NCBI RefSeq assembly: GCF_003730115.1
Contig: NZ_RJVP01000002.1
Span: 186,001 to 250,000, forward strand
Direction: 5' to 3'
Source: Pseudomethylobacillus aquaticus
Lineage (GTDB): Bacteria > Pseudomonadota > Gammaproteobacteria > Burkholderiales > Methylophilaceae
Length of the DNA: 64,000 bases
The translations under genes and the position numbers were made by a program. Shown piece by piece: positions 1 to 64,000 of the stretch (positions are counted from its first letter, which is position 1; the number at the start of each line of letters is the position of its first letter). Under the pieces are notes generated by a model, which was not told where the DNA came from, did no database searches, and saw only the letters and a list, made by a program, of their open reading frames with translations.

Positions 1-2
1 AG

Positions 3-74
3 AACCGCCGTACTGCGCTGTCGCGTGAGCTGACCAGCCGCATCCTTGCCCACATCGCGGTTCCGGCGCGCTAA
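3..74 (+). CDS. mxaR: MoxR-family AAA+ ATPase MxaR, C-terminal end only
   Basis: Only the last 23 codons are in the window, ending in TAA at 72-74. The frame is open from base 3 and reads as a basic, helical tail (TALSRELTSRILAHIAVPAR). The identity comes from context: the MoxR-type ATPase gene lies immediately before mxaS in methanol dehydrogenase clusters, and here the stop is 4 bases before the mxaS ATG. MoxR ATPases are thought to act with von Willebrand A proteins in metal insertion into or activation of the dehydrogenase. The fragment alone carries no diagnostic motif. Confidence 0.6.
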   Translation, partial: NRRTALSRELTSRILAHIAVPAR

Positions 75-78
75 GCTC

Positions 79-942
79 ATGGCAGTTCAGACGGCACAAC
101 CGTTCCAGTACTACGTGCCATGGAAGTCCAGCAGCCAGCATCTGGGCGGACATCGCGGCAATCAGCGTGGGCTGGGCTTTGATTACCGCGGTAATCTGCC
201 GCTGGTGGATTACCCGGATGCACGGCGTATCGACATACGCCAGACGCTGCGCGACCCCTATGAGCAGGTGCAGGTACGCCTGTTCAATCAGGACAACATC
301 ACGCCCCTGTTCGCGGTGTGTGACTTGTCGGCCTCCATGTACTACCGGGGCCGACGCCGCAAGCTGGATCAAGCCATCCATATCGCTGCTTCTGTTGCCC
401 GCTCGGCCAGCGATGCAGGTGACCAGTTCGGGCTGGTGGGCTATGACCGCCACGTGGTGGAAGATTTCAGCCTGCCGCTGGGGACTTCTTTGCATAGCGT
501 GGTTGAACTGCTCACGGCACTGGAGGAGCGCGAAACACTGGTGCCGGCTGGTGAGGGCATCCTGGAGGTGGCGCAGTATCTGAGCCAGTCACGCGCGCTG
601 GTGTTCTGGATCTCTGATTTTCACATGCCGCTGCTGCTGGTCGAGCAGGCGCTGAGCATGCTGTCGCAGCATCAGGTGGTGCCCATCGTATTGTGGGACG
701 AGCAGGAGTACCTGCGTCTGCCGCGTTTTGGCTTTGGTACGCTGATCGACCCTGAGACCGGGCAGGACAGGACCGTGTTCTTCCGCGACGCCTTGCGCCG
801 TCAGTTCATCGCCGCATTCGAGCAGCGCAGACATGATCTGCAGGACCTGTTCCTGCGGTTCGATAGCCCCGCCCTGTTCCTGCATGGTGAATACCATGCC
901 GAGGCCCTGACCCACTACTTTGAAAAGTACTTTGCCTCATGA
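79..942 (+). CDS. mxaS: MxaS, DUF58 protein for methanol dehydrogenase maturation
   Basis: A 287-residue DUF58/vWA-type protein. Residues near 90-100 contain a MIDAS-like DLSAS metal site, followed by a region rich in the hydrophobic strands of the vWA fold. I chose the ATG at 79 rather than the upstream in-frame TTG at 46, because the TTG lies inside mxaR. In known mxa clusters MxaS works with the MoxR ATPase and the vWA proteins MxaC and MxaL in assembling or calcium-loading methanol dehydrogenase in the periplasm; the exact step is not established. The stop overlaps the mxaA start (ATGA), so translation is probably coupled. There is no obvious signal peptide, as expected for a cytoplasmic partner of MoxR. 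Confidence 0.88.
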   Translation: MAVQTAQPFQYYVPWKSSSQHLGGHRGNQRGLGFDYRGNLPLVDYPDARRIDIRQTLRDPYEQVQVRLFNQDNITPLFAVCDLSASMYYRGRRRKLDQAIHIAASVARSASDAGDQFGLVGYDRHVVEDFSLPLGTSLHSVVELLTALEERETLVPAGEGILEVAQYLSQSRALVFWISDFHMPLLLVEQALSMLSQHQVVPIVLWDEQEYLRLPRFGFGTLIDPETGQDRTVFFRDALRRQFIAAFEQRRHDLQDLFLRFDSPALFLHGEYHAEALTHYFEKYFAS

Positions 943-1919
943 CCATACCATCACGCACCACATGGACTGCGCTATTGCGCCTGCTGACCTTGACGGTGCT
1001 GTTTGCGCTGGGCTGGCTGGCATCTGGCGCCGCGCTCGCCGGGCAAGCCGTGCCAGCGGTGGCGTCTACTGAGCACGCGGCTGATGCCGAGATCAGGGTG
1101 CTTGAGCTACACAATCCCAAGCGCAGCACCGGCATCCAGATCGGTGATTATCTGGAACGCAGGCTGCAGGTGGAGATCGCGCAGCCCTATCAGCTGGCCA
1201 TCAGCGCGCTGCCGCTCAAGGGCACCAACCGTCATGGCATCGAACTTGCCGATGTGCGTTTGGAGAAAACCAGCGTATCGGCATCCACCATCTACACACT
1301 GCTGCTGCGTTATCAGGTGTTCGCCGCCAGTACCAGTCCGGCCATTCTGCAGTTACCGGCCGAGCGCATCGCGCTCAATGGTGGCCCCAGGGCGCTGGTG
1401 CTGGAAGTGCCAGCCTGGCATTTCTGGTTCTCGCCGCTGGCGGCGGGCACTGTAGGCTTGGCCAAAACCAATCTGCAGCCGCAGGTACCCCCTGCACTTA
1501 TCAGCTTGTCCAAGCATTACCAGCGGCTGGCATTGGGGCTGTTGTGTCTGCTAGCTGGCCTGACTGGCCTCGTTTATGTGCATGCGGACCGGCGCTGGCT
1601 GCCGTTCATGGGCGGCGCTTTTGCGCAGGCTTACCGCCACATCCGGCGTTTGCCGCCTACCCAACAGCACGAGGCACAAGCGCTGCTGCATTTGCATCAG
1701 GCGTTCGACCGTGTGCATGGCGTCAGCCTGTTCGCAGCTGGAGTGGATGACTTTGTCGCCGCCCATCCGCAGTTTTTAAGCCTGCGTGAAGATATTGCTG
1801 CTTTTTATGCACAATCCAGCCAGCGTCTGTTCACGGGGCAGGCTGGCGATGCGCACTTCATTGACGGCCTGCTGACGCTGGCACGTCGTTTACGCCATTG
1901 TGAGCGGCGCCTGGCATGA
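939..1919 (+). CDS. mxaA: MxaA, methanol dehydrogenase accessory protein
   Basis: A 326-residue protein with an N-terminal signal sequence (hydrophobic stretch at about 13-35 ending near ALAG), a periplasmic domain, and one transmembrane helix at about 195-215 (LGLLCLLAGLTGLVYVHA) followed by a cytoplasmic tail. Family and position (between mxaS and mxaC) identify it as MxaA, which is needed for calcium insertion into methanol dehydrogenase in model methylotrophs. The start overlaps the mxaS stop by four bases and its stop overlaps the mxaC start in the same way. Sequence conservation in this family is low, so the call leans on synteny as much as on motifs. Confidence 0.85.
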   Translation: MTIPSRTTWTALLRLLTLTVLFALGWLASGAALAGQAVPAVASTEHAADAEIRVLELHNPKRSTGIQIGDYLERRLQVEIAQPYQLAISALPLKGTNRHGIELADVRLEKTSVSASTIYTLLLRYQVFAASTSPAILQLPAERIALNGGPRALVLEVPAWHFWFSPLAAGTVGLAKTNLQPQVPPALISLSKHYQRLALGLLCLLAGLTGLVYVHADRRWLPFMGGAFAQAYRHIRRLPPTQQHEAQALLHLHQAFDRVHGVSLFAAGVDDFVAAHPQFLSLREDIAAFYAQSSQRLFTGQAGDAHFIDGLLTLARRLRHCERRLA

Positions 1920-2917
1920 CTGTTCTGCAAGCCAGCTTTGTTTATCCATGGGCCTTGCTGCTATTGCCGCTGGTACTGGTGCCGTTTGTGTTCAAGGGCC
2001 GTCAGGGGCAGGCTTATTCCTGGTTGCAGATGGTGCCCATGGACCGTGTTTCTGACCTGGCCAGCCTGGCGTTGCGCATCGTCACAGCGCTGATGCTGGC
2101 CTGCATGGTGCTGGCGCTGGCCGGCCTGCATGGCGAGGAACGTAAAGTGGTCAAGGTCGGCAAGGGGGCCCAGACCGTGATGGTGATCGACCGCAGCGTG
2201 AGCATGGATCATCCCTTCGCAGGGGATCAGAGTGGCCGCGCTGGCGAGATCAAATCGGCTGCTGCACGCCGCCTCATCACGCGCTTCATCGACTCACGGC
2301 CGGACGACATGATGGGCGTGGTGGCGTTCACCAACTCGGCTTTGTATGGCATCAAGATCACCTCCAACCGTGACGCCATCCATGCCGCCATCAACGCGGC
2401 CACCAGTGCCGGCATCAATCAGACCAATATAGGCGCTGGCATGACGGCAGCGACCACTTTGTTCGACCATATCCAGAACTCGGGCTCACGCGCCATCATC
2501 CTGATGTCGGACGGTGCCGGCAAGCTGAGCCCGCGCGTCAAGAGCCGTATCAAGCAAACGCTCAAAAAGAACGGCCTGAGCCTGTACTGGATCGTGCTGC
2601 GCGAGCCGGATGACATCAGCATCTTCAATGGCGCGCACTATGAAGAAGGCCTGGCTCCGGCGGCCATCGAGCTGGATCTGTTCTTCAAGTCGCTGGGCAT
2701 CAAGTACAAGGCTTATGAGGCGGATAACCCGACGGCGCTGCAATCGGCCATCCAGGATATCGATAGCCGCGAGAAGAACCTGATCAAATACACGGTCACG
2801 GTGCCCGGCCATAACTACGCCCGGCCGCTGATCCTGCTGGCCATCCTGTGCGGTCTGCTATTGCTGATCGCCAAGAATCTGAGAGTGCATACATGGAAAA
2901 ACGCATCAAACGCCTGA
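1916..2917 (+). CDS. mxaC: MxaC, membrane-anchored vWA protein
   Basis: A 333-residue protein with two N-terminal hydrophobic segments (about 8-25 and 48-72), a von Willebrand A domain and a C-terminal transmembrane helix (about 305-322). This is the BatA/BatB-like layout. The MIDAS motif is visible as DRSVSMD near residues 91-97, and the second metal loop lies near ASAGINQTN. MxaC is one of the two membrane vWA proteins of the mxa cluster and is thought to act with the MoxR ATPase in calcium loading of the dehydrogenase. The start overlaps the mxaA stop (ATGA) and the end overlaps mxaK by 25 bases. Confidence 0.88.
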   Translation: MTVLQASFVYPWALLLLPLVLVPFVFKGRQGQAYSWLQMVPMDRVSDLASLALRIVTALMLACMVLALAGLHGEERKVVKVGKGAQTVMVIDRSVSMDHPFAGDQSGRAGEIKSAAARRLITRFIDSRPDDMMGVVAFTNSALYGIKITSNRDAIHAAINAATSAGINQTNIGAGMTAATTLFDHIQNSGSRAIILMSDGAGKLSPRVKSRIKQTLKKNGLSLYWIVLREPDDISIFNGAHYEEGLAPAAIELDLFFKSLGIKYKAYEADNPTALQSAIQDIDSREKNLIKYTVTVPGHNYARPLILLAILCGLLLLIAKNLRVHTWKNASNA

Positions 2918-3441
2918 GCGCCTGGTGGGCGCTGTTATTGATCCTGGGTGCTGCCGCTACCGCCTATGAGGCTTATCAGGTCGCGCATATCCGCCAGCTC
3001 AATCAGGCCTTGCTCTCGGGGGAAACGATAGCAGGGAAAACGATCGCCGATGAACGCTATGCCTATGAGGCCAAGTTCGCAGCGGCTTACCAGCATGGCC
3101 GTGCGCAGGATTACAAGCATGCGGTGCAAAGCTATGGGCAGCTGCTGGAGACCAGTCCAACGCCAGCCCGTCAGGCCAGCCTGCAATACAACATCGGCAA
3201 CAACCTGTTCCTGTCGGCTCTGAACCGGCGTATCAACGACGATGGCAGCCTGATCGACGCAGCCTTGTATGACCTGACTCAGGCACGGGTGGCTTATGAG
3301 CAGTCGCTGCGTCTGAACCCGCAGCCTGCGGCGCGCTTCAATCTCAGCCTGCTGCTGGCCATATTGCCGCAACATCTGCGCAATCCGCAGCGTGAGCAGA
3401 GCGGCATGGAGCTGAGTAACCTGCCGATAGGTTTGCCTTGA
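2893..3441 (+). CDS. mxaK: MxaK, membrane-anchored TPR-like protein
   Basis: A 182-residue protein with an N-terminal membrane anchor (about 9-27) and a helical, TPR-like periplasmic part, visible as AVQSYGQLLETSP and ARVAYEQSLRLNPQPAARFNLSLLL. An upstream in-frame start at 2848 exists. I prefer the ATG at 2893 because it gives a short charged head followed directly by the anchor and has a GAGAG ribosome site. It lies between mxaC and mxaL as in known mxa clusters and overlaps the end of mxaC by 25 bases. MxaK is required for methanol dehydrogenase activity in model organisms, but its biochemical role is unknown. Confidence 0.82.
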   Translation: MEKRIKRLSAWWALLLILGAAATAYEAYQVAHIRQLNQALLSGETIAGKTIADERYAYEAKFAAAYQHGRAQDYKHAVQSYGQLLETSPTPARQASLQYNIGNNLFLSALNRRINDDGSLIDAALYDLTQARVAYEQSLRLNPQPAARFNLSLLLAILPQHLRNPQREQSGMELSNLPIGLP

Positions 3442-3443
3442 TC

Positions 3444-4424
3444 ATGAAAAAGGTCAGATGGTTTTTGCACGCCTACCAGGAAAGCCTGCTGTATGGCGCG
3501 GCATTGCTGCTGTTGCTGCTGGCCGTGTTCAAGCCGGAGATAGCGCTACGCCAGAATGTGCATAACTATTTGTTGCTGGCCGATGTTTCGCAAAGCATGA
3601 ATGCGGAAGATGCCGTGCTGGACGGGCGCAACGTCAGCCGTATGGCTTATGTGCGCCACCTGATGCGTAAAACCGTCGAGTCCTCGCCCTGTGGCACCTA
3701 TGTGAGCCTGGGCGTGTTCGCTGCCGAGAATGTGGCGCTCACCTTCATGCCCCTGGAAGTGTGTGCCAACTATGATGTGATCGTCGATGCCATCGACCAT
3801 CTGGAGTGGCGCATGTCCTGGCGTGGTAATAGCAGGCTCAGCTTTGGCGTCAAGGCGGCGGCCACGGTGCTGGATTCACTGAATGCACCCGCTCAGATGT
3901 TGTTCTTCACCGATGGTGACGAGGCGCCCAAGGTCAACGCCATCAACAAGCTGGACCTCCGTGGTGTGCAGATCGGCAAGCAGGTGATCTTCGTCGGCGT
4001 GGGCGGCAAACAGCCGGTGCCTATCCCGCGCTACAACAGCAACAACCAGTGGGTGGGTTTCTGGGCTGCGGATGCCAAGGAGTTCTCGGCGGGTGCAGTG
4101 GGCGTGACCTATAACGACACCAGCAAGGATGACCCGGACCCGGTGGTGGCGTCTGCCGAATTCGACCGCTACCTGTCGCAGCTGGAAGATGGCTATCTGC
4201 GTGAACTGGCGCAGGAGATCGGCGCGCGCTACATCGAGGCGCAGGATGACGCGGCCTTCTACCGCTTCCTGCATGCGCAGCCGCCGGTGGCAACCTTTGT
4301 GACCGCCTATTCCGTACGCTGGCTGTATCTGCTGCTGGCCATCATGCTGGTGCTGGGCACTTTTTATGCTGATATCGCCCGTCGCTGGCTGATGCGGCGC
4401 GGTCCAGGCGCAAGTCCGCTATAA
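3444..4424 (+). CDS. mxaL: MxaL, membrane-anchored vWA protein
   Basis: A 326-residue protein with an N-terminal transmembrane segment (about 15-32), a vWA domain whose MIDAS reads ADVSQSMN at about 48-55, and a C-terminal transmembrane helix (about 293-312). This is the second vWA protein of the mxa operon, partner of MxaC and MxaS in maturing methanol dehydrogenase. ATG at 3444 is chosen over an in-frame TTG two codons upstream that overlaps the mxaK stop. In several methylotrophs mxaD follows mxaL; here the next gene is an unrelated HIT protein, so the operon appears to end at this point. Confidence 0.87.
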   Translation: MKKVRWFLHAYQESLLYGAALLLLLLAVFKPEIALRQNVHNYLLLADVSQSMNAEDAVLDGRNVSRMAYVRHLMRKTVESSPCGTYVSLGVFAAENVALTFMPLEVCANYDVIVDAIDHLEWRMSWRGNSRLSFGVKAAATVLDSLNAPAQMLFFTDGDEAPKVNAINKLDLRGVQIGKQVIFVGVGGKQPVPIPRYNSNNQWVGFWAADAKEFSAGAVGVTYNDTSKDDPDPVVASAEFDRYLSQLEDGYLRELAQEIGARYIEAQDDAAFYRFLHAQPPVATFVTAYSVRWLYLLLAIMLVLGTFYADIARRWLMRRGPGASPL

Positions 4425-4439
4425 TCCAGCCTGGTCGCT

Positions 4440-4473
4440 AATGTAGCGATAAACGCAATGTGGCGATAAACGC
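4440..4473. repeat. Tandem 17-bp direct repeat after mxaL
   Basis: AATGTAGCGATAAACGC at 4440-4456 is followed without a gap by AATGTGGCGATAAACGC at 4457-4473 (16 of 17 identical). It lies in the 74-base gap between mxaL and the HIT gene. A TATAAT hexamer at 4420-4425, overlapping the mxaL stop, could serve as a -10 for the downstream gene, but I see no good -35. Confidence 0.6.
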
Positions 4474-4498
4474 CAAGCTGTTATTCAACGAGAGACGT

Positions 4499-4912
4499 AT
4501 GGCTGCATGTGATCTGTGTGACAACCCGGGTGGCGAACTGCTGTGGCAGGACGCCTTGTGTCGTGTGGTGCGTATCGATGAGCCGGACTATCCGGGCTTT
4601 TGCCGGGTGATCCTCAATCGCCACATCAAGGAAATGACCGATCTGAATGTGGAAGACCGCATGCGCCTGATGGACATCGTGTTCCGTGTGGAGCAGGCCG
4701 TGCGTGACGTGATGAACCCGGACAAGATCAACCTGGCCAGCTTCGGCAATGTGATCCCGCATCTGCACTGGCATGTGATCCCGCGCTTCACGCTGGACCG
4801 GCATTTCCCTAACGCCATCTGGGGGCCTGCCCGCCGTGAGACGCCTGCACACGCCATCGATGTGCACACCGCCAGCAAACTCAAGAACCGCATCCAGCAG
4901 TTGCTGACCTGA
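4499..4912 (+). CDS. HIT family nucleotide hydrolase
   Basis: A 137-residue histidine-triad protein. The defining motif HLHWHVIPRF is present near residue 93, with the three alternating histidines that form the nucleotidyl-transfer site. HIT proteins hydrolyse AMP-lysine, AMP adducts or dinucleoside polyphosphates; the substrate here cannot be told. The N-terminus carries a CDLC pair that could bind metal, as in some bacterial HIT proteins. I chose ATG at 4499, preceded by a GAGAG ribosome site, instead of an in-frame start at 4460. The 3' end lies 22 bases from the convergent ferredoxin gene. Confidence 0.88.
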   Translation: MAACDLCDNPGGELLWQDALCRVVRIDEPDYPGFCRVILNRHIKEMTDLNVEDRMRLMDIVFRVEQAVRDVMNPDKINLASFGNVIPHLHWHVIPRFTLDRHFPNAIWGPARRETPAHAIDVHTASKLKNRIQQLLT

Positions 4913-4934
4913 CCAGCCCAGCCCGCAAGCGGCA

Positions 4935-5249
4935 CTAAACCAGCAGCCGCTCCACCAGCTTGCCCTGCACCAGATGGGAGGCGATGATCTCGTCGATATC
5001 TTCCTGGTCCACGAAGGTGTACCACACCGCTTGCGGGTAGACCACCATCACCGGCCCCAGGCCGCAACGGTCCAGGCAGCCGGCGCGGTTGATGCGCACG
5101 CCATCCGCGCCGTTCAGACCCAGTTTCTTGACGCGTGACTTCATGTGGTCAAATGCCGCTTCCGCGCCGCTGTCGGCACAGCACTGTGCGCCATCTTCGC
5201 GCGCATTCAGGCAGAAAAACACATGGTATCGGTAATGGCTGTCGCTCAT
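4935..5249 (-). CDS. Thioredoxin-like [2Fe-2S] ferredoxin
   Basis: A 104-residue protein of the thioredoxin-like [2Fe-2S] ferredoxin group (COG3411 type). Cluster ligands are probably the N-terminal FFCLN cysteine, the CC pair near residue 23 and the CLDRC pair near residue 60. It resembles the small ferredoxins found beside hydrogenase or Nuo-like modules, but no such partner is present here. It is followed on the same strand by nothing obvious (4913-4934), and its start lies 36 bases after the TonB-like gene, so the two may be co-transcribed. Electron partner unknown. Confidence 0.8.
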   Translation of the reverse strand: MSDSHYRYHVFFCLNAREDGAQCCADSGAEAAFDHMKSRVKKLGLNGADGVRINRAGCLDRCGLGPVMVVYPQAVWYTFVDQEDIDEIIASHLVQGKLVERLLV

Positions 5250-5285
5250 AAGCTGGCTATCTTCATCTGCTTGGGTGGTAGGGGT

Positions 5286-6200
5286 TCAATCTGAATTCAG
5301 GCTGTCCTGGCGAGTAAAGGTCCAGGTGCGTTCTATGCTGAGGATGTCGGTATCCACACGGATATCGTCAGGTAACGGCGCGTAGGGGGCACCCAGTTCC
5401 ACGATGCGGCGCGCGGCATCGTCCAGCACGGCATGGCCGGAACTCTGGTTGATTTCGATGCGTTCCAGGCTGCCATCCTGACGGATCGACACCGTCATGC
5501 GCAGGCGGCCATACAGTTTCTTTTCACGGGCTTCCGCCGGGTAATTGAGATTGCCGATGCGCTGCACCTTTTGCCGCCAGGCTTCCACATAAGCAGCAAA
5601 GCGGGATTCCTGGGTACGCGCGCCTATGAATTTCTGGCGTGGGCGCTGTTCGTAGGCCTGCTGCTGCTTGGAGATCTGGGTCTGTAAGCGCGCGATCTCC
5701 ATGCTGCTGGCGGCCAGATCGACGCCGCTGAGGGGTTTGCGCGGCTGGTCTGCCGTACCGGATCTGGCGGGTTCGGGCACTGGCAGCACAGGCTCAGCCT
5801 GCGAACGGCTGAGTAACTCCTGGGCTTGTTTTTCCAGCTCTGCCACACGTGCCTGCTTCTGCTCCACTTCCTGTTCGGCGATGTCCGGCACTGGCTGCGG
5901 TTTGGGCGCTTTGCTGCTGGTGGCACGTGCTTCCACAGGCAATGGCGACTGGCTGCGTACCACCTTGGCGGTGTTGCCGCCCGCATCCAGGTTGGCCTGC
6001 GCCAGTGCCTTGGGGTCGTCCGGAGGTGTTTGCGATTTTGCATTCACCAGCACCACATCCATGGGCGGGGTGTTGTGCTTGAGGATGTGTGGTTCGGGCG
6101 GCTGGAAGTGCAGATTGACGATCAGCACCAGGTGGATCAATCCCGATACCGCCAGCATGGCGGTCAAAGGATCGCGCCAGCGCTGCAACATGAACTTCAC
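5286..6200 (-). CDS. TonB-family energy-transducing protein
   Basis: A 304-residue protein with a TonB layout: a short cytoplasmic head, one N-terminal membrane anchor (about 12-30), a long proline/glutamine/alanine-rich periplasmic region with likely coiled coil (about 95-175), and a C-terminal TonB-like domain containing NYPAEAREKKLYGRLRMTVSI and the YAPLPDDI tail region. It probably couples the proton-motive force to an outer-membrane receptor, but no receptor or ExbBD genes are nearby. The start may be GTG at 6200, overlapping the mpl stop (GTGA), or ATG at 6191. It is in the same direction as mpl and metH. Confidence 0.82.
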   Translation of the reverse strand: MKFMLQRWRDPLTAMLAVSGLIHLVLIVNLHFQPPEPHILKHNTPPMDVVLVNAKSQTPPDDPKALAQANLDAGGNTAKVVRSQSPLPVEARATSSKAPKPQPVPDIAEQEVEQKQARVAELEKQAQELLSRSQAEPVLPVPEPARSGTADQPRKPLSGVDLAASSMEIARLQTQISKQQQAYEQRPRQKFIGARTQESRFAAYVEAWRQKVQRIGNLNYPAEAREKKLYGRLRMTVSIRQDGSLERIEINQSSGHAVLDDAARRIVELGAPYAPLPDDIRVDTDILSIERTWTFTRQDSLNSD

Positions 6201-7633
6201 CCCGCCAGCCTTTGCAGTAACTTCTGATGGATGCCGCCGAAGCCGCCATTGCTCATGACCAGCACATGGTCACCCGGCCGGGCCGCCTGCACGATGGCAT
6301 CCACCAGCAGATCCAGGTGTTCCGAGACCACTGTTCTGGCGGCGATAGCCTGCAATGCCGCTGCAGCATCCCAGCCCAGGTTGCCCGCATAGCAGAACAC
6401 CAGATCGGCGTCGCGCAGACTGTCCGGCAGGGCGGCTTTCATCACGCCCAGCTTCATGGTGTTGGAGCGTGGCTCCAGCACCGCGAGGATGCGGCTGGCG
6501 CCAACCTTGGCGCGTAGCCCGGCCACTGTGGTGGCGATGGCGGTCGGGTGGTGGGCAAAGTCGTCGTAGACGGTGATGTCATGCACCACACCGCGCACTT
6601 CCATGCGGCGCTTCACGTTCTGGAACTCTGCCAGCGCCGCGATGGCGACATCCGGTGCCACGCCCACATGGCGTGCGGCAGCGATGGCTGCCAGGGCATT
6701 CATGCGGTTGTGCTCACCCAGCAACGCCCAGTGCACGCGGCCCAGCCGCTGGTGCTGGAAGTGCACATCGAAACTGCCTTCGGCATCGACATGGCTGGCG
6801 GTCCAGCCGTCAGTGGCACCGAAGTTCTCCATGGCAAACGTCTCTACCGGGGTCCAGCAACCGCGCTGGATCACGCGCTGCAAGCTGGCCTCCGTGCCGT
6901 TGGCCACCACCAGGCCCTGTTGCGGCACGGTGCGCACCAGGTGGTGGAACTGCGTTTCGATGGCGGCAAGGTCGGCAAAGATATCCGCGTGGTCGAATTC
7001 CAGATTGTTCAGCACCGCCGTGCGTGGCCGGTAATGCACGAATTTGGAACGCTTGTCGAAAAAGGCGGTGTCGTATTCGTCGGCTTCGATCACGAAGAAC
7101 GGCGAACATGCATCATCATCGGGCGCGCTATTGCCTGGTGTGCTGGTTGGGCGCTGGTACAGGCTGTCATTGGGCGAGATGCCAGGCAGGCGCGCCGAGA
7201 TGCCGAAGTTCTGTGGCACGCCACCGATCAGAAAGCCCGGTGCCAGGCCGGCATAGTCCAGTATCCAGGCCAGCATGGAACTGGTGGTGGTCTTGCCGTG
7301 GGTGCCCGCCACCGCCAGCACCCAGCGGCTGTGCAGCACGTTCTCTGCCAGCCACTGCGGGCCAGAGATGTAGGGCAGGCCGCGATTGAGGATCTCCTCC
7401 ATCAGCGGATTGCCACGCGACACCACATTGCCGATCACATAGATATCCGGGTTCAGCGCGGTCTGCTGGGGTGCAAAACCTTCGATGAGCTGGATGCCCT
7501 GCGCTTCGAGCTGCGTGCTCATGGGCGGGTACACATTGGCGTCACAGCCGGTGACGGTATGACCGGCCTGCTTGGCCAGCACCGCGATGCCGCCCATGAA
7601 GGTGCCGCAGATGCCAAGGATATGGATGTGCAT
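6197..7633 (-). CDS. mpl: Mpl, murein tripeptide ligase
   Basis: A 478-residue Mur-ligase family enzyme that attaches the recycled tripeptide L-Ala-gamma-D-Glu-meso-DAP to UDP-MurNAc, in cytoplasmic peptidoglycan recycling. The N-terminus HILGICGTFMGGIAVLAK is characteristic of Mpl, followed by the ATP-binding GTHGKTTT motif near residue 109 and the central EADEYDTAFFDKRSKF block that separates Mpl from MurC. The C-terminal Mur domain includes VYDDFAHHPTAI. Length is normal. It starts 7 bases from the end of metH and overlaps the TonB-like gene. Confidence 0.95.
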   Translation of the reverse strand: MHIHILGICGTFMGGIAVLAKQAGHTVTGCDANVYPPMSTQLEAQGIQLIEGFAPQQTALNPDIYVIGNVVSRGNPLMEEILNRGLPYISGPQWLAENVLHSRWVLAVAGTHGKTTTSSMLAWILDYAGLAPGFLIGGVPQNFGISARLPGISPNDSLYQRPTSTPGNSAPDDDACSPFFVIEADEYDTAFFDKRSKFVHYRPRTAVLNNLEFDHADIFADLAAIETQFHHLVRTVPQQGLVVANGTEASLQRVIQRGCWTPVETFAMENFGATDGWTASHVDAEGSFDVHFQHQRLGRVHWALLGEHNRMNALAAIAAARHVGVAPDVAIAALAEFQNVKRRMEVRGVVHDITVYDDFAHHPTAIATTVAGLRAKVGASRILAVLEPRSNTMKLGVMKAALPDSLRDADLVFCYAGNLGWDAAAALQAIAARTVVSEHLDLLVDAIVQAARPGDHVLVMSNGGFGGIHQKLLQRLAG

Positions 7634-7640
7634 GGGGTTC

Positions 7641-10600
7641 CTAGCTCAGGTTGGGCGCCAGCCAGCGCTCCAGATAGTCCACTGGCAGGCCGCGACGTGC
7701 GGCCATGTCGGCCAGCTGGTCTGCGCCTATCTTGTCCACGCTGAAGTAGCGCGCTTGCGGGTGCGCCAGATAAAAGCCGGACACGGCCGCCGCTGGCGTC
7801 ATGGCGAACGAGTCGGTCAGCGTCATGCCGATGGCCTCGGCCTGCAGCCAGTGGAACATGTCCGGTTTGACGGTATGGTCCGGGCAGGCCGGGTAGCCGG
7901 GCGCCGGCCGTATGCCCTGATATTCTTCCTTGATCAACGCTGCCTTGCTCAGTTGTTCGCCCGCTGCATAGCCCCACAGGTCGGTACGCACGCGTTCATG
8001 CAGATATTCCGCAAAGGCTTCAGCCAGGCGGTCAGCTAGTGATTTCAGCATGATGCTGTTGAAATCGTCATGGGCGGCCAGGAAGCGCTGTTCATGCTTT
8101 TCTATGCCCAGGCCGCCCGTCACTGCGAACAGGCCGATGTAGTCGGCGATGCCGCTGGGCTGGCCATCGACCAGCTTGGGCGCGATGAAGTCGGCCAGAC
8201 ACTGGTTGGGTCTGGCCACCCCGTCAACCACCGGCTTGACGCTCTGCTGGCGCATGCCATACCAGGTGAACGCCACTTCGCTGCGGGTCTCGTCGGTATA
8301 GATTTCGATATCGTCGTCATTGACGCTATTGGCCGGTAACAAGGCCACCACGCCGTTGGCGGTCAACCAGCGGCCATCGATGATCTTCTTGAGCATGGCC
8401 TGCCCTTCGGCGAACAGCTTGCGCGCCGCTTCGCCAACGACCGCGTCATCGAGGATGGCCGGGTAAAAGCCAGCCAGGTCCCAGGTCTGGAAGAACGGGC
8501 CCCAGTCTATGTAATCCGCCAGCACGCTAAGATCCATATTGTTGATCTCGCGGCGACCGATGAACTTGGGCTTGACCGGGGCTTGTGCGCCGCTGAATGC
8601 CACACGCGTCTTGTTGGCGCGCGCATCTTCGATGCTGAGCAGGGGCGTGCCTTTTTTGTTGGCGTGCTGCTGGCGTGCCCGTTCATAGTCGTTGGCGACC
8701 TCGGCCACATAGTGGTCGCGCTGCTCGGGCGTGAGCAGTGACTGCATCACCGACACCGAGCGCGAGGCGTCCGGCACGTAGATGACAGGGCCGTCGTAGT
8801 GGGGTGCGATCTTCACGGCGGTGTGCGCGCGCGAGGTGGTGGCACCGCCGATCAGCAGCGGCGTCTTGAGGCCACGGAAATGGTCGTCGCGCTGCATCTC
8901 GCGGGCCACATGCGCCATTTCTTCCAGCGAGGGCGTGATCAGCCCGGACAGGCCGATGATGTCGGCATGCTCGGCCTTGGCCATGGCCAGGATCTCGCTG
9001 GCCGGCACCATCACGCCCATATTGACCACTTCGAAATTATTGCACTGCAGCACCACCGACACGATGTTCTTGCCAATGTCGTGCACATCGCCCTTCACGG
9101 TGGCGATCACCACCTTGCCCTTGGGCTTGGATTTCGCTCCCGTGCGTTCTTCTTCAGCCAGTTTTTCGGCTTCGATGTAGGGGATCAGGTGGGCCACTGC
9201 CTGTTTCATCACGCGAGCGGATTTGACCACCTGTGGCAGGAACATCTTGCCTTGGCCGAACAGGTCACCCACGATGTTCATGCCGTCCATGAGCGGACCT
9301 TCGATCACGTGGATGGGTCGGCCACCCTTGTTGAACACCGCCTGACGTGCCTCTTCGGTATCTTCGACGATGAATTCGGTGATGCCATGCACCATGGCGT
9401 GTGCCAGGCGCTTCTCCACCGGCACCGGGGCTTCTGCGCTGCCGCGCCATTCGCTGGTCGCCATCTCTTTCTTGCCGCCTGCTTTGAGCGTGGCGGCGAT
9501 GGCGATCATGCGCTCGGTAGCGTCCGGTCTGCGGTTCAGCACCACGTCCTCGACGCACTCGCGCAGCTCGGCATTCAGGTCGTCGTAGACGCCCATCATG
9601 CCGGCATTGACGATGCCCATGGTCATGCCCGCCTTGATGGCGTGATACAGGAACACGGTGTGGATGGCTTCACGCGCCGGGTCGTTGCCACGGAAGCTGA
9701 AGCTCACATTGGACACACCGCCGGAGATGCGCGCGTAGGGCAGATTGTCCTTGATCCAGCGTGTGGCATTGATGAAATCCACAGCGTAGTTGTTATGTTC
9801 CTCGATGCCGGTGGCGATGGCGAAGATGTTGGGGTCAAAGATAATATCTTCTGGCGGAAAGCCAATCTCGCTCACAAGCAGATCGTAGGCGCGCTTGCAG
9901 ATCTCGATCTTGCGCTCGTAGGTATCGGCCTGTCCCTTCTCGTCGAAGGCCATGACGATGACGGCCGCGCCATAGCGACGGCATAGCGTGGCCTGGCGCA
10001 GGAACTCGGCCTCGCCTTCCTTCATGGAAATGGAGTTGACGATGGCCTTGCCCTGCACGCACTTGAGGCCGGCTTCGATGACTTCCCATTTGGAGGAGTC
10101 GATCATGACCGGCACGCGCGCGATGTCGGGCTCGGAGGCGATCAGGTTGAGGAAATGCGTCATCGCCTTGACGGCGTCCAGCATGCCTTCGTCCATGTTG
10201 ATGTCAATCACCTGCGCGCCGTTCTCCACCTGCTGGCGTGCCACGCTGAGTGCTTCTTCGTATTGCTCGTTGATGATCATGCGCGCGAACGCCTTGGAGC
10301 CGGTGACGTTGGTGCGCTCGCCCACGTTGACGAACAGCGCGTCATCGTCGATGACGAACGGCTCCAGCCCGGACAGGCGCGTCGCGACCGGCGGTGTGGG
10401 CAGCAGGCGTGGTGGCAGGCTGCTGACTTCGCGGGCGATGGCGGCGATGTGCGGCGGCGTGGTGCCGCAGCAACCACCGGCGATATTGACGAAGCCGCTG
10501 GTGGCGAATTCGCGCAGCAGCGAGGAGGTATCGGCCGGTTTTTCGTCAAAGCCGGTGTCGCTCATCGGGTTGGGCAAGCCCGCGTTGGGGTAGATGCACA

Positions 10601-11468
10601 CAAAGGTGTCGGCGATCTGCGCCAGCTCTTCGGCGTACGGACGCATCAGCGTGGCACCCAGCGCGCAGTTCAGGCCTATGGTGAGCGGACGGGCATGGCG
10701 TACCGAGTTCCAGAACGCGGCCACGGTCTGACCGGACAGGATGCGGCCGGAGGCATCGGTGACGGTGCCCGAAATCATGATGGGCAGGCGTGTGCCGTGC
10801 TCCTCGAAAAAGGTCTCGATGGCGAACAGGGCCGCCTTGCAGTTCAGGGTGTCGAAGATGGTTTCCACCATCAGGATGTCCGCCCCGCCTGCCACCAGGC
10901 CACGCGTCTGTTCCAGATAAGCGGCGGTGAGCTGGTCGAAGGTGACATTACGTGCGGCCGGGTCGTTGACGTCCGGCGAGATCGAGGCGGTCTTGGGCGT
11001 GGGGCCGAGTGCGCCCGCCACGAAGCGTGGTTTGTCCGGCGTGCTGTACTGGTCACAGGCAGCACGGGCCAGCCTGGCGGCTTCCACGTTCATCTCGTAA
11101 GCGAGATGGGCCATGTGGTAATCGTCCTGCGCGACCGTGGTGGCGCCGAAGGTGTTGGTCTCGATGATGTCGGCACCGGCGGCCAGATACTGCGCGTGGA
11201 TATCGCGGATGATGTGCGGTTGCGTCAGCGTCAACAGCTCGTTATTGCCCTTCAGGAAGATCTCGCGCTGCCCTGCGGGTGCCTGGAAGTCGGCAAAGCG
11301 CGTACCGCGGTAATCCTGCTCGGTGAGCTTGTACTGCTGGATCATGGTGCCCATGGCGCCGTCCAGGATCAGAATGCGCTCGGCCAGCAGTGCGCGCAGG
11401 CGTGCTTCGGTCGGCGACATGCGGTAAGCAGGGGATGGAGTAGCAGTTGGAACGGTGGATTGTGTCAT
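7641..11468 (-). CDS. metH: MetH, cobalamin-dependent methionine synthase
   Basis: A 1275-residue four-module enzyme that methylates homocysteine using 5-methyl-tetrahydrofolate and cobalamin. Modules in order: homocysteine-binding domain with the zinc ligands GGCCGTTP near residue 320, pterin-binding domain ([11 protein letters not shown]), cobalamin domain with the base-off motif DVHDIGKN near residue 770, and the SAM-activation domain at the C-terminus ([12 protein letters not shown]). Full length for the family. I use ATG at 11468; the in-frame TTG at 11492 is less likely. No cobalamin or SAM riboswitch is visible in the short leader. Confidence 0.97.
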
Positions 11469-11584
11469 CAAAAACAACGATTGCCGCAGCAAGGATTAAA
11501 GGCTTGATTTTAACACTTTAACAGCCCGCTTCCGAAGGGTGCACGCGGCTAAATCACGGTTTAACCAGGCGGCAAGCGCAGAAC

Positions 11585-13090
11585 TCAGTCACCAGCGAGA
11601 CGCCGGTACTGGATGGCTTCTGCAATATGCGCTGGCTGTACCTGTTTGGACGCCGCAAGATCGGCGATGCTGCGTGCCACTTTGAGGATGCGATGATAGG
11701 CACGCGCAGAAAGATCGAGCTTGGCGATGGCCAGTCTCAGCAGTTGCAGTCCGGCTGGGTCGGGCTGGCAATAGGCATCGATCTCCAGGCTGCCAAGGCT
11801 GGCATTGGCTTTGCCCTGGCGTTGCAGTTGTAAGGCGCGCGCCTGCTCCACGCGGCGGCGGATGGCGGCACTGGGCTCACCTTTGCTGGATTTAAGCAGT
11901 TCATGTTCTGGCAGTGCAGGCACTTCGATATGCAGGTCGATGCGGTCCAGCAGCGGGCCGGAGATGCGGCTGCGATAGCGTGCCACCTGGTCTGGCGTGC
12001 AGCGGCATTTGTTGTTGTGATGGCCCAGATAGCCGCATGGGCAGGGGTTCATCGCGGCCAGTAACTGGAAACTGGCCGGGAAGTCAGCCTGCCGTGCCGC
12101 GCGCGAGATGGTGATGTGGCCGGATTCCAGCGGTTCGCGCAGCACTTCCAGCACCTTGCGGTCGAATTCAGGCAGTTCATCCAGAAACAGCACGCCATGA
12201 TGGGCTAGCGAGATCTCGCCTGGACGCGGGTTGCCGCCACCACCGACCAGCGCCACAGCCGATGCGGTGTGGTGGGGGTTTCTGAACGGCCGTTGCCGCC
12301 AGTGCGACAGCCGGAAACCGCCATTCAGGGACTGGATGGCGGCCGATTCCAGCGCCTCGGCTTCCGTCATGGTAGGCAAAATGCCGGGGAAACGGCTGGC
12401 CAGCATCGATTTGCCGGTGCCCGGCGGCCCGCTCATCAGTACGCTGTGCCCGCCTGCGGCCGCGATCTCCAGTGCGCGCCTGGCCTGCGCCTGGCCTTTC
12501 ACTTCTTCAAAATCTGCATAATCCCTGGCCAATGACAAGGTGCTGGCGGCCTGCGGTGTCAGCAAGGCGTGCCCTTGCAGGTGCGCGCAGACCTGCAGCA
12601 GGTTGTTGGCCGGCAGAATCACCGCCTGTTGCACCAACGCCGCTTCTGCCGCATTGGCAGCGGGCAAAATAAAAGCCCGTGACGGGCTTGAGGTTTGTCC
12701 TTGCAGGCTGGCGGTCATGGCCAGTGCGCCGCGTATGGGCCGTAATTCACCGGTCAGCGCCAGCTCTCCAGCCACTTCGTAATTGTCCAGCACGCTGGCC
12801 GGTAATTGCCCGGAAGCGGCGAGGATGCCGAGCGCGATGGGGAGGTCATAACGGCCGCTTTCCTTGGGTAAGTCGGCGGGCGCCAGGTTGACGGTGATGC
12901 GGCGCATGGGGAATTCGAATTGCGCTGTTTGCAGCGCCGCGCGCACACGGTCTTTGCTTTCTTTGACTTCGGTCTCGGGCAGGCCGACGATGGTGAAGCT
13001 GGGCAGGCCGTTAGCGAGATGCACTTCGACCACCACCGGTGGGGCGTCCATGCCGGCCAGCGCACGGCTATGCACAATTGCGAGGCCCAT
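11585..13090 (-). CDS. comM: ComM/YifB, Mg-chelatase-like AAA+ helicase
   Basis: A 501-residue AAA+ protein. The order is an N-terminal ComM domain, then Walker A GPPGTGKS near residue 218, then the magnesium-chelatase core with Walker B LFLDELPEF, then a zinc-ribbon-like CPCGYLGHHNNKCRC segment and a C-terminal helical domain. ComM is a hexameric branch-migration helicase that helps integrate single-stranded DNA during natural transformation. It starts 17 bases after the ubiK stop and is likely transcribed with it. Length and motifs are typical. Confidence 0.93.
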   Translation of the reverse strand: MGLAIVHSRALAGMDAPPVVVEVHLANGLPSFTIVGLPETEVKESKDRVRAALQTAQFEFPMRRITVNLAPADLPKESGRYDLPIALGILAASGQLPASVLDNYEVAGELALTGELRPIRGALAMTASLQGQTSSPSRAFILPAANAAEAALVQQAVILPANNLLQVCAHLQGHALLTPQAASTLSLARDYADFEEVKGQAQARRALEIAAAGGHSVLMSGPPGTGKSMLASRFPGILPTMTEAEALESAAIQSLNGGFRLSHWRQRPFRNPHHTASAVALVGGGGNPRPGEISLAHHGVLFLDELPEFDRKVLEVLREPLESGHITISRAARQADFPASFQLLAAMNPCPCGYLGHHNNKCRCTPDQVARYRSRISGPLLDRIDLHIEVPALPEHELLKSSKGEPSAAIRRRVEQARALQLQRQGKANASLGSLEIDAYCQPDPAGLQLLRLAIAKLDLSARAYHRILKVARSIADLAASKQVQPAHIAEAIQYRRLAGD

Positions 13091-13107
13091 AAGTGCGCTC
13101 TGCCTGA

Positions 13108-13359
13108 TTAGAGTGCGTTTTCCTGCGTGGCGGGTTGTTCCAGTTCAGCCACTCTGGCTTCCAGTGCATCCAGCTTGGCGCGGGTCTGGCGCAGCACCTC
13201 TTGCTGGATATCGAACTCTTCGCGTGTCACCAGTTCCATTTTGGTGAGCGCGCCCTGTAATAGTGCACGCAGGTTGTTTTCCACATCACCGGCGGGGCTT
13301 GAATTGATTAAATCCCTGAATTTATTTGATAAATTCTCAATCGTCGGGTTGTTGAGCAT
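13108..13359 (-). CDS. ubiK: UbiK-family ubiquinone biosynthesis accessory factor
   Basis: An 83-residue small protein of the YqiC/BMFP family. The N-terminal part (about 1-45) is amphipathic and the C-terminal part (about 48-77) is a coiled coil (QEVLRQTRAKLDALEARVAEL). In E. coli UbiK binds UbiJ and lipids and supports aerobic ubiquinone synthesis. It is preceded by an AGGAG ribosome site and lies just upstream of comM. It is transcribed away from the nitrogen-regulated operon that begins at 13.6 kb, so the 250-base gap holds divergent promoters. Confidence 0.88.
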   Translation of the reverse strand: MLNNPTIENLSNKFRDLINSSPAGDVENNLRALLQGALTKMELVTREEFDIQQEVLRQTRAKLDALEARVAELEQPATQENAL

Positions 13360-13422
13360 GGTACTCTCCTAATGTGCTCTGACTGTCATGGCAAGTGCAA
13401 ACCATCTTCTCCAGTGCTGACT

Positions 13423-13437
13423 GCACTGTTGTTGTGC
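13423..13437 (+). promoter_or_regulatory. Candidate NtrC binding site
   Basis: GCACTGTTGTTGTGC fits the NtrC half-site pattern GCAC-N7-GTGC exactly. It lies about 95-110 bases upstream of the sigma-54 promoter at 13532-13547, the usual distance for an NtrC enhancer. A neighbouring inverted repeat CAGTGC-N5-GCACTG (13412-13428) may add a second weaker site. The link to NtrC is inferred from pattern and from the downstream glnK-amtB genes. Confidence 0.6.
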
Positions 13438-13531
13438 TGCATTCTATTGCAAACATCCTTCCAACGGTATTTTTGTGGACACCGCTTCCGATGGGTTGAG
13501 TAAGTGCTTGATTTCATTTAATCCATTATTT

Positions 13532-13547
13532 TGGCACGGCGGTTGCT
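13532..13547 (+). promoter_or_regulatory. Sigma-54 promoter of the porin-glnK-amtB operon
   Basis: TGGCACGGCGGTTGCT matches the -24/-12 consensus TGGCACG-N4-TTGCW at every defined base. It lies about 60 bases before the porin start codon. The downstream PII protein and ammonium transporter are classical sigma-54/NtrC targets, so nitrogen limitation should activate this operon. Confidence 0.85.
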
Positions 13548-13607
13548 TAGCATTTATCGCAAAATTTGCAGTGTGTTTTGTTTATTTTAATTTCGAAAGG
13601 ATTTTCC

Positions 13608-14381
13608 ATGCGTAACCCTATTCTCGTTGCCGCCGTACTTGGCGCTCTGACTTTGCCAGTGGCAGCACTTGCAGAAGAAGCGGTAGCCCCAGCAGCTGAA
13701 TCCCCGCACACGTTCACCTACAACGTTGGTCTGTACAGCCAGTACATATTCCGTGGCTTGACCCAAACCCGCGAAACCGCTGCTCTGCAAGGCGGTGTCG
13801 ATTACTCCCACGCCAGCGGTTTCTACCTGGGCGCCTGGGGTTCCAACATCAGCTGGCTGACCGACGGTGACTACTACGCCAACTCCAGCCTGGAAGTTGA
13901 CGTTTACGGCGGCTACGCCAGCGAAATCGGTGAAACCGGCATCGGCTACAACGTTGGTATCCTGCAGTATCTGTATCCAGGTAACCGCTTCTCTGGTTCC
14001 AAGAATGCAGACACCACCGAAATCTACGGTAGCCTGGCTTACGGCTGGGTTTCTGCCAAGATCTCCGCTGTTGCTTCCAGCAATGCATTCGGCTTTGCTG
14101 ATGCAGATGGCACCACCTACTCCGAACTGAACCTGAACGTACCACTGGGCAAGGGCTTCACTGGTCTGGCTCATGTGGGTTATCAAGACTTCACCGGCGC
14201 TGGCAACAGCACCTTTGATTACACCGACTGGAAACTGGGTCTGACCAAGTCCTGGGACAACGGCGTGAACCTGGGTGGCTACTTCACTGCGACCGATGGT
14301 CAAGTTTCCCGCTTCACCGATGCTTCCGGCTACAACCTGGCCAAGGATCAGTTCACGGTCTTCGTTCAGAAAACCTTCTAA
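13608..14381 (+). CDS. TorF-family outer membrane porin
   Basis: A 257-residue secreted beta-barrel protein. A signal peptide (about 1-22, ending VAALAEE) is followed by alternating strands rich in aromatic and glycine residues: TYNVGLYSQYIFRGLTQT near the start and a terminal phenylalanine (VQKTF). These features match the TorF putative porin family, often found beside glnK-amtB in proteobacteria. ATG at 13608 has a GAAAGG ribosome site 7 bases upstream. It is the first gene after the sigma-54 promoter, suggesting a role in letting ammonium or other nitrogen compounds cross the outer membrane; this role is inference. Confidence 0.85.
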   Translation: MRNPILVAAVLGALTLPVAALAEEAVAPAAESPHTFTYNVGLYSQYIFRGLTQTRETAALQGGVDYSHASGFYLGAWGSNISWLTDGDYYANSSLEVDVYGGYASEIGETGIGYNVGILQYLYPGNRFSGSKNADTTEIYGSLAYGWVSAKISAVASSNAFGFADADGTTYSELNLNVPLGKGFTGLAHVGYQDFTGAGNSTFDYTDWKLGLTKSWDNGVNLGGYFTATDGQVSRFTDASGYNLAKDQFTVFVQKTF

Positions 14382-14394
14382 GTTAGGCTTTGCG

Positions 14395-14422
14395 GGGCGG
14401 CGTCCGGGGTTGGTTGCCGCCC
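14395..14422 (+). terminator. Intercistronic hairpin between porin and glnK
   Basis: GGGCGGC (14395-14401) pairs with GCCGCCC (14416-14422) across a 14-base loop, with no T-tract. It could partially stop transcription or stabilise the upstream porin message, giving more porin than GlnK. Confidence 0.4.
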
Positions 14423-14430
14423 ATTCATAA

Positions 14431-14784
<354 letters not shown>

Positions 14785-14796
14785 AAGGGGATGGAA

Positions 14797-16227
14797 ATGA
14801 AAAAAATCTTATCCATGATGGCGTTGGTTGGCGTGCTGGGCCTGGGTTTTGGTACCCAAGGTTTTGCCGAAGAGCCAATGCCAGCTGAAGCGGCTGCTGA
14901 AGTCGTTGCACCAGAGGCAGCACCTGCTGCTGAAGAAGCAGCGCCGGTTGTTGCCGCAGAAGAAGCGGCACCTGTTGAAGAAGCCGCTGCTGCAGAAGAA
15001 GAGCCTACGCTGGATGCTGGTAACACCGCCTGGATGATCGTGGCGACGGTGCTGGTGCTGGCGATGATCATTCCTGGTCTGGCCCTGTTCTACGGTGGCC
15101 TGGTACGCACCAAAAACATGCTGTCGGTACTGATGCAAGTGTTCGTCACCTGTGCGCTGGTCTCTGTGATCTGGGTGGTGTATGGCTACAGTCTGGCGTT
15201 CACGGATGGTGGCAGCCTCAACGGCTACATCGGTGGTCTGAGCAAGGCGTTCCTGGCGGGTATCACGCCTGACACGCTGAGCGGCACCATTCCCGAGTTC
15301 GTGTTCATCACCTTCCAGCTGACCTTCGCTGCGATCACCCCTGCGCTGATCGTCGGTGGTTTCGCTGAGCGCATGAAGTTCTCTGCAGTGTTGCTGTTCG
15401 TGGCACTGTGGGTGACCTTTGTGTATATCCCGGTCGCACACATGGTGTGGGGCGGCGGTATCCTGGCTGAATTGGGTGCCAAGGACTTTGCGGGTGGTAC
15501 GGTGGTACACATCAACGCTGGTATCGCCGCGCTGGTGGGTGCTCTGGTCCTCGGCAAGCGTCTGGGTTACGGCAAGGAAGCCATGCCTCCGCATAGCATG
15601 GTCATGACCATGATTGGTGCTTCCTTACTGTGGGTGGGTTGGTACGGCTTCAACGTCGGTAGCGAACTGGCTGCTGACGGCGTGGCTGGCCTGGCTCTGG
15701 TCAACACGCAAGTGGCGACCGCTGCTGCAGTACTGGGCTGGATCTTCGTTGAATGGCTGGGCAAGGGTAAGCCTTCCATGCTGGGTGGTGCTTCCGGCGC
15801 AGTTGCTGGCCTGGTGGCGATCACCCCGGCTTGTGGCTTCATCGGCCCGATGGGTGCCATCATCCTTGGTTTCGTTGCCAGTATCGTCAGCTACTGGGCC
15901 GTCACCAGCATGAAGGCCAAGCTTGGTTACGATGACTCTCTCGATGTATTCGGTATCCACGGTGTGGCTGGTCTGATCGGTGCACTGGGTACTGGCGTAC
16001 TGATGGATAGCGCCATGGGCGGTGTTGGTTACGCTGAAGGTGTGACCATGGGTGCACAGATGTACTCGCAAGTGGTTGCGGTTGGCGTCACCATCCTGTG
16101 GGCGACCGTCATCAGCTACATCCTGTACAAGATCGTGGATGTGCTGGTTGGTCTGCGCGTTTCGGAAGAATCCGAGCGTGAAGGTCTGGACACCACCGAA
16201 CACGGTGAGCGTGCCTACCACTACTAA
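14797..16227 (+). CDS. amtB: AmtB ammonium transporter with acidic N-terminal extension
   Basis: A 476-residue transporter. A signal peptide (about 1-23) is followed by a roughly 45-residue segment made almost only of Ala, Glu, Pro and Val, then the 11-helix Amt fold starting at NTAWMIVATVLVLAMIIPGLALFYGGL. The twin pore histidines lie in DVFGIHGVAG and the earlier VAHMVWGGG block. ATG at 14797 has AAGGGG six bases upstream; an ATG two codons earlier is too close to that site. The transporter takes up ammonium and is controlled by GlnK. The acidic extension should face the periplasm. Confidence 0.95.
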   Translation: MKKILSMMALVGVLGLGFGTQGFAEEPMPAEAAAEVVAPEAAPAAEEAAPVVAAEEAAPVEEAAAAEEEPTLDAGNTAWMIVATVLVLAMIIPGLALFYGGLVRTKNMLSVLMQVFVTCALVSVIWVVYGYSLAFTDGGSLNGYIGGLSKAFLAGITPDTLSGTIPEFVFITFQLTFAAITPALIVGGFAERMKFSAVLLFVALWVTFVYIPVAHMVWGGGILAELGAKDFAGGTVVHINAGIAALVGALVLGKRLGYGKEAMPPHSMVMTMIGASLLWVGWYGFNVGSELAADGVAGLALVNTQVATAAAVLGWIFVEWLGKGKPSMLGGASGAVAGLVAITPACGFIGPMGAIILGFVASIVSYWAVTSMKAKLGYDDSLDVFGIHGVAGLIGALGTGVLMDSAMGGVGYAEGVTMGAQMYSQVVAVGVTILWATVISYILYKIVDVLVGLRVSEESEREGLDTTEHGERAYHY

Positions 16228-16255
16228 GCCTGTAGCTTAAGCCTTAGCAGTTAAT

Positions 16256-16283
16256 CAAAGCGGACACTTCGGTGTCCGCTTTG
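16256..16283 (+). terminator. Terminator of the glnK-amtB operon
   Basis: A perfect 12-bp stem, CAAAGCGGACAC with GTGTCCGCTTTG, closes a stable TTCG tetraloop and is followed by TTTTGG. It lies 29 bases after the amtB stop. Confidence 0.9.
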
Positions 16284-16523
16284 TTTTGGCTGTCAAAAAT
16301 GGTCACTTGTTTGTCAGCTTGTGGGTGGCAGTTGCCCATATTTGGTGCGTAATCCGTAGCGCAAGCCTGGCTACCAGCCGGGTTAAGCCACAAACTGCAA
16401 GGAATAAGTCATGTTTATAGACAGATTGAAGTTGGCATTGTTATTGCATGATAAACACTGAACGCGATCTGCGTATGCAATACCCGCCGTGAACGTTCAT
16501 CTGCATTTCAATCTCCTCCTCTC
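16284..16523 (+). other. Gene-poor stretch with a candidate 16-codon ORF and short transcript
   Basis: No conventional gene is visible. A 16-codon frame at 16411-16461 (MFIDRLKLALLLHDKH) has an AAGGA ribosome site 7 bases upstream, and the stretch ends in a strong terminator at 16524-16549. Together these suggest a short independent transcript, either a small peptide or a small RNA. A hairpin around CCTGGCTACCAGCCGGGTT lies near 16367-16385. No convincing promoter was found. Confidence 0.35.
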
Positions 16524-16549
16524 CGGACGCATCAGCGTCCGTTTTTTTT
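16524..16549 (+). terminator. Strong rho-independent terminator without an annotated gene upstream
   Basis: CGGACGC-ATCA-GCGTCCG followed by eight T residues. The previous gene, amtB, already has its own terminator 240 bases upstream, so this one should end a separate short transcript from the 16.3-16.5 kb gap. Confidence 0.88.
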
Positions 16550-16621
16550 GCTTGAAACCGGCGGCTTCGCCCCCAACTGTAGCATCTGCGCTAGAATCAG
16601 CCGGATTCAGGAAAACAAACC

Positions 16622-17905
16622 ATGGTCCCCCACCTTACAACTGCCCTCAACGGCCCCCTGCTCACCCTCGAAAAACGCATGCTGGCCTCCATGCCGGAGA
16701 TCGAGCACTGGTTCCGCCAACAATGGCTGGACTACGCTACGCCCTTCTATGCGTCGGTGGATCTGCGCAATGCCGGCTTCAAGCTGGCCCCGGTCGATAC
16801 CAATCTGTTCCCGGGCGGCTTCAATAACCTGAATCCGGATTTCCTGCCGCTAGGCATACAGGCCGCTATGTCCGCCGTGGAGAAGATCTGTCCGGATGCG
16901 CGCCGCTTGTTGCTGATCCCGGAGAACCATACCCGTAACACCTATTACCTGCGTAACGTGGCGGCGCTGACCAATATCCTGCGTCAGGCCGGCATGGATG
17001 TGCGCGTGGGCAGCATCTCGCCCGAGATCACCGCACCGGTGGATCTGGATCTGCAGAATGGCCATGCGCTGCACATGGAACCCGTACAACGCAAGGGCAA
17101 CCGTCTGGTGCTGGACGGCTTCGACAGTTGCGCCGTGCTGCTCAATAACGACCTGTCCGGCGGCATCCCCGATATCTTGCAGAATCTGGAACAGACGCTG
17201 ATCCCGCCCTTGCACGCCGGCTGGGCGACGCGGCGCAAGTCCCAGCATTTTGCTGCCTATAACCGCGTGGCCGAAGCATTCGCTGCGCTGATCGGCATCG
17301 ACGAATGGCTGATCAACCCCTACTTTTCGACGTGTGGCGAGATCGACTTCCATGCACGTGAAGGCGAGGATTGTCTGGCCGCCAATGTGGAAGCCATGCT
17401 GATGCGCATCCGTGCCAAATACAAAGAATACGGTGTGGAGCAGGAGCCGTTCGTGATCGTCAAAGCCGATGCCGGTACCTATGGCATGGGCATCATGACG
17501 GTGAAGAGCCCGGACGATGTGCGTGACCTCAATCGCAAGCAGCGCAACAAGATGTCGGTGGTGAAAGAAGGCCTGCAGGTCAGCGAAGTCATCATCCAGG
17601 AAGGGGTCTACACCTTTGAGAGCATAGAGGATGCGGTCGCCGAGCCTGTGGTCTATATGATGGATCACTTCGTGGTGGGTGGTTTCTATCGCGTGCACAC
17701 CGGGCGTGGCATAGACGAGAACCTCAATGCGCCTGGCATGCAGTTCGTGCCTCTGGCGTTCGAACAGCCATGTTCCATGCCCGACTGTGGCGGCGCACCG
17801 GATTCACTGCCTAACCGCTTCTATGCCTACGGCGTGGTGGCACGTCTGGCATTGCTGGCCGCCGCCATCGAGTTGCAGGAACAAGATCCCGAGAACCAGC
17901 ACTGA
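16622..17905 (+). CDS. gshA: Glutamate-cysteine ligase, Acidithiobacillus/betaproteobacterial type
   Basis: A 427-residue enzyme of the gshA_ferroox family, which makes gamma-glutamylcysteine, the first step of glutathione synthesis. Recognisable blocks are VDTNLFPGGFNNL near the N-terminus, LIPENHTRNTYYLRN, and the ATP-grasp-like FVIVKADAGTYGMGIMTV near residue 280. This family is unrelated in sequence to the E. coli GshA. It overlaps gshB by one base. In methylotrophs glutathione also contributes to formaldehyde detoxification and redox control. Confidence 0.93.
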   Translation: MVPHLTTALNGPLLTLEKRMLASMPEIEHWFRQQWLDYATPFYASVDLRNAGFKLAPVDTNLFPGGFNNLNPDFLPLGIQAAMSAVEKICPDARRLLLIPENHTRNTYYLRNVAALTNILRQAGMDVRVGSISPEITAPVDLDLQNGHALHMEPVQRKGNRLVLDGFDSCAVLLNNDLSGGIPDILQNLEQTLIPPLHAGWATRRKSQHFAAYNRVAEAFAALIGIDEWLINPYFSTCGEIDFHAREGEDCLAANVEAMLMRIRAKYKEYGVEQEPFVIVKADAGTYGMGIMTVKSPDDVRDLNRKQRNKMSVVKEGLQVSEVIIQEGVYTFESIEDAVAEPVVYMMDHFVVGGFYRVHTGRGIDENLNAPGMQFVPLAFEQPCSMPDCGGAPDSLPNRFYAYGVVARLALLAAAIELQEQDPENQH

Positions 17906-18849
17906 TGCGTATCGCTGTCATCCTCGATCCGCTAGCCAGTCTCAAAGCGTACAAGGACACCAGTCTCGCTATCATGCGCGCCGCCGCCGCGCGTGGTCAT
18001 GCCTTGTATGTGGCCGAACAGGGCGATCTGCTGCTGCGCCAGTCGCGGGCCGTTCTACGTACACGCAGTTTCGAGTTCAACGGCAATGGTCCAGACTGGT
18101 ACGCGCTGGGCCCACATCAGGAACAGACGCCCGCCAGTTTCGATGCCGTGCTGATGCGCAAGGATCCGCCTTTCGATAACGAGTTCCTGTACAGCACTTA
18201 TCTGCTGGAGTTGGCCCAGCAGCAGGGTGCGCGCATCCTCAATCATCCAGCTTCGGTGCGTGACTGGAACGAAAAACTCGCCGTCGCGCAGTTTCCCGAG
18301 CTGGCACCTGCCTTCCTGGTGACGCGTGATAACGATCTGATCCGGCAGTTCCTGGCGGAGCAGGGCGATATCGTGGTCAAGCCTCTGGATGGCATGGGTG
18401 GCAGCGGCATCTTCCGCTTGCGTACCGACGACCCCAATATCGGTTCCATACTGGAGACGCTGACCGCACTTGGCACACGTACCATCATGGCGCAGCGTTA
18501 TCTGCCACAAATCTTGCAGGGTGATAAGCGCATCATCATGATCAACGGTCATGCCTTGCCTTACGCGCTGGCGCGCATCCCCAAGGCGGGTGAAACACGC
18601 GGCAACCTCGCCGCAGGTGGCACCGGTGTGGCACAGCCCTTGAGTGAGCGCGATCATTACATCGCCGGCACGGTCGGCCCCGAGCTGCGTGCACGCGGCC
18701 TGTTCCTGGTCGGCCTGGATGTCATCGGCGACCATCTAACCGAAATCAATGTGACCAGCCCGACCGGCATGGTGGAGATCGCCGCGCAGACCGATTGCGA
18801 CCCTGCACTGACCTTCGTGGAAGCGCTCGAAACCCTATGCGCTGGCTAG
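17905..18849 (+). CDS. gshB: Glutathione synthase
   Basis: A 314-residue ATP-grasp enzyme that adds glycine to gamma-glutamylcysteine. Family blocks are MRIAVILDPLASLKAYKDTS at the N-terminus, MRKDPPFDNEFLYSTYLLE, the ATP-binding loop VVKPLDGMGGSGIFRL, and the C-terminal DVIGDHLTEINVTSPTG with metal ligands. It is translationally coupled to gshA, and its 3' end overlaps the start of the ApbE gene by 13 bases, so the five genes from 16.6 to 20.9 kb probably form one transcript. Confidence 0.96.
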   Translation: MRIAVILDPLASLKAYKDTSLAIMRAAAARGHALYVAEQGDLLLRQSRAVLRTRSFEFNGNGPDWYALGPHQEQTPASFDAVLMRKDPPFDNEFLYSTYLLELAQQQGARILNHPASVRDWNEKLAVAQFPELAPAFLVTRDNDLIRQFLAEQGDIVVKPLDGMGGSGIFRLRTDDPNIGSILETLTALGTRTIMAQRYLPQILQGDKRIIMINGHALPYALARIPKAGETRGNLAAGGTGVAQPLSERDHYIAGTVGPELRARGLFLVGLDVIGDHLTEINVTSPTGMVEIAAQTDCDPALTFVEALETLCAG

Positions 18850-19877
18850 CGCGTCAGCTGTCGCTGACGGTGTTGCTGTTGCTCGGTGCCTGCGCGGATC
18901 CGCCCTTGTATCAGGCGCAGAGCTATGTGTTCGGCACGCTGGTCGATATCAGTATCTATGGGGCACCCGAGGCACAAGCACGTGCGGCCGCCGATGCGGT
19001 GTTGAAGGATTTTCAAACCCTGCATCAACGCTTGCATGCCTGGCAGCCGGACAGCGAGCTATCACAACTGAACCGTGCGTTGGCACGCGGTGAAACCGCG
19101 CCAGTCGCGGCCGACCTGGCGGACATGCTCAATGATGCCAGTCAACTTTCAGCACGCGCTGGCGGGCTGTTCAACCCTGCCATCGGTGGCTTGATCCGGC
19201 AATGGGGATTCCAGCGTGATGAATATACGCCGGTAGACATAGACCCGGTACGTGTAGAGGCGCTGGTCGCGGCCGCCCCGCGCATGTCTGATCTGCATAT
19301 CGAATCTGGCAGTATCCGCAGCGACAACCCTGCTGTGCAGCTGGATCTGGGTGGCTATGCCAAAGGCCTGGCACTGGACCGTGCGCTGCGTCAGTTGCGC
19401 CAGGCAGGTATTCAGCATGCGCTGGTCAATATAGGCGGCAATGTGATCGCGCTGGGCCAGCATGGCGAACGGCCCTGGAACGTCGGCATCCAGCATCCAC
19501 GCCAGCCCGGCGCCATGGCCACCGTGGCCTTGCAAGACGGTTGGGCCATCGGTACCTCGGGCGATTATCAGCGCTATTTCGAGCTGGACGGCCAGCGCTA
19601 CTGTCACCTCATCGACCCGCGCAGCGGCTATCCGGCACAGCATACGCAGGCGGTGACGGTATTGATCCCGCCCGGGCCGCAAGCCGGTACACTCTCGGAT
19701 GTGGCATCCAAACCCATCTTCATCGCAGCGCAACAGCAGCGTGCGCAAGTCGCACAGGCCATGCAGGTGCAGCACGTGCTGGTGGTGGATGAACACGGAC
19801 AGCGCTTTCTTAGTCGCGCCATGGCCGATCGCCTGAACTGGTTGGACAAACATGCGAAGACGCAGCTTCTTTTCTAG
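18837..19877 (+). CDS. apbE: ApbE, FAD:protein FMN transferase (lipoprotein)
   Basis: A 346-residue lipoprotein. The signal is followed by a lipobox LLGAC near residue 18. The ApbE core contains YVFGTLVDI, FNPAIGGLIRQWGF, DLGGYAKGLALDRA and the C-terminal GTLSDVASKPIF metal site. ApbE transfers FMN from FAD onto threonine or serine of target proteins outside the cytoplasm. ATG at 18837 overlaps the end of gshB and puts the hydrophobic signal right at the N-terminus, better than an upstream in-frame start at 18795. Neighbours (NusG-II protein, Gx transporter) suggest a flavinylation system. Confidence 0.93.
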   Translation: MRWLARQLSLTVLLLLGACADPPLYQAQSYVFGTLVDISIYGAPEAQARAAADAVLKDFQTLHQRLHAWQPDSELSQLNRALARGETAPVAADLADMLNDASQLSARAGGLFNPAIGGLIRQWGFQRDEYTPVDIDPVRVEALVAAAPRMSDLHIESGSIRSDNPAVQLDLGGYAKGLALDRALRQLRQAGIQHALVNIGGNVIALGQHGERPWNVGIQHPRQPGAMATVALQDGWAIGTSGDYQRYFELDGQRYCHLIDPRSGYPAQHTQAVTVLIPPGPQAGTLSDVASKPIFIAAQQQRAQVAQAMQVQHVLVVDEHGQRFLSRAMADRLNWLDKHAKTQLLF

Positions 19878-20382
19878 CTTGTCCAGCCGGTCCGGGCTGT
19901 ACGCCAGAAGGCACCTCGGCCGCGTGCGCTCCTTGCGGCAGCGCTTTTCCAGACCAGCATTCACACGCCGCGCTGCCTCCATGCGCGCCGCGCTCAGTGC
20001 CGCCCGCGCCCATCCCTTCCCGCGTCTGTTGGCGGGCGACTGGCTGACATTGCTGGCGAGCTTGCTGCTGGTGGTGCTGCTGTTCCAGGCCTTGTGGCAA
20101 AGCCAGGGAGCCAGCAAGCTGCGCATCCGTCAGGGCGATACCGTGTATGCCACACTGAGCCTGGACCAGAAGCGTACCTTGCACCTGCACGGGCCGCAGG
20201 GAGAGACCGAGATCGTCATCGATCATGGCCGCGTGCGCTTCCTGCGCGCACCCTGCAACAGCCAGTATTGTGTGCATCAGGGCTGGCTGACGCGTGCCGG
20301 TCAGGTCGCCATCTGTCTGCCCAATCAGATCAGTCTGGAGCTGCTGGGCAAGCGCAAGTCCTACGACAGCCTGAATTACTGA
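19852..20382 (+). CDS. NusG domain II protein, membrane anchored
   Basis: Up to 176 residues. A very arginine-rich head (about 1-55) is followed by a transmembrane helix (about 66-84) and a NusG-II beta domain with the signature VRFLRAPCNSQYCVHQGW, which contains two cysteines. The basic head may not be translated: an internal ATG at 19981 would give a shorter, more usual protein. It overlaps apbE by 26 bases. NusG-II proteins of this kind occur with ApbE and Gx transporters; in Listeria the related EetA belongs to a flavin-based electron-transfer locus. Role here unproven. Confidence 0.8.
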   Translation: MRRRSFFSSLSSRSGLYARRHLGRVRSLRQRFSRPAFTRRAASMRAALSAARAHPFPRLLAGDWLTLLASLLLVVLLFQALWQSQGASKLRIRQGDTVYATLSLDQKRTLHLHGPQGETEIVIDHGRVRFLRAPCNSQYCVHQGWLTRAGQVAICLPNQISLELLGKRKSYDSLNY

Positions 20383-20383
20383 C

Positions 20384-20899
20384 GTGCAGATACAGACCAC
20401 CCCACAGGACCATCACATTGCGCGTCTGGCGGCGCTGGCGATCGGGCTGCATATGGTGGAAGCCATCCTGCCCTCACCCATCCCGGGTGTGAAGCCCGGC
20501 ATCGCCAACATCGTCACCCTGTTCGTGCTGTACCGGTTCGACTTGACCACGGCCGCCTGGGTCAGCCTGCTGCGCGTGTTTGCAGCAAGTTTGCTGCTGG
20601 GGCAGTTCCTCACCCCGACCTTCATGCTGAGCCTGAGTGGTGCCTTGACCAGCCTGCTGATGCTGGTGCTGGCCAGTCGCCTGCCCCGGCGCTGGTTCGG
20701 CCCGGTCAGCCTCAGTGTGCTGGCCGCCTTCGCCCACATCGCCGGGCAGTTGCTGGTGGTGCGCTTGTGGCTGATCCCGCATGTGGGCGTGGCATATCTG
20801 GTGCCCGTGTTCGCCACGGCGGCGCTGATCTTCGGCCTGGTCAACGGGCTGGTGGTCGCCCGCTTGCTGGCAAGCCACGATGCAGCGCCGCGCTCGTGA
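20384..20899 (+). CDS. Gx transporter family protein
   Basis: A 171-residue integral membrane protein with about five hydrophobic segments. The N-terminal block IGLHMVEAILPSPIPGVKPGIANIV, with its conserved prolines and GxKPGxAN motif, is typical of the Gx transporter group, often labelled heptaprenyl diphosphate synthase component I. It resembles ECF-type substrate-binding subunits and is thought to move flavin or a related cofactor. It starts with GTG one base after the NusG-II gene stop. The label as a prenyl synthase is probably misleading. Confidence 0.85.
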   Translation: MQIQTTPQDHHIARLAALAIGLHMVEAILPSPIPGVKPGIANIVTLFVLYRFDLTTAAWVSLLRVFAASLLLGQFLTPTFMLSLSGALTSLLMLVLASRLPRRWFGPVSLSVLAAFAHIAGQLLVVRLWLIPHVGVAYLVPVFATAALIFGLVNGLVVARLLASHDAAPRS

Positions 20900-20983
20900 T
20901 AAAATCAGCGCTGTTTTAGCGATGCCTGCTTGCCTATACCCATTGCAATGCGCCAGCCCGGCTGGCCTTGACCGGAGACACCG

Positions 20984-21142
20984 ATGCGCCCATGCCTGAT
21001 CGCCATGACCCTGTGCCTGATGCTCAGTGCCTGCGGTACCAAGGGAGATTTGTACATCCCCGAGCAGCAGTATCCGCAAGACCCTGCGCCTGCCGCCAAA
21101 CCCGCGCCTGCGGCGACGCCAGCTCAAACACCGGACAAGTGA
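20984..21142 (+). CDS. lptM: LptM-like small lipoprotein
   Basis: A 52-residue lipoprotein. Signal sequence with lipobox LSAC (C17), then GTKGDLYIPEQQ and a proline/alanine-rich tail. This pattern and the position directly upstream of lysA match the YifL/LptM family, which in E. coli binds the LptDE LPS translocon and helps its oxidative maturation. It ends 40 bases before the lysA start and is likely in the same operon. Confidence 0.85.
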   Translation: MRPCLIAMTLCLMLSACGTKGDLYIPEQQYPQDPAPAAKPAPAATPAQTPDK

Positions 21143-21182
21143 GTCCGGTCCGACAATCAGCCGCAATCGAGATGGTTCACAC

Positions 21183-22466
21183 GTGACTTCATACGCCAAT
21201 TCAATCCAAAACGCATTTCATAACGCGTTTCAAAACAAACATGGCCAACTCCATGCTGAAGATATCGCCTTGTCGCAGGTGGCTGCCGAATTCGGCACGC
21301 CTTGCTATGTTTATTCGCGCGCGGCCCTGACCGAGGCTTTCCAGCGCTTCAGTGCCGGTTTTAGCGGGCATGACCATCTGGTGTGTTTCGCCGTCAAGGC
21401 CAACCCCAGTCTGGCCATCCTCAACCTGTTCGCCCGTCTGGGAGCAGGTTTCGACATCGTGTCGGGTGGTGAGCTGGCGCGTGTGCTGGCAGCCGGTGGT
21501 GATCCGGCCAAGGTGGTGTTCTCGGGCGTAGGCAAGACCGAAGCCGAGATGCGTGCTGCGCTGGAAGCGGGTATCTTCTGTTTTAACGTGGAATCGGCCG
21601 CCGAGCTGGAGCGCCTGAATGCGGTGGCAGCTGCGCTGGGCAAGGTCGCGCCAGTGTCGCTGCGTGTGAACCCCAATGTGGATGCCAAGACGCATCCCTA
21701 CATCTCCACCGGCCTTAAGAACAACAAGTTCGGCGTGGCTTATGAAGATGCCTACAGCCTGTATCAGCGCGCCGCCGCCTTGCCCCACCTTGCGGTGCAT
21801 GGCGTGGATTGCCACATCGGTTCGCAGCTCACCGAGCTGTCGCCGTTCCTGGATGCGTTCGACCGCGTGCTGGCGCTGGTGGATCAACTGGCCGCGGTGG
21901 GCATCGCGGTGCAGCACATCGACGCAGGTGGTGGTATCGGTATCTGTTACAGCGACGAGACGCCACCTGATTTCTCCGCCTACGCCGCTGCCATGCTGCA
22001 GCGCCTTGGTACGCGCAAGGTCAAGCTGGTGTTCGAGCCTGGCCGTGCGCTGGTCGGCAATGCCGGTGCCTTGCTGACCAAAGTGGAATACCTGAAGCCG
22101 GGCGAGAGCAAGAACTTCGCTATCGTCGATGCCGCCATGAACGATCTGATGCGTCCGGCCCTGTACGACGCTTACCATGCCATCGTGCCAGTGCAGTCTC
22201 GCGCAGCCGCCACGGCAGTGTATGAGGTCGTCGGCCCGGTATGCGAAAGCGGTGACTTTTTGGGGCACGACCGCGCACTAGCGCTACAGCCGGGAGATGT
22301 GCTGGCCATCCTGTCGGCTGGCGCTTATGGCATGAGCATGAGCTCCAACTACAACACGCGGCCACGTGCCGCTGAAGTGATGGTGGACGGTGATCGTGTC
22401 ACGCTGATCCGTCAGCGCGAGACCGTGCAGCAACTGTTCGCGCTGGAATCCGTGCTGCCAGGCTAA
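21183..22466 (+). CDS. lysA: Diaminopimelate decarboxylase
   Basis: A 427-residue PLP enzyme that makes lysine from meso-diaminopimelate. The PLP lysine is in FAVKANPS near residue 68. Other family blocks are HIGSQLTE, GGGIGICY, EPGRALVGNAG and the active-site cysteine in CESGDFLG. No ATG fits; GTG at 21183 (VTSYANSIQ) gives a normal length and has GAGATGG upstream. The longer frame from 21027 overlaps lptM out of frame and is rejected. A strong terminator follows. Confidence 0.95.
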   Translation: MTSYANSIQNAFHNAFQNKHGQLHAEDIALSQVAAEFGTPCYVYSRAALTEAFQRFSAGFSGHDHLVCFAVKANPSLAILNLFARLGAGFDIVSGGELARVLAAGGDPAKVVFSGVGKTEAEMRAALEAGIFCFNVESAAELERLNAVAAALGKVAPVSLRVNPNVDAKTHPYISTGLKNNKFGVAYEDAYSLYQRAAALPHLAVHGVDCHIGSQLTELSPFLDAFDRVLALVDQLAAVGIAVQHIDAGGGIGICYSDETPPDFSAYAAAMLQRLGTRKVKLVFEPGRALVGNAGALLTKVEYLKPGESKNFAIVDAAMNDLMRPALYDAYHAIVPVQSRAAATAVYEVVGPVCESGDFLGHDRALALQPGDVLAILSAGAYGMSMSSNYNTRPRAAEVMVDGDRVTLIRQRETVQQLFALESVLPG

Positions 22467-22483
22467 GCCGCTGTGCGTATTGA

Positions 22484-22517
22484 AAAAGCCCGCTGGCAGT
22501 GATGCCAGCGGGCTTTT
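22484..22517. terminator. Bidirectional terminator between lysA and purU
   Basis: A perfect 15-bp stem (AAAAGCCCGCTGGCA and its complement) with a GTGA loop, with T runs on both strands. It serves the convergent lysA (+) and purU (-). Confidence 0.92.
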
Positions 22518-22552
22518 GTGTCTGCAACGGCGCTATCGGTTGAAGATCACGG

Positions 22553-23407
22553 TCAGTTAAAGATCACGGTCTTGTTCGCGTATAGCAGGATGCGGTTCTC
22601 GATATGCCAGCGCACGGCGCGTGACAGCACGATGCGCTCCAGGTCGCGGCCCTTCTGGATCAGGTCTTCCACTTCGTCGCGATGCGAGATGCGCGCGATG
22701 TCCTGCTCGATGATAGGGCCTTCGTCCAGCACTTCGGTCACATAGTGGCTGGTGGCACCGATCAGCTTCACGCCGCGCTCGAAGGCACGGTGATACGGGC
22801 GTGCGCCTATGAAGGCTGGCAGGAAGGAATGGTGGATGTTGATGATGCGTTGCGGGTAGCGCGTGACGAAATCCGGCGACAGGATCTGCATATAGCGCGC
22901 CAGCACGATCAGGTCGATCTGGTGCGCATCGAACAGCGCGAACTGGGCGGCCTCGGCTTCGGCCTTGGTGTCCTTGCTCACGGCGATGTGATGGAAGGGG
23001 ATGCCATAGAAGGCGGCCAGCGCCTCGGTGTCCCGGTGATTGCTGATGATGAGCGGGATGTCGCAGGCCAGTTCGCCGCTCTTGTGGCGGTGCAGCAGGT
23101 CGGCCAGGCAGTGGTCGTATTGCGACACCATGATGGCCACCCGTGGACGCTGTCCGGACAGCTTGAGTTGCCAGTGCATGTCAAAACGTGCGGCCACCGG
23201 CGCGAACTGCGCATCGAACTCCGCTACCGGGATGGAAAAGGCATCCAGATCCCACTCGATACGCATCAGGAACAGATTGTTCTCGGCGTCCTGATGCTGG
23301 TCTGCGTGCAGGATGTTGGCGCCATGGCGGTGCAGGAAATCCGCGATGGTGGCAACCAGACCTTTGCGGTCCGGGCAGGTGATCAACAAAGTGGCGGTAT
23401 TTTTCAT
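22553..23407 (-). CDS. purU: Formyltetrahydrofolate deformylase
   Basis: A 284-residue enzyme that hydrolyses 10-formyl-THF to formate and THF. It has an N-terminal ACT domain (ITCPDRKGLVATIADFL) and a formyltransferase-like domain with SNHRD, ARYMQILSPDF and HHSFLPAFIGARPYHRA; the catalytic Asn/His/Asp set is recognisable. ATG at 23407 begins exactly at the ACT domain, so the longer upstream extension is not real. In a methylotroph this enzyme links the folate C1 pool to formate. Confidence 0.95.
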   Translation of the reverse strand: MKNTATLLITCPDRKGLVATIADFLHRHGANILHADQHQDAENNLFLMRIEWDLDAFSIPVAEFDAQFAPVAARFDMHWQLKLSGQRPRVAIMVSQYDHCLADLLHRHKSGELACDIPLIISNHRDTEALAAFYGIPFHHIAVSKDTKAEAEAAQFALFDAHQIDLIVLARYMQILSPDFVTRYPQRIINIHHSFLPAFIGARPYHRAFERGVKLIGATSHYVTEVLDEGPIIEQDIARISHRDEVEDLIQKGRDLERIVLSRAVRWHIENRILLYANKTVIFN

Positions 23408-23553
23408 GGTCAGTGCACTGTCTTTAAAAGCAAAACAAGCCGCATTATAACGGATTGCATGCTGCACGCCCGGCTGGTCAGTGCAAGCGGGGCATGGTAT
23501 CTTTTGAGCAAGGCGAGCCATGTGGTCGCAGCACGTGTTAAAGAGTCCAACTG

Positions 23554-24099
23554 GTGAAAAAGCAATTACCTTACTTCCTGCTGGTGTTCGCGATCCCTGT
23601 TGTCGGCGTATTGTGGTGGTGGGGCATGTTCTCCAGTGCCAGCGTGGAAGTGGCCGAACGCGGCCCTTACCGTTACGCCTACCTGGAAGCCGAAGGCCCA
23701 TATTCCAAACTGGGTAACAAACAGCAGGAAGTGTTGTTCGAGCTGGAAAAACAGGGCATCACGCCTGGCGTACAACTGACCCTGATGCTGTCCGATCCAC
23801 GCAGCACACCTTACAAGGAGCTGCGCGCGCAGACCGGTTATCTGCTGGCTGAGGGCGTGCAGCCGCAGCCACCCTTGCAAGTGGCCAGCGTGCCGGTTCG
23901 TCATGTAGCGGTCGCCCGCATCAAGGCGCATCCCCTGTTCGCCTATGGCAAGGCGTACTCTGCCTTGCTTGATTTTTCCGGGCAGTTGCAGCTCGACCTG
24001 CAATTGCCTACCGTGGAACTCAGCGAGCACAGCGTGCTCACCGTTGAGATGCCCTTGCCTGAAAACGCGTCCATGCCGCCACAAGGAGGCCGACCATGA
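23554..24099 (+). CDS. Membrane-anchored GyrI-like domain protein
   Basis: A 181-residue protein with one N-terminal transmembrane helix (about 6-25) and a domain resembling GyrI-like/SOUL small-molecule-binding folds (VAERGPYRYAYLEAEGPYSKLG, LSDPRSTPYKELRAQTGYLL). It starts with GTG at 23554. Its stop overlaps the ATG of the CobD/CbiB-like gene, so the two are coupled. Ligand and role are unknown. Confidence 0.65.
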   Translation: MKKQLPYFLLVFAIPVVGVLWWWGMFSSASVEVAERGPYRYAYLEAEGPYSKLGNKQQEVLFELEKQGITPGVQLTLMLSDPRSTPYKELRAQTGYLLAEGVQPQPPLQVASVPVRHVAVARIKAHPLFAYGKAYSALLDFSGQLQLDLQLPTVELSEHSVLTVEMPLPENASMPPQGGRP

Positions 24100-25010
24100 A
24101 GTTTCTCGCCCTGCTCGGTGCGCTTGCGCTGAGCTATTACAAACCGCACCAGAAGATCGACCTGCTGCAACAGCTGTACGCGCCTTATGCGCGCTGGCTG
24201 GAACACAATTGCAATGATGGTCGCCGCCAGCACGGCATCATCGCCTGGCTGTTGGGCGTGCTGCTGCCGGTGGCTGCCGTGGCGGCAATCTATTACGCCT
24301 TGTTTGCCGTGCATGCGCTGCTGGGCATCGTGTTCGGCATGGGCGTGCTGTATCTGACCCTGCGTATCAGCCAGTTCGGGCGCCGTGCCGAGGGCATCGC
24401 CAGTGCCTTGCAGACCAGCAATATGGAGCAGGCGCGCACCATCTACAATGGTTGGGAAGGTGCCGATAGCGAAAGTTATAGCGGAACCGAGCTGGCACGT
24501 GCCGCCATCGAGACCGTGCTGCGGCGCTCGCATCAAGGCCTGTTCGGCCCGGTGTTCTGGTTCGCGGTGCTGGGTCCGGCGGGTGCTTTTCTGTATCGCC
24601 TCGCGCATCTGGCCAGACAGGAATGGCAGGACCCGCAAAACCCGCAGTTCAGTCAGTTCACCGAGCGCGCCTTCCATTATCTGGACTGGCTGCCTGCCCG
24701 CATCACGGCCGGTTGTTTCGCTATCGTGGGTGATTTTGAGGATGCCGTGTATTGCTGGCGCATGCAGTCAGCCAGCTGGGGCGATAAATCGCTGGGCATC
24801 CTGCTGGCCAGTGGTGCCGGTGCGCTGGGGGTGAAGCTGGGGCAGCCGCTGCCCGAGCAGGGCGTGCTGCGCTACCGCCCCGAGATCGGCCTGGGGGATG
24901 ATGCAGATGCGGATTATCTGCGTAGCTCGGTCGGGCTGGTGTGGCGTGTGCTGGTGCTCATGGTCGGCTTGCTGTTCCTGCTCACCTTCGCCAACTGGCT
25001 GGGCCATTGA
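24096..25010 (+). CDS. CobD/CbiB family membrane protein
   Basis: A 304-residue membrane protein with hydrophobic segments near 50-70, 70-88, 155-172 and a C-terminal one (282-300). The layout [18 protein letters not shown]...[36 protein letters not shown] matches the CobD/CbiB/AmpE-like family. The family includes the cobalamin enzyme adenosylcobinamide-phosphate synthase, but this branch occurs outside cobalamin operons, and no other cob genes are near. Function therefore open. Confidence 0.75.
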
Positions 25011-25044
25011 GGCTGCTTTCAACAAGATTCTGCGAGATACCGCT

Positions 25045-26028
25045 GTGACTGCTATCGATCTAACCACTACAGATGTGAACGCCATTGATATCGTGCTGGC
25101 CAACCCGCGCGGTTTTTGCGCCGGGGTGGACCGTGCCATCATCATCGTCGAACAGGCGCTGGAGAAGTTCGGCGCGCCTATCTACGTGCGCCACGAGGTG
25201 GTGCATAACAAATTCGTGGTGGAACAGTTACGCAGCAAAGGCGCGGTGTTCATCGAGGAGCTGGACGAAGTGCCAGCCGGCAACACCGTGGTGTTCAGTG
25301 CGCATGGCGTGCCGCAGCTTGTACGTGCCGATGCCGAGGCACGTGGTTTGCGCGTGTTCGATGCCACCTGCCCGCTGGTCACCAAGGTGCATATCGAAGT
25401 CAGCAAGATGCGCACCCAAGGTCTGGAAGTGGTGATGATAGGCCATGCCGGTCACCCGGAAGTGGAAGGCACCATGGGCCAATCCGAAGGCGGCATGTAT
25501 CTGGTGGAAACGGTGGACGATGTGCTCAAGCTACAGGTCAACGACCCGGCCAAGCTGGCCTATGTGACGCAGACCACTTTGTCCATCGATGATGCAGCCG
25601 CGGTGGTCAGCGCCCTGCAAACCAGGTTCCCGCAGATACGCTCGCCACGCAGTGATTCCATCTGCTATGCCACCCAGAACCGACAGGATGCGGTCAAGCT
25701 GATGGCGGGTGATTGCGATCTGGTGATCGTGGTGGGCTCGCCCAACAGTTCCAACTCCAACCGCTTGCGTGAAGTGGCACAGCACCAGGGTGTGGAGTCT
25801 TATATGGTCGATAACGCCACCCAGCTGGACCCGGCCTGGGTGGTGGGTAGACGCCGTATCGGGGTATCGGCGGGCGCATCGGCGCCGGAAGTGCTGGTGC
25901 AGGAAGTGATCGCCAAGCTGCAATCGCTGGGCGGAGCCGAAGTGAAGGAGCTGGAAGGAGTGGTGGAGAATGTGGTGTTCCAGTTGCCACGCAACCTGAC
26001 CAGCGCCGTGCCGACCATCAAGCGTTGA
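25045..26028 (+). CDS. ispH: IspH, HMBPP reductase
   Basis: A 327-residue iron-sulfur enzyme, last step of the MEP isoprenoid pathway. The three cluster cysteines are in [24 protein letters not shown] and [11 protein letters not shown]; the HEVVHN and [11 protein letters not shown] blocks are also present. I place the start at GTG 25045; an open frame continues upstream into the preceding gene but does not match the family. It is followed by a bidirectional terminator. Confidence 0.96.
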
Positions 26029-26045
26029 TTCGAATCACCAAACAA

Positions 26046-26078
26046 AACAGCCTGCCTCGTCAAGCGAAGCAGGCTGTT
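26046..26078. terminator. Bidirectional terminator after ispH
   Basis: AACAGCCTGC pairs with GCAGGCTGTT around a 13-base loop. On the - strand it is followed by TTTTGTTT, so it should also end the convergent DoxX gene. Confidence 0.75.
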
Positions 26079-26114
26079 GTCATCATCAGGGCTATGCCTT
26101 GGTGTGGATCGTCA

Positions 26115-26507
26115 TCAGGCTTTCTTTCTGCATACACAGCTGTCTATGCTCAACGCCGTGACCGGATTCAGCGCCAGTGCCAGCATGCCGCCTGCGATCG
26201 CCAGATATTGCATGAACACGATGGGGTCAGCCAGTTTCAGTGCCACTGCGATGAACACGGCATAGCCTGCCAGTACATAAGCCGCCAGTTTGGTCTTGTA
26301 GCCGATCAGCAGCAGCACGCCGAACAGCAACTGGATCAGGATGGTGAGCGGTGCGAAGATGCCGGGCAGGCCATACTGACCGAGCAGGATCTGATACTGT
26401 TCATAGCCAGCAGGGTGGCTCATGATTTGTGCGAGCAGAATGCAGACGTGTACCAAAAACAATTGTGCCAGTAGCAGGCGGGCAACAACAGTGAGCAATT
26501 TGTTCAT
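26115..26507 (-). CDS. DoxX family membrane protein
   Basis: A 130-residue protein with four predicted transmembrane helices (about 6-24, 48-66, 70-90, 95-116). Motif GLPGIFAPLTILIQLLFGVLLLIGYKTKLAAYVLAGYAVF is typical of DoxX/YphA proteins. Members are linked to redox stress or thiosulfate oxidation, but the exact activity is usually unknown. It stands alone between ispH (convergent) and a divergent GNAT gene. Confidence 0.82.
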   Translation of the reverse strand: MNKLLTVVARLLLAQLFLVHVCILLAQIMSHPAGYEQYQILLGQYGLPGIFAPLTILIQLLFGVLLLIGYKTKLAAYVLAGYAVFIAVALKLADPIVFMQYLAIAGGMLALALNPVTALSIDSCVCRKKA

Positions 26508-26535
26508 GACGTTCAGATCCTATCCAACTGAGTAA

Positions 26536-27009
26536 ATGACGCGCTATTGTAACCGTGAGCAGCCCGCTCGTGCGAGTGGTCGTCCATTCCGCATACAAAT
26601 CGTGCGCTGGGCGGAGGCTCAGGCCGCGTTGGAGGCCATACGCCGCAAGGTGTTCATCGACGAGCAAGCGGTGCCGGAAGTACTGGAGTGGGAGGCGATC
26701 GATGCCGATTGCACCCATTTGCTGGCCTTGGTGAGCGAGCAGTGTGCGGTCGGCTGCGCGCGCGTGCTGCCGGGCGGCAGCATAGGCCGTATGGCCGTGT
26801 TGCCAGCCTGGCGTGGGCAGGGTATAGGCAGTGCCTTGTTGCAGGCGGCCATCAGCTACTGTCGTGACCACGGACTGCGGCAATTGAGTCTGTCGGCTCA
26901 GGTGCACGCCATCCCTTTCTACGCGCGTTTCGGTTTTGTCGTGTCCAGCGAGGTCTATGACGATGCCGGCATCCCGCACCAGACCATGCTGCTTGATATA
27001 AGCGATTGA
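26536..27009 (+). CDS. GNAT family N-acetyltransferase (ElaA-like)
   Basis: A 157-residue acetyltransferase. The acetyl-CoA loop is RGQGIGSALLQAA near residue 93, preceded by IGRMAVLPAWR. The N-terminus IRRKVFIDEQAVPEVLEWEAIDADCTHLLAL is typical of the subgroup that includes ElaA-like proteins. Substrate unknown. A second possible start lies further in, but the long form begins directly after the divergent DoxX promoter region. Confidence 0.85.
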   Translation: MTRYCNREQPARASGRPFRIQIVRWAEAQAALEAIRRKVFIDEQAVPEVLEWEAIDADCTHLLALVSEQCAVGCARVLPGGSIGRMAVLPAWRGQGIGSALLQAAISYCRDHGLRQLSLSAQVHAIPFYARFGFVVSSEVYDDAGIPHQTMLLDISD

Positions 27010-27036
27010 TTTATATTGATAAGCGTCAAACCAGGT

Positions 27037-27065
27037 TTGCCATGCAGACTGGCTTTGGATACAAT
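27037..27065 (+). promoter_or_regulatory. Sigma-70 promoter of the Fae-family gene
   Basis: TTGCCA (27037-27042) and TACAAT (27060-27065) are separated by exactly 17 bases, close to consensus, and lie about 50 bases before the ATG at 27114, which has an AAGGA ribosome site. Confidence 0.75.
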
Positions 27066-27113
27066 GCGCACACGGATTTTTAGCTCAATTCACTCCCCTC
27101 TTAAGGAACACTC

Positions 27114-27665
27114 ATGTCAAAGATCGTATTCAAGGCTGGTGAAGCCACTGTTTTCAGCGAAGGCAAGGACGTAACTGCGGCCATGCCGGAGATCCTCATT
27201 GGTAGCGTGGACGGCCCTGTGGGTGCTTCCTTTGCCAACATGATGGCGCAAAACAAGGGTCACACCGCCATGTTCGTGGTGCGTGACATCAACCAGCTGG
27301 TGCGCCCGGCGGCGATGATGGTGCCCAAGGTCACCCTGAAGGGCAGCACCGACGTGGGTCTGTTCGGCGGTGTGGTGCAGGCGGCAACGGCCGATGCGAT
27401 CGTGGACTGTGTCATCGAAGGCATCATCCCCAAGGACCAGGTCAACGAGCTGTGCATCATCAGCCTGGTGTGGATCGATCCGGGCTGTATCGCGCTGGAA
27501 AAAGAAGGCAAGCTGGACAAGGCCGACATGTACAAGAACAACTACGAAGCCACCAAGCTGGCGATCAAGCGTGCCCTCAACGACGAGCCTTCCATTGATG
27601 AGCTGATCGCCAACCGCCACAAGATCAAGCACTGCATGTGGGACGAATCCTGGGGCGATATCTAA
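27114..27665 (+). CDS. Formaldehyde-activating enzyme family protein, paralogue without the catalytic histidine
   Basis: A 183-residue Fae-family protein. Classical Fae joins formaldehyde to tetrahydromethanopterin. Family blocks are clear: GEATVFSEGKDV, PKVTLKG, QAATADAIVDCVIEGIIP and NNYEATKLAIKRALNDEPS. In classical Fae the catalytic His17 sits in a VAHID context; here the aligned stretch reads VTAAMPEILIG, so the histidine is absent. This points to a divergent paralogue of the Fae2/Fae3 kind rather than the main enzyme. Its own promoter and terminator make it a single-gene unit. Confidence 0.85.
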   Translation: MSKIVFKAGEATVFSEGKDVTAAMPEILIGSVDGPVGASFANMMAQNKGHTAMFVVRDINQLVRPAAMMVPKVTLKGSTDVGLFGGVVQAATADAIVDCVIEGIIPKDQVNELCIISLVWIDPGCIALEKEGKLDKADMYKNNYEATKLAIKRALNDEPSIDELIANRHKIKHCMWDESWGDI

Positions 27666-27712
27666 GCTTCCAGTAGGTCATACGCAGCAGCGATTGACTG
27701 AGCTGCGCATGT

Positions 27713-27744
27713 AAAAAGCCCGCTGTAACGCAGCGGGCTTTTTT
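27713..27744. terminator. Bidirectional terminator after the Fae-family gene
   Basis: AAAAAGCCCGCTG pairs with CAGCGGGCTTTTT (13 bp, loop TAACG), with a T run on each strand. It lies between two convergent genes. Confidence 0.92.
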
Positions 27745-27762
27745 ATTGTGCCGGACTTTAGC

Positions 27763-28512
27763 TCAGCCCTGGATGCTGTCACTGCTCTGCCCGCAGTAGT
27801 CTTCCAGATGTGCAGGCAAGTCGGTCGGGCACACCCCGCAGGCGCGGTTGCCCGGCACGGCGTAGTCGATGAACTTGGGATAGGGCAGCTTGAGCTGGTC
27901 CATGATGGTCACGAATTCCTGCAGCGACTTGCCGCCACCCAGGCGTGGATTGCGCTGTTTTTCCTGGGCGATGCTGGATACGAAGCGTTGCTGATAGTCA
28001 TGGCCGGGGTAGACCAGCACCTCGTCCGGCAGGCTGAACAGTTTGGTGTGCACGCTGTGATAGAGCGCTTCTGAGCACCCGTTCTGAAAATCGGTGCGTC
28101 CACAGCCGTCGATGAGCAAGGCGTCCCCACTGAACAGTCTATCGCCAGCCAGGTAGGCGAAATGTCCATCGGTGTGGCCGGGCGTGTGCAGAGGATCCAG
28201 CCGCACGCTGCCCAATTGCAGCGGCGTGCCTTCTTCCAGCCAGACATCGGCACAGGGCAGGCGGTCGATGGCCGGGTTGGCGATCTTGCTACCCGTGCGC
28301 TGTTTCAGTTGTAGCGCACTGGTGATGTGGTCGGCATGGATGTGTGTGTCCACGCTGTAGGCCAGCTTCAACCCCAGCTTGTCCAGTTCGGCCAGATCGC
28401 GCTCCAGTGTGGCGATCACCGGGTCGATGAGCATGGCCTGCCCAGTTTGCTCGCAGGCCAACAGGTAGGTATAGGTGCTGGACAAAGGGTCGAACAATTG
28501 CCTGAAGATCAT
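27763..28512 (-). CDS. Persulfide dioxygenase-like MBL-fold protein
   Basis: A 249-residue metallo-beta-lactamase-fold protein of the ETHE1/Blh type, which oxidises glutathione persulfide to sulfite. Metal ligands: THIHADH near residue 56, GHTDGH, and SGDALLIDGCGRTDF; the C-terminal YPGHDY histidine is also present. ATG at 28512 has GGAG six bases upstream and is preferred to GTG at 28524. It is divergent from a BigR-like regulator, which fits a sulfide-induced unit; glutathione for the substrate comes from gshAB. Confidence 0.88.
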   Translation of the reverse strand: MIFRQLFDPLSSTYTYLLACEQTGQAMLIDPVIATLERDLAELDKLGLKLAYSVDTHIHADHITSALQLKQRTGSKIANPAIDRLPCADVWLEEGTPLQLGSVRLDPLHTPGHTDGHFAYLAGDRLFSGDALLIDGCGRTDFQNGCSEALYHSVHTKLFSLPDEVLVYPGHDYQQRFVSSIAQEKQRNPRLGGGKSLQEFVTIMDQLKLPYPKFIDYAVPGNRACGVCPTDLPAHLEDYCGQSSDSIQG

Positions 28513-28539
28513 CGTGTGCTCCACATCATGCTTGCAACG

Positions 28540-28580
28540 TTTTATTAAATAACATAATATTATTTTATATAATGTATATC
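28540..28580. promoter_or_regulatory. AT-rich divergent operator for the BigR-like regulator
   Basis: The divergent gap holds an AT-rich, imperfectly palindromic tract (TAACATAATATTATTTTATA, then ATAATGTATATC). BigR/YgaV regulators bind AT-rich palindromes of this kind. Both the dioxygenase and the regulator promoter must overlap it. Assignment is inferred from position and composition. Confidence 0.5.
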
Positions 28581-28618
28581 AAGTGCAGATGATGTCAGCG
28601 ACCACCACGGAGCCTAGC

Positions 28619-28930
28619 ATGCTGGATTACAGCGCCATGCACGCCAATGCCAGCCAGGCCAGTCAGTTCCTCAAGGCGCTGGCCAATCCGCAGCGCTTGT
28701 TGCTGCTGTGTCAGCTCAGTCAGGGCGAGCGCTGCGTGAGTGAGCTGGAACAGCACACCGGCATACGCCAGCCTACCTTGTCACAACAACTGACGGTGCT
28801 GCGCAAGGAACTGCTGGTGGACACGCGTCGCGACGGCAAGCAGGTGTATTACCGCATCGTCCGTCCGGAAGCTTTGCAGATCATGCAGCTGCTGTATACC
28901 CAATTCTGTCAATCCAACAAGGAGTCGTGA
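28619..28930 (+). CDS. ArsR-family sulfide/persulfide sensor, BigR-like
   Basis: A 103-residue winged-helix regulator. The recognition region reads TGIRQPTLSQQLTVLRKELLV, and the wing reads RRDGKQVYYRI. Cysteines C39 (GERCVSEL) and C97 (TQFC) match in placement the cysteine pair that forms a tri- or tetrasulfide bridge in BigR/SqrR sensors. ATG at 28619 has a perfectly spaced GGAG; three upstream starts in frame are less likely. Neighbours (persulfide dioxygenase, YeeE/YedE pair, TSUP exporter) support a role in sensing reactive sulfur. Confidence 0.88.
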   Translation: MLDYSAMHANASQASQFLKALANPQRLLLLCQLSQGERCVSELEQHTGIRQPTLSQQLTVLRKELLVDTRRDGKQVYYRIVRPEALQIMQLLYTQFCQSNKES

Positions 28931-29352
28931 TGATCGCCTGGTCTCAATTCACCCCCTGGAGCGCGCTGGCTGGCGGCATGCTGATCGGCCTCGCCACCGC
29001 CCTGTTGCTACTATTCAACGGCCGTATCGCTGGTATCAGTGGCATCCTCGGCAATCTGTTGAAAGCGCCGGGGCGTGACCACCCCTGGCGGCTGGTCTTC
29101 CTCGCGGGTCTGGTGGCGTCGCCTGTGCTGTATGGTCTGGTCAGCCCTTTGCCGGAAGCCCTGGTGAGCGCCTCGGGCGCGACCTTGATCCTGGCCGGCC
29201 TGCTGGTGGGGTTCGGTAGCCGTCTGGGAGCTGGTTGTACCAGTGGTCATGGCATCTGCGGGCTGAGTCGTCTTTCCTTGCGTTCCTTACTGGCCACCAT
29301 GACCTTCATGCTGGCGGGCATGCTGACCGTAGCCCTGCTGCGTCACTGGTGA
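28930..29352 (+). CDS. YeeE/YedE family membrane protein (PmpA-like)
   Basis: A 140-residue protein with four hydrophobic helices and the family signature GFGSRLGAGCTSGHGICGLSRLS, whose cysteine and glycine pattern matches the sulfur-transport YeeE/YedE domain. It usually occurs with a second half, encoded here just downstream, to form a PmpAB-type pair. Such proteins carry thiosulfate or other sulfur species across the inner membrane. Its ATG overlaps the stop of the ArsR gene (TGATG). Confidence 0.88.
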   Translation: MIAWSQFTPWSALAGGMLIGLATALLLLFNGRIAGISGILGNLLKAPGRDHPWRLVFLAGLVASPVLYGLVSPLPEALVSASGATLILAGLLVGFGSRLGAGCTSGHGICGLSRLSLRSLLATMTFMLAGMLTVALLRHW

Positions 29353-29364
29353 TAGGGAGCTCAC

Positions 29365-29787
29365 ATGAACACATTAATCACTGCCTTCATCGCCGGCCTG
29401 CTGTTTGGCATCGGCCTCATCGTTTCCGGTATGACCAACCCAGCCAAGGTGATCGGATTTCTGGATGTGACCGGTGCCTGGGACCCGTCTCTGGCGCTGG
29501 TCATGGCCGGTGCCATTCTGGTGGCCTTCCCCGCCTTCCGGCTGGCGCGTGGTCGCCAGCAAACCTGCTTGGGCGAGCCCATGCAGCTGCCTGCCAGCAG
29601 CAAAGTGGATAAGCCTTTGCTGACCGGCGCTTTATTGTTCGGCATAGGCTGGGGCCTGGCCGGGTATTGTCCCGGCCCCATCGTTGCCTCACTGGCTACA
29701 GGTGCCGAGCAGCCTTGGATCATCTTTGTGGCCATGCTGGCCGGCATGGGCCTGTATGAGCTGTATCGACGTGTCGCTGCCAGATAA
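29365..29787 (+). CDS. YeeE/YedE family membrane protein (PmpB-like)
   Basis: A 140-residue second half of the YeeE/YedE pair. It carries four hydrophobic segments and the signature GIGWGLAGYCPGPIVASLATG with the conserved cysteine. N-terminal AGLLFGIGLIVSGMTNPAKVIGFLD is also typical. It starts 12 bases after the first half, so the two are translated together. Substrate inferred to be a sulfur compound from the family and neighbours. Confidence 0.88.
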   Translation: MNTLITAFIAGLLFGIGLIVSGMTNPAKVIGFLDVTGAWDPSLALVMAGAILVAFPAFRLARGRQQTCLGEPMQLPASSKVDKPLLTGALLFGIGWGLAGYCPGPIVASLATGAEQPWIIFVAMLAGMGLYELYRRVAAR

Positions 29788-29808
29788 GCAGCACGCAGGC
29801 GCAAACCC

Positions 29809-30591
29809 ATGTGGCTGGTGATCGCGCTGGGCGTGCTGGTCGGACTTCCCATGGGCATGACAGGCGCAGGTGGCGGCATGCTGGCCGTGCCGCTGCTGGT
29901 GTTTGGCCTGGGGATCAGCATCACAGCAGCGGTGCCCATTGCGTTGCTGGGCGTGGCGCTGGCTGCCTGGCTTGCCGCCGTCATGGGCTTGCGTGCCGGT
30001 CTGGTGCGCTACCGCGCCGCGCTGCTGATGGCGCTGGCCGGTGTTCTGGTCGCTCCGCTAGGTGTGTGGCTGAGCCATAGACTGGATCAGCGTCTGCTGG
30101 CGGCAGTGTTTGCACTGGTGCTGGTGTATGTGGCTTATAAAACAGTGCGTGACCGTCACGAGGTCGCGCTGGATAACAGTCTGCCCTGCACCTTGGGTGA
30201 GGACACGGGGCGGTTCGTCTGGACCAGTCGCTGCTCGCGTTCGGTACTGCTGTCCGGTGGCCTGGCTGGCTTCATGTCCGGGCTGGTCGGGGTGGGCGGC
30301 GGCTTTGTACTAGTGCCTGCGCTGCAGCGCATCTCGCCGTTGGGGATGCGTTCCGTGGTGGCCACCACGCTCACCGTGATCGCGCTGGTCTCCACCAGCA
30401 TCGTCACGGCCAGCCTGATCGGTGGTCAGCTGGATGAGCAATTGGCTCTCACATTCAGTATTGGGGCGGTGACTGGCCTGGTGCTGGGCCATGCACTGGC
30501 TGGCAAACTGGGACAGGGTCTGATCGAGGGCGGATTTGCGCTGCTTGCTGTACTTGCCGCGCTATTATTGCTGCTGCACAGCTTTGCTTGA
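29809..30591 (+). CDS. TSUP (TauE/SafE) family exporter
   Basis: A 260-residue protein with about eight transmembrane helices and the duplicated TSUP motifs GLPMGMTGAGGGMLAVPLLV and GFMSGLVGVGGGFVLVPAL. TSUP members export sulfite, sulfoacetate or similar anions. It ends the sulfide-response run and could remove the sulfite formed by persulfide dioxygenase. Its 3' end overlaps the convergent phosphoethanolamine transferase by 27 bases. Confidence 0.88.
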   Translation: MWLVIALGVLVGLPMGMTGAGGGMLAVPLLVFGLGISITAAVPIALLGVALAAWLAAVMGLRAGLVRYRAALLMALAGVLVAPLGVWLSHRLDQRLLAAVFALVLVYVAYKTVRDRHEVALDNSLPCTLGEDTGRFVWTSRCSRSVLLSGGLAGFMSGLVGVGGGFVLVPALQRISPLGMRSVVATTLTVIALVSTSIVTASLIGGQLDEQLALTFSIGAVTGLVLGHALAGKLGQGLIEGGFALLAVLAALLLLLHSFA

Positions 30592-32223
30592 AGTGCCGGT
30601 CAGTGCCATGGCCGTGTAGCGGTTCAGGTACTGACTGAATACCGCGAGTCGGTCGCGGCATAAGCTGCTGTCGATCTCGTAACCGATCAGCAGGCTGCAA
30701 GTCAGGTCATCGTGGCTGAGGGCGATGTTCTCAAGAGGTTTGAACTGACTGGACGAGTAATCGAAGCTGCTACCCATCCAAACTACGGCGGGCACGTGTG
30801 TTTGCGCAGTCGGGGCAAACAGGTAAGGTGCCCCATGCAGGTAAACACCATGCTCGCCCAGAGATTCACCATGATCGCTCACATAGAGCATCGCTGTTTC
30901 AAAGCGACCGTCATATTGTTTGAGCAGATCGATCACTTCAGCCAGAAAATAGTCTGTGTAAAGCAAGGTATTGTCATAGGCGTTCACGATCTCTTCGGAT
31001 GAACAGTCCGCCAGATTGCTGCTCTGGCAGGCAGGCTTGAACTGCTCGAAGTCTGCCGGATAACGTTTGTAATACGCCGGCCCATGACTGCCCATCTGGT
31101 GCAGCACGATCAGCATGTCCTGGTCCTGATGCTGCTCGATGTGTGCAGGCAGCCCCGCCAGCATGCCGATATCGCGGCACTCGGGGTCGCATACCGGGTT
31201 GGTATTGGCGTGACGGAAATCTTCATACTTGACCCGAGTGGCAACGCCTTTGGAGTCGGAATTGTTGTCGCGCCACAATACATCGACGCCGGTGCGCTTC
31301 AGTACATCCAGTACATTCTCATGACGAGCTGCTTGCTCGCCACTCTGGAAGCCAGCTCTCGACAATGCCGAGAACATGCAGGGTACCGAGATAGCTGTCG
31401 AGGTGCCGCAAGAGCTCACCCGCTTCAAACTCACTACCTGTTGTTTAATCAAACGAGGATTGGTGTTGCGCGGGTAGCCATTCAGCGCGAAATGATCGGC
31501 ACGCGCGGTTTCCCCTACTACCATGATGATCAGCTCATGTTTGTCATGTGTGCCGACATGGCGTGCATCACTGGCCGTTCTGGTCAGTGTGGCGGATTTC
31601 GCGGATTCCATGCTGGTGCTGGCCAGCTTGATGACGGAATAGGCGAAATAGCCCGGGTTGACGTAATAGCGCACCTCTTTATGTTCGCGTGCGAAGCTGG
31701 CGTAAGACGCAGTAAAAGGCAATACGCAGGCAAGAATCAGCAGGCTGACAGTGGCCAGGCTGAACAGCCTGGAGATAGCCTCGGTCTTGAAGCGTTCAAT
31801 GTGTACAGGCTTGCGAAGCAATAGCCAGGCTGGTAACAGGCCGGTGATTGCGACATGAGTCAACAGCTTCAGACTGTAAAGGTCACTGGCTTCGCGCCAG
31901 TCGGTCTGTAGCAGGTTGACCAGCATGACTTGATCGACCACCACACCATAATGGTCCATGAAATAAGCCAGTACAGAGGCCAGCACCAGTACCAGCGCCA
32001 GTACCCAGCGCGTGCCACGACCAAAGCAGAACAGCATGAGTAGCCACATGGTCGCCAGCGTGAACAGCGCCGCTACCGAGCCGGTGAACAGGATATGTTG
32101 CAGTCCTGCAGGGTAGTCGTCCAGCAAACGATGCAGAAAACTAAGGTTGGCCGTTGCCATCAGGAACAAGGCGACCAGCATGATCAAGCGGTGTTGCGGG
32201 GTATACAGTTTGGCGAGTTTCAA
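30565..32223 (-). CDS. Phosphoethanolamine transferase (EptA-like)
   Basis: A 552-residue inner-membrane enzyme with five N-terminal helices (to about residue 175) and a periplasmic sulfatase-fold catalytic domain. The nucleophile threonine is in MVVGETARADHFALNGYPR; the zinc-site blocks SSCGTSTAISVPCMF, LWRDNNSD, VLHQMGSHGPAYYKRYP and YVSDHGESLGE are all present. It transfers phosphoethanolamine to lipid A, which lowers negative charge and can give polymyxin resistance. A 24-bp palindrome lies 43 bases upstream of its start. Confidence 0.93.
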   Translation of the reverse strand: MKLAKLYTPQHRLIMLVALFLMATANLSFLHRLLDDYPAGLQHILFTGSVAALFTLATMWLLMLFCFGRGTRWVLALVLVLASVLAYFMDHYGVVVDQVMLVNLLQTDWREASDLYSLKLLTHVAITGLLPAWLLLRKPVHIERFKTEAISRLFSLATVSLLILACVLPFTASYASFAREHKEVRYYVNPGYFAYSVIKLASTSMESAKSATLTRTASDARHVGTHDKHELIIMVVGETARADHFALNGYPRNTNPRLIKQQVVSLKRVSSCGTSTAISVPCMFSALSRAGFQSGEQAARHENVLDVLKRTGVDVLWRDNNSDSKGVATRVKYEDFRHANTNPVCDPECRDIGMLAGLPAHIEQHQDQDMLIVLHQMGSHGPAYYKRYPADFEQFKPACQSSNLADCSSEEIVNAYDNTLLYTDYFLAEVIDLLKQYDGRFETAMLYVSDHGESLGEHGVYLHGAPYLFAPTAQTHVPAVVWMGSSFDYSSSQFKPLENIALSHDDLTCSLLIGYEIDSSLCRDRLAVFSQYLNRYTAMALTGTSSKAVQQQ

Positions 32224-32265
32224 TTGGGCTACTTGTCGTTAAGGAGACAAGTACCCTATTGGCAA

Positions 32266-32289
32266 GTCGTGTGCCTGCAGGCACACGAC
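32266..32289. repeat. Perfect 24-bp palindrome upstream of the EptA-like gene
   Basis: Starts GTCGTGTGCCTG and continues with its exact reverse complement, with no loop. It sits between mutY and the EptA-like gene, 43-66 bases before the latter's start. There is no T-tract, so an operator is at least as likely as a terminator. Confidence 0.6.
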
Positions 32290-32411
32290 GGGAAAGATTG
32301 ATCACATGGCAATCAGTGCATTGATAATAAAAGAATATTCAATAAACGCCGTGTATCTGTGCCTTGCTGCGACCCTGCAATAACTGCAGGTTAAGACAAG
32401 TGTTGCGGGGA

Positions 32412-33473
32412 CTAGCGGCCATCAGATGCCGGGTCGCTGGCCAGATGTTGAAGCAGCAGCGTGCGTATCGGGGTAGGCAGTGCTGCCTCCAGCGCCTGCT
32501 GTAGCGGCAACCACACGATGCCAGGCTCGGCGGCAATCAAGCCGGGGCGGCGGATCTGCACGGGTTGCGGCTGGATGTTGAGCCTGAAGTGCGAGAACGT
32601 GTGTTGCAGTTCCGGCATGGGTGCGAGCAGCTCACCTGATATGCCGAAGCGCTGCTGCACATGGGCCAGCACAGCCTGACCACAGGCCAGTTCCGGCAGG
32701 CTCCACAAGCCGCCCCAGATACCGCTATCCGCACGTTTCTCGAGCAGGATGCGGCCGTCATCCAACAGCAACAGCATGGTGATGTCGCGTTGCGGCAAGG
32801 TCTTGCGCGGTTTGCTGTGAGGCAGTTCGGCCGTGCGCTGATGCAGCCGTGCCCCACAGTCGGCGCGCACTGGACAGTCATCGCAGCGTGGTTTGCTGCG
32901 TGTGCACAGGGTGGCACCCAGATCCATCAAGCCTTGCGTGTAGGCATGGATATCGTGTGCGGGCAGCAGGGATTCTGCCAAGGCCCATAACTGCTTTTCC
33001 ACTCTGGGCAGGCCCGGCCATCCCTCGATCAGCGCATGGCGTGCCAGCACGCGTTTGACATTGCCATCCAGTATGGCCTGACGCTGACCGAAGGCAAAAG
33101 CCGCCACAGCGGCGGCGGTGGAGCGGCCTATACCCGGCAGGTCCACAATGGCTTCCAGTTGCTGCGGGAACACGCCGCCATGCTCGGCCACGATGCGCTG
33201 CGCAGCTTTATGCAGGTTGCGCGCACGTGAGTAATAGCCCAGGCCGCTCCAGTGTTGCAACACGCTATCCTGATCCGCTGCCGCCAGGCTGGCGATATCC
33301 GGAAAGCGCTGCATGAAGCGGGCGTAATAGCTGATCACGGCGCTGACCTGGGTCTGCTGCAGCATGATCTCGGACACCCAGATGGCGTAGGGGTCATGGG
33401 TATTCTGCCAGGGCAGATCGTGACGACCGGACTGTTTCTGCCAGGCGATCAGAGCGGTAGCGAATTCTGACAT
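32412..33473 (-). CDS. mutY: MutY, A/G-specific adenine glycosylase
   Basis: A 353-residue repair enzyme that removes adenine mispaired with 8-oxoguanine. Helix-hairpin-helix VDLPGIGRSTAAAVAAFAFG with the catalytic Asp in ILDGNVKRVLARH; the [4Fe-4S] ligands fit C-X6-C-X2-C-X5-C (CTRSKPRCDDCPVRADC); a C-terminal Nudix-like domain follows. ATG at 33473 (MSEFATAL) begins the family region. The frame stays open upstream into the truncated porin, which suggests that the original 5' flank was changed by a rearrangement. Confidence 0.95.
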   Translation of the reverse strand: MSEFATALIAWQKQSGRHDLPWQNTHDPYAIWVSEIMLQQTQVSAVISYYARFMQRFPDIASLAAADQDSVLQHWSGLGYYSRARNLHKAAQRIVAEHGGVFPQQLEAIVDLPGIGRSTAAAVAAFAFGQRQAILDGNVKRVLARHALIEGWPGLPRVEKQLWALAESLLPAHDIHAYTQGLMDLGATLCTRSKPRCDDCPVRADCGARLHQRTAELPHSKPRKTLPQRDITMLLLLDDGRILLEKRADSGIWGGLWSLPELACGQAVLAHVQQRFGISGELLAPMPELQHTFSHFRLNIQPQPVQIRRPGLIAAEPGIVWLPLQQALEAALPTPIRTLLLQHLASDPASDGR

Positions 33474-33537
33474 TCCAGCATGATAAATGGCTTTGCCGAT
33501 GCTGGTGTCACCGCATTGAATTTTCTCTATTTCGGCC

Positions 33538-34716
33538 TTGAAACGGGGATGCGGTAACGTCAACACTTACTACAACTTCACCAAATGCGACAATAAAACA
33601 GGTCCTGGCATCGTGGGCGGTTTGGCTTGTAATGTGGACGAATCTGTCCCCGGCCAGAACGCTGATATCAGCAATGTCCGTACCGGCTTGTTGCCCGCAT
33701 TCCTGAGCGTTTCCGGTAAAACCCGCCAGAACGATCTGGACATCGGCTTTACCATCAGCCTGCAGCCAGGCACTTCAACGGCAGGCGCGTTGCGTACCAC
33801 CGACCAGGAAAACCGTCAGACCTTCCTGACCGTGGGGGATAGCAGCTGGGGTAGCATCAAGCTGGGTCGTGATCTGGGCCTGTTCGGCGCAGACGCGATT
33901 CTGTCGGATGTGACCTTGCTGGGTACCGGTTCCAGTTTTGCCGGTGGCAACTACAGAACCGGTTCCAACCAGGGTGGTGCGCGTGGTGCCACCAGCTCTG
34001 GCACCTCGCTGGGCCGTATCGGTATCGGCTATCTGTATGCTGACTGGGTGGCACAAGTTTCGTATACCTCGCCAAACTGGAACGGTTTCAGCTTTGCTGT
34101 CGCTGCGGTTGAGCCGTATCAGACCACCGCTTCCGGTACCGATGCGTTTTCTGGTGTTCAGGGCGATTACAGCTCGCCTGGTTTCCAGGGCAAGGTGGGT
34201 TATGAGTTTACCGGTGACGTGACCGGCAAGGTCTGGTCCAGCTTCTGGACGCAGGAAGTGGACGGCATCAACACCCAGTTGAACGGTGTGCAGGACTACC
34301 GTGCCACCATCGTCGATATCGGCGGCAAGATCGCATTCTCCGGCATTGAACTGCTGGCTTACTACTACGATGGCCGTGGTGCTGGTACGACCGGCTTCCT
34401 GGTGCTGTCGCATGATGCCAACGGCAGAAAGCGTGATTCCGACGGTGGTTACCTGCAAGCAGCCTACAAGCTGCCAGGCATTGGTACCAAGCTGGCTGTC
34501 AGCTATGGTGAATCCAACCTGGATGCCAATGCGGTCGATGCCAACACCAACCTGGTTTCCAAGAACAGCTCCTGGGTATTTGGTGCTTACCACCCACTCA
34601 CCAAGAGCCTGAACCTGGTTGCCGAGTATGTGCGCACCAAATCGGAGACCGACAACGGTCCAGCACGTAGTGTAGAAGAGGACAACATCTCCCTGGGTGC
34701 CATCCTGTTCTTCTAA
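33538..34716 (+). pseudogene. Outer-membrane porin lacking its 5' end
   Basis: About 390 residues of a Gram-negative porin barrel, ending in the usual terminal phenylalanine (ISLGAILFF) and rich in alternating aromatic/glycine strands. There is no signal peptide: the frame opens with a TTG giving MKRGCGNVNTYYNF, an in-frame stop lies at 33517-33519, and the expected leader and first strand are missing. The preceding bases belong to the mutY flank. Without export signal it cannot be a working porin, so I treat it as a 5'-truncated copy, most likely made by an insertion or deletion linked to the neighbouring integrase. Confidence 0.7.
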
Positions 34717-34732
34717 AGCGTTAAACCCTGCA

Positions 34733-34764
34733 GTAAGGGCACCTGCCTGGGTAGGTGCCCTTAC
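34733..34764 (+). terminator. Hairpin after the porin remnant
   Basis: GTAAGGGCACCT pairs perfectly with AGGTGCCCTTAC (12 bp, loop of 8). There is no T-tract, so termination may be weak. Confidence 0.6.
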
Positions 34765-34839
34765 AAGCAAGCCAGCTTTAACGGTGTCCACGAGGTGGTC
34801 ACCGTCTTCTCCCCCTCAGCAAAACAGAGGAATCCATTT

Positions 34840-34865
34840 CTTTGCCTAAAATTTTGTAAGCAAAG
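34840..34865. promoter_or_regulatory. Inverted repeat upstream of the integrase
   Basis: CTTTGC (34840-34845) and GCAAAG (34860-34865) flank an AT-rich centre containing AAAATTTT. It lies 65-90 bases before the integrase start and could be an operator; the Phd-like head of the integrase is a possible ligand. Speculative. Confidence 0.3.
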
Positions 34866-34929
34866 TAAATTTCTGACGACCAACCCTGGAGTCACAGAGC
34901 GCTTTTGCCTCTGCTCTTCGGGGTAAAAC

Positions 34930-36222
34930 GTGGATCTGACCGCCTTGGAACAAATGTGCGCTGGGTATTGCGTCAAAATGTCTGAGCTGACGCGCAACCC
35001 GTCCAAAGTCAAACATGACGCTGGGATGAACCCGGTTGCGGTGATCTCGCGCAATACCACGGCGTTTTACCTGCTGGATCCGCAAGTCTATGAGGCCTTG
35101 CTGGCAGCTCTGGCAGAGAAGCGCGCCACGCCCGTGGCCCTTGCCAATCCTGCAGTTCAGAACGTTGAAAAACTCATCAACGATAACAGCATGACATTTG
35201 GCAATCTGCTGCCCAAGATGCTGCACAACGAGCAGTCACGCGTCAATCGAGGCGAGCTGGCCGAGAAAGCACTCAGAATCACGCACTACCGCATCGAAAA
35301 ATTTGTCCTGCCTTTCTTCAAGGACATGCAGATCGGCAATATCCAGATCGACAGCCTGCAAGCGTTCGTGAATCTGCTCAATGAAGAAAAACTGGGTGGC
35401 GTCTCCATAGGCCAGTACCTGGTGATCGTGCGCAAAGTGCTTAAATATGCACATTCCATGCGCTTTATCGATGCGCTGCCGCAATTTCCTACGGTTGAAG
35501 CCAAGCGTACCTCGCGTGGTGGTTTCACCTTGCCCGAGTATCACCAGCTGCTCAAGATGTCCTGGCGCATGCGCGGGGTGAGTTTCAAACAGCGCGCGCA
35601 TTACATCAACTTGCGCACCGAGGGCATAGACGAGGATTATCTGGTGATCACCAGCGAGATGCGCTGGTTGATCGGCTTCATGGTCAACAGTTTTGTGCGT
35701 CCAAGTGACTTGAGGTTGATGCAGCACAAACATGTCGAGATCGTGGAACGCGAGAACACCTACCTCAGATTGTCATTGCCCGAGACCAAAAAACACGACA
35801 AGCCCATCGTCACCATGCGTTGCGCGGTGGGCATCTACAGACGTTTGCAGCGCGATGCGAAAGCACGTGGCTTTGGCTCGCCTGACGATTATGTGTTTTT
35901 GCCGCAATTCACCAACCGTGTCTATGCACTGCGGGTGATGGGCTTTTTGTTCAACTGGCTGATGGAAGAGGTCGACATCAAACAGGGCCCGCACGGCATC
36001 GGGCGCAGCCTGTACAGCCTGCGCCATACCGCCATCACCTTCCGTCTATTGTATGGCGAGGGCATCGATGTGCTGACCCTGGCACGCAACGCACGCACCT
36101 CCGTTGAGATGATAGAGCGGCACTATGCGTCCACACTGAACGGTGAAATGAACGTGGATTTGATACAGAGCAAGCGCAGACGCAAGCCGGGCAAAAAAGA
36201 CCAGCTCAAACTGGCGCTTTGA
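34930..36222 (+). CDS. Tyrosine recombinase with a Phd/YefM-like N-terminal domain
   Basis: A 430-residue protein. Residues about 15-65 (MSELTRNPSKV, NPVAVISRNTTAFYLLDPQ, YEALL) match the StbD/Phd/YefM antitoxin fold in pattern. Residues 90-190 form a SAM-like core-binding domain, and 200-410 form the catalytic domain with R257 (FVRPSDLRLM), a lysine at 287-288, YSLRHT at 362-367 and the nucleophile Y399 (IERHYAS). All catalytic positions except the first box-II histidine (Tyr here, common in phage-type enzymes) are intact. GTG start with GGGG six bases upstream. It follows the broken porin, so it may have driven the local rearrangement. Confidence 0.88.
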   Translation: MDLTALEQMCAGYCVKMSELTRNPSKVKHDAGMNPVAVISRNTTAFYLLDPQVYEALLAALAEKRATPVALANPAVQNVEKLINDNSMTFGNLLPKMLHNEQSRVNRGELAEKALRITHYRIEKFVLPFFKDMQIGNIQIDSLQAFVNLLNEEKLGGVSIGQYLVIVRKVLKYAHSMRFIDALPQFPTVEAKRTSRGGFTLPEYHQLLKMSWRMRGVSFKQRAHYINLRTEGIDEDYLVITSEMRWLIGFMVNSFVRPSDLRLMQHKHVEIVERENTYLRLSLPETKKHDKPIVTMRCAVGIYRRLQRDAKARGFGSPDDYVFLPQFTNRVYALRVMGFLFNWLMEEVDIKQGPHGIGRSLYSLRHTAITFRLLYGEGIDVLTLARNARTSVEMIERHYASTLNGEMNVDLIQSKRRRKPGKKDQLKLAL

Positions 36223-36243
36223 GTGAGTCTGTCGCTGTCCTGT

Positions 36244-36801
36244 TCAGGGTGCCGTGTTAAGCCAGTCCAGCACCACTTGCGCATGCTGGTCCGGTGGAAA
36301 CACCGGGTAGAACACCTTGCTGATGACGCCCTCATCCACGATCAGCGTCAGCCTGCGGATCAGTTGCATGCCCTTCACTTCCAGCATGGGCAGGCGCAGC
36401 GCCTGACTGAAAGCCAGATCAGCATCACTGAGCAAAGCGAATGGCAGGTGCAAACGCGTCGCGGCTTCCGCTTGATATGCCGTCGTCTGGGTGCTCAGGC
36501 CGAACACCTGGATATGCAGGGCTTGCAGTTCGGCATGATGGTCGCGCAAGGCGCAACTTTGCGGGGTGCAGCCACGCGCGCCCGGGATCTGGTCCCAGCC
36601 GTCCGGCAGTGGCACGCCGGGCTGGCCGGTCATGGGGTAACAGTAAACGAGCAGCCGCTCCGGCAGGCTGGCCAAGGCGACCAGGCCGCCCTGTGTAGAA
36701 TTAAGTGCCACTTCCGGTAAGCGCATGCCGGGCAGGTGGTCACAAGCGCCATCAGCTACCGGTCGTGGTAGGTCGACCGGTAGCGAGGTCAGCACTTGCA
36801 T
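36244..36801 (-). CDS. Peroxiredoxin-like protein
   Basis: A 185-residue thioredoxin-fold protein of the AhpC/TSA group. The motif IPGARGCTPQSCALRDHH holds the peroxidatic cysteine (GCTPQSC) in an atypical, Bcp/Prx-like loop, preceded by VYCYPMTG. It would reduce hydroperoxides in the cytoplasm. It starts 33 bases after the AsmA stop and may be co-transcribed with it. Confidence 0.8.
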   Translation of the reverse strand: MQVLTSLPVDLPRPVADGACDHLPGMRLPEVALNSTQGGLVALASLPERLLVYCYPMTGQPGVPLPDGWDQIPGARGCTPQSCALRDHHAELQALHIQVFGLSTQTTAYQAEAATRLHLPFALLSDADLAFSQALRLPMLEVKGMQLIRRLTLIVDEGVISKVFYPVFPPDQHAQVVLDWLNTAP

Positions 36802-36834
36802 ATCGGGCTTTAGTGGTTCTCTGAACGCAGCAGA

Positions 36835-39800
36835 CTAGAAGCCCAGGATGTTGTTGAGCTTCTTTTTTACCTGATCTTCCGGTGTGGCAGGGGCCGGTGC
36901 AGGTTCTGCGGGGGCGGCTTCGGTAGGTGCTGGCGTGCCAGACTCCGTGCCTGCAGGCGCAGCTGCCGGTGCGGCCTTCTTGCCACCGATCAATGATTTC
37001 AGTGCGTCTTCCTTGCTGCCACCCAGCAGGCCTTTGACGGCCTCTGCTTTGTCCCCACCGACCTTGTCGATCAGCTGGCTCTTGGCAAAAGCGCTACCCA
37101 CGGCGGCGAAATCCATGCCGTACTTGGGTGCTGAGAAGGTACCGGTGAGCTTGACCGGGATGGTGAGCCCGTTCAGCGCCGCGAGATCATCGCCGCCCTG
37201 CCCTTTGAGCGAGGACACCACGGTAGGCTTGGCCAGGTAGTTGATGGTTTCCTTGCCTATGTCGATATCGCCTGCACCGGTGATACGGAACAGCGGCGCC
37301 TTCATGCTCAGATCGTCGTTATGCGCCACGCCGTTCTTGATGTTGAAGCTGGCCTTCATTTCGCTGAAATCGGTTTTCTTGCTCTGGTCTGCACCCAGCG
37401 TGTCCTGCCCCTTGAGCACGTTGAGCTTGTTCTTCACCCCGCGCAGTGTGCCAGCGATGTCGATGCCCTTCACGGCGCCATCGGCCAGGTTCAGCGCGGC
37501 AGTGCCATTCAGTGCCTGCTTGAGCGCGTTGACGCTGGCGCCCTGGGTGCTGACATCCAGCTTGAGGCTGCCTTTGCCGTCCAGCATGTCGTTATTGATG
37601 GCATCTGCCAGCAAGGGCCCGATGGTGATACCTTGCATGTCCTGCTTGAAGCTGATCACCGGCGTGCTGCGTGCATCCACCTTGAGGTTGCCCGCCATGG
37701 AGCCCTGGTACAGATTGGCGGCGAACGGTGACACATTCACCACACCGTCTGCGGCATTGAGGCCCACTTTGACATTGCTGGTCTTCACATTCGCCAGCTT
37801 GAGCGCGCCGATATTGGCTTCGCCGCTGGCATTAAACTTTTTTAGCGCGCTCAGATCGATAGGCGTGTCTTCTGCGGTCTTGGCGGCAGGTTTTGCCGTT
37901 TTGGCCGGGGCGGAGCTGTCTTTGGTGATGTAACGGTCAGCGTCCAGCTTGTCGATGTTCACATTGAAATTGAACACCGGGTTGGCGTAGCGCGTGATGC
38001 CAAGGTTGGCGTTGATCTGGCTGTCATCCACTTTGGCGGCCAGCGGGTTCAGGCTGAGTTTTTCGCCATCTGCCTTGAGGTCGATGCGGATGTTGGAAGA
38101 CTGGATCTCGCCATATTTGAGCGAGCCTATGCGCAGGCTGCCATTGGCGTTCAGCGCCTTCAGTGCGCTCAGGTCCAGTGGCTTGTCGTCGCCTGCCGTC
38201 TTGGCAGCAGGCTTGCTCTCGGCAGCGGCTGGTGCCGCGCTGACATAACGGTTGGCATCGATCTTGTCGATCTCGATGTCGAAGCTGTACAAGGGCTTGG
38301 CGAACTGGCTGATGGCCAGCATGCCCTTGATCTGCGAGTCATCCAGCTTGAGGCTGATCGGGTTGATGCTGAGCTTGCTGCCATCGGCCTTGACCGCCAG
38401 CGCCAGGTTGCTGATGCGGTACTGGTCGTAGAGGATGCTGCCCATGTTGACCTTGCCGTCCAGTTGCAACTGGCTTAGCGCGCTCAAGTCTGGTGCTTTG
38501 GCCGGGCCGCTGTCCTTGGCCGGTGCGGCTGCCGCGGTCTTGCTCGGCTTGCCCAGCAGTGCGTTGAGGTCCAGCTTGTCCGCATTCAGGTTGAACTTGA
38601 TGGCGGGGGTGGCAAAGCCGGCCACGTCCACATCCCCTTGCAGACGCGTGCTGTCCACATTGAGCGTGAACTGTGTATCGGCACGCTGCTGTTTCACATC
38701 GGCATGCAGTTTCACGGCAAAGTCACCCGCCAGTGCGCCCTTGGGCAGTGCCGGGTCCTTGATGTTGAGGGTGCCGGCCAGCTTGGGAATGTCGAACACC
38801 AGTTGTTCCAGATTGCCGTTGAACGGTGCCGAGAACTTGCCTGCCACATTGCGTGCGCCCTGTTTGGCAGTGAATTCGCCGTTGACGCCACTGCTTTGCA
38901 GGGTGGTCTGGGTGCCCTTCACATCGGCCAGCGTCAGCTTGGCCTGTACCGTGTCCTCGCCCTGCACCGCGTTCACCTCCGCACGGATGCCGCCACTGGT
39001 GAATTGTGCTGGCGTGCCGGCGATGTCGGCCAGCACCACCTTGGCGGTCACCGACTGTTTATCCTTTTGCTGGCTGAGGTTCAGCGTCGCTTCCTTGCCC
39101 AGCAACTGGTCTTTGCGCATCACCAGTTGTGGCGCGTCCAGGTCGGCCTTGATGCTGGCGCCATCACGCTTGCCGGCAACAGCCAGCTGGATGCGGTCTA
39201 CGATGAATTCCAGCTCCTGTGGTTTGGCGTCCACATTGCCGCTCAGTTTCACTTGCAGATCCTGGATGTCGTCCACAGCGCCGGTCACCAGCGCGTCCAG
39301 GCCCTGCACCACGAAATGTTGCTGTTCCGGGTCCGCCATGAAGTTGCCCTTGAGTTTCACATCGGCCAGCACCTTGGGCTGGCTGGCGGCTACGCTGAAA
39401 TTGGTGCTCAGGTCGAACGGTTTGGCCAGTGCCACTTCACCGGTCTTCAGGTTGAACTTGCTGATGCTGTATTCCGCTTTGGCTTGCAGGTCCTTGAAGC
39501 TCACTGCCGAATCACTGATCACGATGCCTTCCACATCGAACTTGATCTGCTCGGAGGGCTCTTCTTCCTCTTTGCTGAGCAGGTCATCAAAGTTGAAGCT
39601 GCCATCTTCGTTGCGCACGATGTTGGCCTGTGCCCCGTCCACATAGACGGTGTCCACCACCAGTTGCTTGGCCAGCAGCGGCAGCAGTGCCAGCGACACC
39701 TTGAGGCCGTTGACCGAGGCGAACTGCTTGTCGCTGTTGTGCTCGGAGATGGAGATCCTGCCGAGGTCGGCACCTATCTTGGGCCAGAAGGCCAGTTTGA

Positions 39801-39969
39801 TATCACCTTCGATATTGAGCGTGCGCTGCTTCTTGTCCTGCACCAGCTTCACGATCATGGGCTTGTAATCGTTGGGGTTGAAGGTGACAGCCACCACGGC
39901 GACCAGTGCCACGACCACCAGCACCACGCTGGCGACGGCGATCAGAGCGTATTTGACGTATTTATTCAT
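36835..39969 (-). CDS. AsmA family protein
   Basis: A 1044-residue envelope protein with an N-terminal membrane anchor (about 5-28), the AsmA N-terminal block (FNPNDYKPMIVKLVQDKKQRTLNIEGDIKLAFWPKIGADLG) and a C-terminal AsmA-2 domain. Between them, about three copies of a 110-residue module recur (DLSALKALNANGSLRIGSLK, DDSQINANLGITRYANPVF, IDKLDADRYI). The last 45 residues are an Ala/Pro-rich linker. AsmA-like proteins are thought to move phospholipids between membranes. ATG at 39969 has GAGG upstream. Confidence 0.9.
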   Translation of the reverse strand: MNKYVKYALIAVASVVLVVVALVAVVAVTFNPNDYKPMIVKLVQDKKQRTLNIEGDIKLAFWPKIGADLGRISISEHNSDKQFASVNGLKVSLALLPLLAKQLVVDTVYVDGAQANIVRNEDGSFNFDDLLSKEEEEPSEQIKFDVEGIVISDSAVSFKDLQAKAEYSISKFNLKTGEVALAKPFDLSTNFSVAASQPKVLADVKLKGNFMADPEQQHFVVQGLDALVTGAVDDIQDLQVKLSGNVDAKPQELEFIVDRIQLAVAGKRDGASIKADLDAPQLVMRKDQLLGKEATLNLSQQKDKQSVTAKVVLADIAGTPAQFTSGGIRAEVNAVQGEDTVQAKLTLADVKGTQTTLQSSGVNGEFTAKQGARNVAGKFSAPFNGNLEQLVFDIPKLAGTLNIKDPALPKGALAGDFAVKLHADVKQQRADTQFTLNVDSTRLQGDVDVAGFATPAIKFNLNADKLDLNALLGKPSKTAAAAPAKDSGPAKAPDLSALSQLQLDGKVNMGSILYDQYRISNLALAVKADGSKLSINPISLKLDDSQIKGMLAISQFAKPLYSFDIEIDKIDANRYVSAAPAAAESKPAAKTAGDDKPLDLSALKALNANGSLRIGSLKYGEIQSSNIRIDLKADGEKLSLNPLAAKVDDSQINANLGITRYANPVFNFNVNIDKLDADRYITKDSSAPAKTAKPAAKTAEDTPIDLSALKKFNASGEANIGALKLANVKTSNVKVGLNAADGVVNVSPFAANLYQGSMAGNLKVDARSTPVISFKQDMQGITIGPLLADAINNDMLDGKGSLKLDVSTQGASVNALKQALNGTAALNLADGAVKGIDIAGTLRGVKNKLNVLKGQDTLGADQSKKTDFSEMKASFNIKNGVAHNDDLSMKAPLFRITGAGDIDIGKETINYLAKPTVVSSLKGQGGDDLAALNGLTIPVKLTGTFSAPKYGMDFAAVGSAFAKSQLIDKVGGDKAEAVKGLLGGSKEDALKSLIGGKKAAPAAAPAGTESGTPAPTEAAPAEPAPAPATPEDQVKKKLNNILGF

Positions 39970-40038
39970 GAGCAACCTCGTTTCAGGGGGCGACCCGTAC
40001 AGAGCCGGGTCATGGCGCGGTCTGGATGAGCGCCTGGC

Positions 40039-40671
40039 TTAATTGCCGAACTGGAAGTATTGCAACGCTTCGTTACCAAGATAGTACAGTGCAAGAAAGA
40101 ACAATGAGAAATATACAACCGTCACCACCAGCCAGCCAAATGCGATGATGATCATCAGGCCGTCCCGTTCCATGTGCGCGAACGCATAGAACAGCACGGC
40201 CAGGCCGGGTACCAGGTTGTTGAGCGGTAACACGCCGAACGGGATGGCCATCAGCAGGCCAGCCGCCATCAGGATGAAAGCCCCTATCTTCTGGCCTCTG
40301 CGACCGTCCACCAGGTGCACCATGCGCTCACGCGTGAAGCGGTGACAGAAGTTGACGATGCGCACACTCACCGAGGCCAGCACCGACCAGGTCTTTTCGT
40401 TCATGCTGATGGCGCGCACCTTTTGCGGCAGGCGCGGTGATTCATGCCCACGCCACATCTGCCAGCCCAGGGTGGCGAAGGTGATGCCGCCCAGCACCGT
40501 GATCGGCCCCAGCGGCAGCGGTTGCAGGAACGGCAATACCAGGATCAGCGATATCAAGGCAAAGGCGGTGCGGTCCAGGCTGTCCAGTGCTTCACCCAGC
40601 GTCAGTGGCTGCAGTTTGGACTGCTCGGCAAAACGCAGCAGGGTGGCCACCAGTTCATCATAACTTTTCAT
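40039..40671 (-). CDS. ExoD family membrane protein
   Basis: A 210-residue membrane protein with four to five hydrophobic helices. The blocks LTLGEALDSLDRTAFALISLILVLPFLQPLPLG and GLLMAIPFGVLPLNNLVPGLAVLFYAFAHMERDG are typical of ExoD. In Rhizobium ExoD affects exopolysaccharide production, but its reaction is unknown. Its ATG overlaps the uppP stop (TGATG), so the two are coupled. Confidence 0.88.
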   Translation of the reverse strand: MKSYDELVATLLRFAEQSKLQPLTLGEALDSLDRTAFALISLILVLPFLQPLPLGPITVLGGITFATLGWQMWRGHESPRLPQKVRAISMNEKTWSVLASVSVRIVNFCHRFTRERMVHLVDGRRGQKIGAFILMAAGLLMAIPFGVLPLNNLVPGLAVLFYAFAHMERDGLMIIIAFGWLVVTVVYFSLFFLALYYLGNEALQYFQFGN

Positions 40672-41492
40672 CAAAATTCCCAGAAATAGGCCAACACCAG
40701 TAGGCCAAATACGATGCGATACCAGGCGAACACACGGAAATCATGCTGCGCCACATAGCGCAGCAAGGTCTTCACCGCGACCAGCGCGGCCAGAAATGCG
40801 GTGATAAAGCCCACCGCGATCGCGGCGACATCCTCGGCGCCCAGCAGGTGCCAGCTTTTCAGCAGGTCATAGCCGGTGGCGGCGCACATGATGGGGATGG
40901 CGACAAAGAAGGAGAACTCGGTCGCCGCCTGACGCGACAGGCCGGAGGCCATGCCACCCAGGATGGTCGCGCCTGCGCGTGACACGCCGGGCACCAGCGA
41001 CAATGCCTGGAAACAGCCGATCTGCAGCGCCTGTTTTGCCGTCATGTGCTCCACACTGGCGGTGCGCATGCGGATCACCCCCTGCGGGTTGGCAGCGCTG
41101 CGTTCCACGGCGAGGATGACCAGGCCGCCCAGGATCAGTGCCACGGCCACGGTCACGGGTGAAAACAGATAGACCTTGATCAGGTCATGGAAGGCCAGCC
41201 CGAGCAGGGCTGCAGGCAGGAAAGCCAGCGCCACGTGCAGGGCGAAGCGCTGTGCTCCCAGATCGCTGCCCAGCCGGGTGGCCACGTTACCGAGGCGTGC
41301 GCGGTATTCCCAGCAGATGGCGAGGATGGCGCCCAGCTGGATCACGATCTTGAACACCTTGCTGTTCTCATCGTTGAAACCGATGAGATCGCCAACGATG
41401 ATAAGGTGACCGGTGCTGCTGACCGGCAGGAATTCGGTTGCGCCTTCCACCAGCCCCAGGATCAGGGCTTTGAGCAATAACAGGAGGTCCAT
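40671..41492 (-). CDS. uppP: Undecaprenyl-diphosphatase
   Basis: A 273-residue integral membrane phosphatase that recycles undecaprenyl phosphate for cell-wall synthesis. Signature blocks are [20 protein letters not shown] at the N-terminus and [30 protein letters not shown] in the middle, carrying the catalytic Glu, Ser and Arg residues. Eight helices are expected. Overexpression gives bacitracin resistance in other bacteria. Confidence 0.96.
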
Positions 41493-41522
41493 GCGGCTTT
41501 CTTGATTGGCTTCTTGAGTGGA

Positions 41523-41921
41523 TCAGCTTTTGAACAGGCGCAGGCCCTGCATCAGCATGGCAGCCTGATTGCCCGGCAGCTTGCCATCCGGCGACAGTTT
41601 GTCGATGACCAAAGGCAGGTGTTTGGCCATGCGGCTCATGACCTGGCTTTCCGGCAGTTCGAACTCGCTGGCCATCTTGGTCACGCCCTCTGCGCCGAAC
41701 ACCGTGCGGATGTCTTCCGGTTTCAATGCGATGTTGTCACCCACTGCCAGCCAGGAATCCACCTGCGCGCTGAAGCCGCTGCTGCGGAAACGTTCCAGCA
41801 GGCCGTCTACGCCGCCGTAATCGCGCAGCAGTTTCCAGCCCAGCAGGATCTGCGCCTGCTTGGCCGGATCGTCGCTGACCTGACGCGCCACGGAGCTGGC
41901 GATGCTATCGAGTATGCCCAT
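41523..41921 (-). CDS. YidB-family (DUF937) protein
   Basis: A 132-residue protein matching the YidB/DUF937 family: GLLERFRSSGFSAQVDSWLAVGDNIALKPEDIRTVFG is diagnostic. The function is unknown. It lies between uppP and the pseudouridine synthase, all on the - strand, with short gaps. Confidence 0.85.
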   Translation of the reverse strand: MGILDSIASSVARQVSDDPAKQAQILLGWKLLRDYGGVDGLLERFRSSGFSAQVDSWLAVGDNIALKPEDIRTVFGAEGVTKMASEFELPESQVMSRMAKHLPLVIDKLSPDGKLPGNQAAMLMQGLRLFKS

Positions 41922-41937
41922 CTCGCTACTTTCATGA

Positions 41938-43230
41938 TCAAAATCGTTCGCCCTGGCGCAGGTAGCGCCATTGGCCTGGGGGCAGCTTGCCCAAGGTCAC
42001 GCTGCCGATGCGCACCCGCTTCAGGCCCACCACGTGCAGACCGACCAGTTCGCACATGCGGCGGATCTGACGCTTGCGGCCTTCACGCAACACAAAGCGC
42101 AGCTGGTCTTCATTCTGCCAGGACACCTTGGCGGGCTTGAGCTCCACGCCGTCCAGCGACAGGCCGTGATTGAGCTTGCGCATGCCCTGTTCGGACAGCT
42201 CGCCCTCGACACGGACCAGATATTCTTTTTCGGTGGTGGAGTCTTCACCGATCAGCTGGCGCGCCACACGCCCATCCTGCGTCAGTACCAGCAGGCCGGT
42301 GGAATCGATATCCAGCCGCCCGGCGGGCGCCAGGCCTTTGAGGAAGCCGCGCTGGAACACCTTGTCGACCGGATCTTCTTCCCATTGGTTATCCGGGTGT
42401 ATCAGCACGATGGCAGGCTCGTAGCCGTCTTCCGCCTGACCCGACACATAGCCCACCGGCTTGTTGAGCAGGATGGTGACGATCTCGGATTGATGTTGTT
42501 GCGCCTGTTTGCTCACTTCGATGTTGGCATCCGGACTGATGCGGGTACCCAGCGTGTCCACCACGGCACCGTCCACTTTTACCCAGCCATTGACGATCCA
42601 CTCATCGGCTTCCCGGCGCGAGCATAAACCCAGCTCGGCCATGCGCTTGGAAAGACGTGGCAGGTCGGGCTGGCTGGCAACCGGCTTGGGCGCGAACATG
42701 GGGTTACTGGCCCGGTCCTGATTGAAGCTGCCCTGCTCGAAACCGTCACGTGCCTTGCCGCCACGGCGTGGCGTATCGCGGCCTTGTGCCGGGTCTTTTG
42801 CATGCGCTTGTGCGGCACGACGCTGGAACGGGCTGCGCTCATCACGGCCAGGTTCTGGCTGGCGGCGCTCTGATTGCTGGCGCTCTGATTGCTGGCGCTC
42901 TGGATTGCCACGCGACTGCCGGTCGCGTGTCTCCGTGTTGCGTTTGTTGCCATCGATCTGGATACCGCGCGCCGGTGCCTGGCGACTGTCCGGTGTGGCC
43001 GATTTCGGCTGTCTTGCTGAATATGGGCGCGGCTCGGCATCACGGGTACGTGCCGGGCGGCTTTGTTCGGTGGCGCGTGGCTTGGCAGCAGGGGCGGCAC
43101 CGGGCACCGGGGCGGTTGCTTTGACGGGTGGTGTCAGGCGCGAACGTTTTGCCGGGTCGCCGCGACGTACCGGCTTGTGGGTGGCGCTGTCAGCAGGCGC
43201 TGATTTTCCAGGGAGTTTGAGTGTGGTCAC
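41938..43230 (-). CDS. RluB/RluF-type 23S rRNA pseudouridine synthase with a long disordered head
   Basis: A 430-residue protein. Residues 1-190 are low-complexity, rich in Arg, Pro, Gln and Ser (with [13 protein letters not shown]), probably disordered and RNA-binding. An S4 domain follows ([29 protein letters not shown]), then the RsuA-family catalytic domain with the Asp in [17 protein letters not shown] and the C-terminal [17 protein letters not shown]. It converts a uridine in rRNA to pseudouridine. Family members with large disordered extensions are common in betaproteobacteria. Confidence 0.88.
42866..42910. repeat. 15-bp tandem repeat inside the pseudouridine synthase gene
   Basis: CGCTCTGATTGCTGG occurs twice in direct tandem (42866-42880, 42881-42895) and a third degenerate copy follows. 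It encodes the repeated Ser-Glu-Arg-Gln-Gln block and keeps the reading frame, so length variation would be tolerated. Confidence 0.7.
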
Positions 43231-43315
43231 GGCGTACTTTCTTGAATGGCTTCATTTTACAGCGCATCCCCGCTAACCGCGAATTTCTTATTTTCAGCAA
43301 ATAACTTCACGAGTA

Positions 43316-43333
43316 TTATAACTATTGTTATAA
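43316..43333. promoter_or_regulatory. Operator-like inverted repeat before the toxin-antitoxin genes
   Basis: TTATAAC-TATT-GTTATAA is a perfect inverted repeat 20 bases upstream of the antitoxin ATG. AbrB-type antitoxins bind such AT-rich palindromes to control their own operon. Confidence 0.7.
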
Positions 43334-43352
43334 CTTTATTGGAAAGCCAGAC

Positions 43353-43577
43353 ATGACCACACTAAAACTGACACAGATCGGTAATTCGCTGGGCGTGATC
43401 CTGCCCAAAGAGTTACTGGGTAAATTCAAGCTGGAAAAAGGTGACGAGTTGATCGTTAGCGAAAGCCCCGATGGATTCAACCTGATCCCGCATGATTCAG
43501 AGTTTGAAAAAGAACTAAAGGCAGCAGAAAAAATCATGCGTAAGCGCCGTAACGTGCTGCGAGAGCTGGCTAAATGA
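43353..43577 (+). CDS. AbrB/MazE-like antitoxin
   Basis: A 74-residue protein with a SpoVT-AbrB swapped-hairpin DNA-binding domain (LTQIGNSLGVILPKELLGKFKLEKGDELIV) and a charged helical tail (EKELKAAEKIMRKRRNVLRELAK) likely to wrap the toxin. It overlaps the toxin gene by four bases (ATGA), the usual antitoxin-first order. Confidence 0.9.
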   Translation: MTTLKLTQIGNSLGVILPKELLGKFKLEKGDELIVSESPDGFNLIPHDSEFEKELKAAEKIMRKRRNVLRELAK

Positions 43578-43969
43578 CGGATGTAGATTGGCACTGGGTC
43601 AGTGAGTTGCTCGCTTTAACTATTCATGACAGGCAGCTTTCAGAGCATGGTGGCCGGTCGGGTATACGCGATAAGAATATGCTGGAATCTGCACTCGCCA
43701 GACCAAAAAATCTGAGTTTGTACGGCACTCCGGATGCGGCTCAACTTGCTGCATCCTATGGTTATGGCATCGCAAACAATCATCCATTTATTGATGGAAA
43801 TAAGCTTACGGCGTTTGTGGCGTGCGAATTGTTTCTTGATCTGAATGGCTGGGAGTTAACGGCCAGTGACGTGAACTGTGTATTGGTGATGATGGATGTT
43901 GCTGCTGGAGAAATCAGCGAGGAGGCGTTTGCTGAATGGATACGCCGCAACTCGGTAATTACAAAATAA
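43574..43969 (+). CDS. Doc-family toxin with an altered Fic motif
   Basis: A 131-residue Doc/Fic protein. Doc toxins phosphorylate EF-Tu. The central motif is normally HxFxDGNKRTA; here it reads HPFIDGNKLTA, with H70, D74, N76 and K77 kept but the arginine replaced by L78 (codon CTT, one base from CGT). The arginine contacts ATP phosphates, so activity may be reduced or lost. Otherwise length and fold blocks (LALTIHDRQLSEHGG, LESALARPKN) are normal. Confidence 0.88.
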   Translation: MTDVDWHWVSELLALTIHDRQLSEHGGRSGIRDKNMLESALARPKNLSLYGTPDAAQLAASYGYGIANNHPFIDGNKLTAFVACELFLDLNGWELTASDVNCVLVMMDVAAGEISEEAFAEWIRRNSVITK

Positions 43970-43996
43970 AACAGCCAGCGATGCTGGCTGTTTTAT
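43966..43996. terminator. Bidirectional terminator between the Doc gene and thiC
   Basis: ATAAAACAGCCAGC pairs with GCTGGCTGTTTTAT (14 bp, loop GAT), A/T-rich on both outer arms. Confidence 0.9.
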
Positions 43997-44014
43997 CGAA
44001 AGTGGACGTTCGAA

Positions 44015-46138
<2,124 letters not shown>

Positions 46139-46159
<21 letters not shown>

Positions 46160-46231
46160 TACGGCGGCATCACCCGCATCAGGTTCGAAGGGTATTTCTC
46201 ACTGCATGCAGCTGCATACAGACCCCTAGCA
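46139..46231 (-). promoter_or_regulatory. TPP riboswitch (THI element)
   Basis: The - strand reads GGGGTCTG, then TGAGAAATACCC, GAACCTGATGCGGGTGATGCC and CGTAGGGAAGC, the conserved core of TPP aptamers in the right order. It lies at the 5' end of the thiC leader, about 230-320 bases before the start codon. TPP binding should reduce thiC expression. Confidence 0.95.
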
Positions 46232-46239
46232 ATGGCTGG

Positions 46240-46268
46240 AAGTTACGCTAAAACGGTTCTTTAATCAA
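46240..46268 (-). promoter_or_regulatory. thiC promoter
   Basis: On the - strand TTGATT and TAACTT are separated by 17 bases, and the predicted transcription start falls a few bases before the TPP aptamer. Confidence 0.7.
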
Positions 46269-46280
46269 GCGAATGCAGGC

Positions 46281-48269
46281 TCACATCGGCAGGTGATAGT
46301 CCTGTTCGCGGTACAGGATGGAGGGCAGCAGCACGTGGCCCAGCGCGCGTTTGCTCATGGCCATTTGCTGGATATTGCGGCTGGAGTCGGGCATAGGTGC
46401 TGTCAGCAGGGTCTTGCGGTCACGGTCATAGTGACCGTAGCTTGCTGGCTTGCCCGGCCTCAGCACGACCACCTTGTCACCTTCCATCCAGGCGTAGTTC
46501 TGCTCATATTGCATCATGGCGCGTCCGGGCAGGCCGTCCGGCTCGCTACTGAGGTCGCGGCCCAGCATGGGGTGTACGGCGTCGATGCCCATCAGCGAGA
46601 TCAGCGTGGTGGGCAGGTCGATCTGGCTGGCCACGGTCTTCAGCACGCGTGGCTGGATATCCGCGCCCAGGATGAGCCCGGGGATATGGAAGTGTTTGAT
46701 CGGCACCAGGTCATCGCCACGTACGCGGATGTCGTGGTCGGCCACCACCAGAAATACGGTGTCTTTCCAATACGGGCTGTCCTTGGCCTGTTTGAAGAAC
46801 TGGCCCATGGCGTAGTCGGCATATTTCACCGCATTGTTGTCGGTGGCTTTGGGTTGCTCGTACAGGCTGATGCGGCCATCCGGGAACTCGAACGGCGAAT
46901 GGTTGCTGGAAGTGAACACCAGGCTGAAGAACGGCTGGCCGCTGTCATGGTGTTTCAGGAGTTGTTCATGGGTCTTGTTGAACAGGTCTTCATCCGACAC
47001 CCCCCAGCTGCCCATGAACACTGGGTTCACGTAGTCTTTTTCATCCACCACCTGATCGAAATCGTTGTTGATGAAAAAGGTGCGCATATTGTCAAAATGC
47101 GCCTCGCCGCCGTAGATGAATTCGGTCAGGTAGCCTTTGGTCTTGAGCAGACTGGCCAGCGTGAAAAAGTTGTCCTGGGATTTGGACAGCTTGACCACGC
47201 TTTGCGCAGGTGTGGGTGGAAAGCCGGTCACCACCGCCTCGATGCCGCGCACCGAGCGCGTGCCGGTGGCATACAGGTTCTCGAACCACCAGCCTTCGGC
47301 CTTGAGCTTTTCCAGCTCTGGCGTGACCGGCACACCGCCCAGCGACTCCACAAAGGTCGCCCCCAGGCTTTCCTGCAGGATGATGACCAGGTTGAGCGGT
47401 TTATCGCGTTGGACGCTGGCGGTCTGCTGCGTCAGCGTGGGCAGGTTGGCATCGCCTATCAGTGGCCGTTGATCGCGCAGATATGATCGGCTGGCGCGGA
47501 TCTGGTCCATGGCTTGGGTCTGGGTCATCTCGCCGTAGATCTCGCTGGATTTGTTCTCGTGCCTGAGGTTGTAGATGGCATGCGCCACCGACCAGCTGGA
47601 ATTCAGGATCAGCGTGTTCACCATGCTGTCCGTGGTGATGGCGAACATGGCCGGGTTGGCAGGGCGGTGGTCGGTGGTGGAGCGTACCGAGAACGCCACC
47701 AGCAGAACCACCAGCGGCAAAGCCAGCCAGTGCTTGCCCGTAGTCGCCGGGCGCGCTTGCTGCAGCCAGGGGCGCAGGTAGCCCATCACCAGCCACAGCG
47801 TCAGTGCCAGTGCGCCCAGGCCGACGAACACATGCACACGGAAGCCATTCCACAGCATGGGGATCACTTCATGCGGGTATTGCAGATATTCAATGAACAG
47901 GCGGTTGGGGCGGGTATCGTATTCGGCTATGAAGCCGGGTGTGATCGCTTCCATGAACACCAGCAGCGTGATGGCCGCCAGTACCCAGAAGTGGCTGAAG
48001 CGGCGCCACCACACCCAGCCAGGGCGCGCCGCAAACAACGGGGCCAGCAGCAGAGGGATGATGCTGATCAGCCCCAGCATAATGAGGTCTACACGCACGC
48101 CTTGCAGCAGGATGTCGGCCCAGGCACCCGTGGCCAGCACACGGTCGGATTGCCATAAGGTCAGGCCGACGCGGGACAGCGTGAGCAAAGGTAACGTAAG
48201 CAGGTACATGGCCAGCAAGGGTGCGTAAAAGCCGGCACGGTTGAGTGTGCGCCAGAAAAAGCTAGACAT
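46281..48269 (-). CDS. LTA-synthase-like sulfatase-fold membrane protein
   Basis: A 662-residue protein with about five N-terminal membrane helices (to about residue 200) and an extracytoplasmic sulfatase domain. The probable nucleophile threonine lies in YATGTRSVRGIEAVVTGFPP, with other metal-site blocks YGGEAHFDNMR, FTSSNHSPFEFPDG and LVVADHDIRV. Family enzymes move phosphoglycerol or phosphoethanolamine from lipids; Gram-negative members are thought to decorate glycans. ATG at 48269 has AGGA upstream. Confidence 0.88.
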   Translation of the reverse strand: MSSFFWRTLNRAGFYAPLLAMYLLTLPLLTLSRVGLTLWQSDRVLATGAWADILLQGVRVDLIMLGLISIIPLLLAPLFAARPGWVWWRRFSHFWVLAAITLLVFMEAITPGFIAEYDTRPNRLFIEYLQYPHEVIPMLWNGFRVHVFVGLGALALTLWLVMGYLRPWLQQARPATTGKHWLALPLVVLLVAFSVRSTTDHRPANPAMFAITTDSMVNTLILNSSWSVAHAIYNLRHENKSSEIYGEMTQTQAMDQIRASRSYLRDQRPLIGDANLPTLTQQTASVQRDKPLNLVIILQESLGATFVESLGGVPVTPELEKLKAEGWWFENLYATGTRSVRGIEAVVTGFPPTPAQSVVKLSKSQDNFFTLASLLKTKGYLTEFIYGGEAHFDNMRTFFINNDFDQVVDEKDYVNPVFMGSWGVSDEDLFNKTHEQLLKHHDSGQPFFSLVFTSSNHSPFEFPDGRISLYEQPKATDNNAVKYADYAMGQFFKQAKDSPYWKDTVFLVVADHDIRVRGDDLVPIKHFHIPGLILGADIQPRVLKTVASQIDLPTTLISLMGIDAVHPMLGRDLSSEPDGLPGRAMMQYEQNYAWMEGDKVVVLRPGKPASYGHYDRDRKTLLTAPMPDSSRNIQQMAMSKRALGHVLLPSILYREQDYHLPM

Positions 48270-48691
48270 CGGTGTTCCTAACAGCGGCATCGTGAGACAG
48301 CGGATCAAGGTTGTAAAAATGAAGCGCCAGCAAGCAGCGGCTTACGCCTTAACAAGCGATAAGCCCGGGCTTGCCGCGCTTGTTTGCAGGCATGACAGGT
48401 GGCGCAAACGCTGTGCCCGAGAGCAAGATAAGGTCTGGGAAAGATGCAGGTTTGTAGTGGGGTGTATGTATTGTGTTTTTAATCAATGGCTTGAAATTTT
48501 TATCAAGCCTACGCTCAAGATGCTGAGCGTGAGTGTGGACAAATTTTGCAGGGCTGCTTGCCTGCAAAATTTGCGCAGTCATCCCAATGTTGCAGGCTGT
48601 GTGATGCCGGCTGACAGGCCGTGCAGACGTTCTCAACGTAGCCATGGGCTTACGCTATAATCGTAGTTAAATCTTTGTTCTGGTCACTCCC
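48270..48691. other. Gene-free divergent region with three consecutive hairpins
   Basis: No coding sequence is convincing. Three perfect inverted repeats follow each other: GGCTTGA/TCAAGCC (48488-48509), ACGCTCA/TGAGCGT (48511-48530) and AAATTTTGCAGG/CCTGCAAAATTT (48541-48572). A TATAAT at 48656-48661 is a probable -10 for pcm, without a clear -35. Confidence 0.6.
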
Positions 48692-49354
48692 ATGCACACC
48701 GACATCCAAACTGAAACCGCACGCTTCAACATGATCGAGCAGCAGATCCGCCCCTGGGACGTGCTGGACCCGGTGGTGCTGGCGCTATTGCAGCGCATCC
48801 CGCGCGAAGACTTCGTTCCGGCCCAGTATGCAGGCCTGGCTTTTGCCGATATCGAGATCCCGCTGGGCTACGGGCAGACCATGCTGTCGCCCAAGGTCGA
48901 GGGCCGCATCCTGCAAGGGCTGCAGATCAAGGCGGACGACCGTGTGCTGGAGATCGGCACCGGCAGCGCTTATCTGACTGCCCTGTTGGCCAGTGCCGCA
49001 CGCGAGGTGGTGAGTGTGGAGCTGCATGCGGCACTCAGCCAGCAGGCGGCCAAGCGTTTGCAGGCTTACCCCAATGTGCAGCTGCGTGTCGGTGATGCCA
49101 GCCAGGGGTGGAACGCGGAAGGGCCCTACGATGTCATTGTCTACACTGGTTCGCTGGCCTTGCCGCCAACGCAGGCGCTAGCCAGCCTGAAGCCGGGTGG
49201 TCGTCTGTTTGCTGTCATCGGCGAGGTGCCTGTCATGCATGCCACCCTGTTCCGTCGGTTGTCCGATGCCACTGACATCAAGCGTGAGGTGTTGTTTGAA
49301 ACCTGTTTGCCCATGCTCGCGCATGCCCCGCAGCCCGAGAAGTTCCAGTTCTGA
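48692..49354 (+). CDS. pcm: Protein-L-isoaspartate O-methyltransferase family protein
   Basis: A 220-residue SAM-dependent methyltransferase. N-terminal blocks NMIEQQIRPWDVLD and ALLQRIPREDFVP, the pre-motif IPLGYGQTMLSPK and motif I VLEIGTGSAYLTALLA mark the PCMT family, which repairs isoaspartyl residues. Members of this short type in betaproteobacteria are often paired with tolC, as here. Its 3' end overlaps the tolC start by 32 bases. Confidence 0.88.
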   Translation: MHTDIQTETARFNMIEQQIRPWDVLDPVVLALLQRIPREDFVPAQYAGLAFADIEIPLGYGQTMLSPKVEGRILQGLQIKADDRVLEIGTGSAYLTALLASAAREVVSVELHAALSQQAAKRLQAYPNVQLRVGDASQGWNAEGPYDVIVYTGSLALPPTQALASLKPGGRLFAVIGEVPVMHATLFRRLSDATDIKREVLFETCLPMLAHAPQPEKFQF

Positions 49355-50729
49355 ATCTGCCCGGTCCGGGGCTCTGCCCACACTGCTGACCGCCCTGCTG
49401 CTGGCGCTGTGGTTAGGCCCGGCAGCAGCAGATGGCCCACCCCAGACGCTGCTGGATATTTACCAGCAAGCGCTGCTCAGCGACCCGCAACTGGCTTCTG
49501 CGCGTAGCGGCAACCGCGCCGCACAGGAGTTGATCGAGCAGGGCAAGGCGTTGTCCCGTCCCACCGTCAATTTCACCAGTAATGCCAACCGTTCCGAGAC
49601 CGATATCCGTTATATCGGTCCCGGTTCGGTGTTCCGTACCGAAGGCCGCCAGAGCTTCGAGGTGTTCGGTTTTGGCATCAACATCAGCCAGCCCTTGTTC
49701 CGCAAACAGAACAGCGTGCAATACCAGCAGGCGCTGACCCAGGTGGCGCAGGCTGACCGCGAACTGCTGCTGGCCGAACAAAGCCTGATGCTGCGCGTGG
49801 CACAAGCGTATTTCGACGTGCTGCTGGCCGAGGACAGGCTGTCATTACTGGGGGCGCAGAAGACGGCCATCCTGCGACAGCTGGATCAGGCCAAGGCCAG
49901 TTTTGAAGTGGGCACGGTGGCCATCACCGATGTCAACGAAGCGCAGGCGCGCGCCGACCTTGTCACCGCCCAGCAACTGGCTGCCGAGAACCAGCTGCAG
50001 GCCAGCCGGCATGCCGTGCAGGCCATCATCGGTCAGCCTGCCAGTGCGCTGGCTGGTGCGCGCCGCGACTTTCAGCCGCAACTGCCTGAGCCGCAAAAGA
50101 TCGAGCCTTGGGTGGAGCTGGCCGAGCAGAACAATCTGGCGCTCACCATACGTCAGCAGGCTTTGTTGTTTGCCCAGCAGGAAGTGGACCGTGCCAATGC
50201 CGGCCATCTGCCCACGCTGGATCTGGTGGGGGCCTACACCGATACCTACGCCAATGGCAGCGCCAACGGTTTCGGTAGCGATCTGCAAAGCGCCGTGATC
50301 GGCCTGCAGTTGCAAGTGCCGCTGTATCAGGGCGGTGCCATCAGTTCGCGTGCCCGTCAGGCCGTGGCCAATCAGCAGAAGGCGCAGGACGACGTGGAGA
50401 CGGCGCGTCGCCAGGCAGCGCTGGAAACGCGCCAGTCCTACCTGCAGTTGATGAGCGATGTGGCCCAGATCAGGGCCTATGAGCAGGCGCTCACTTCCAG
50501 CGAGAGTCAGCTGGAATCAACCAACCTGGGTTACGAGGTGGGCATGCGCAATAGCGTGGATGTGCTCAATGCGCAGCAGCAGTTGTTCAACGCCAAGCGC
50601 GATCTGCTGCAGTCACGCTACAGCTATCTGCTCAGCACGCTCAGGCTCAAGGCCGCCGTGGGCTTGCTCACGCCGGACGACCTCGCTATCGTCAACCAGC
50701 AACTCGATGTGCACACGCCCAAAGGATAA
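49323..50729 (+). CDS. tolC: TolC-family outer membrane efflux channel
   Basis: A 468-residue outer-membrane channel protein. Signal peptide at about 10-35 (LLTALLLALWLGPAAADG), then the two homologous OEP repeats with long coiled-coil helices and the strand motifs FGFGINISQPLF and VIGLQLQVPLYQGG. It forms trimers for type I secretion and multidrug export. Start at ATG 49323, inside the end of pcm; the longer open frame upstream is a shadow of pcm. Confidence 0.92.
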   Translation: MPRSPRSSSSESARSGALPTLLTALLLALWLGPAAADGPPQTLLDIYQQALLSDPQLASARSGNRAAQELIEQGKALSRPTVNFTSNANRSETDIRYIGPGSVFRTEGRQSFEVFGFGINISQPLFRKQNSVQYQQALTQVAQADRELLLAEQSLMLRVAQAYFDVLLAEDRLSLLGAQKTAILRQLDQAKASFEVGTVAITDVNEAQARADLVTAQQLAAENQLQASRHAVQAIIGQPASALAGARRDFQPQLPEPQKIEPWVELAEQNNLALTIRQQALLFAQQEVDRANAGHLPTLDLVGAYTDTYANGSANGFGSDLQSAVIGLQLQVPLYQGGAISSRARQAVANQQKAQDDVETARRQAALETRQSYLQLMSDVAQIRAYEQALTSSESQLESTNLGYEVGMRNSVDVLNAQQQLFNAKRDLLQSRYSYLLSTLRLKAAVGLLTPDDLAIVNQQLDVHTPKG

Positions 50730-50732
50730 GCC

Positions 50733-51290
50733 ATGAGCAGCAGCGCCCTGTCGCAAGCCCATTTGAGCCAGTTGGTGGTCATTGATGTGCAGACCAGGCT
50801 GGTGGCGGTGATGCCGGAGTCGCAGTTAAAGACAGCGCTGAACGCCTGTGCACTGCTGTTGCAGGCGGCGCGCCTGCTGGAAGTGCCGGCCTTATGCAGC
50901 GAGCAATACCCGCGTGGCCTGGGCCCCACCGTGCCCATGTTGCAGGAGCTGCTGGGCACAGCGCCGCGCATCGAAAAGACCGCGTTCTCCTGCACAGCCG
51001 CCCCTACCTTCTGCCGCCAGCTGCACAGCGACCGGCCCCAGGTGATGCTGGCCGGCATGGAGGCACACATCTGTGTGCTGCAGACCGCCATGGGCTTGCA
51101 GGCCTTGGGTAAACAGGTGTTCGTGGCCGAGGATGCCGTCATCTCGCGTGACCCGCGCCATCATGCCAATGCAATGGCGCGGCTGCGCGAGGCTGGCGTC
51201 ATCATCAGCAATAGTGAATCCATCGTGTTCGAGTGGCTGGGCAAAGCCGAAGGCGATGTGTTCAAGCAGATCAGCAAGCTGTTACGCTGA
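50733..51290 (+). CDS. Isochorismatase-family cysteine hydrolase
   Basis: A 185-residue alpha/beta hydrolase-like protein. The catalytic triad can be read as Asp in VVIDVQTRL, Lys in IEKTAFSC and Cys in GMEAHICVLQTA. It resembles YcaC-type hydrolases with unknown substrate. It starts three bases after the tolC stop, so it is the last gene of a pcm-tolC unit. Confidence 0.85.
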   Translation: MSSSALSQAHLSQLVVIDVQTRLVAVMPESQLKTALNACALLLQAARLLEVPALCSEQYPRGLGPTVPMLQELLGTAPRIEKTAFSCTAAPTFCRQLHSDRPQVMLAGMEAHICVLQTAMGLQALGKQVFVAEDAVISRDPRHHANAMARLREAGVIISNSESIVFEWLGKAEGDVFKQISKLLR

Positions 51291-51369
51291 GCCTGTCAGG
51301 CGATTGGTGCCTTGCGGCGCGAAATCGTTGAGCCGCGCCCTTCCTTGCGGCGCTCCATGGTTGAGCCGT

Positions 51370-52668
51370 TCAGGCGCTGTGCAGCGAAGCAGCCAGGCTG
51401 TTGACTATCACCGCTACAACGCGCGCTGTAGCGCCCCGGTTTTCCTGCGTGAACTTTAGCCCCGCCTGCGCCATGGCCTCGCGCTGCAGCGGATGCAGTA
51501 GCAGGTGTTGCAGTGCCTGTGCCAGTTGTTCCACCCCGTCCACCTGTTGCGCCGCACCACATTCCAGCGCCTGTGCGCTGGCCTGGGCGAAGTTGTAGCT
51601 GTGCGGGCCGATCAGCACCGGCTTGCCCATGGCGCAGGCCTCGATGAGGTTCTGACTGCCGTAGGGCAAGAGGCTGCCACCGATCAGGGTCAGGTCGCAG
51701 GCGCCATAATAAGTGAACATTTCGCCCATGCTGTCACCGAGCAGTACCTGAGTCTCTCTAGGCAATAGCGCGTCACCCAGCCCGGAACGGCGCGCATACC
51801 GTACACCACGGGCCTGCAGCAGGCTGGCCACTTCATCGAAACGCTGCGGGTGACGCGGCACGATCACCGTCAACAACTGCGCGATATTGGCTTCGGCAAT
51901 GGCATCGAGGATCAGGGATTCCTCACCTTCACGCGTGCTGGCAGCCAGGAACACTGGCCGGTCAGCGCCTATCCGCTTGCGTAATGCCTGGCCGCTGGCC
52001 TCCGCATCGGCGGGCGGCGTCACATCGAATTTCAGGTTGCCAGTCACGGTCACCCTGCAGGCACCCAGCGCATGCAGACGCGCCGCATCGGCTTCGCTTT
52101 GTGCCGCAATGGCGTGCAGGCTTTGCAGGCCCTGCGCGGTCAGCCTTGCCAACTTGCCGTAACCGCGCGCCGAGCGCGCCGACAGCCTGGCGTTCACCAG
52201 CAGCAATGGGGTGTTGTGTGCCTTGCAGGCGGCGATCAGATTGAACCACAGCTCAGTCTCCATGATGAGGCCGAACTGCGGACGGAAGTGGTTGAGAAAG
52301 CGCCGCACCGCGCCCGGTGTGTCATAAGGCAGGTAACAACGCAGTACGCGTTCGCCGAACAGCTGTTCACCCGCCTCGCGGCCGGTCGGTGTGGCATGGG
52401 TGAGCAAAATCTGGTGTTGCGGGTAGCGTTGCTGCAACAGCGCGATGAGAGGCGCTGCGGCACGCGTCTCGCCCACCGAGACGCAGTGCAGCCAGATCAG
52501 GGGCGGGCGCTGCGATGAGTGGGGAGTCTGGTCTGGCTGACCGTAAAAGCCATAGCGCTCCGCCCAGTGCTGGCGGTATTCGGGCTGGCGCAGCCCGCGC
52601 CAGAGCAGCTTGAGCGGCGTCAGCGGCAGCAGGGCATAGATCAGCAAGGTGTAGAGCAAACGCGGCAT
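51370..52668 (-). CDS. waaA: KDO transferase
   Basis: A 432-residue membrane-associated glycosyltransferase that adds KDO to lipid IVA. N-terminal anchor LLYTLLIYALLPLTPLKLLW, KDO-transferase blocks WLHCVSVGETRAAAPLI, LIMETELWFNLIAACKAHNTPLLLVNARLSARSARGY and the C-terminal GGSLLPYGSQNLIEACAMGKPVLIGPHSYNF. The long upstream open frame from 53004 is not part of the protein; ATG at 52668 begins at the anchor. Confidence 0.95.
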   Translation of the reverse strand: MPRLLYTLLIYALLPLTPLKLLWRGLRQPEYRQHWAERYGFYGQPDQTPHSSQRPPLIWLHCVSVGETRAAAPLIALLQQRYPQHQILLTHATPTGREAGEQLFGERVLRCYLPYDTPGAVRRFLNHFRPQFGLIMETELWFNLIAACKAHNTPLLLVNARLSARSARGYGKLARLTAQGLQSLHAIAAQSEADAARLHALGACRVTVTGNLKFDVTPPADAEASGQALRKRIGADRPVFLAASTREGEESLILDAIAEANIAQLLTVIVPRHPQRFDEVASLLQARGVRYARRSGLGDALLPRETQVLLGDSMGEMFTYYGACDLTLIGGSLLPYGSQNLIEACAMGKPVLIGPHSYNFAQASAQALECGAAQQVDGVEQLAQALQHLLLHPLQREAMAQAGLKFTQENRGATARVVAVIVNSLAASLHSA

Positions 52669-53074
52669 GGCGGTATTCTCGCACACCTGTTTCGCTTGCG
52701 CGGCGCGGCAAGCGTTGCGATAGGAGCGTGACGCCATGAACACCAGCGTCAAAGCCGCCATTCGGCATGCTAAATATGCCCGGTGCATCTGCACGGAAAG
52801 CCATGCAAAGAATCGACGTTTGGTGCGCTGTGTTGCCAGCGTGTTTCGCCAGCCATTTTTGCCTGCAGAAAATATTTTTGACCCTATTGATTTTCGGGAA
52901 TTGTGGAATGACAAGGCTTGCAGCGCGGTGTTGTATTTTTGAGACGGATTTTCAATAAGAATGCGCTTGACCGCCCCTACTAAATGAAATAACTTTGCAT
53001 CCAATCACTACATATTGTGGTTTAAGCGGTAACCGCGACTAATTAAAACCCGCATCCATCAGGAGAGAAAACCC
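52669..53074. other. Gene-free divergent region between waaA and nrdJa
   Basis: I see no convincing gene here. The right half is AT-rich and contains the candidate NrdR box at 53006-53020 and the AGGAG ribosome site of nrdJa. Confidence 0.5.
53006..53020 (+). promoter_or_regulatory. Candidate NrdR box
   Basis: CACTACATATTGTGG resembles the NrdR consensus (ACACTATATATTGTGT-like). NrdR boxes usually come in pairs; a clear second copy was not found. It lies 55 bases before the RNR start. Confidence 0.5.
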
Positions 53075-55228
53075 ATGCTAAAGGCCGTCAAATCGAGCCC
53101 GGATCAAGCACCGGATCTGCAACAGGTTCCCGTGCAACCCGTATCACTGGATATCTGGGATAAGAAGTATCGTTTGAAGACCAAGCAGGGCGAATTCCTG
53201 GACCAGGACATGGACGGCACGTATCAGCGTGTGGCTCGTGCGCTGGCCGATGCCGAAGACAGCGACGAGAAGCGTGCCGTCTGGTATGACAAGTTCCTGT
53301 GGGCGCTGCGCCGTGGTGCCATCCCGGCTGGCCGCATCACCTCCAATGCTGGCGCGCAGGAGCACAAGCCTGCCACTTCCACCATCAACTGCACCGTGTC
53401 CGGCATCATCGAAGACAGCATGGACAACATCCTGGGCAAGGTACACGAAGCCGGCCTGACGCTGAAAGCCGGTTGCGGTATCGGCTACGAGTTCTCCACG
53501 CTGCGCCCCAAGGGTGCGTTCGTGGCAGGCGCAGGCGCTTACACCAGCGGCCCGCTGTCGTTCATGGATATCTACGACAAGATGTGCTTCACCGTGTCTT
53601 CTGCTGGTGGCCGTCGTGGTGCGCAAATGGCCACTTTCGACATCTCCCACCCGGACGTCACCGATTTCATCAAGGCCAAGCGCGAAGCCGGCCGCTTGCG
53701 TCAGTTCAACCTGTCCTGCCTGATCACCAAAGAGTTCATGGAAGCCGTGAAGGCCGAAGCCGACTGGAAGCTGGCCTTCCCGGTCAGCGCCAAGGAAGCC
53801 GAAGCCGATGGCCTGAACCTGGACGACAGCGAGCAGGTGGTCTGGCGCGAATGGCCGGTCAAGGGCAAATACGTCACGCGCGAATCCGACGGCAAGGTCG
53901 CCTGCCGTGTCTACAAGACCATCAAGGCGCGCCGCCTGTGGGACGTGATCATGTCGTCCACCTACGATTTCGCCGAGCCCGGCTTCATCCTGATCGACCG
54001 CGTCAACGAGATGAACAACAACTGGTTCTGCGAGAACATCCGCGCCACCAACCCGTGTGGTGAGCAACCACTGCCACCCTATGGCGCCTGCCTGCTGGGT
54101 TCGGTCAACCTCACCAAGTTCGTCAAGGCCCCGTTCACCGACAAGGCCTATTTCGACTGGGACGAATACCGCGATGTGGTCGCCATCTTCACGCGCATGC
54201 TGGACAACGTGGTAGAAGTGAACGGCCTGCCTTTGCCCGAGCAACAAGCCGAGATCATGCGCAAGCGCCGTCACGGCATGGGCTATCTGGGCTTAGGGTC
54301 AACGCTCACCATGCTGAAGATGAAGTACGGCGAAGCCGACTCCATCAAGTTCACCGAAGAAGTCACCCGCATCATGGCTGAAGTGGGCTGGGAGATCGGC
54401 GTGCAGCTGGCCGATGAAAAAGGCCCTGCGCCCATCATGGAAGAAGAGTTCATCGTCACCGGTGACATGCTGGCCAAGCGCCCGGAGATGCTCAAAGACG
54501 GCATCAAACTGGGTGCCAAGGTCAAGGGCAAGGTGCTGCTGGGCCTGTATAGCCGCTACATGCAGCAGTTCCCGGAGGCGCTGCGCAAGGAGATCGCCAA
54601 AAAAGGCGTGCGTTTCACGCATCACAGCTCCATCGCACCGACCGGCACCATCTCGCTATCGCTGGCTAACAACGCCAGCAACGGCATCGAGCCATCCTTC
54701 GCGCACCACTACAGCCGCAACGTGATTCGCGAAGGCAAGAAGTCCAAAGAGAAAGTGGACGTGTTCTCCTACGAGCTGCTGGCCTACCGCGAGCTTATCA
54801 ACGCCAAGGCCATGCCGTTCGGCACCTCGGAAGAAGAAAAGCTGCCGGATTACTTCCTCGACTCCTCCACCATACAGGCCAAAGCGCACGTGGATATCCA
54901 GGCGGCAGCACAGAAGTGGATCGACAGTTCCATCTCCAAGACCATCAACGTGCCGACCGATTACGACTTTGAGGACTTCAAGAACATCTACCTGTACGCC
55001 TACGACAAGGGCCTGAAGGGCTGCACCACCTTCCGTTTCAACCCTGAAGCGTTCCAGGGCGTGCTGGTGACCGAGAAGGATCTGGAGAACACCACCTACA
55101 AGTTCACCCTGGACGACGGCAGCGAGATCGAGGTCAAGGGTAATGAAGAGATCGAATACGACGGCGAGATCCACTCAGCAGCGAATCTGTACGACGCGCT
55201 GAAAGAGGGCTACTACGGCAAGTTTTAA
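53075..55228 (+). CDS. nrdJ: Adenosylcobalamin-dependent ribonucleotide reductase, large part (NrdJa)
   Basis: A 717-residue class II reductase. Residues expected of the radical enzyme are seen: the substrate-site cysteine in TSTINCTVSG, the NPCGE block with the radical cysteine near residue 328 (ATNPCGEQPLPPYGACLLGSVNLTKFV) and the C-terminal loop PTGTISL. It lacks the terminal cysteine pair used for reduction, which lies on the next gene. The enzyme makes deoxynucleotides without oxygen or a second subunit, using cobalamin. Start has AGGAGAG upstream. Confidence 0.92.
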   Translation: MLKAVKSSPDQAPDLQQVPVQPVSLDIWDKKYRLKTKQGEFLDQDMDGTYQRVARALADAEDSDEKRAVWYDKFLWALRRGAIPAGRITSNAGAQEHKPATSTINCTVSGIIEDSMDNILGKVHEAGLTLKAGCGIGYEFSTLRPKGAFVAGAGAYTSGPLSFMDIYDKMCFTVSSAGGRRGAQMATFDISHPDVTDFIKAKREAGRLRQFNLSCLITKEFMEAVKAEADWKLAFPVSAKEAEADGLNLDDSEQVVWREWPVKGKYVTRESDGKVACRVYKTIKARRLWDVIMSSTYDFAEPGFILIDRVNEMNNNWFCENIRATNPCGEQPLPPYGACLLGSVNLTKFVKAPFTDKAYFDWDEYRDVVAIFTRMLDNVVEVNGLPLPEQQAEIMRKRRHGMGYLGLGSTLTMLKMKYGEADSIKFTEEVTRIMAEVGWEIGVQLADEKGPAPIMEEEFIVTGDMLAKRPEMLKDGIKLGAKVKGKVLLGLYSRYMQQFPEALRKEIAKKGVRFTHHSSIAPTGTISLSLANNASNGIEPSFAHHYSRNVIREGKKSKEKVDVFSYELLAYRELINAKAMPFGTSEEEKLPDYFLDSSTIQAKAHVDIQAAAQKWIDSSISKTINVPTDYDFEDFKNIYLYAYDKGLKGCTTFRFNPEAFQGVLVTEKDLENTTYKFTLDDGSEIEVKGNEEIEYDGEIHSAANLYDALKEGYYGKF

Positions 55229-55338
55229 GAACTGTGAAACGTGATGCCGCTATGCGGCTCGTGAAAGGTGAAACGTAGGGTGGTTCATACATTTCACTTT
55301 TCCCCTTTCACATTTCACGTTCGACTAAGGAGAACACA
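55229..55338. repeat. Imperfect inverted repeats between nrdJa and nrdJb
   Basis: The 110-base gap is packed with GTGAAA-type and TTTCAC-type elements (TGTGAAACGTGA, CGTGAAAGGTGAAACGT and ATTTCACTTTTC, CTTTCACATTTCACG) that can fold into one long imperfect hairpin, plus a small CCGCTATGCGG hairpin. Confidence 0.5.
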
Positions 55339-56037
55339 ATGGCAATCAAGATCGAAAAGAAAATCACCGGTTACAACGTGGTGACAGAAGAAGACAAAGC
55401 CAAGGCCGCGGCCGAAGCACACGCTGCGGCGCAAAAATCCGCTGAAGTGGTGCAAATGGGCGAGCCGCTGAGCCGTCCGGAAAAACTGGTCGGCAACACC
55501 TACAAGATCAAGACCCCGGTCACCGAACACGCGCTGTACATCACCATCAACGACATCGTGATGCACGAAGGCACGCCGCAGGAACACCGCCGCCCGTTCG
55601 AAGTGTTCATCAACTCCAAAAACATGGAACACTTCCAGTGGATCGTGGCGCTCACCCGCGTCATGTCCGCCGTGTTCCGCAAGGGTGGCGATGTCACCTT
55701 CCTGGTGGAAGAACTGCACAGTGTGTTCGACCCCAGCGGTGGTTATTTTAAAAAGGGCGGCAAATACATCCCCAGCCTGGTGGCTGAGATCGGCGAAGTG
55801 CTGGAACAGCACCTGCAAGAGATCGGCATGCTGAAAAAGTCCGGCCCGGACGAACACCAGAAAAAGCTCATCGAAGAAAAGAAGACCGAATACCTGCAAA
55901 AGCACGCAGACGAGCCAGTGAACGAAGAAGGCTTCCCCAAGGGTGCGCAGCTATGTAACAAGTGCCACACCAAGGCCAGTATCGTGATGGACGGGTGTTT
56001 GACGTGTTTGAATTGTGGGGAAAGTAAGTGCGGTTGA
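55339..56037 (+). CDS. Ribonucleotide reductase small part with zinc ribbon (NrdJb)
   Basis: A 232-residue protein resembling NrdJb of the split class II reductase of Pseudomonas. Its C-terminal tail carries CNKC, then CLTCLNC and a final CG (the last residues are ESKCG), which supply the redox cysteines and a zinc ribbon. Blocks such as TPQEHRRPFEVFINSKN and GYFKKGGKYIPSLVAEIGEVLEQHL are typical. The stop is 26 bases before the left end of the mobile element. Confidence 0.88.
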   Translation: MAIKIEKKITGYNVVTEEDKAKAAAEAHAAAQKSAEVVQMGEPLSRPEKLVGNTYKIKTPVTEHALYITINDIVMHEGTPQEHRRPFEVFINSKNMEHFQWIVALTRVMSAVFRKGGDVTFLVEELHSVFDPSGGYFKKGGKYIPSLVAEIGEVLEQHLQEIGMLKKSGPDEHQKKLIEEKKTEYLQKHADEPVNEEGFPKGAQLCNKCHTKASIVMDGCLTCLNCGESKCG

Positions 56038-56047
56038 TTTTTAAAAC

Positions 56048-56064
56048 GGGCGAGAGCCCCTTTT
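56048..56064 (+). terminator. Weak terminator after nrdJb
   Basis: GGGC-GAGA-GCCC with flanking AAAAC/CTTTT arms. The last T of the tract is also the first base of the mobile element end. Confidence 0.5.
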
Positions 56065-56071
56065 GTTCTTG

Positions 56072-56131
56072 ACACCATAAGTTGCAGGTTTTACAGCATA
56101 AGCTGCAACTTTTAACACCATAAGTTGCAAG
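56072..56131 (+). repeat. Three subterminal sites of the left element end
   Basis: ACACCATAAGTTGCAGG (56072-56088), ACAGCATAAGCTGCAAC (56093-56109) and ACACCATAAGTTGCAAG (56115-56131), all in the same direction and spaced 21 and 22 bases, are the likely transposase binding sites. Confidence 0.85.
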
Positions 56132-56136
56132 TAATT

Positions 56137-56160
56137 AAAAGCCCGCACATGCGGGCTTTT
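56137..56160. terminator. Hairpin terminator inside the left element end
   Basis: AAAAGCCCGC-ACAT-GCGGGCTTTT, a perfect 10-bp stem with a T run on each strand. It could insulate the element from transcription coming out of the nrdJ operon. Confidence 0.88.
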
Positions 56161-56216
56161 GTCTGTGCTCAACGACCGTTATCGACTTAAGCGGACGGTC
56201 AGTTTGAAGCTGCTGA

Positions 56217-56411
56217 ATGAGACAACTGACGCTTAATTCTTTAAGGAGCCTTACGCAAAAAGAACTCATTGCCCTGTGCAAGGAGTTACAGCTTGAAGTG
56301 CTGAATTGGCATGGCGATGGGCAATCGGCAGAAGGCTGCCTTATTGAGCGGCGGCAAGCCATGTTGCTGGGTATTCACTGCGATGCATCGTCAAGACTGC
56401 TAGCTGCGTGA
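56217..56411 (+). CDS. Small hypothetical protein
   Basis: A 64-residue open frame (MRQLTLNSLRSLTQKELIALC...). No family recognised. It has a helical, charged middle (QKELIALCKELQLEVLNWHG). A clear ribosome site is missing before the ATG at 56217; GGAG at 56245-56248 would suit a later, non-ATG start. It may be a genuine small gene of the element or chance. Confidence 0.3.
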   Translation: MRQLTLNSLRSLTQKELIALCKELQLEVLNWHGDGQSAEGCLIERRQAMLLGIHCDASSRLLAA

Positions 56412-56429
56412 GGAGGCCTTGAATGCGGA

Positions 56430-56545
56430 AAAAACAAACGGCCGCTTCAGCGGCCGTTGCATGCGAGGTTCTCTCGGTGCTTTCGCACCTAGCCACTCCA
56501 GGTGGCACCCGGCTGCCCGGGCGGCGCTACGTTTTTTCACCCGCT
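56430..56545 (-). ncRNA. Candidate structured RNA on the - strand
   Basis: Reading the - strand, five hairpins follow each other: CCCGG-GCAG-CCGGG, CCAC-N5-GTGG, GGTGC-GAAA-GCACC with a GNRA tetraloop, CGAG-N5-CTCG, and AACGGCCGCT/AGCGGCCGTT followed by TGTTTTTT (a rho-independent terminator). No open frame fits. From memory it resembles phage C4 antisense RNAs, but I could not check this. Confidence 0.45.
56437..56458 (-). terminator. Rho-independent terminator of the candidate RNA
   Basis: A 10-bp stem, AACGGCCGCT with AGCGGCCGTT and a 2-base loop. On the - strand TTTGTTTTTT follows. Confidence 0.75.
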
Positions 56546-56592
56546 TAACGCAACTTTTACCCCGCCAATCTTACATTGGCTGTTCACTTTTT

Positions 56593-56619
56593 GGAATGTT
56601 CACGTGACGTGAACATTCC
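56593..56619. promoter_or_regulatory. 27-base palindrome
   Basis: GGAATGTTCACGT, a central G, then the exact complement ACGTGAACATTCC. Flanking TGTTCA (56581-56586) and TGAACA (56627-56632) add an outer inverted pair. It lies upstream of the candidate RNA on the - strand and may be an operator. Confidence 0.6.
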
Positions 56620-56888
56620 GTCATATTGAACAGAAAGTGCGGTTCCTCCTTTGATCTGTCGGCATGGCTATGACTGTCCCCAGATCACCATTTATACCTT
56701 CTGGGATTTTCGCGTCATTGATGGTGCAAGAGGTCTGGTAAACCGTTTCGTTGCTGTGATTCGCCAGACACACGTTCTGTGAGGACATTGCCATGGTCGG
56801 CCAAAAGCCAAAATACTAACCATGGCTGTTAAGAAAAATAGTGCCGATATGTCGGAGAGCATGCATTTGTTACTTAAATGTATTATTT

Positions 56889-56904
56889 ATACATAAATAT
56901 GTAT
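56889..56904. promoter_or_regulatory. C-box-like inverted repeat before the controller gene
   Basis: ATACATA-AA-TATGTAT, perfect 7-bp arms with a 2-base centre, about 115-130 bases before the HTH regulator start. Controller proteins of restriction systems bind repeats like this near their own promoter. Confidence 0.5.
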
Positions 56905-57018
56905 TATTAGAATGCGAATGTTGACATAATTATATCTAAAAAAGATTTATATATATCAATAAAAGACATATTCTTTGCATTAATGCGATAACGTGGTTTA
57001 ATTGGTGCTTGGAAACTG

Positions 57019-57300
57019 TTGCCGGGATTTTCAGTGGAGCTAAAAGACCTGATACGCGGTACGCATCATCTAATTGAGGCAAAAGAAAAAAAGCGTATTA
57101 CTCAAGTCGACATGGCCCATCGTATTGGTGTGGGGCACCGCACCTATTTGGAGTATCAACGGGGAACTAACGCCCCTTTGGCCATGAAAGCACTATTGAA
57201 TCTGCTGAATTTGCTGGAAAACGACGAGATTGTGAAGGTGGTACGCGAATGGAAAGAAGCTGCAGGTCAGTCCAATGTGGAAAGCAGCGATTCACCATAG
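57019..57300 (+). CDS. HTH regulator, likely controller (C) protein
   Basis: A 93-residue Xre-like protein. The helix-turn-helix reads ITQVDMAHRIGVGHRTYLEYQRGTNAP. It begins at TTG 57019 or GTG 57034; the GTG has GGGA upstream. It is directly before the methyltransferase genes on the same strand, the usual place for a controller protein that delays endonuclease expression when the system enters a new cell. The function is inferred from context. Confidence 0.7.
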   Translation: MPGFSVELKDLIRGTHHLIEAKEKKRITQVDMAHRIGVGHRTYLEYQRGTNAPLAMKALLNLLNLLENDEIVKVVREWKEAAGQSNVESSDSP

Positions 57301-57319
57301 CTCTGCAGACGGGACTTAA

Positions 57320-58534
57320 ATGGTGAGAGATGACATGAATCTGGATAACGCCTCCGAAGCCATTTTGGCGATACATAACCCGATGGGAGTTTCGACTGGC
57401 CCTCGTGATCAATTTGACAAGGCAATAAAACGCGTAGAAAAGTGGTCTGCTGGCATTGAGGGGACAGGGAATGCGCTAATCCACGGAGATAATTTAACAG
57501 CGCTTCGACTGCTAGCCAGAACGCACGCTGGCTCTGTGAAATGTGCGTACCTCGACCCTCCGTACAATAACGGTGAAAGCTACCAGCATTATTTCGACAG
57601 TATGAGTCACGATGAGTGGCTGGAAGCAGTCACTACCCGCTTACAACAGATCAGAGCCCTGCTCCGCGAAGATGGTAGTGTCTGGATATCCATTGATGAT
57701 TCCGAGCTTCACTATCTTAAAGTTTCCGCTGATGAAGTATTCGGGCGAAACAATTTTGTAGGCACGATCATTTGGGAGCGCAGGACGACACGGGAAAACC
57801 GCAAAGTGCTCTCGAGAAACCATGAGTATCTTCTCGTCTATGCAAAAAATATAGAGGCATGGTCGAGGGTACGTAATTCATTGCCACTCACGCAGGATGT
57901 GAAGAAACGTTACAAGAATCTAGATTCCGATCCCCGTGGCCCATGGCAGTCCGTATCCGCTAATGTCCAAGAAGGACATGCAACCCCACAGCAATATTAT
58001 GCACTTCGTGCGCCCAATGGACGGGTCCACCATCCTCCTAAAGGGCGGTGCTGGGTATATAGCGAACCAAAAATGCTCGAAGAAATCGTGAAAAACAATG
58101 TTTGGTTTGGCAAAGACGGTAACGCTGTCCCACGCTTAAAGCGTTTCTTGACTGATCGTAAAAAAGGGCTGACCCCCGAAACTCTATGGCGTGCAGATGA
58201 GGTTGGGACAACGAGTACAGCCAAGAAACACCTCCTGGAGTTGTTCAAGGAGACCTCCCTATTCGACACTCCAAAACCCGAACAATTGATTTATCGCATC
58301 CTACAAATCAGTACTCACCCGGGTGATTTGGTGCTTGACCCCTATCTTGGTTCCGGAACCACTGCGGCAGTAGCCCACAAGATGAGCAGAGGCTATATAG
58401 GCATAGAAGTCGGTGCGCATATCAAGACACACTGTGTAGAGAGATTGCAGCAAGTTGTCGGCGGGGAAAAAGGTGGTATATCCAAACTGATTGGGTGGCA
58501 AGGTGGCGGCGGTTTTGACTTCTATCGACTATAG
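57320..58534 (+). CDS. Site-specific DNA adenine methyltransferase, beta class
   Basis: A 404-residue methyltransferase. The catalytic DPPY (YLDPPYNNG, residues 79-82) comes before the SAM-binding motif (VLDPYLGSGTTAAVAHKM, near 345), which is the beta-class order. The middle forms the target-recognition region. It resembles type III Mod and type IIS adenine methyltransferases. The start may be ATG 57320 or ATG 57335 (GAGAG upstream). It overlaps the second methyltransferase gene. Confidence 0.93.
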   Translation: MVRDDMNLDNASEAILAIHNPMGVSTGPRDQFDKAIKRVEKWSAGIEGTGNALIHGDNLTALRLLARTHAGSVKCAYLDPPYNNGESYQHYFDSMSHDEWLEAVTTRLQQIRALLREDGSVWISIDDSELHYLKVSADEVFGRNNFVGTIIWERRTTRENRKVLSRNHEYLLVYAKNIEAWSRVRNSLPLTQDVKKRYKNLDSDPRGPWQSVSANVQEGHATPQQYYALRAPNGRVHHPPKGRCWVYSEPKMLEEIVKNNVWFGKDGNAVPRLKRFLTDRKKGLTPETLWRADEVGTTSTAKKHLLELFKETSLFDTPKPEQLIYRILQISTHPGDLVLDPYLGSGTTAAVAHKMSRGYIGIEVGAHIKTHCVERLQQVVGGEKGGISKLIGWQGGGGFDFYRL

Positions 58535-59882
58535 AGAACAAGTAGAGCAACAGGCAGACCTTTTTCGCCCCATCTATTATCTGGGATGCAAAAATAGCTT
58601 TACATCAGCCATTCAGGCAGCAATCGACGACGTAGATCCTAGCGGCGGTCGACTGCTTGACTTGTTTGCTGGTACGGGCTCTGTTGGGGCGGCGTTAGGG
58701 TGTCGTCGCGAAGTGACGACAGTCGATGTGCAGGAATACTCTCGTGTCCTATGCTCGGCGGTTTTAAGTCCATCAGCTTTGTCGCAGGCCGAGATAACAA
58801 ACATCGTTGCTCGTGCCGCATCAAATGAAACTACGAAACAGGTGCTATGGTGTCTCCAGCCACTACTTGACCATGAACGAGAGTGTATTCGCGAAGCTAT
58901 CATGGGCGACTTCAGTGAGCTCGTCGAATTACTGGAATCTCCCCCATTAGCGGTGCACTCCATCCCCGAATTTGCCGCTCCTTCTACCCGTCTTGGCGAC
59001 GCTGCTCATGAGGCTATACATAGATTGCACGGGAAAGGATTGTGGCAATCGGCAGAAACTACGGTGTCTCGGTACTTTGGAGGCTTATATTTTTCGTTTA
59101 TTCAGGCCGCCATGCTTGATGCACTTTTATCTGTTGCCAATTCCTCTGATGAACAATGTCGTGACACATTAACTGCAGCCGCTCTCGGGACTGCAAGTCA
59201 ACTTGTAAATACCGTAGGGAAACAGTTCGCTCAGCCAATTCAACCAAAAAACAAATCTGGCGCCGTGAAGCCCGGACTTGTGAAAGTTGTTCAGCGTGAT
59301 CGTTCGCTAGATACATTGCAACTGTATCGGACATGGTTGGATCGGTACGCCAGGTTGCCAAGCGCAAGAGGCAAGTCACAAGCCATTCGCCAAGATTACC
59401 TTGCCGCAATTGGTCAGAACGCTTCCAATTGCACCGTGGCATATGCTGATCCGCCCTATACAAGAGATCATTACAGTCGCTTTTATCATGTCCTTGAAAC
59501 TATGTGCCTTCGAGACAATCCGGCTATCACGAAGGTAATGAAGGACAGTAAACGCGTCCCTAGTCGTGGCGCGTATCGAGAGGACCGCCACCAATCAGCA
59601 TTTTGTATTCGATCCGCTGCACCCGCAGCCTTTGATGCGCTTTTCAAAGCGACACGGGAACATGATCTACCTTTGGTGCTCTCATATTCACCCCATGAAA
59701 CTGGGGATGGGACGCATCCTCGGGTGGTGTCTATGAACCAGATAGTCGAACTGGCACACGCCCACTATGATCGAGTCGAAGTTTGCACTGTCGACGGGGT
59801 GACTCACAACAAACTCAACAGTAGCGAGCTGACCTTAAAGACTCGCGACCAAGCAGAAATACTTCTCAAGTGTTTCCGCTAA
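58503..59882 (+). CDS. D12-class DNA adenine methyltransferase
   Basis: A methyltransferase of about 460 residues. The N-terminal block YLGCKNSFTSAIQ and SAM motif LLDLFAGTGSVGAALG come first, and the catalytic ADPPYTRDHYSRFYHVLE lies near residue 318, the Dam/D12 order. The start is uncertain: the frame opens with TTG 58491, and GTG 58503 has GGGTGG upstream; both overlap the preceding gene by about 30-45 bases. A second adenine methyltransferase suggests that each strand of an asymmetric target needs its own enzyme. Confidence 0.9.
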   Translation: MAAVLTSIDYREQVEQQADLFRPIYYLGCKNSFTSAIQAAIDDVDPSGGRLLDLFAGTGSVGAALGCRREVTTVDVQEYSRVLCSAVLSPSALSQAEITNIVARAASNETTKQVLWCLQPLLDHERECIREAIMGDFSELVELLESPPLAVHSIPEFAAPSTRLGDAAHEAIHRLHGKGLWQSAETTVSRYFGGLYFSFIQAAMLDALLSVANSSDEQCRDTLTAAALGTASQLVNTVGKQFAQPIQPKNKSGAVKPGLVKVVQRDRSLDTLQLYRTWLDRYARLPSARGKSQAIRQDYLAAIGQNASNCTVAYADPPYTRDHYSRFYHVLETMCLRDNPAITKVMKDSKRVPSRGAYREDRHQSAFCIRSAAPAAFDALFKATREHDLPLVLSYSPHETGDGTHPRVVSMNQIVELAHAHYDRVEVCTVDGVTHNKLNSSELTLKTRDQAEILLKCFR

Positions 59883-59900
59883 GAGTTTGTCGTGAAGCGA

Positions 59901-61064
59901 TTAAGGTTCTGGCGTAAGCAGCTCAACAGGAAGCAAGTTGGGAGGCGCATCGGGCCATGCAGCACGCAAATTCTCCGGCAAGATACGCCTCTCTCTCATC
60001 AAGCGCCGGTGTCCATGGGGCGGAATTGGTCCCAACAGTTCAGAGACGAAGGTGTAGTCGGCAGATGTGACAGGAACTATGGTGTAGCGGAAAGAGCGGC
60101 GATCAAGTTTGGTAGCAACCAGAATCATCCGGCTATCATCAGCACCAACCTTGTATTCCAAGTCGGCTATAGCGTGTAACTCAAGGCGGTAGTTCTGGCT
60201 CTGATTCACAAACAAGCGAATTGATTCGACAGGTCCAAGTACATCATCCCTTGAAACATGCTGCACAAAGACATTTTTCGCTACCCCTTCATAACCAAAG
60301 AACTCCATTAACGCACTTTTTCCCACGTCGGCTTGGCCTGTTCGGTTAACGGGTATTTCTCGCACCAATACCTCTGGCGTACCTAGATCCACACCATCAA
60401 CGAGGGTTGCATGGATCGCTGGGGCTGCTGGAGCTGGAACGCCGGCTGCTGGAGCTGGAGGAGCCGCAGCGATAGTGGAGGAGAAACGTACGCGCCCGTT
60501 AGCCATTGCTTGTTCGCGAACCTTTTCATCATCGAGCGAAAGTAGCCTTCCGGTTTCCTGCTGTGCTGATAGCCAATTATCGATCTCTAATTGGGCAGCT
60601 TCTGCATCCGCCCCTGATAGATTCTGTACGCTGAAAGCTTCCCAATTACCAGGAGGGGGAGTGTCCATACTAACTTGACCCAGACCACGTCGTGTCAAAT
60701 TCCCCGAACCAGTAACTAGACGGAGATTGTTTCCCTGCCAAAACCACGAGAATTTCGGATGGAAAGTGCTATTTGGGTGATTGTGAAAAAAAACATTAAC
60801 CGCCAACAATGCAGGATACGAGGCTACTCTTTCACTGAGGCATAGCAACGCTTCGGCATTGGTTATTGCATCGATACCGACGATCAAATGGAAGTGCCGA
60901 CCAGCAGCAAGCATGTTGGCAATGTTGGGGCTGTCGAAGAGCGCATCAATCCCCCCTTTTGAAGCAAACGCAAAAACCCCGCCACCTTTGTCCGCATTGA
61001 CTGCAGCGTTGTCAATTGCATGCAGAAGTTTTGCAGTTCCAGGTTGCTGAAACACGAATGCCAT
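59901..61064 (-). CDS. PLD-fold restriction endonuclease (BfiI/NgoFVII-like)
   Basis: A 387-residue protein, convergent with the methyltransferases. The N-terminal half is a phospholipase-D-like nuclease with HPKF and GSGNLTRRG (HxK plus the following GSxN). A proline/alanine linker (about 205-220) leads to a C-terminal domain beginning VLVREIPVNRTGQADVG that fits a B3-like DNA-binding domain, as in BfiI. I start at ATG 61064; the open frame beyond it runs into the element end. Restriction enzymes of this fold cut outside or within asymmetric sites without metal. Confidence 0.75.
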   Translation of the reverse strand: MAFVFQQPGTAKLLHAIDNAAVNADKGGGVFAFASKGGIDALFDSPNIANMLAAGRHFHLIVGIDAITNAEALLCLSERVASYPALLAVNVFFHNHPNSTFHPKFSWFWQGNNLRLVTGSGNLTRRGLGQVSMDTPPPGNWEAFSVQNLSGADAEAAQLEIDNWLSAQQETGRLLSLDDEKVREQAMANGRVRFSSTIAAAPPAPAAGVPAPAAPAIHATLVDGVDLGTPEVLVREIPVNRTGQADVGKSALMEFFGYEGVAKNVFVQHVSRDDVLGPVESIRLFVNQSQNYRLELHAIADLEYKVGADDSRMILVATKLDRRSFRYTIVPVTSADYTFVSELLGPIPPHGHRRLMRERRILPENLRAAWPDAPPNLLPVELLTPEP

Positions 61065-61169
61065 TTGGTTCTTCCCGATCGTAAATTGGCTGGGATTGAT
61101 TCTAAGCCAATGGATTCGGTGTTGAAAAGCAGCGCCAACTGGATTACTGGATGTTTTTAAGAAGACGAG

Positions 61170-61296
61170 CTGCAAGTTATACGTACATTGTGTAAATAAA
61201 CTTGCACCTTTTGGAGTAGTACAGTTGTGCTTTATGTTGATACTGCCACTTGTAAATAACTTCACCTGCTACAGAAGAGGCTGCAAGTTATGGTGT
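61170..61296 (-). repeat. Subterminal sites of the right element end
   Basis: Reading inward on the - strand: ACACCATAACTTGCAG (61296-61281), a weaker CAACATAAAGCACAAC-type copy (61242-61224), and ATAACTTGCAG (61180-61170). Spacing is about 55 bases. These match the left-end sites. Confidence 0.7.
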
Positions 61297-61353
61297 CAAG
61301 AACATTTATTTTGTTGTCGGTAGCCAAACAGCTTTAGTAACCTTTGCACAAAT

Positions 61354-61380
61354 AAAAACGGCGCACTAGGCGCCGTTTTT
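61354..61380 (-). terminator. Terminator of pqqA
   Basis: AAAAACGGCGC-ACTAG-GCGCCGTTTTT, a perfect 11-bp stem with T run in the - strand direction, 35 bases after the pqqA stop. Confidence 0.92.
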
Positions 61381-61414
61381 ATTTGAATGCGTATCGACTA
61401 GTCGATAGATCGAC

Positions 61415-61486
61415 TTAGCGATTGCAAACGTACATCGTGACTTCGAAACCGAAACGCATTTCAGTAGCAGCTGGCTTGGTCCACAT
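61415..61486 (-). CDS. pqqA: PQQ precursor peptide PqqA (orphan copy)
   Basis: A 23-residue peptide on the - strand: it opens [12 protein letters not shown] and has the E15-V-T-M-Y19 core. PqqE cross-links the Glu and Tyr of this core to build pyrroloquinoline quinone. The ATG has AAGGAG seven bases upstream. The peptide is followed directly by a terminator, so pqqBCDE are not in this unit. PQQ is the cofactor of the methanol dehydrogenase matured by the mxa genes in this window. Too short for normal gene calling. Confidence 0.93.
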
Positions 61487-61516
61487 GATGTATCTCCTTT
61501 GTTTGGTTGATCAAAT

Positions 61517-61553
61517 AAGCAATGATTGCTTGTTTGTATGATTCACATCATAC
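61517..61553 (-). promoter_or_regulatory. Two inverted repeats upstream of pqqA
   Basis: AAGCAA-TGA-TTGCTT (61517-61531) and GTATGA-N6-TCATAC (61536-61553) lie 30-67 bases before the pqqA start. They may be regulator sites. No clear -35/-10 pair was assigned. Confidence 0.4.
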
Positions 61554-61702
61554 CCACACGTTCCGTTTCCACCCTGCTGCCCACCATGAGATACGGCTAC
61601 GGATTTTCATGAATCGCCTTAAGCCTGCTCCACAGCAGCCTGCCCTGTCGTCAGCCTCACGCCCCGACGCTTAACCTTGCCGTGCCAGCGCATTTTGCCT
61701 GG

Positions 61703-61963
61703 CTATGAACCGAACAGCTCGTCCAGCGGGTTCTTGCCACCGGAGGGTTTGGTCGAGACGCGCTGCGCGGTGAATTCGTCTTCGATGTTGTCGCGGTAAT
61801 AGCTCCACTGCGCGCTGGCACTTTTCAAGTTGCGCCACAGGCTGTCGCTCACACCTGCATATTCCAGCGCGCTGCCGTCCTCCAGCTCTACGCGCAAGGT
61901 GCGGGTTTGCGGCTGGTAGCCGATGGCGCGCAGTTTGCCTGCGCTGACTTTGATCATGTCCAT
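61703..61963 (-). CDS. KTSC domain protein
   Basis: An 86-residue protein consisting almost entirely of a KTSC domain (SAGKLRAIGYQPQTRTLRVELEDGSALEY, ending YRDNIEDEF). These small domains are often fused to RNA-related enzymes, but free-standing members have no known function. ATG at 61963 is preceded at about 11 bases by AGGAG. Confidence 0.8.
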   Translation of the reverse strand: MDMIKVSAGKLRAIGYQPQTRTLRVELEDGSALEYAGVSDSLWRNLKSASAQWSYYRDNIEDEFTAQRVSTKPSGGKNPLDELFGS

Positions 61964-62078
61964 ATTGGCGTGTGCTCCTGCGCAACTTGGCCAGCACTGC
62001 TGAACAGCTGCTGGCACAGCATCAGTTGGTCAGTGTCAAACCGTGCTCTCGCTCGTTGTTGAGCTACTCGCTTGCTTA

Positions 62079-62201
62079 TTAGCAATTCCCCTTCTTTTCC
62101 TGACCCGGTGGGCAGCCATGCGGGTGTGGTTTATAGAAACAGGCGGTGTTCATCACACTGAATAAGCTCAGAACTAGCAGCAAAACAACACTCTTTTTCA
62201 T
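62079..62201 (-). CDS. Small putative lipoprotein
   Basis: A 40-residue peptide with a signal sequence (MKKSVVLLLVLSLFSVMNTAC) and a short His/Pro/Gly-rich tail (FYKPHPHGCPPGQEKKGNC). AGGAGG before the ATG is perfect. Lipid attachment would be at the first Cys. No function is known. Confidence 0.7.
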   Translation of the reverse strand: MKKSVVLLLVLSLFSVMNTACFYKPHPHGCPPGQEKKGNC

Positions 62202-62385
62202 CAAAAGCCTCCTGAACCAGCGGGTTAACATCAAGAAAACTGCGCGATTGCCGATTCTACATCGACTGGGCCGGTTTATCCGCTTGCATGACAAGTGGCA
62301 TATCCGTTGCTTAGGTACTACTGAACGTTCAGATATTTCGATCTATGAGGTGTAACCAGATTGCTTGAGTAAACAGGAGGCAAAC

Positions 62386-63402
62386 ATGACACGGCTTGTT
62401 CTTGCGTTATTGTTGTTGAGTCAGGTACTTCCGGCAGCCGCGCTGCCCACCGATGAACTGCTGCAAAAAGCCAACGCCATGGTGGTGCGGGTGCAGGTTG
62501 GCCTTGCGAATGGCGGCATGGGCGTGGGTTCCGGGGTGGTGGTGGCCAAGGATGAGGTGGTGACCAACTGCCATGTGGTGGCTAATGCCGGCAACATCCG
62601 TGTACTCAATAGTGGTGTTGTGTATGTGGCCAAAACCACCAAGGCGGATTGGCATCATGACCTGTGCCTGCTCAAGGTGGAGGGTCTCAATGCGCCAGTG
62701 GCCAGCATCGGTTCCAGCAAAGCCCTTAAATATCAGCAACCGGTCTTTGCGACAGGCTTCCCCAATTTCTCCATGATCGCATGCACCAGTTTTGGGCATG
62801 TTCAGGCACTCTATTCCATGGAAGACAGTGTCATCGTCCGTGCTTCGGCCACCTTCAGGCTGGGCGATAGTGGTGGTGGCTTGTTTGACGATGCAGGAAA
62901 TCTGGTGGGCGTGATCACCCTGAAAAGCCCAGGACGCAACGCCTATTACTACTTCATGCCGGTGGAGTGGATACAGGCGCTGATGCAGCAGCCAGCACAG
63001 GCCAGCTTTAGTGAGCCGCACAAGGTGGCGTTCTGGGCGGAATCGTTCGATAAATGGCCAGCTTTCATGCGCGTGGTGCAGCCTTACCTCACTGAGGACT
63101 GGCAGGCGCTGGAAGTGATCGCACAGCAATGGACCGTAAACGAGCCGGAAAACGCCGAGGCCTGGTTCTATCTGGCGGCCGCGGCCTATGGCAAGCATGA
63201 AAGTCAGGTGGCGGAACAGCATCTGGCGCGCGTGGTGGCACTAAACGATCAGCATACCCAGGCCTTGTATTATCTGGGGCTGATCGCAGATGAAGGCGGC
63301 AAGCGTAACGAGGCACTTAGTCGGGTGGCCATGCTGAACAGCCTGGACGCGCCCATGGCGGACCGCCTCAAACTGGCCATGGGCATCAAGCCCGAGCAGT
63401 AA
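62386..63402 (+). CDS. Secreted trypsin-like serine protease with TPR-like tail
   Basis: A 338-residue exported protein. Signal peptide (about 1-20), then a trypsin-fold protease with the triad H63 (TNCHVV), D92 (WHHDLCLL) and S162 (GDSGGGLF), then a helical TPR-like C-terminal region (about 245-330, EAWFYLAAAAYGKHESQVAEQHLARVVALN). It has no PDZ domain, unlike DegP/HtrA. AGGAGG precedes the ATG. Role probably periplasmic quality control or processing; the substrate is unknown. Confidence 0.88.
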   Translation: MTRLVLALLLLSQVLPAAALPTDELLQKANAMVVRVQVGLANGGMGVGSGVVVAKDEVVTNCHVVANAGNIRVLNSGVVYVAKTTKADWHHDLCLLKVEGLNAPVASIGSSKALKYQQPVFATGFPNFSMIACTSFGHVQALYSMEDSVIVRASATFRLGDSGGGLFDDAGNLVGVITLKSPGRNAYYYFMPVEWIQALMQQPAQASFSEPHKVAFWAESFDKWPAFMRVVQPYLTEDWQALEVIAQQWTVNEPENAEAWFYLAAAAYGKHESQVAEQHLARVVALNDQHTQALYYLGLIADEGGKRNEALSRVAMLNSLDAPMADRLKLAMGIKPEQ

Positions 63403-63528
63403 GACAGCAAGTAGTAAGGCCTTAAACAGTGAGGCCGGGCATACCGCTTATGCTGCGCTGATACAGCTCAGGTCGATAAAACGGCGGTTGCCCCACCTCT
63501 TGCAACGAGGTGCTGGCAGCACGCCACA

Positions 63529-63783
63529 TCACTGATTGCTGACCACCAACCAATTCGACTGCCGGTATTGGGCAGATTTTTCTGATTGGCACACATCGCG
63601 CTCGGCCAGCACCTTGGCGATATTCCTGTTTCTATCCACGTTGATGATGCCCGCCAATGGCGAGGTGAGCTGGTCTGGGAACAGGGAGATGCCTGCGGTT
63701 TCTGGCGTCGGCGGTTTGGGTTGTTCCGCATCGCATGCGCCAAGCAACAGAGTGGATAACATCAGGGCGCTGAGTCTTATCAT
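63529..63783 (-). CDS. Small putative lipoprotein
   Basis: An 84-residue protein with signal and lipobox LLGAC, followed by a proline-rich linker and a short domain with two further cysteines (RDVCQSEKSAQY). AGGAGG precedes ATG 63783. It lies 43 bases after the cupin gene on the same strand. Function not recognised. Confidence 0.75.
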   Translation of the reverse strand: MIRLSALMLSTLLLGACDAEQPKPPTPETAGISLFPDQLTSPLAGIINVDRNRNIAKVLAERDVCQSEKSAQYRQSNWLVVSNQ

Positions 63784-63826
63784 GGTGCCTCCTGGTCGGC
63801 GCTGCTGGTCAGCTTTGACCGTGCGC

Positions 63827-64000
63827 TTATGGTTTGCTGTTACGCGGATCATCTGCGGGGTTGATGTAGCTGATGTCCCACGGGCCGGTGGCGATCAACT
63901 CGACGATGGTTTCCTCGTCCGTGGTCCATACATAATGCGAATGGCCAGCCGGTAATACAAAGCTGTCACCCGCATTGAGCACCTCACCATTGCTGGTGTC
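63827..64000 (-). CDS. Cupin domain protein, C-terminal part
   Basis: The last 57 residues run off the right edge. The metal-site motif LPAGHSHYVWTTDEETIVEL and the ending GPWDISYINPADDPR are typical of short cupin proteins. The N-terminal part is outside the window, so full function cannot be judged. Confidence 0.75.
   Translation of the reverse strand, partial: DTSNGEVLNAGDSFVLPAGHSHYVWTTDEETIVELIATGPWDISYINPADDPRNSKP

What the first reader, a model, noticed from the sequence alone, without database searches (positions are those of the whole stretch)
56064..61304. Restriction-modification cassette bounded by Tn7-like transposon ends, with no transposase
Seen: a 24-base terminal inverted repeat with one mismatch starting TGTTCTTGACACCATAA. 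There are three direct ACACCATAA(G)TTGCA-type sites at 21-22-base spacing at the left and three more loosely spaced ones at the right. The dense and spread arrangement is like the right and left ends of Tn7. The inside is AT-rich and encodes only a regulator, two methyltransferases and a nuclease. Known: Tn7-like elements begin with TGT, have multiple TnsB sites, and frequently carry defence genes. Inferred: a small non-autonomous element moved in trans by a TnsABC machine elsewhere. It was inserted 26 bases after the nrdJb stop.
Basis: partly seen in the sequence, partly recalled or inferred. Interest (0 to 1): 0.8.

Follow-up and report, generated by a model that had tools for sequence, protein, structure and literature searches.

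The report
Transposase-less Tn7-like element beside nrdJb
A 5.2 kb restriction-modification cassette sits between Tn7-like transposon ends just after the nrdJb gene; it looks like a stripped-down relative of larger self-moving elements that use the same docking site in related bacteria.

Summary
A 5,241-bp element (56064-61304) starts 26 nt after the nrdJb stop. It has a 24-nt terminal inverted repeat (1 mismatch), three left-end sites (spacing 21/22) and four right-end sites at 0/56/79/111 nt. Relatives carry this layout on TnsA-B-C-D transposons downstream of nrdJb. Over 187 Methylophilaceae genomes, 12 of 13 strong TnsD matches lie 4-44 kb downstream of nrdJb; the 13th is on another contig. 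Of 99 nrdJb 3' flanks read, 26 pass a simple end rule (25 after inspection), against 1 of 1,104 control stretches. nrdJb is thus very probably a Tn7-like attachment site, not named in the papers I searched. No TnsB or TnsD gene was found in the window's genome. A TnsD C-terminal stub (56217-56411) marks the element as an internal-deletion derivative with probable R-M cargo. A similar 4.8 kb element with a perfect 5-bp duplication sits at nrdJb in G357. Movement in trans is inferred: this copy lacks a perfect duplication and could be an immobile relic.

The parts
   Evidence: Pfam TSCPD; Tn7-like ends start 23-33 nt (mean 30.0, n=23) after its stop in relatives
56038..56063 (.). 26 nt between the nrdJb stop and the element; ends in CCTTT
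56064..56132 (+). left end: terminus TGTTCTTG and three TnsB-type sites starting at 56072, 56093 and 56115
   Evidence: 84% identical over 77 nt to the left end of the TnsABCD element of G310, 95% over 63 nt to the end in G305
56217..56411 (+). TnsD C-terminal stub (64 aa)
   Evidence: 81% nt identity over 136 nt to a TnsD C-terminal fragment in G310; pairwise hhalign to TnsD alignment A1 E 2.2e-7, 35% over 51 columns; 56% over 59 aa to the G310 stub, itself related to full TnsD at E 9.8e-18. Not listed by the genome search with A1 at E <= 1e-10
56430..56561 (.). non-coding block conserved with G310 and with the stretch just after tnsD of G407
   Evidence: 87% over 132 nt and 80% over 123 nt; no Rfam family at its gathering score
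57019..57300 (+). small HTH-like regulator (93 aa), possible R-M controller
   Evidence: no Pfam family; weak NCBIfam RstR match E 2.7e-5, below cut-off
57320..58534 (+). N6/N4 DNA methyltransferase (404 aa)
   Evidence: Pfam N6_N4_Mtase E 9.1e-47; PADLOC MTase_III E 4.2e-112
58491..59882 (+). D12-class adenine methyltransferase (463 aa)
   Evidence: Pfam MethyltransfD12 E 5.7e-12; 34.6% identity over 96% of the query to a DNA adenine methylase on an A. pittii plasmid
59901..61265 (-). possible phospholipase D-family restriction nuclease; start perhaps at 61064 (387 aa), because the longer frame runs into the right-end sites
   Evidence: 32% identity over 37% of the query to a 'phospholipase D family protein' beside the homologous methylase; HPK and GSGN motifs (meaning recalled); no Pfam or NCBIfam family; weak PADLOC ZacB match E 6.2e-4
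61168..61304 (-). right end: four TnsB-type positions at 61296, 61240, 61217 and 61185 (0/56/79/111), the last degenerate, and terminus AAGAACA
   Evidence: same offsets within 1 nt in G310, G300, G407 and G443
61305..61323 (.). right flank TTTATTTTGTTGTCGGTAG, which follows CCCC directly in G191 (site without this element)

Best explanation
The element is a non-autonomous derivative of a Tn7-like transposon family that homes to the 3' end of nrdJb in Methylophilaceae. In the full elements TnsB binds the end sites, TnsA and TnsB cut and join, TnsC bridges, and TnsD most likely recognises nrdJb and directs insertion about 30 nt past its stop (roles taken from Tn7). The window's element lost tnsABC and nearly all of tnsD by internal deletion. 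It kept both ends, a TnsD stub, and a probable restriction-modification cargo. A compatible TnsABCD machine entering the cell could move it between nrdJb sites. Shown here: end architecture, use of the site across the family, linkage of this TnsD lineage to nrdJb, the TnsD stub, and no helper gene found in this genome. Inferred: binding of TnsD to nrdJb, mobilisation in trans, and function of the cargo.
For: Right-end offsets 0/56/79/111 and left-end spacing 21/22 match elements with tns genes in relatives. TnsA, TnsB, TnsC and TnsD of G310 and G304 match PF08722, PF13683 with PF09299, PF05621 and PF06527 above the curated cut-offs. Perfect 5-bp duplications in 8 of 11 delimited elements. 12 of 13 strong TnsD matches lie downstream of nrdJb; in a tree of 22 of the 25 matches those 12 plus G445 fall on one side of a branch (87/99). 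Ends lie at a near-constant distance from the stop, 30.0 +/- 2.1 nt, n=23. TnsD stub. A second small element without tns genes at nrdJb, with a perfect duplication (G357). No helper found in the own genome.
Against: This copy has no perfect 5-bp duplication; only TTT is repeated relative to the G191 junction. No helper was found in the genome. Inner and outer right-end positions are partly degenerate. No second copy of this element or of its nuclease was found (1 of 399 genomes drawn from the order, the own one), so movement of the small form is undocumented. No right end was found behind the left ends of G470, G418, G477, G116, G428 or G303 in about 40 kb, so solitary ends, and hence decay, may be the common fate. 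The tree branch is not among the best supported, and its G357 row was probably a wrong reading frame.
Confidence: 0.6

Rival explanations
1. Immobile relic: a complete nrdJb-homing Tn7-like transposon inserted here and lost tnsABCD in place. The R-M genes are its leftover cargo, and the small form never moved as such.
For: TnsD stub and the adjoining non-coding block remain; target duplication imperfect; no helper found in the genome; left ends without a detectable right end are frequent at this site in relatives.
Against: Six of seven end sites are still clear and the termini are identical at 23 of 24 positions; by inference long neutral decay would have eroded them. The small element of G357 has a perfect duplication, though that also fits a recent in-place deletion.
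Confidence: 0.35
2. Ordinary R-M island acquired by homologous recombination or another integrase; the repeats are dispersed repeats unrelated to the cargo.
For: Other insertions accumulate at this locus: G191 has a different ~1.15 kb insert about 19 nt away, and G310 carries a displaced 41-codon nrdJb 3' fragment.
Against: The 23-mer occurs nowhere else in the genome, and its layout matches TnsABCD elements at the same gene.
Confidence: 0.03
3. The ends belong to another DDE family (Tn5053- or IS-like) rather than to a TnsABCD transposon.
For: TGT...ACA termini and multiple sites also occur in related families (recalled).
Against: Similar ends in relatives bracket tnsA-tnsB-tnsC-tnsD with a TnsA endonuclease domain, at the same site.
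Confidence: 0.02

Closest known systems
Tn7 (attTn7 at glmS)
   Same: TnsA-B-C-D gene set in the full relatives, TGT...ACA termini, several sites per end with a dense and a spread side, 5-bp duplications (Tn7 features recalled), insertion a short distance after a conserved gene whose coding end TnsD binds (PMC2918618, abstract).
   Different: The gene is nrdJb, not glmS, with a different TnsD; the window's element has no tns genes and lacks a perfect duplication.
Tn7-like transposons carrying defence cargo (PMC8649781; start of abstract and passages seen)
   Same: R-M modules are named there as the most common and widespread innate immune systems in the cargo.
   Different: As far as the passages show, elements there were delimited around a transposase; the window's element has none.
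Engineered mini-Tn7
   Same: Would work like it: ends plus cargo, helper supplied in trans (recalled; papers on it seen only in listings).
   Different: Natural, with a TnsD stub and its own cargo; mobilisation in trans not shown.
R-M cassette of Acinetobacter pittii plasmid pR1041-ab1-11k (NZ_OR095730.1)
   Same: A site-specific DNA methyltransferase, a DNA adenine methylase and a convergent phospholipase D-family gene side by side.
   Different: The first methylase gene points the other way; identity is 34.6% for the adenine methylase and 32.2% over 37% for the nuclease (the first methylase was not compared); plasmid context; Tn7-like ends were not looked for there.

Membership tests
Autonomous Tn7-like transposon | encodes TnsB-type DDE transposase with TnsC and a target selector | tested here: not met
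   no TnsB or TniQ match in the own genome; only a TnsD C-terminal stub. PF09299 alone misses some (it found nothing in G357 and G375, where alignment A2 did), so A2 is the better test
Autonomous Tn7-like transposon | 5-bp target-site duplication | tested here: not met
   CCTTT / TTTAT; only TTT repeated; a 2-nt loss on one side would explain it, unproven
Non-autonomous derivative of the nrdJb-homing Tn7-like family | both ends with the family's site number, orientation and spacing | tested here: met
   left 21/22, right 0/56/79/111, as in G310, G300, G407 and G443; fourth right position degenerate
Non-autonomous derivative of the nrdJb-homing Tn7-like family | located at the family's attachment site | tested here: met
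   26 nt after the nrdJb stop; range in relatives 23-33 nt, n=23 including this one
Non-autonomous derivative of the nrdJb-homing Tn7-like family | sequence remnant of the parent's tns genes | tested here: met
   TnsD C-terminal stub
Non-autonomous derivative of the nrdJb-homing Tn7-like family | can be moved by the family's transposase in trans | not testable with these tools
   needs a transposition assay
CRISPR-associated transposon (CAST) | Cascade or Cas12k genes and a CRISPR array in the element | not tested
   no Cas or array search was made; profile searches of the window's cargo ORFs gave methyltransferase matches and weak HTH and nuclease matches only
Restriction-modification system (cargo) | methyltransferase(s) plus cognate nuclease | tested here: inconclusive
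   two methyltransferases clear; nuclease only by weak homology and motifs, no Pfam or NCBIfam family, structure model unusable, pLDDT 37.2

The most novel reading that the evidence does not exclude
nrdJb is an undescribed Tn7-like attachment site, and around it lives a two-tier population: full TnsABCD elements, and small helper-dependent satellites made by internal deletion that keep a TnsD stub near the left end and carry defence genes. The satellites parasitise the machinery and docking site of the full elements.
Probability: 0.35. Interest if true: 0.65.

Novelty: new variant of a known kind. Interest (0 to 1): 0.5.

Why it matters
It points to nrdJb (recalled as part of a split class II ribonucleotide reductase) as a homing site for a Tn7-like family. 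I found no mention of this pairing in the open-access library searched or in passages of PMC10293859, PMC8649781 and PMC11406308; supplements and subscription papers were not seen. It supplies a TnsD lineage with delimited elements and perfect duplications, so its specificity can be tested directly, and it may offer a further landing site for mini-Tn7-style tools. It also suggests that surveys keyed on transposase genes would miss transposase-less elements that carry defence cargo.

Tried and rejected
Whole element against plasmids (megablast): no match. Left end against plasmids at low identity: 38 records, best E 0.6, chance-like. Terminus with 1 mismatch in 300 genomes of the order: 5 genomes, namely the own one with both ends and four single hits. 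Two of the four lack TGT (GGTTCTTG), one reads TGCTCTTG, and one (G072, TGTGCTTG) lies on another contig than its nrdJb. I took all four as chance; for G072 I fetched 20 kb around it and the motif scan showed only isolated weak sites. Rfam on 56000-57100: four matches, all far below gathering scores. Nuclease against solved structures: one alanine/proline-rich match, E 0.014; viral contigs: none; structure model too poor to search with. D12 methylase against solved structures: none at 0.01.

Right ends: composite scores were 88.0 G310, 88.8 G300, 83.4 G407, 79.1 G443, 64.7 G357, 56.6 G406, 49.8 G422, 44.9 window, 38.0 G472, 26.7 G364 and 13.8 G311. None was found in about 40 kb of G470, G418, G477, G116, G428 and G303 (G470's best, -6.5, is an artefact at the edge of the stretch), nor in 20 kb of G304, G361, G072 or G191, nor in 3.5 kb of G305. 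For G369 the composite is below zero; I picked its right end by eye from the inner sites, and it then showed a perfect duplication. For G300 I used the second of two left ends.

Rows dropped before counts; 26 of 99 flanks passed; I dropped G367 (sites at 10 and 34 nt, not an end), leaving 25. The rule also misses delimited elements (G369, G300). Distance statistic: G374 and G116 also dropped (TGT misplaced relative to the first site), leaving 23. The 99 flanks come from 98 genomes (G422 twice) of the 172 with nrdJb; the other 74 were not read, about two thirds of them from the small-genome genera g4, g5 and g152 (2 of these included), so 25/99 is not a family-wide rate. TnsD tree: 22 of 25 matches used; the G375 fragment on C4, the G310 stub and G463 were left out.
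Full report
What is there. The element spans 56064-61304 (5,241 bp). It begins 26 nt after the nrdJb stop with TGTTCTTGACACCATAAGTTGCAG and ends with the inverted repeat of it, one mismatch in 24. Three left-end sites start at 56072, 56093 and 56115; four right-end positions on the other strand start at 61296, 61240, 61217 and 61185. The 23-mer occurs twice in the 2.55-Mb genome, at these places only, with 0 hits for the reversed control. Element GC is 48.7% against 59.2% for the rest of the window.

The full relatives. nrdJb was found in 19 of 31 genomes, all 19 of the same family, and their 3' flanks showed similar ends in several. G310 and G304 carry tnsA-tnsB-tnsC-tnsD behind such a left end, and so do G364, G369, G406, G407, G422 and G443 by tblastn, the tnsD match of G443 being partial. 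G300 keeps tnsC and tnsD but only a C-terminal piece of TnsB. The proteins of G310 and G304 match PF08722, PF13683 with PF09299, PF05621 and PF06527 above the curated cut-offs. The G310 element is 29,314 bp with GATAT on both sides. In all, 8 of 11 delimited elements have perfect 5-bp duplications: G310, G364, G406, G407, G422, G443, G357 and G369. The three without are the window's element, G300 and G472; the boundaries of the last two are uncertain, and the right end of G369 was picked by eye.

The end architecture matches. Right-end sites of G310, G300, G407 and G443 lie at 0, 56-57, 79-80 and 111 nt; those of the window's element at 0, 56, 79 and 111. The composite right-end score is 44.9 for the window and 79-89 for those four; other elements range from 64.7 down to below zero (listed in Tried and rejected), and the best of 23 shuffled regions is -17.4. 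Caveat: the site model comes from 70 left-end sites chosen for an exact CATAA, so it favours that core.

nrdJb as attachment site. Alignment A1 of three TnsD proteins was searched in 187 genomes of the family: 21 have a match at E <= 1e-10, 25 matches in all. nrdJb was searched in the same 187: 172 have it. Of the 13 matches with E below 1e-65, 12 lie on the nrdJb contig, downstream of it, at about 4 to 44 kb (G300, G310, G304, G422, G407 twice, G406, G369, G364, G361, G443, G072). The 13th (G445) is near the start of another contig, while nrdJb of G445 has a left end next to it and its contig stops 6.5 kb later. Of the 12 weaker matches, one is the TnsD stub inside the G310 element; 3 are on the nrdJb contig but 67-260 kb away on the upstream side (G408, G423, the second of G369); 8 are on other contigs, where linkage cannot be judged (one of them, G375 C4, is a fragment at a contig edge and could be of the nrdJb lineage). 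In a tree of 22 of these 25 proteins, the 12 linked ones plus G445 form one side of a branch (87/99, not in the best-supported class; two rows have long branches, and the G357 row was probably a wrong frame).

Named relatives. One of the five shows nrdJb within the fetched locus (L065).

Flank survey. Of 99 nrdJb flanks, 26 pass a simple rule (two CATAA sites 20-24 nt apart within 200 nt); one is clearly not an end, leaving 25; control stretches from the same loci pass in 1 of 1,104. Distance from stop to TGT is 23-33 nt, mean 30.0, SD 2.1, n=23. The sequence between stop and end differs between genomes while the distance stays, which fits recognition of the gene end. That TnsD binds nrdJb is inference from Tn7 (abstract of PMC2918618).

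No helper here. PF09299 (the same model found matches in 5 of 20 relatives), PF06527, TnsD A1 and TnsB A2 all find nothing in the own genome; A2 gave no first-look candidate there. The genome is in 21 contigs, so a gap could hide a gene. Of 20 genomes chosen mostly for ends at nrdJb, PF09299 found a match in 3 (G472, G462, G344); the more sensitive A2 found 5 (also G357 and G375). None of these is shown to be at nrdJb, but all except G472's lie on other contigs. The other 15, the own genome included, had none at E <= 1e-20. Such occupied sites without transposase are frequent, but among those examined only the window's element and G357 show both ends; G428, for instance, looks like a solitary left end followed by core genes, judged by eye. 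G357's genome has a more distant TnsB and TnsD pair on another contig, so it is not free of Tn7-like genes.

How it arose. ORF 56217-56411 is a TnsD C-terminal remnant: 81% DNA identity over 136 nt to a TnsD C-terminal fragment in G310, pairwise hhalign E 2.2e-7 to A1, 56% over 59 aa to the G310 stub, which matches full TnsD at E 9.8e-18. The following non-coding block is shared with G310 and lies just after tnsD in G407. So the element is best read as left end, deletion of tnsABC and most of tnsD, then cargo and right end. G357's 4,805-bp element starts with a 155-aa ORF that aligns to the TnsD C-terminus by pairwise hhalign (E 9.1e-9, 23% identity) but not by tblastn at 1e-3, so its stub is less sure; it carries an HNH-like ORF among others (by eye).

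Empty site and duplication. In G191 the flanks run together as CCCCTTTATTTTGTTGTCGG, with a different ~1.15 kb insert about 19 nt further on and 91% identity beyond it. Against this site the window shows CCCCTTT|TGTTC and GAACA|TTTATTTTG: only TTT is repeated. A 2-nt loss on either side of a 5-bp duplication would explain it; this is not proven and counts against a recent, undisturbed insertion.

Cargo. A small HTH-like regulator, an N6/N4 methyltransferase, a D12 methyltransferase and a convergent, possibly PLD-family nuclease. A plasmid of A. pittii has the same set of three enzymes. The nuclease was found in 1 of 399 genomes drawn from the order, the own one. The restriction function is inferred; the nuclease has no Pfam or NCBIfam family and the structure model was unusable.

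Literature. Full-text searches for Tn7-like with TnsD, attachment site and ribonucleotide reductase gave 0 papers, and for Tn7 with nrdJ 3 papers that look unrelated from title and abstract start. Passages of PMC10293859 (glmS, tRNA, comM) and PMC11406308 (glmS, tRNA, parE) name other targets; 'nrd' occurs 0 times in the main texts of PMC10293859 and PMC8649781, and 'ribonucleotide' 0 times in PMC11406308. The library is open-access papers only and supplements were not read, so absence there is not proof of novelty. PMC8649781 states that R-M modules are the commonest immune cargo (passage), so the cargo itself is ordinary.

Verdict. The finding is real, and its family identity is very likely (about 0.93, my estimate). 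Mobilisation in trans is plausible but untested; decay in place is the main rival.

Noticed in passing
window 56430-56561; G310 and G407 copies: Non-coding block of ~130 nt conserved near the tnsD 3' end in three elements, with a predicted consensus fold (RNAalifold -36.8, three sequences); function unknown, no Rfam match at gathering score.
   Followed up: partly
L028 / G310:C10:143611-143733; G308:C40:123365-123457: Displaced 3' fragments of nrdJb (41 and 31 codons) about 30 kb and 7 kb downstream of the intact gene: possible carried attachment sites or traces of another integration route.
   Followed up: partly
G407 (L185-L187), G422 (L188-L189): Apparent tandem Tn7-like elements at nrdJb: in G407 a second left end with its own tns genes starts right after the first element; in G422 a second left end follows the first right end.
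   Followed up: partly
G470, G418, G406, G445, G371, G462 nrdJb flanks: Very similar left ends (TGTGCGACAC[CT]CCATAAG type) next to different flanks in three genera, suggesting recent spread.
   Followed up: no
G369 (L179), 3505-10266: Minus-strand cargo operon that by eye resembles a Wadjet/MksBEF-type system; not checked by any profile.
   Followed up: no
   Followed up: no
window 56064-56087 and 61281-61304: Left and right termini are alike at 23 of 24 positions, more than in G310, where they differ in the first positions; could reflect conversion between ends.
   Followed up: no
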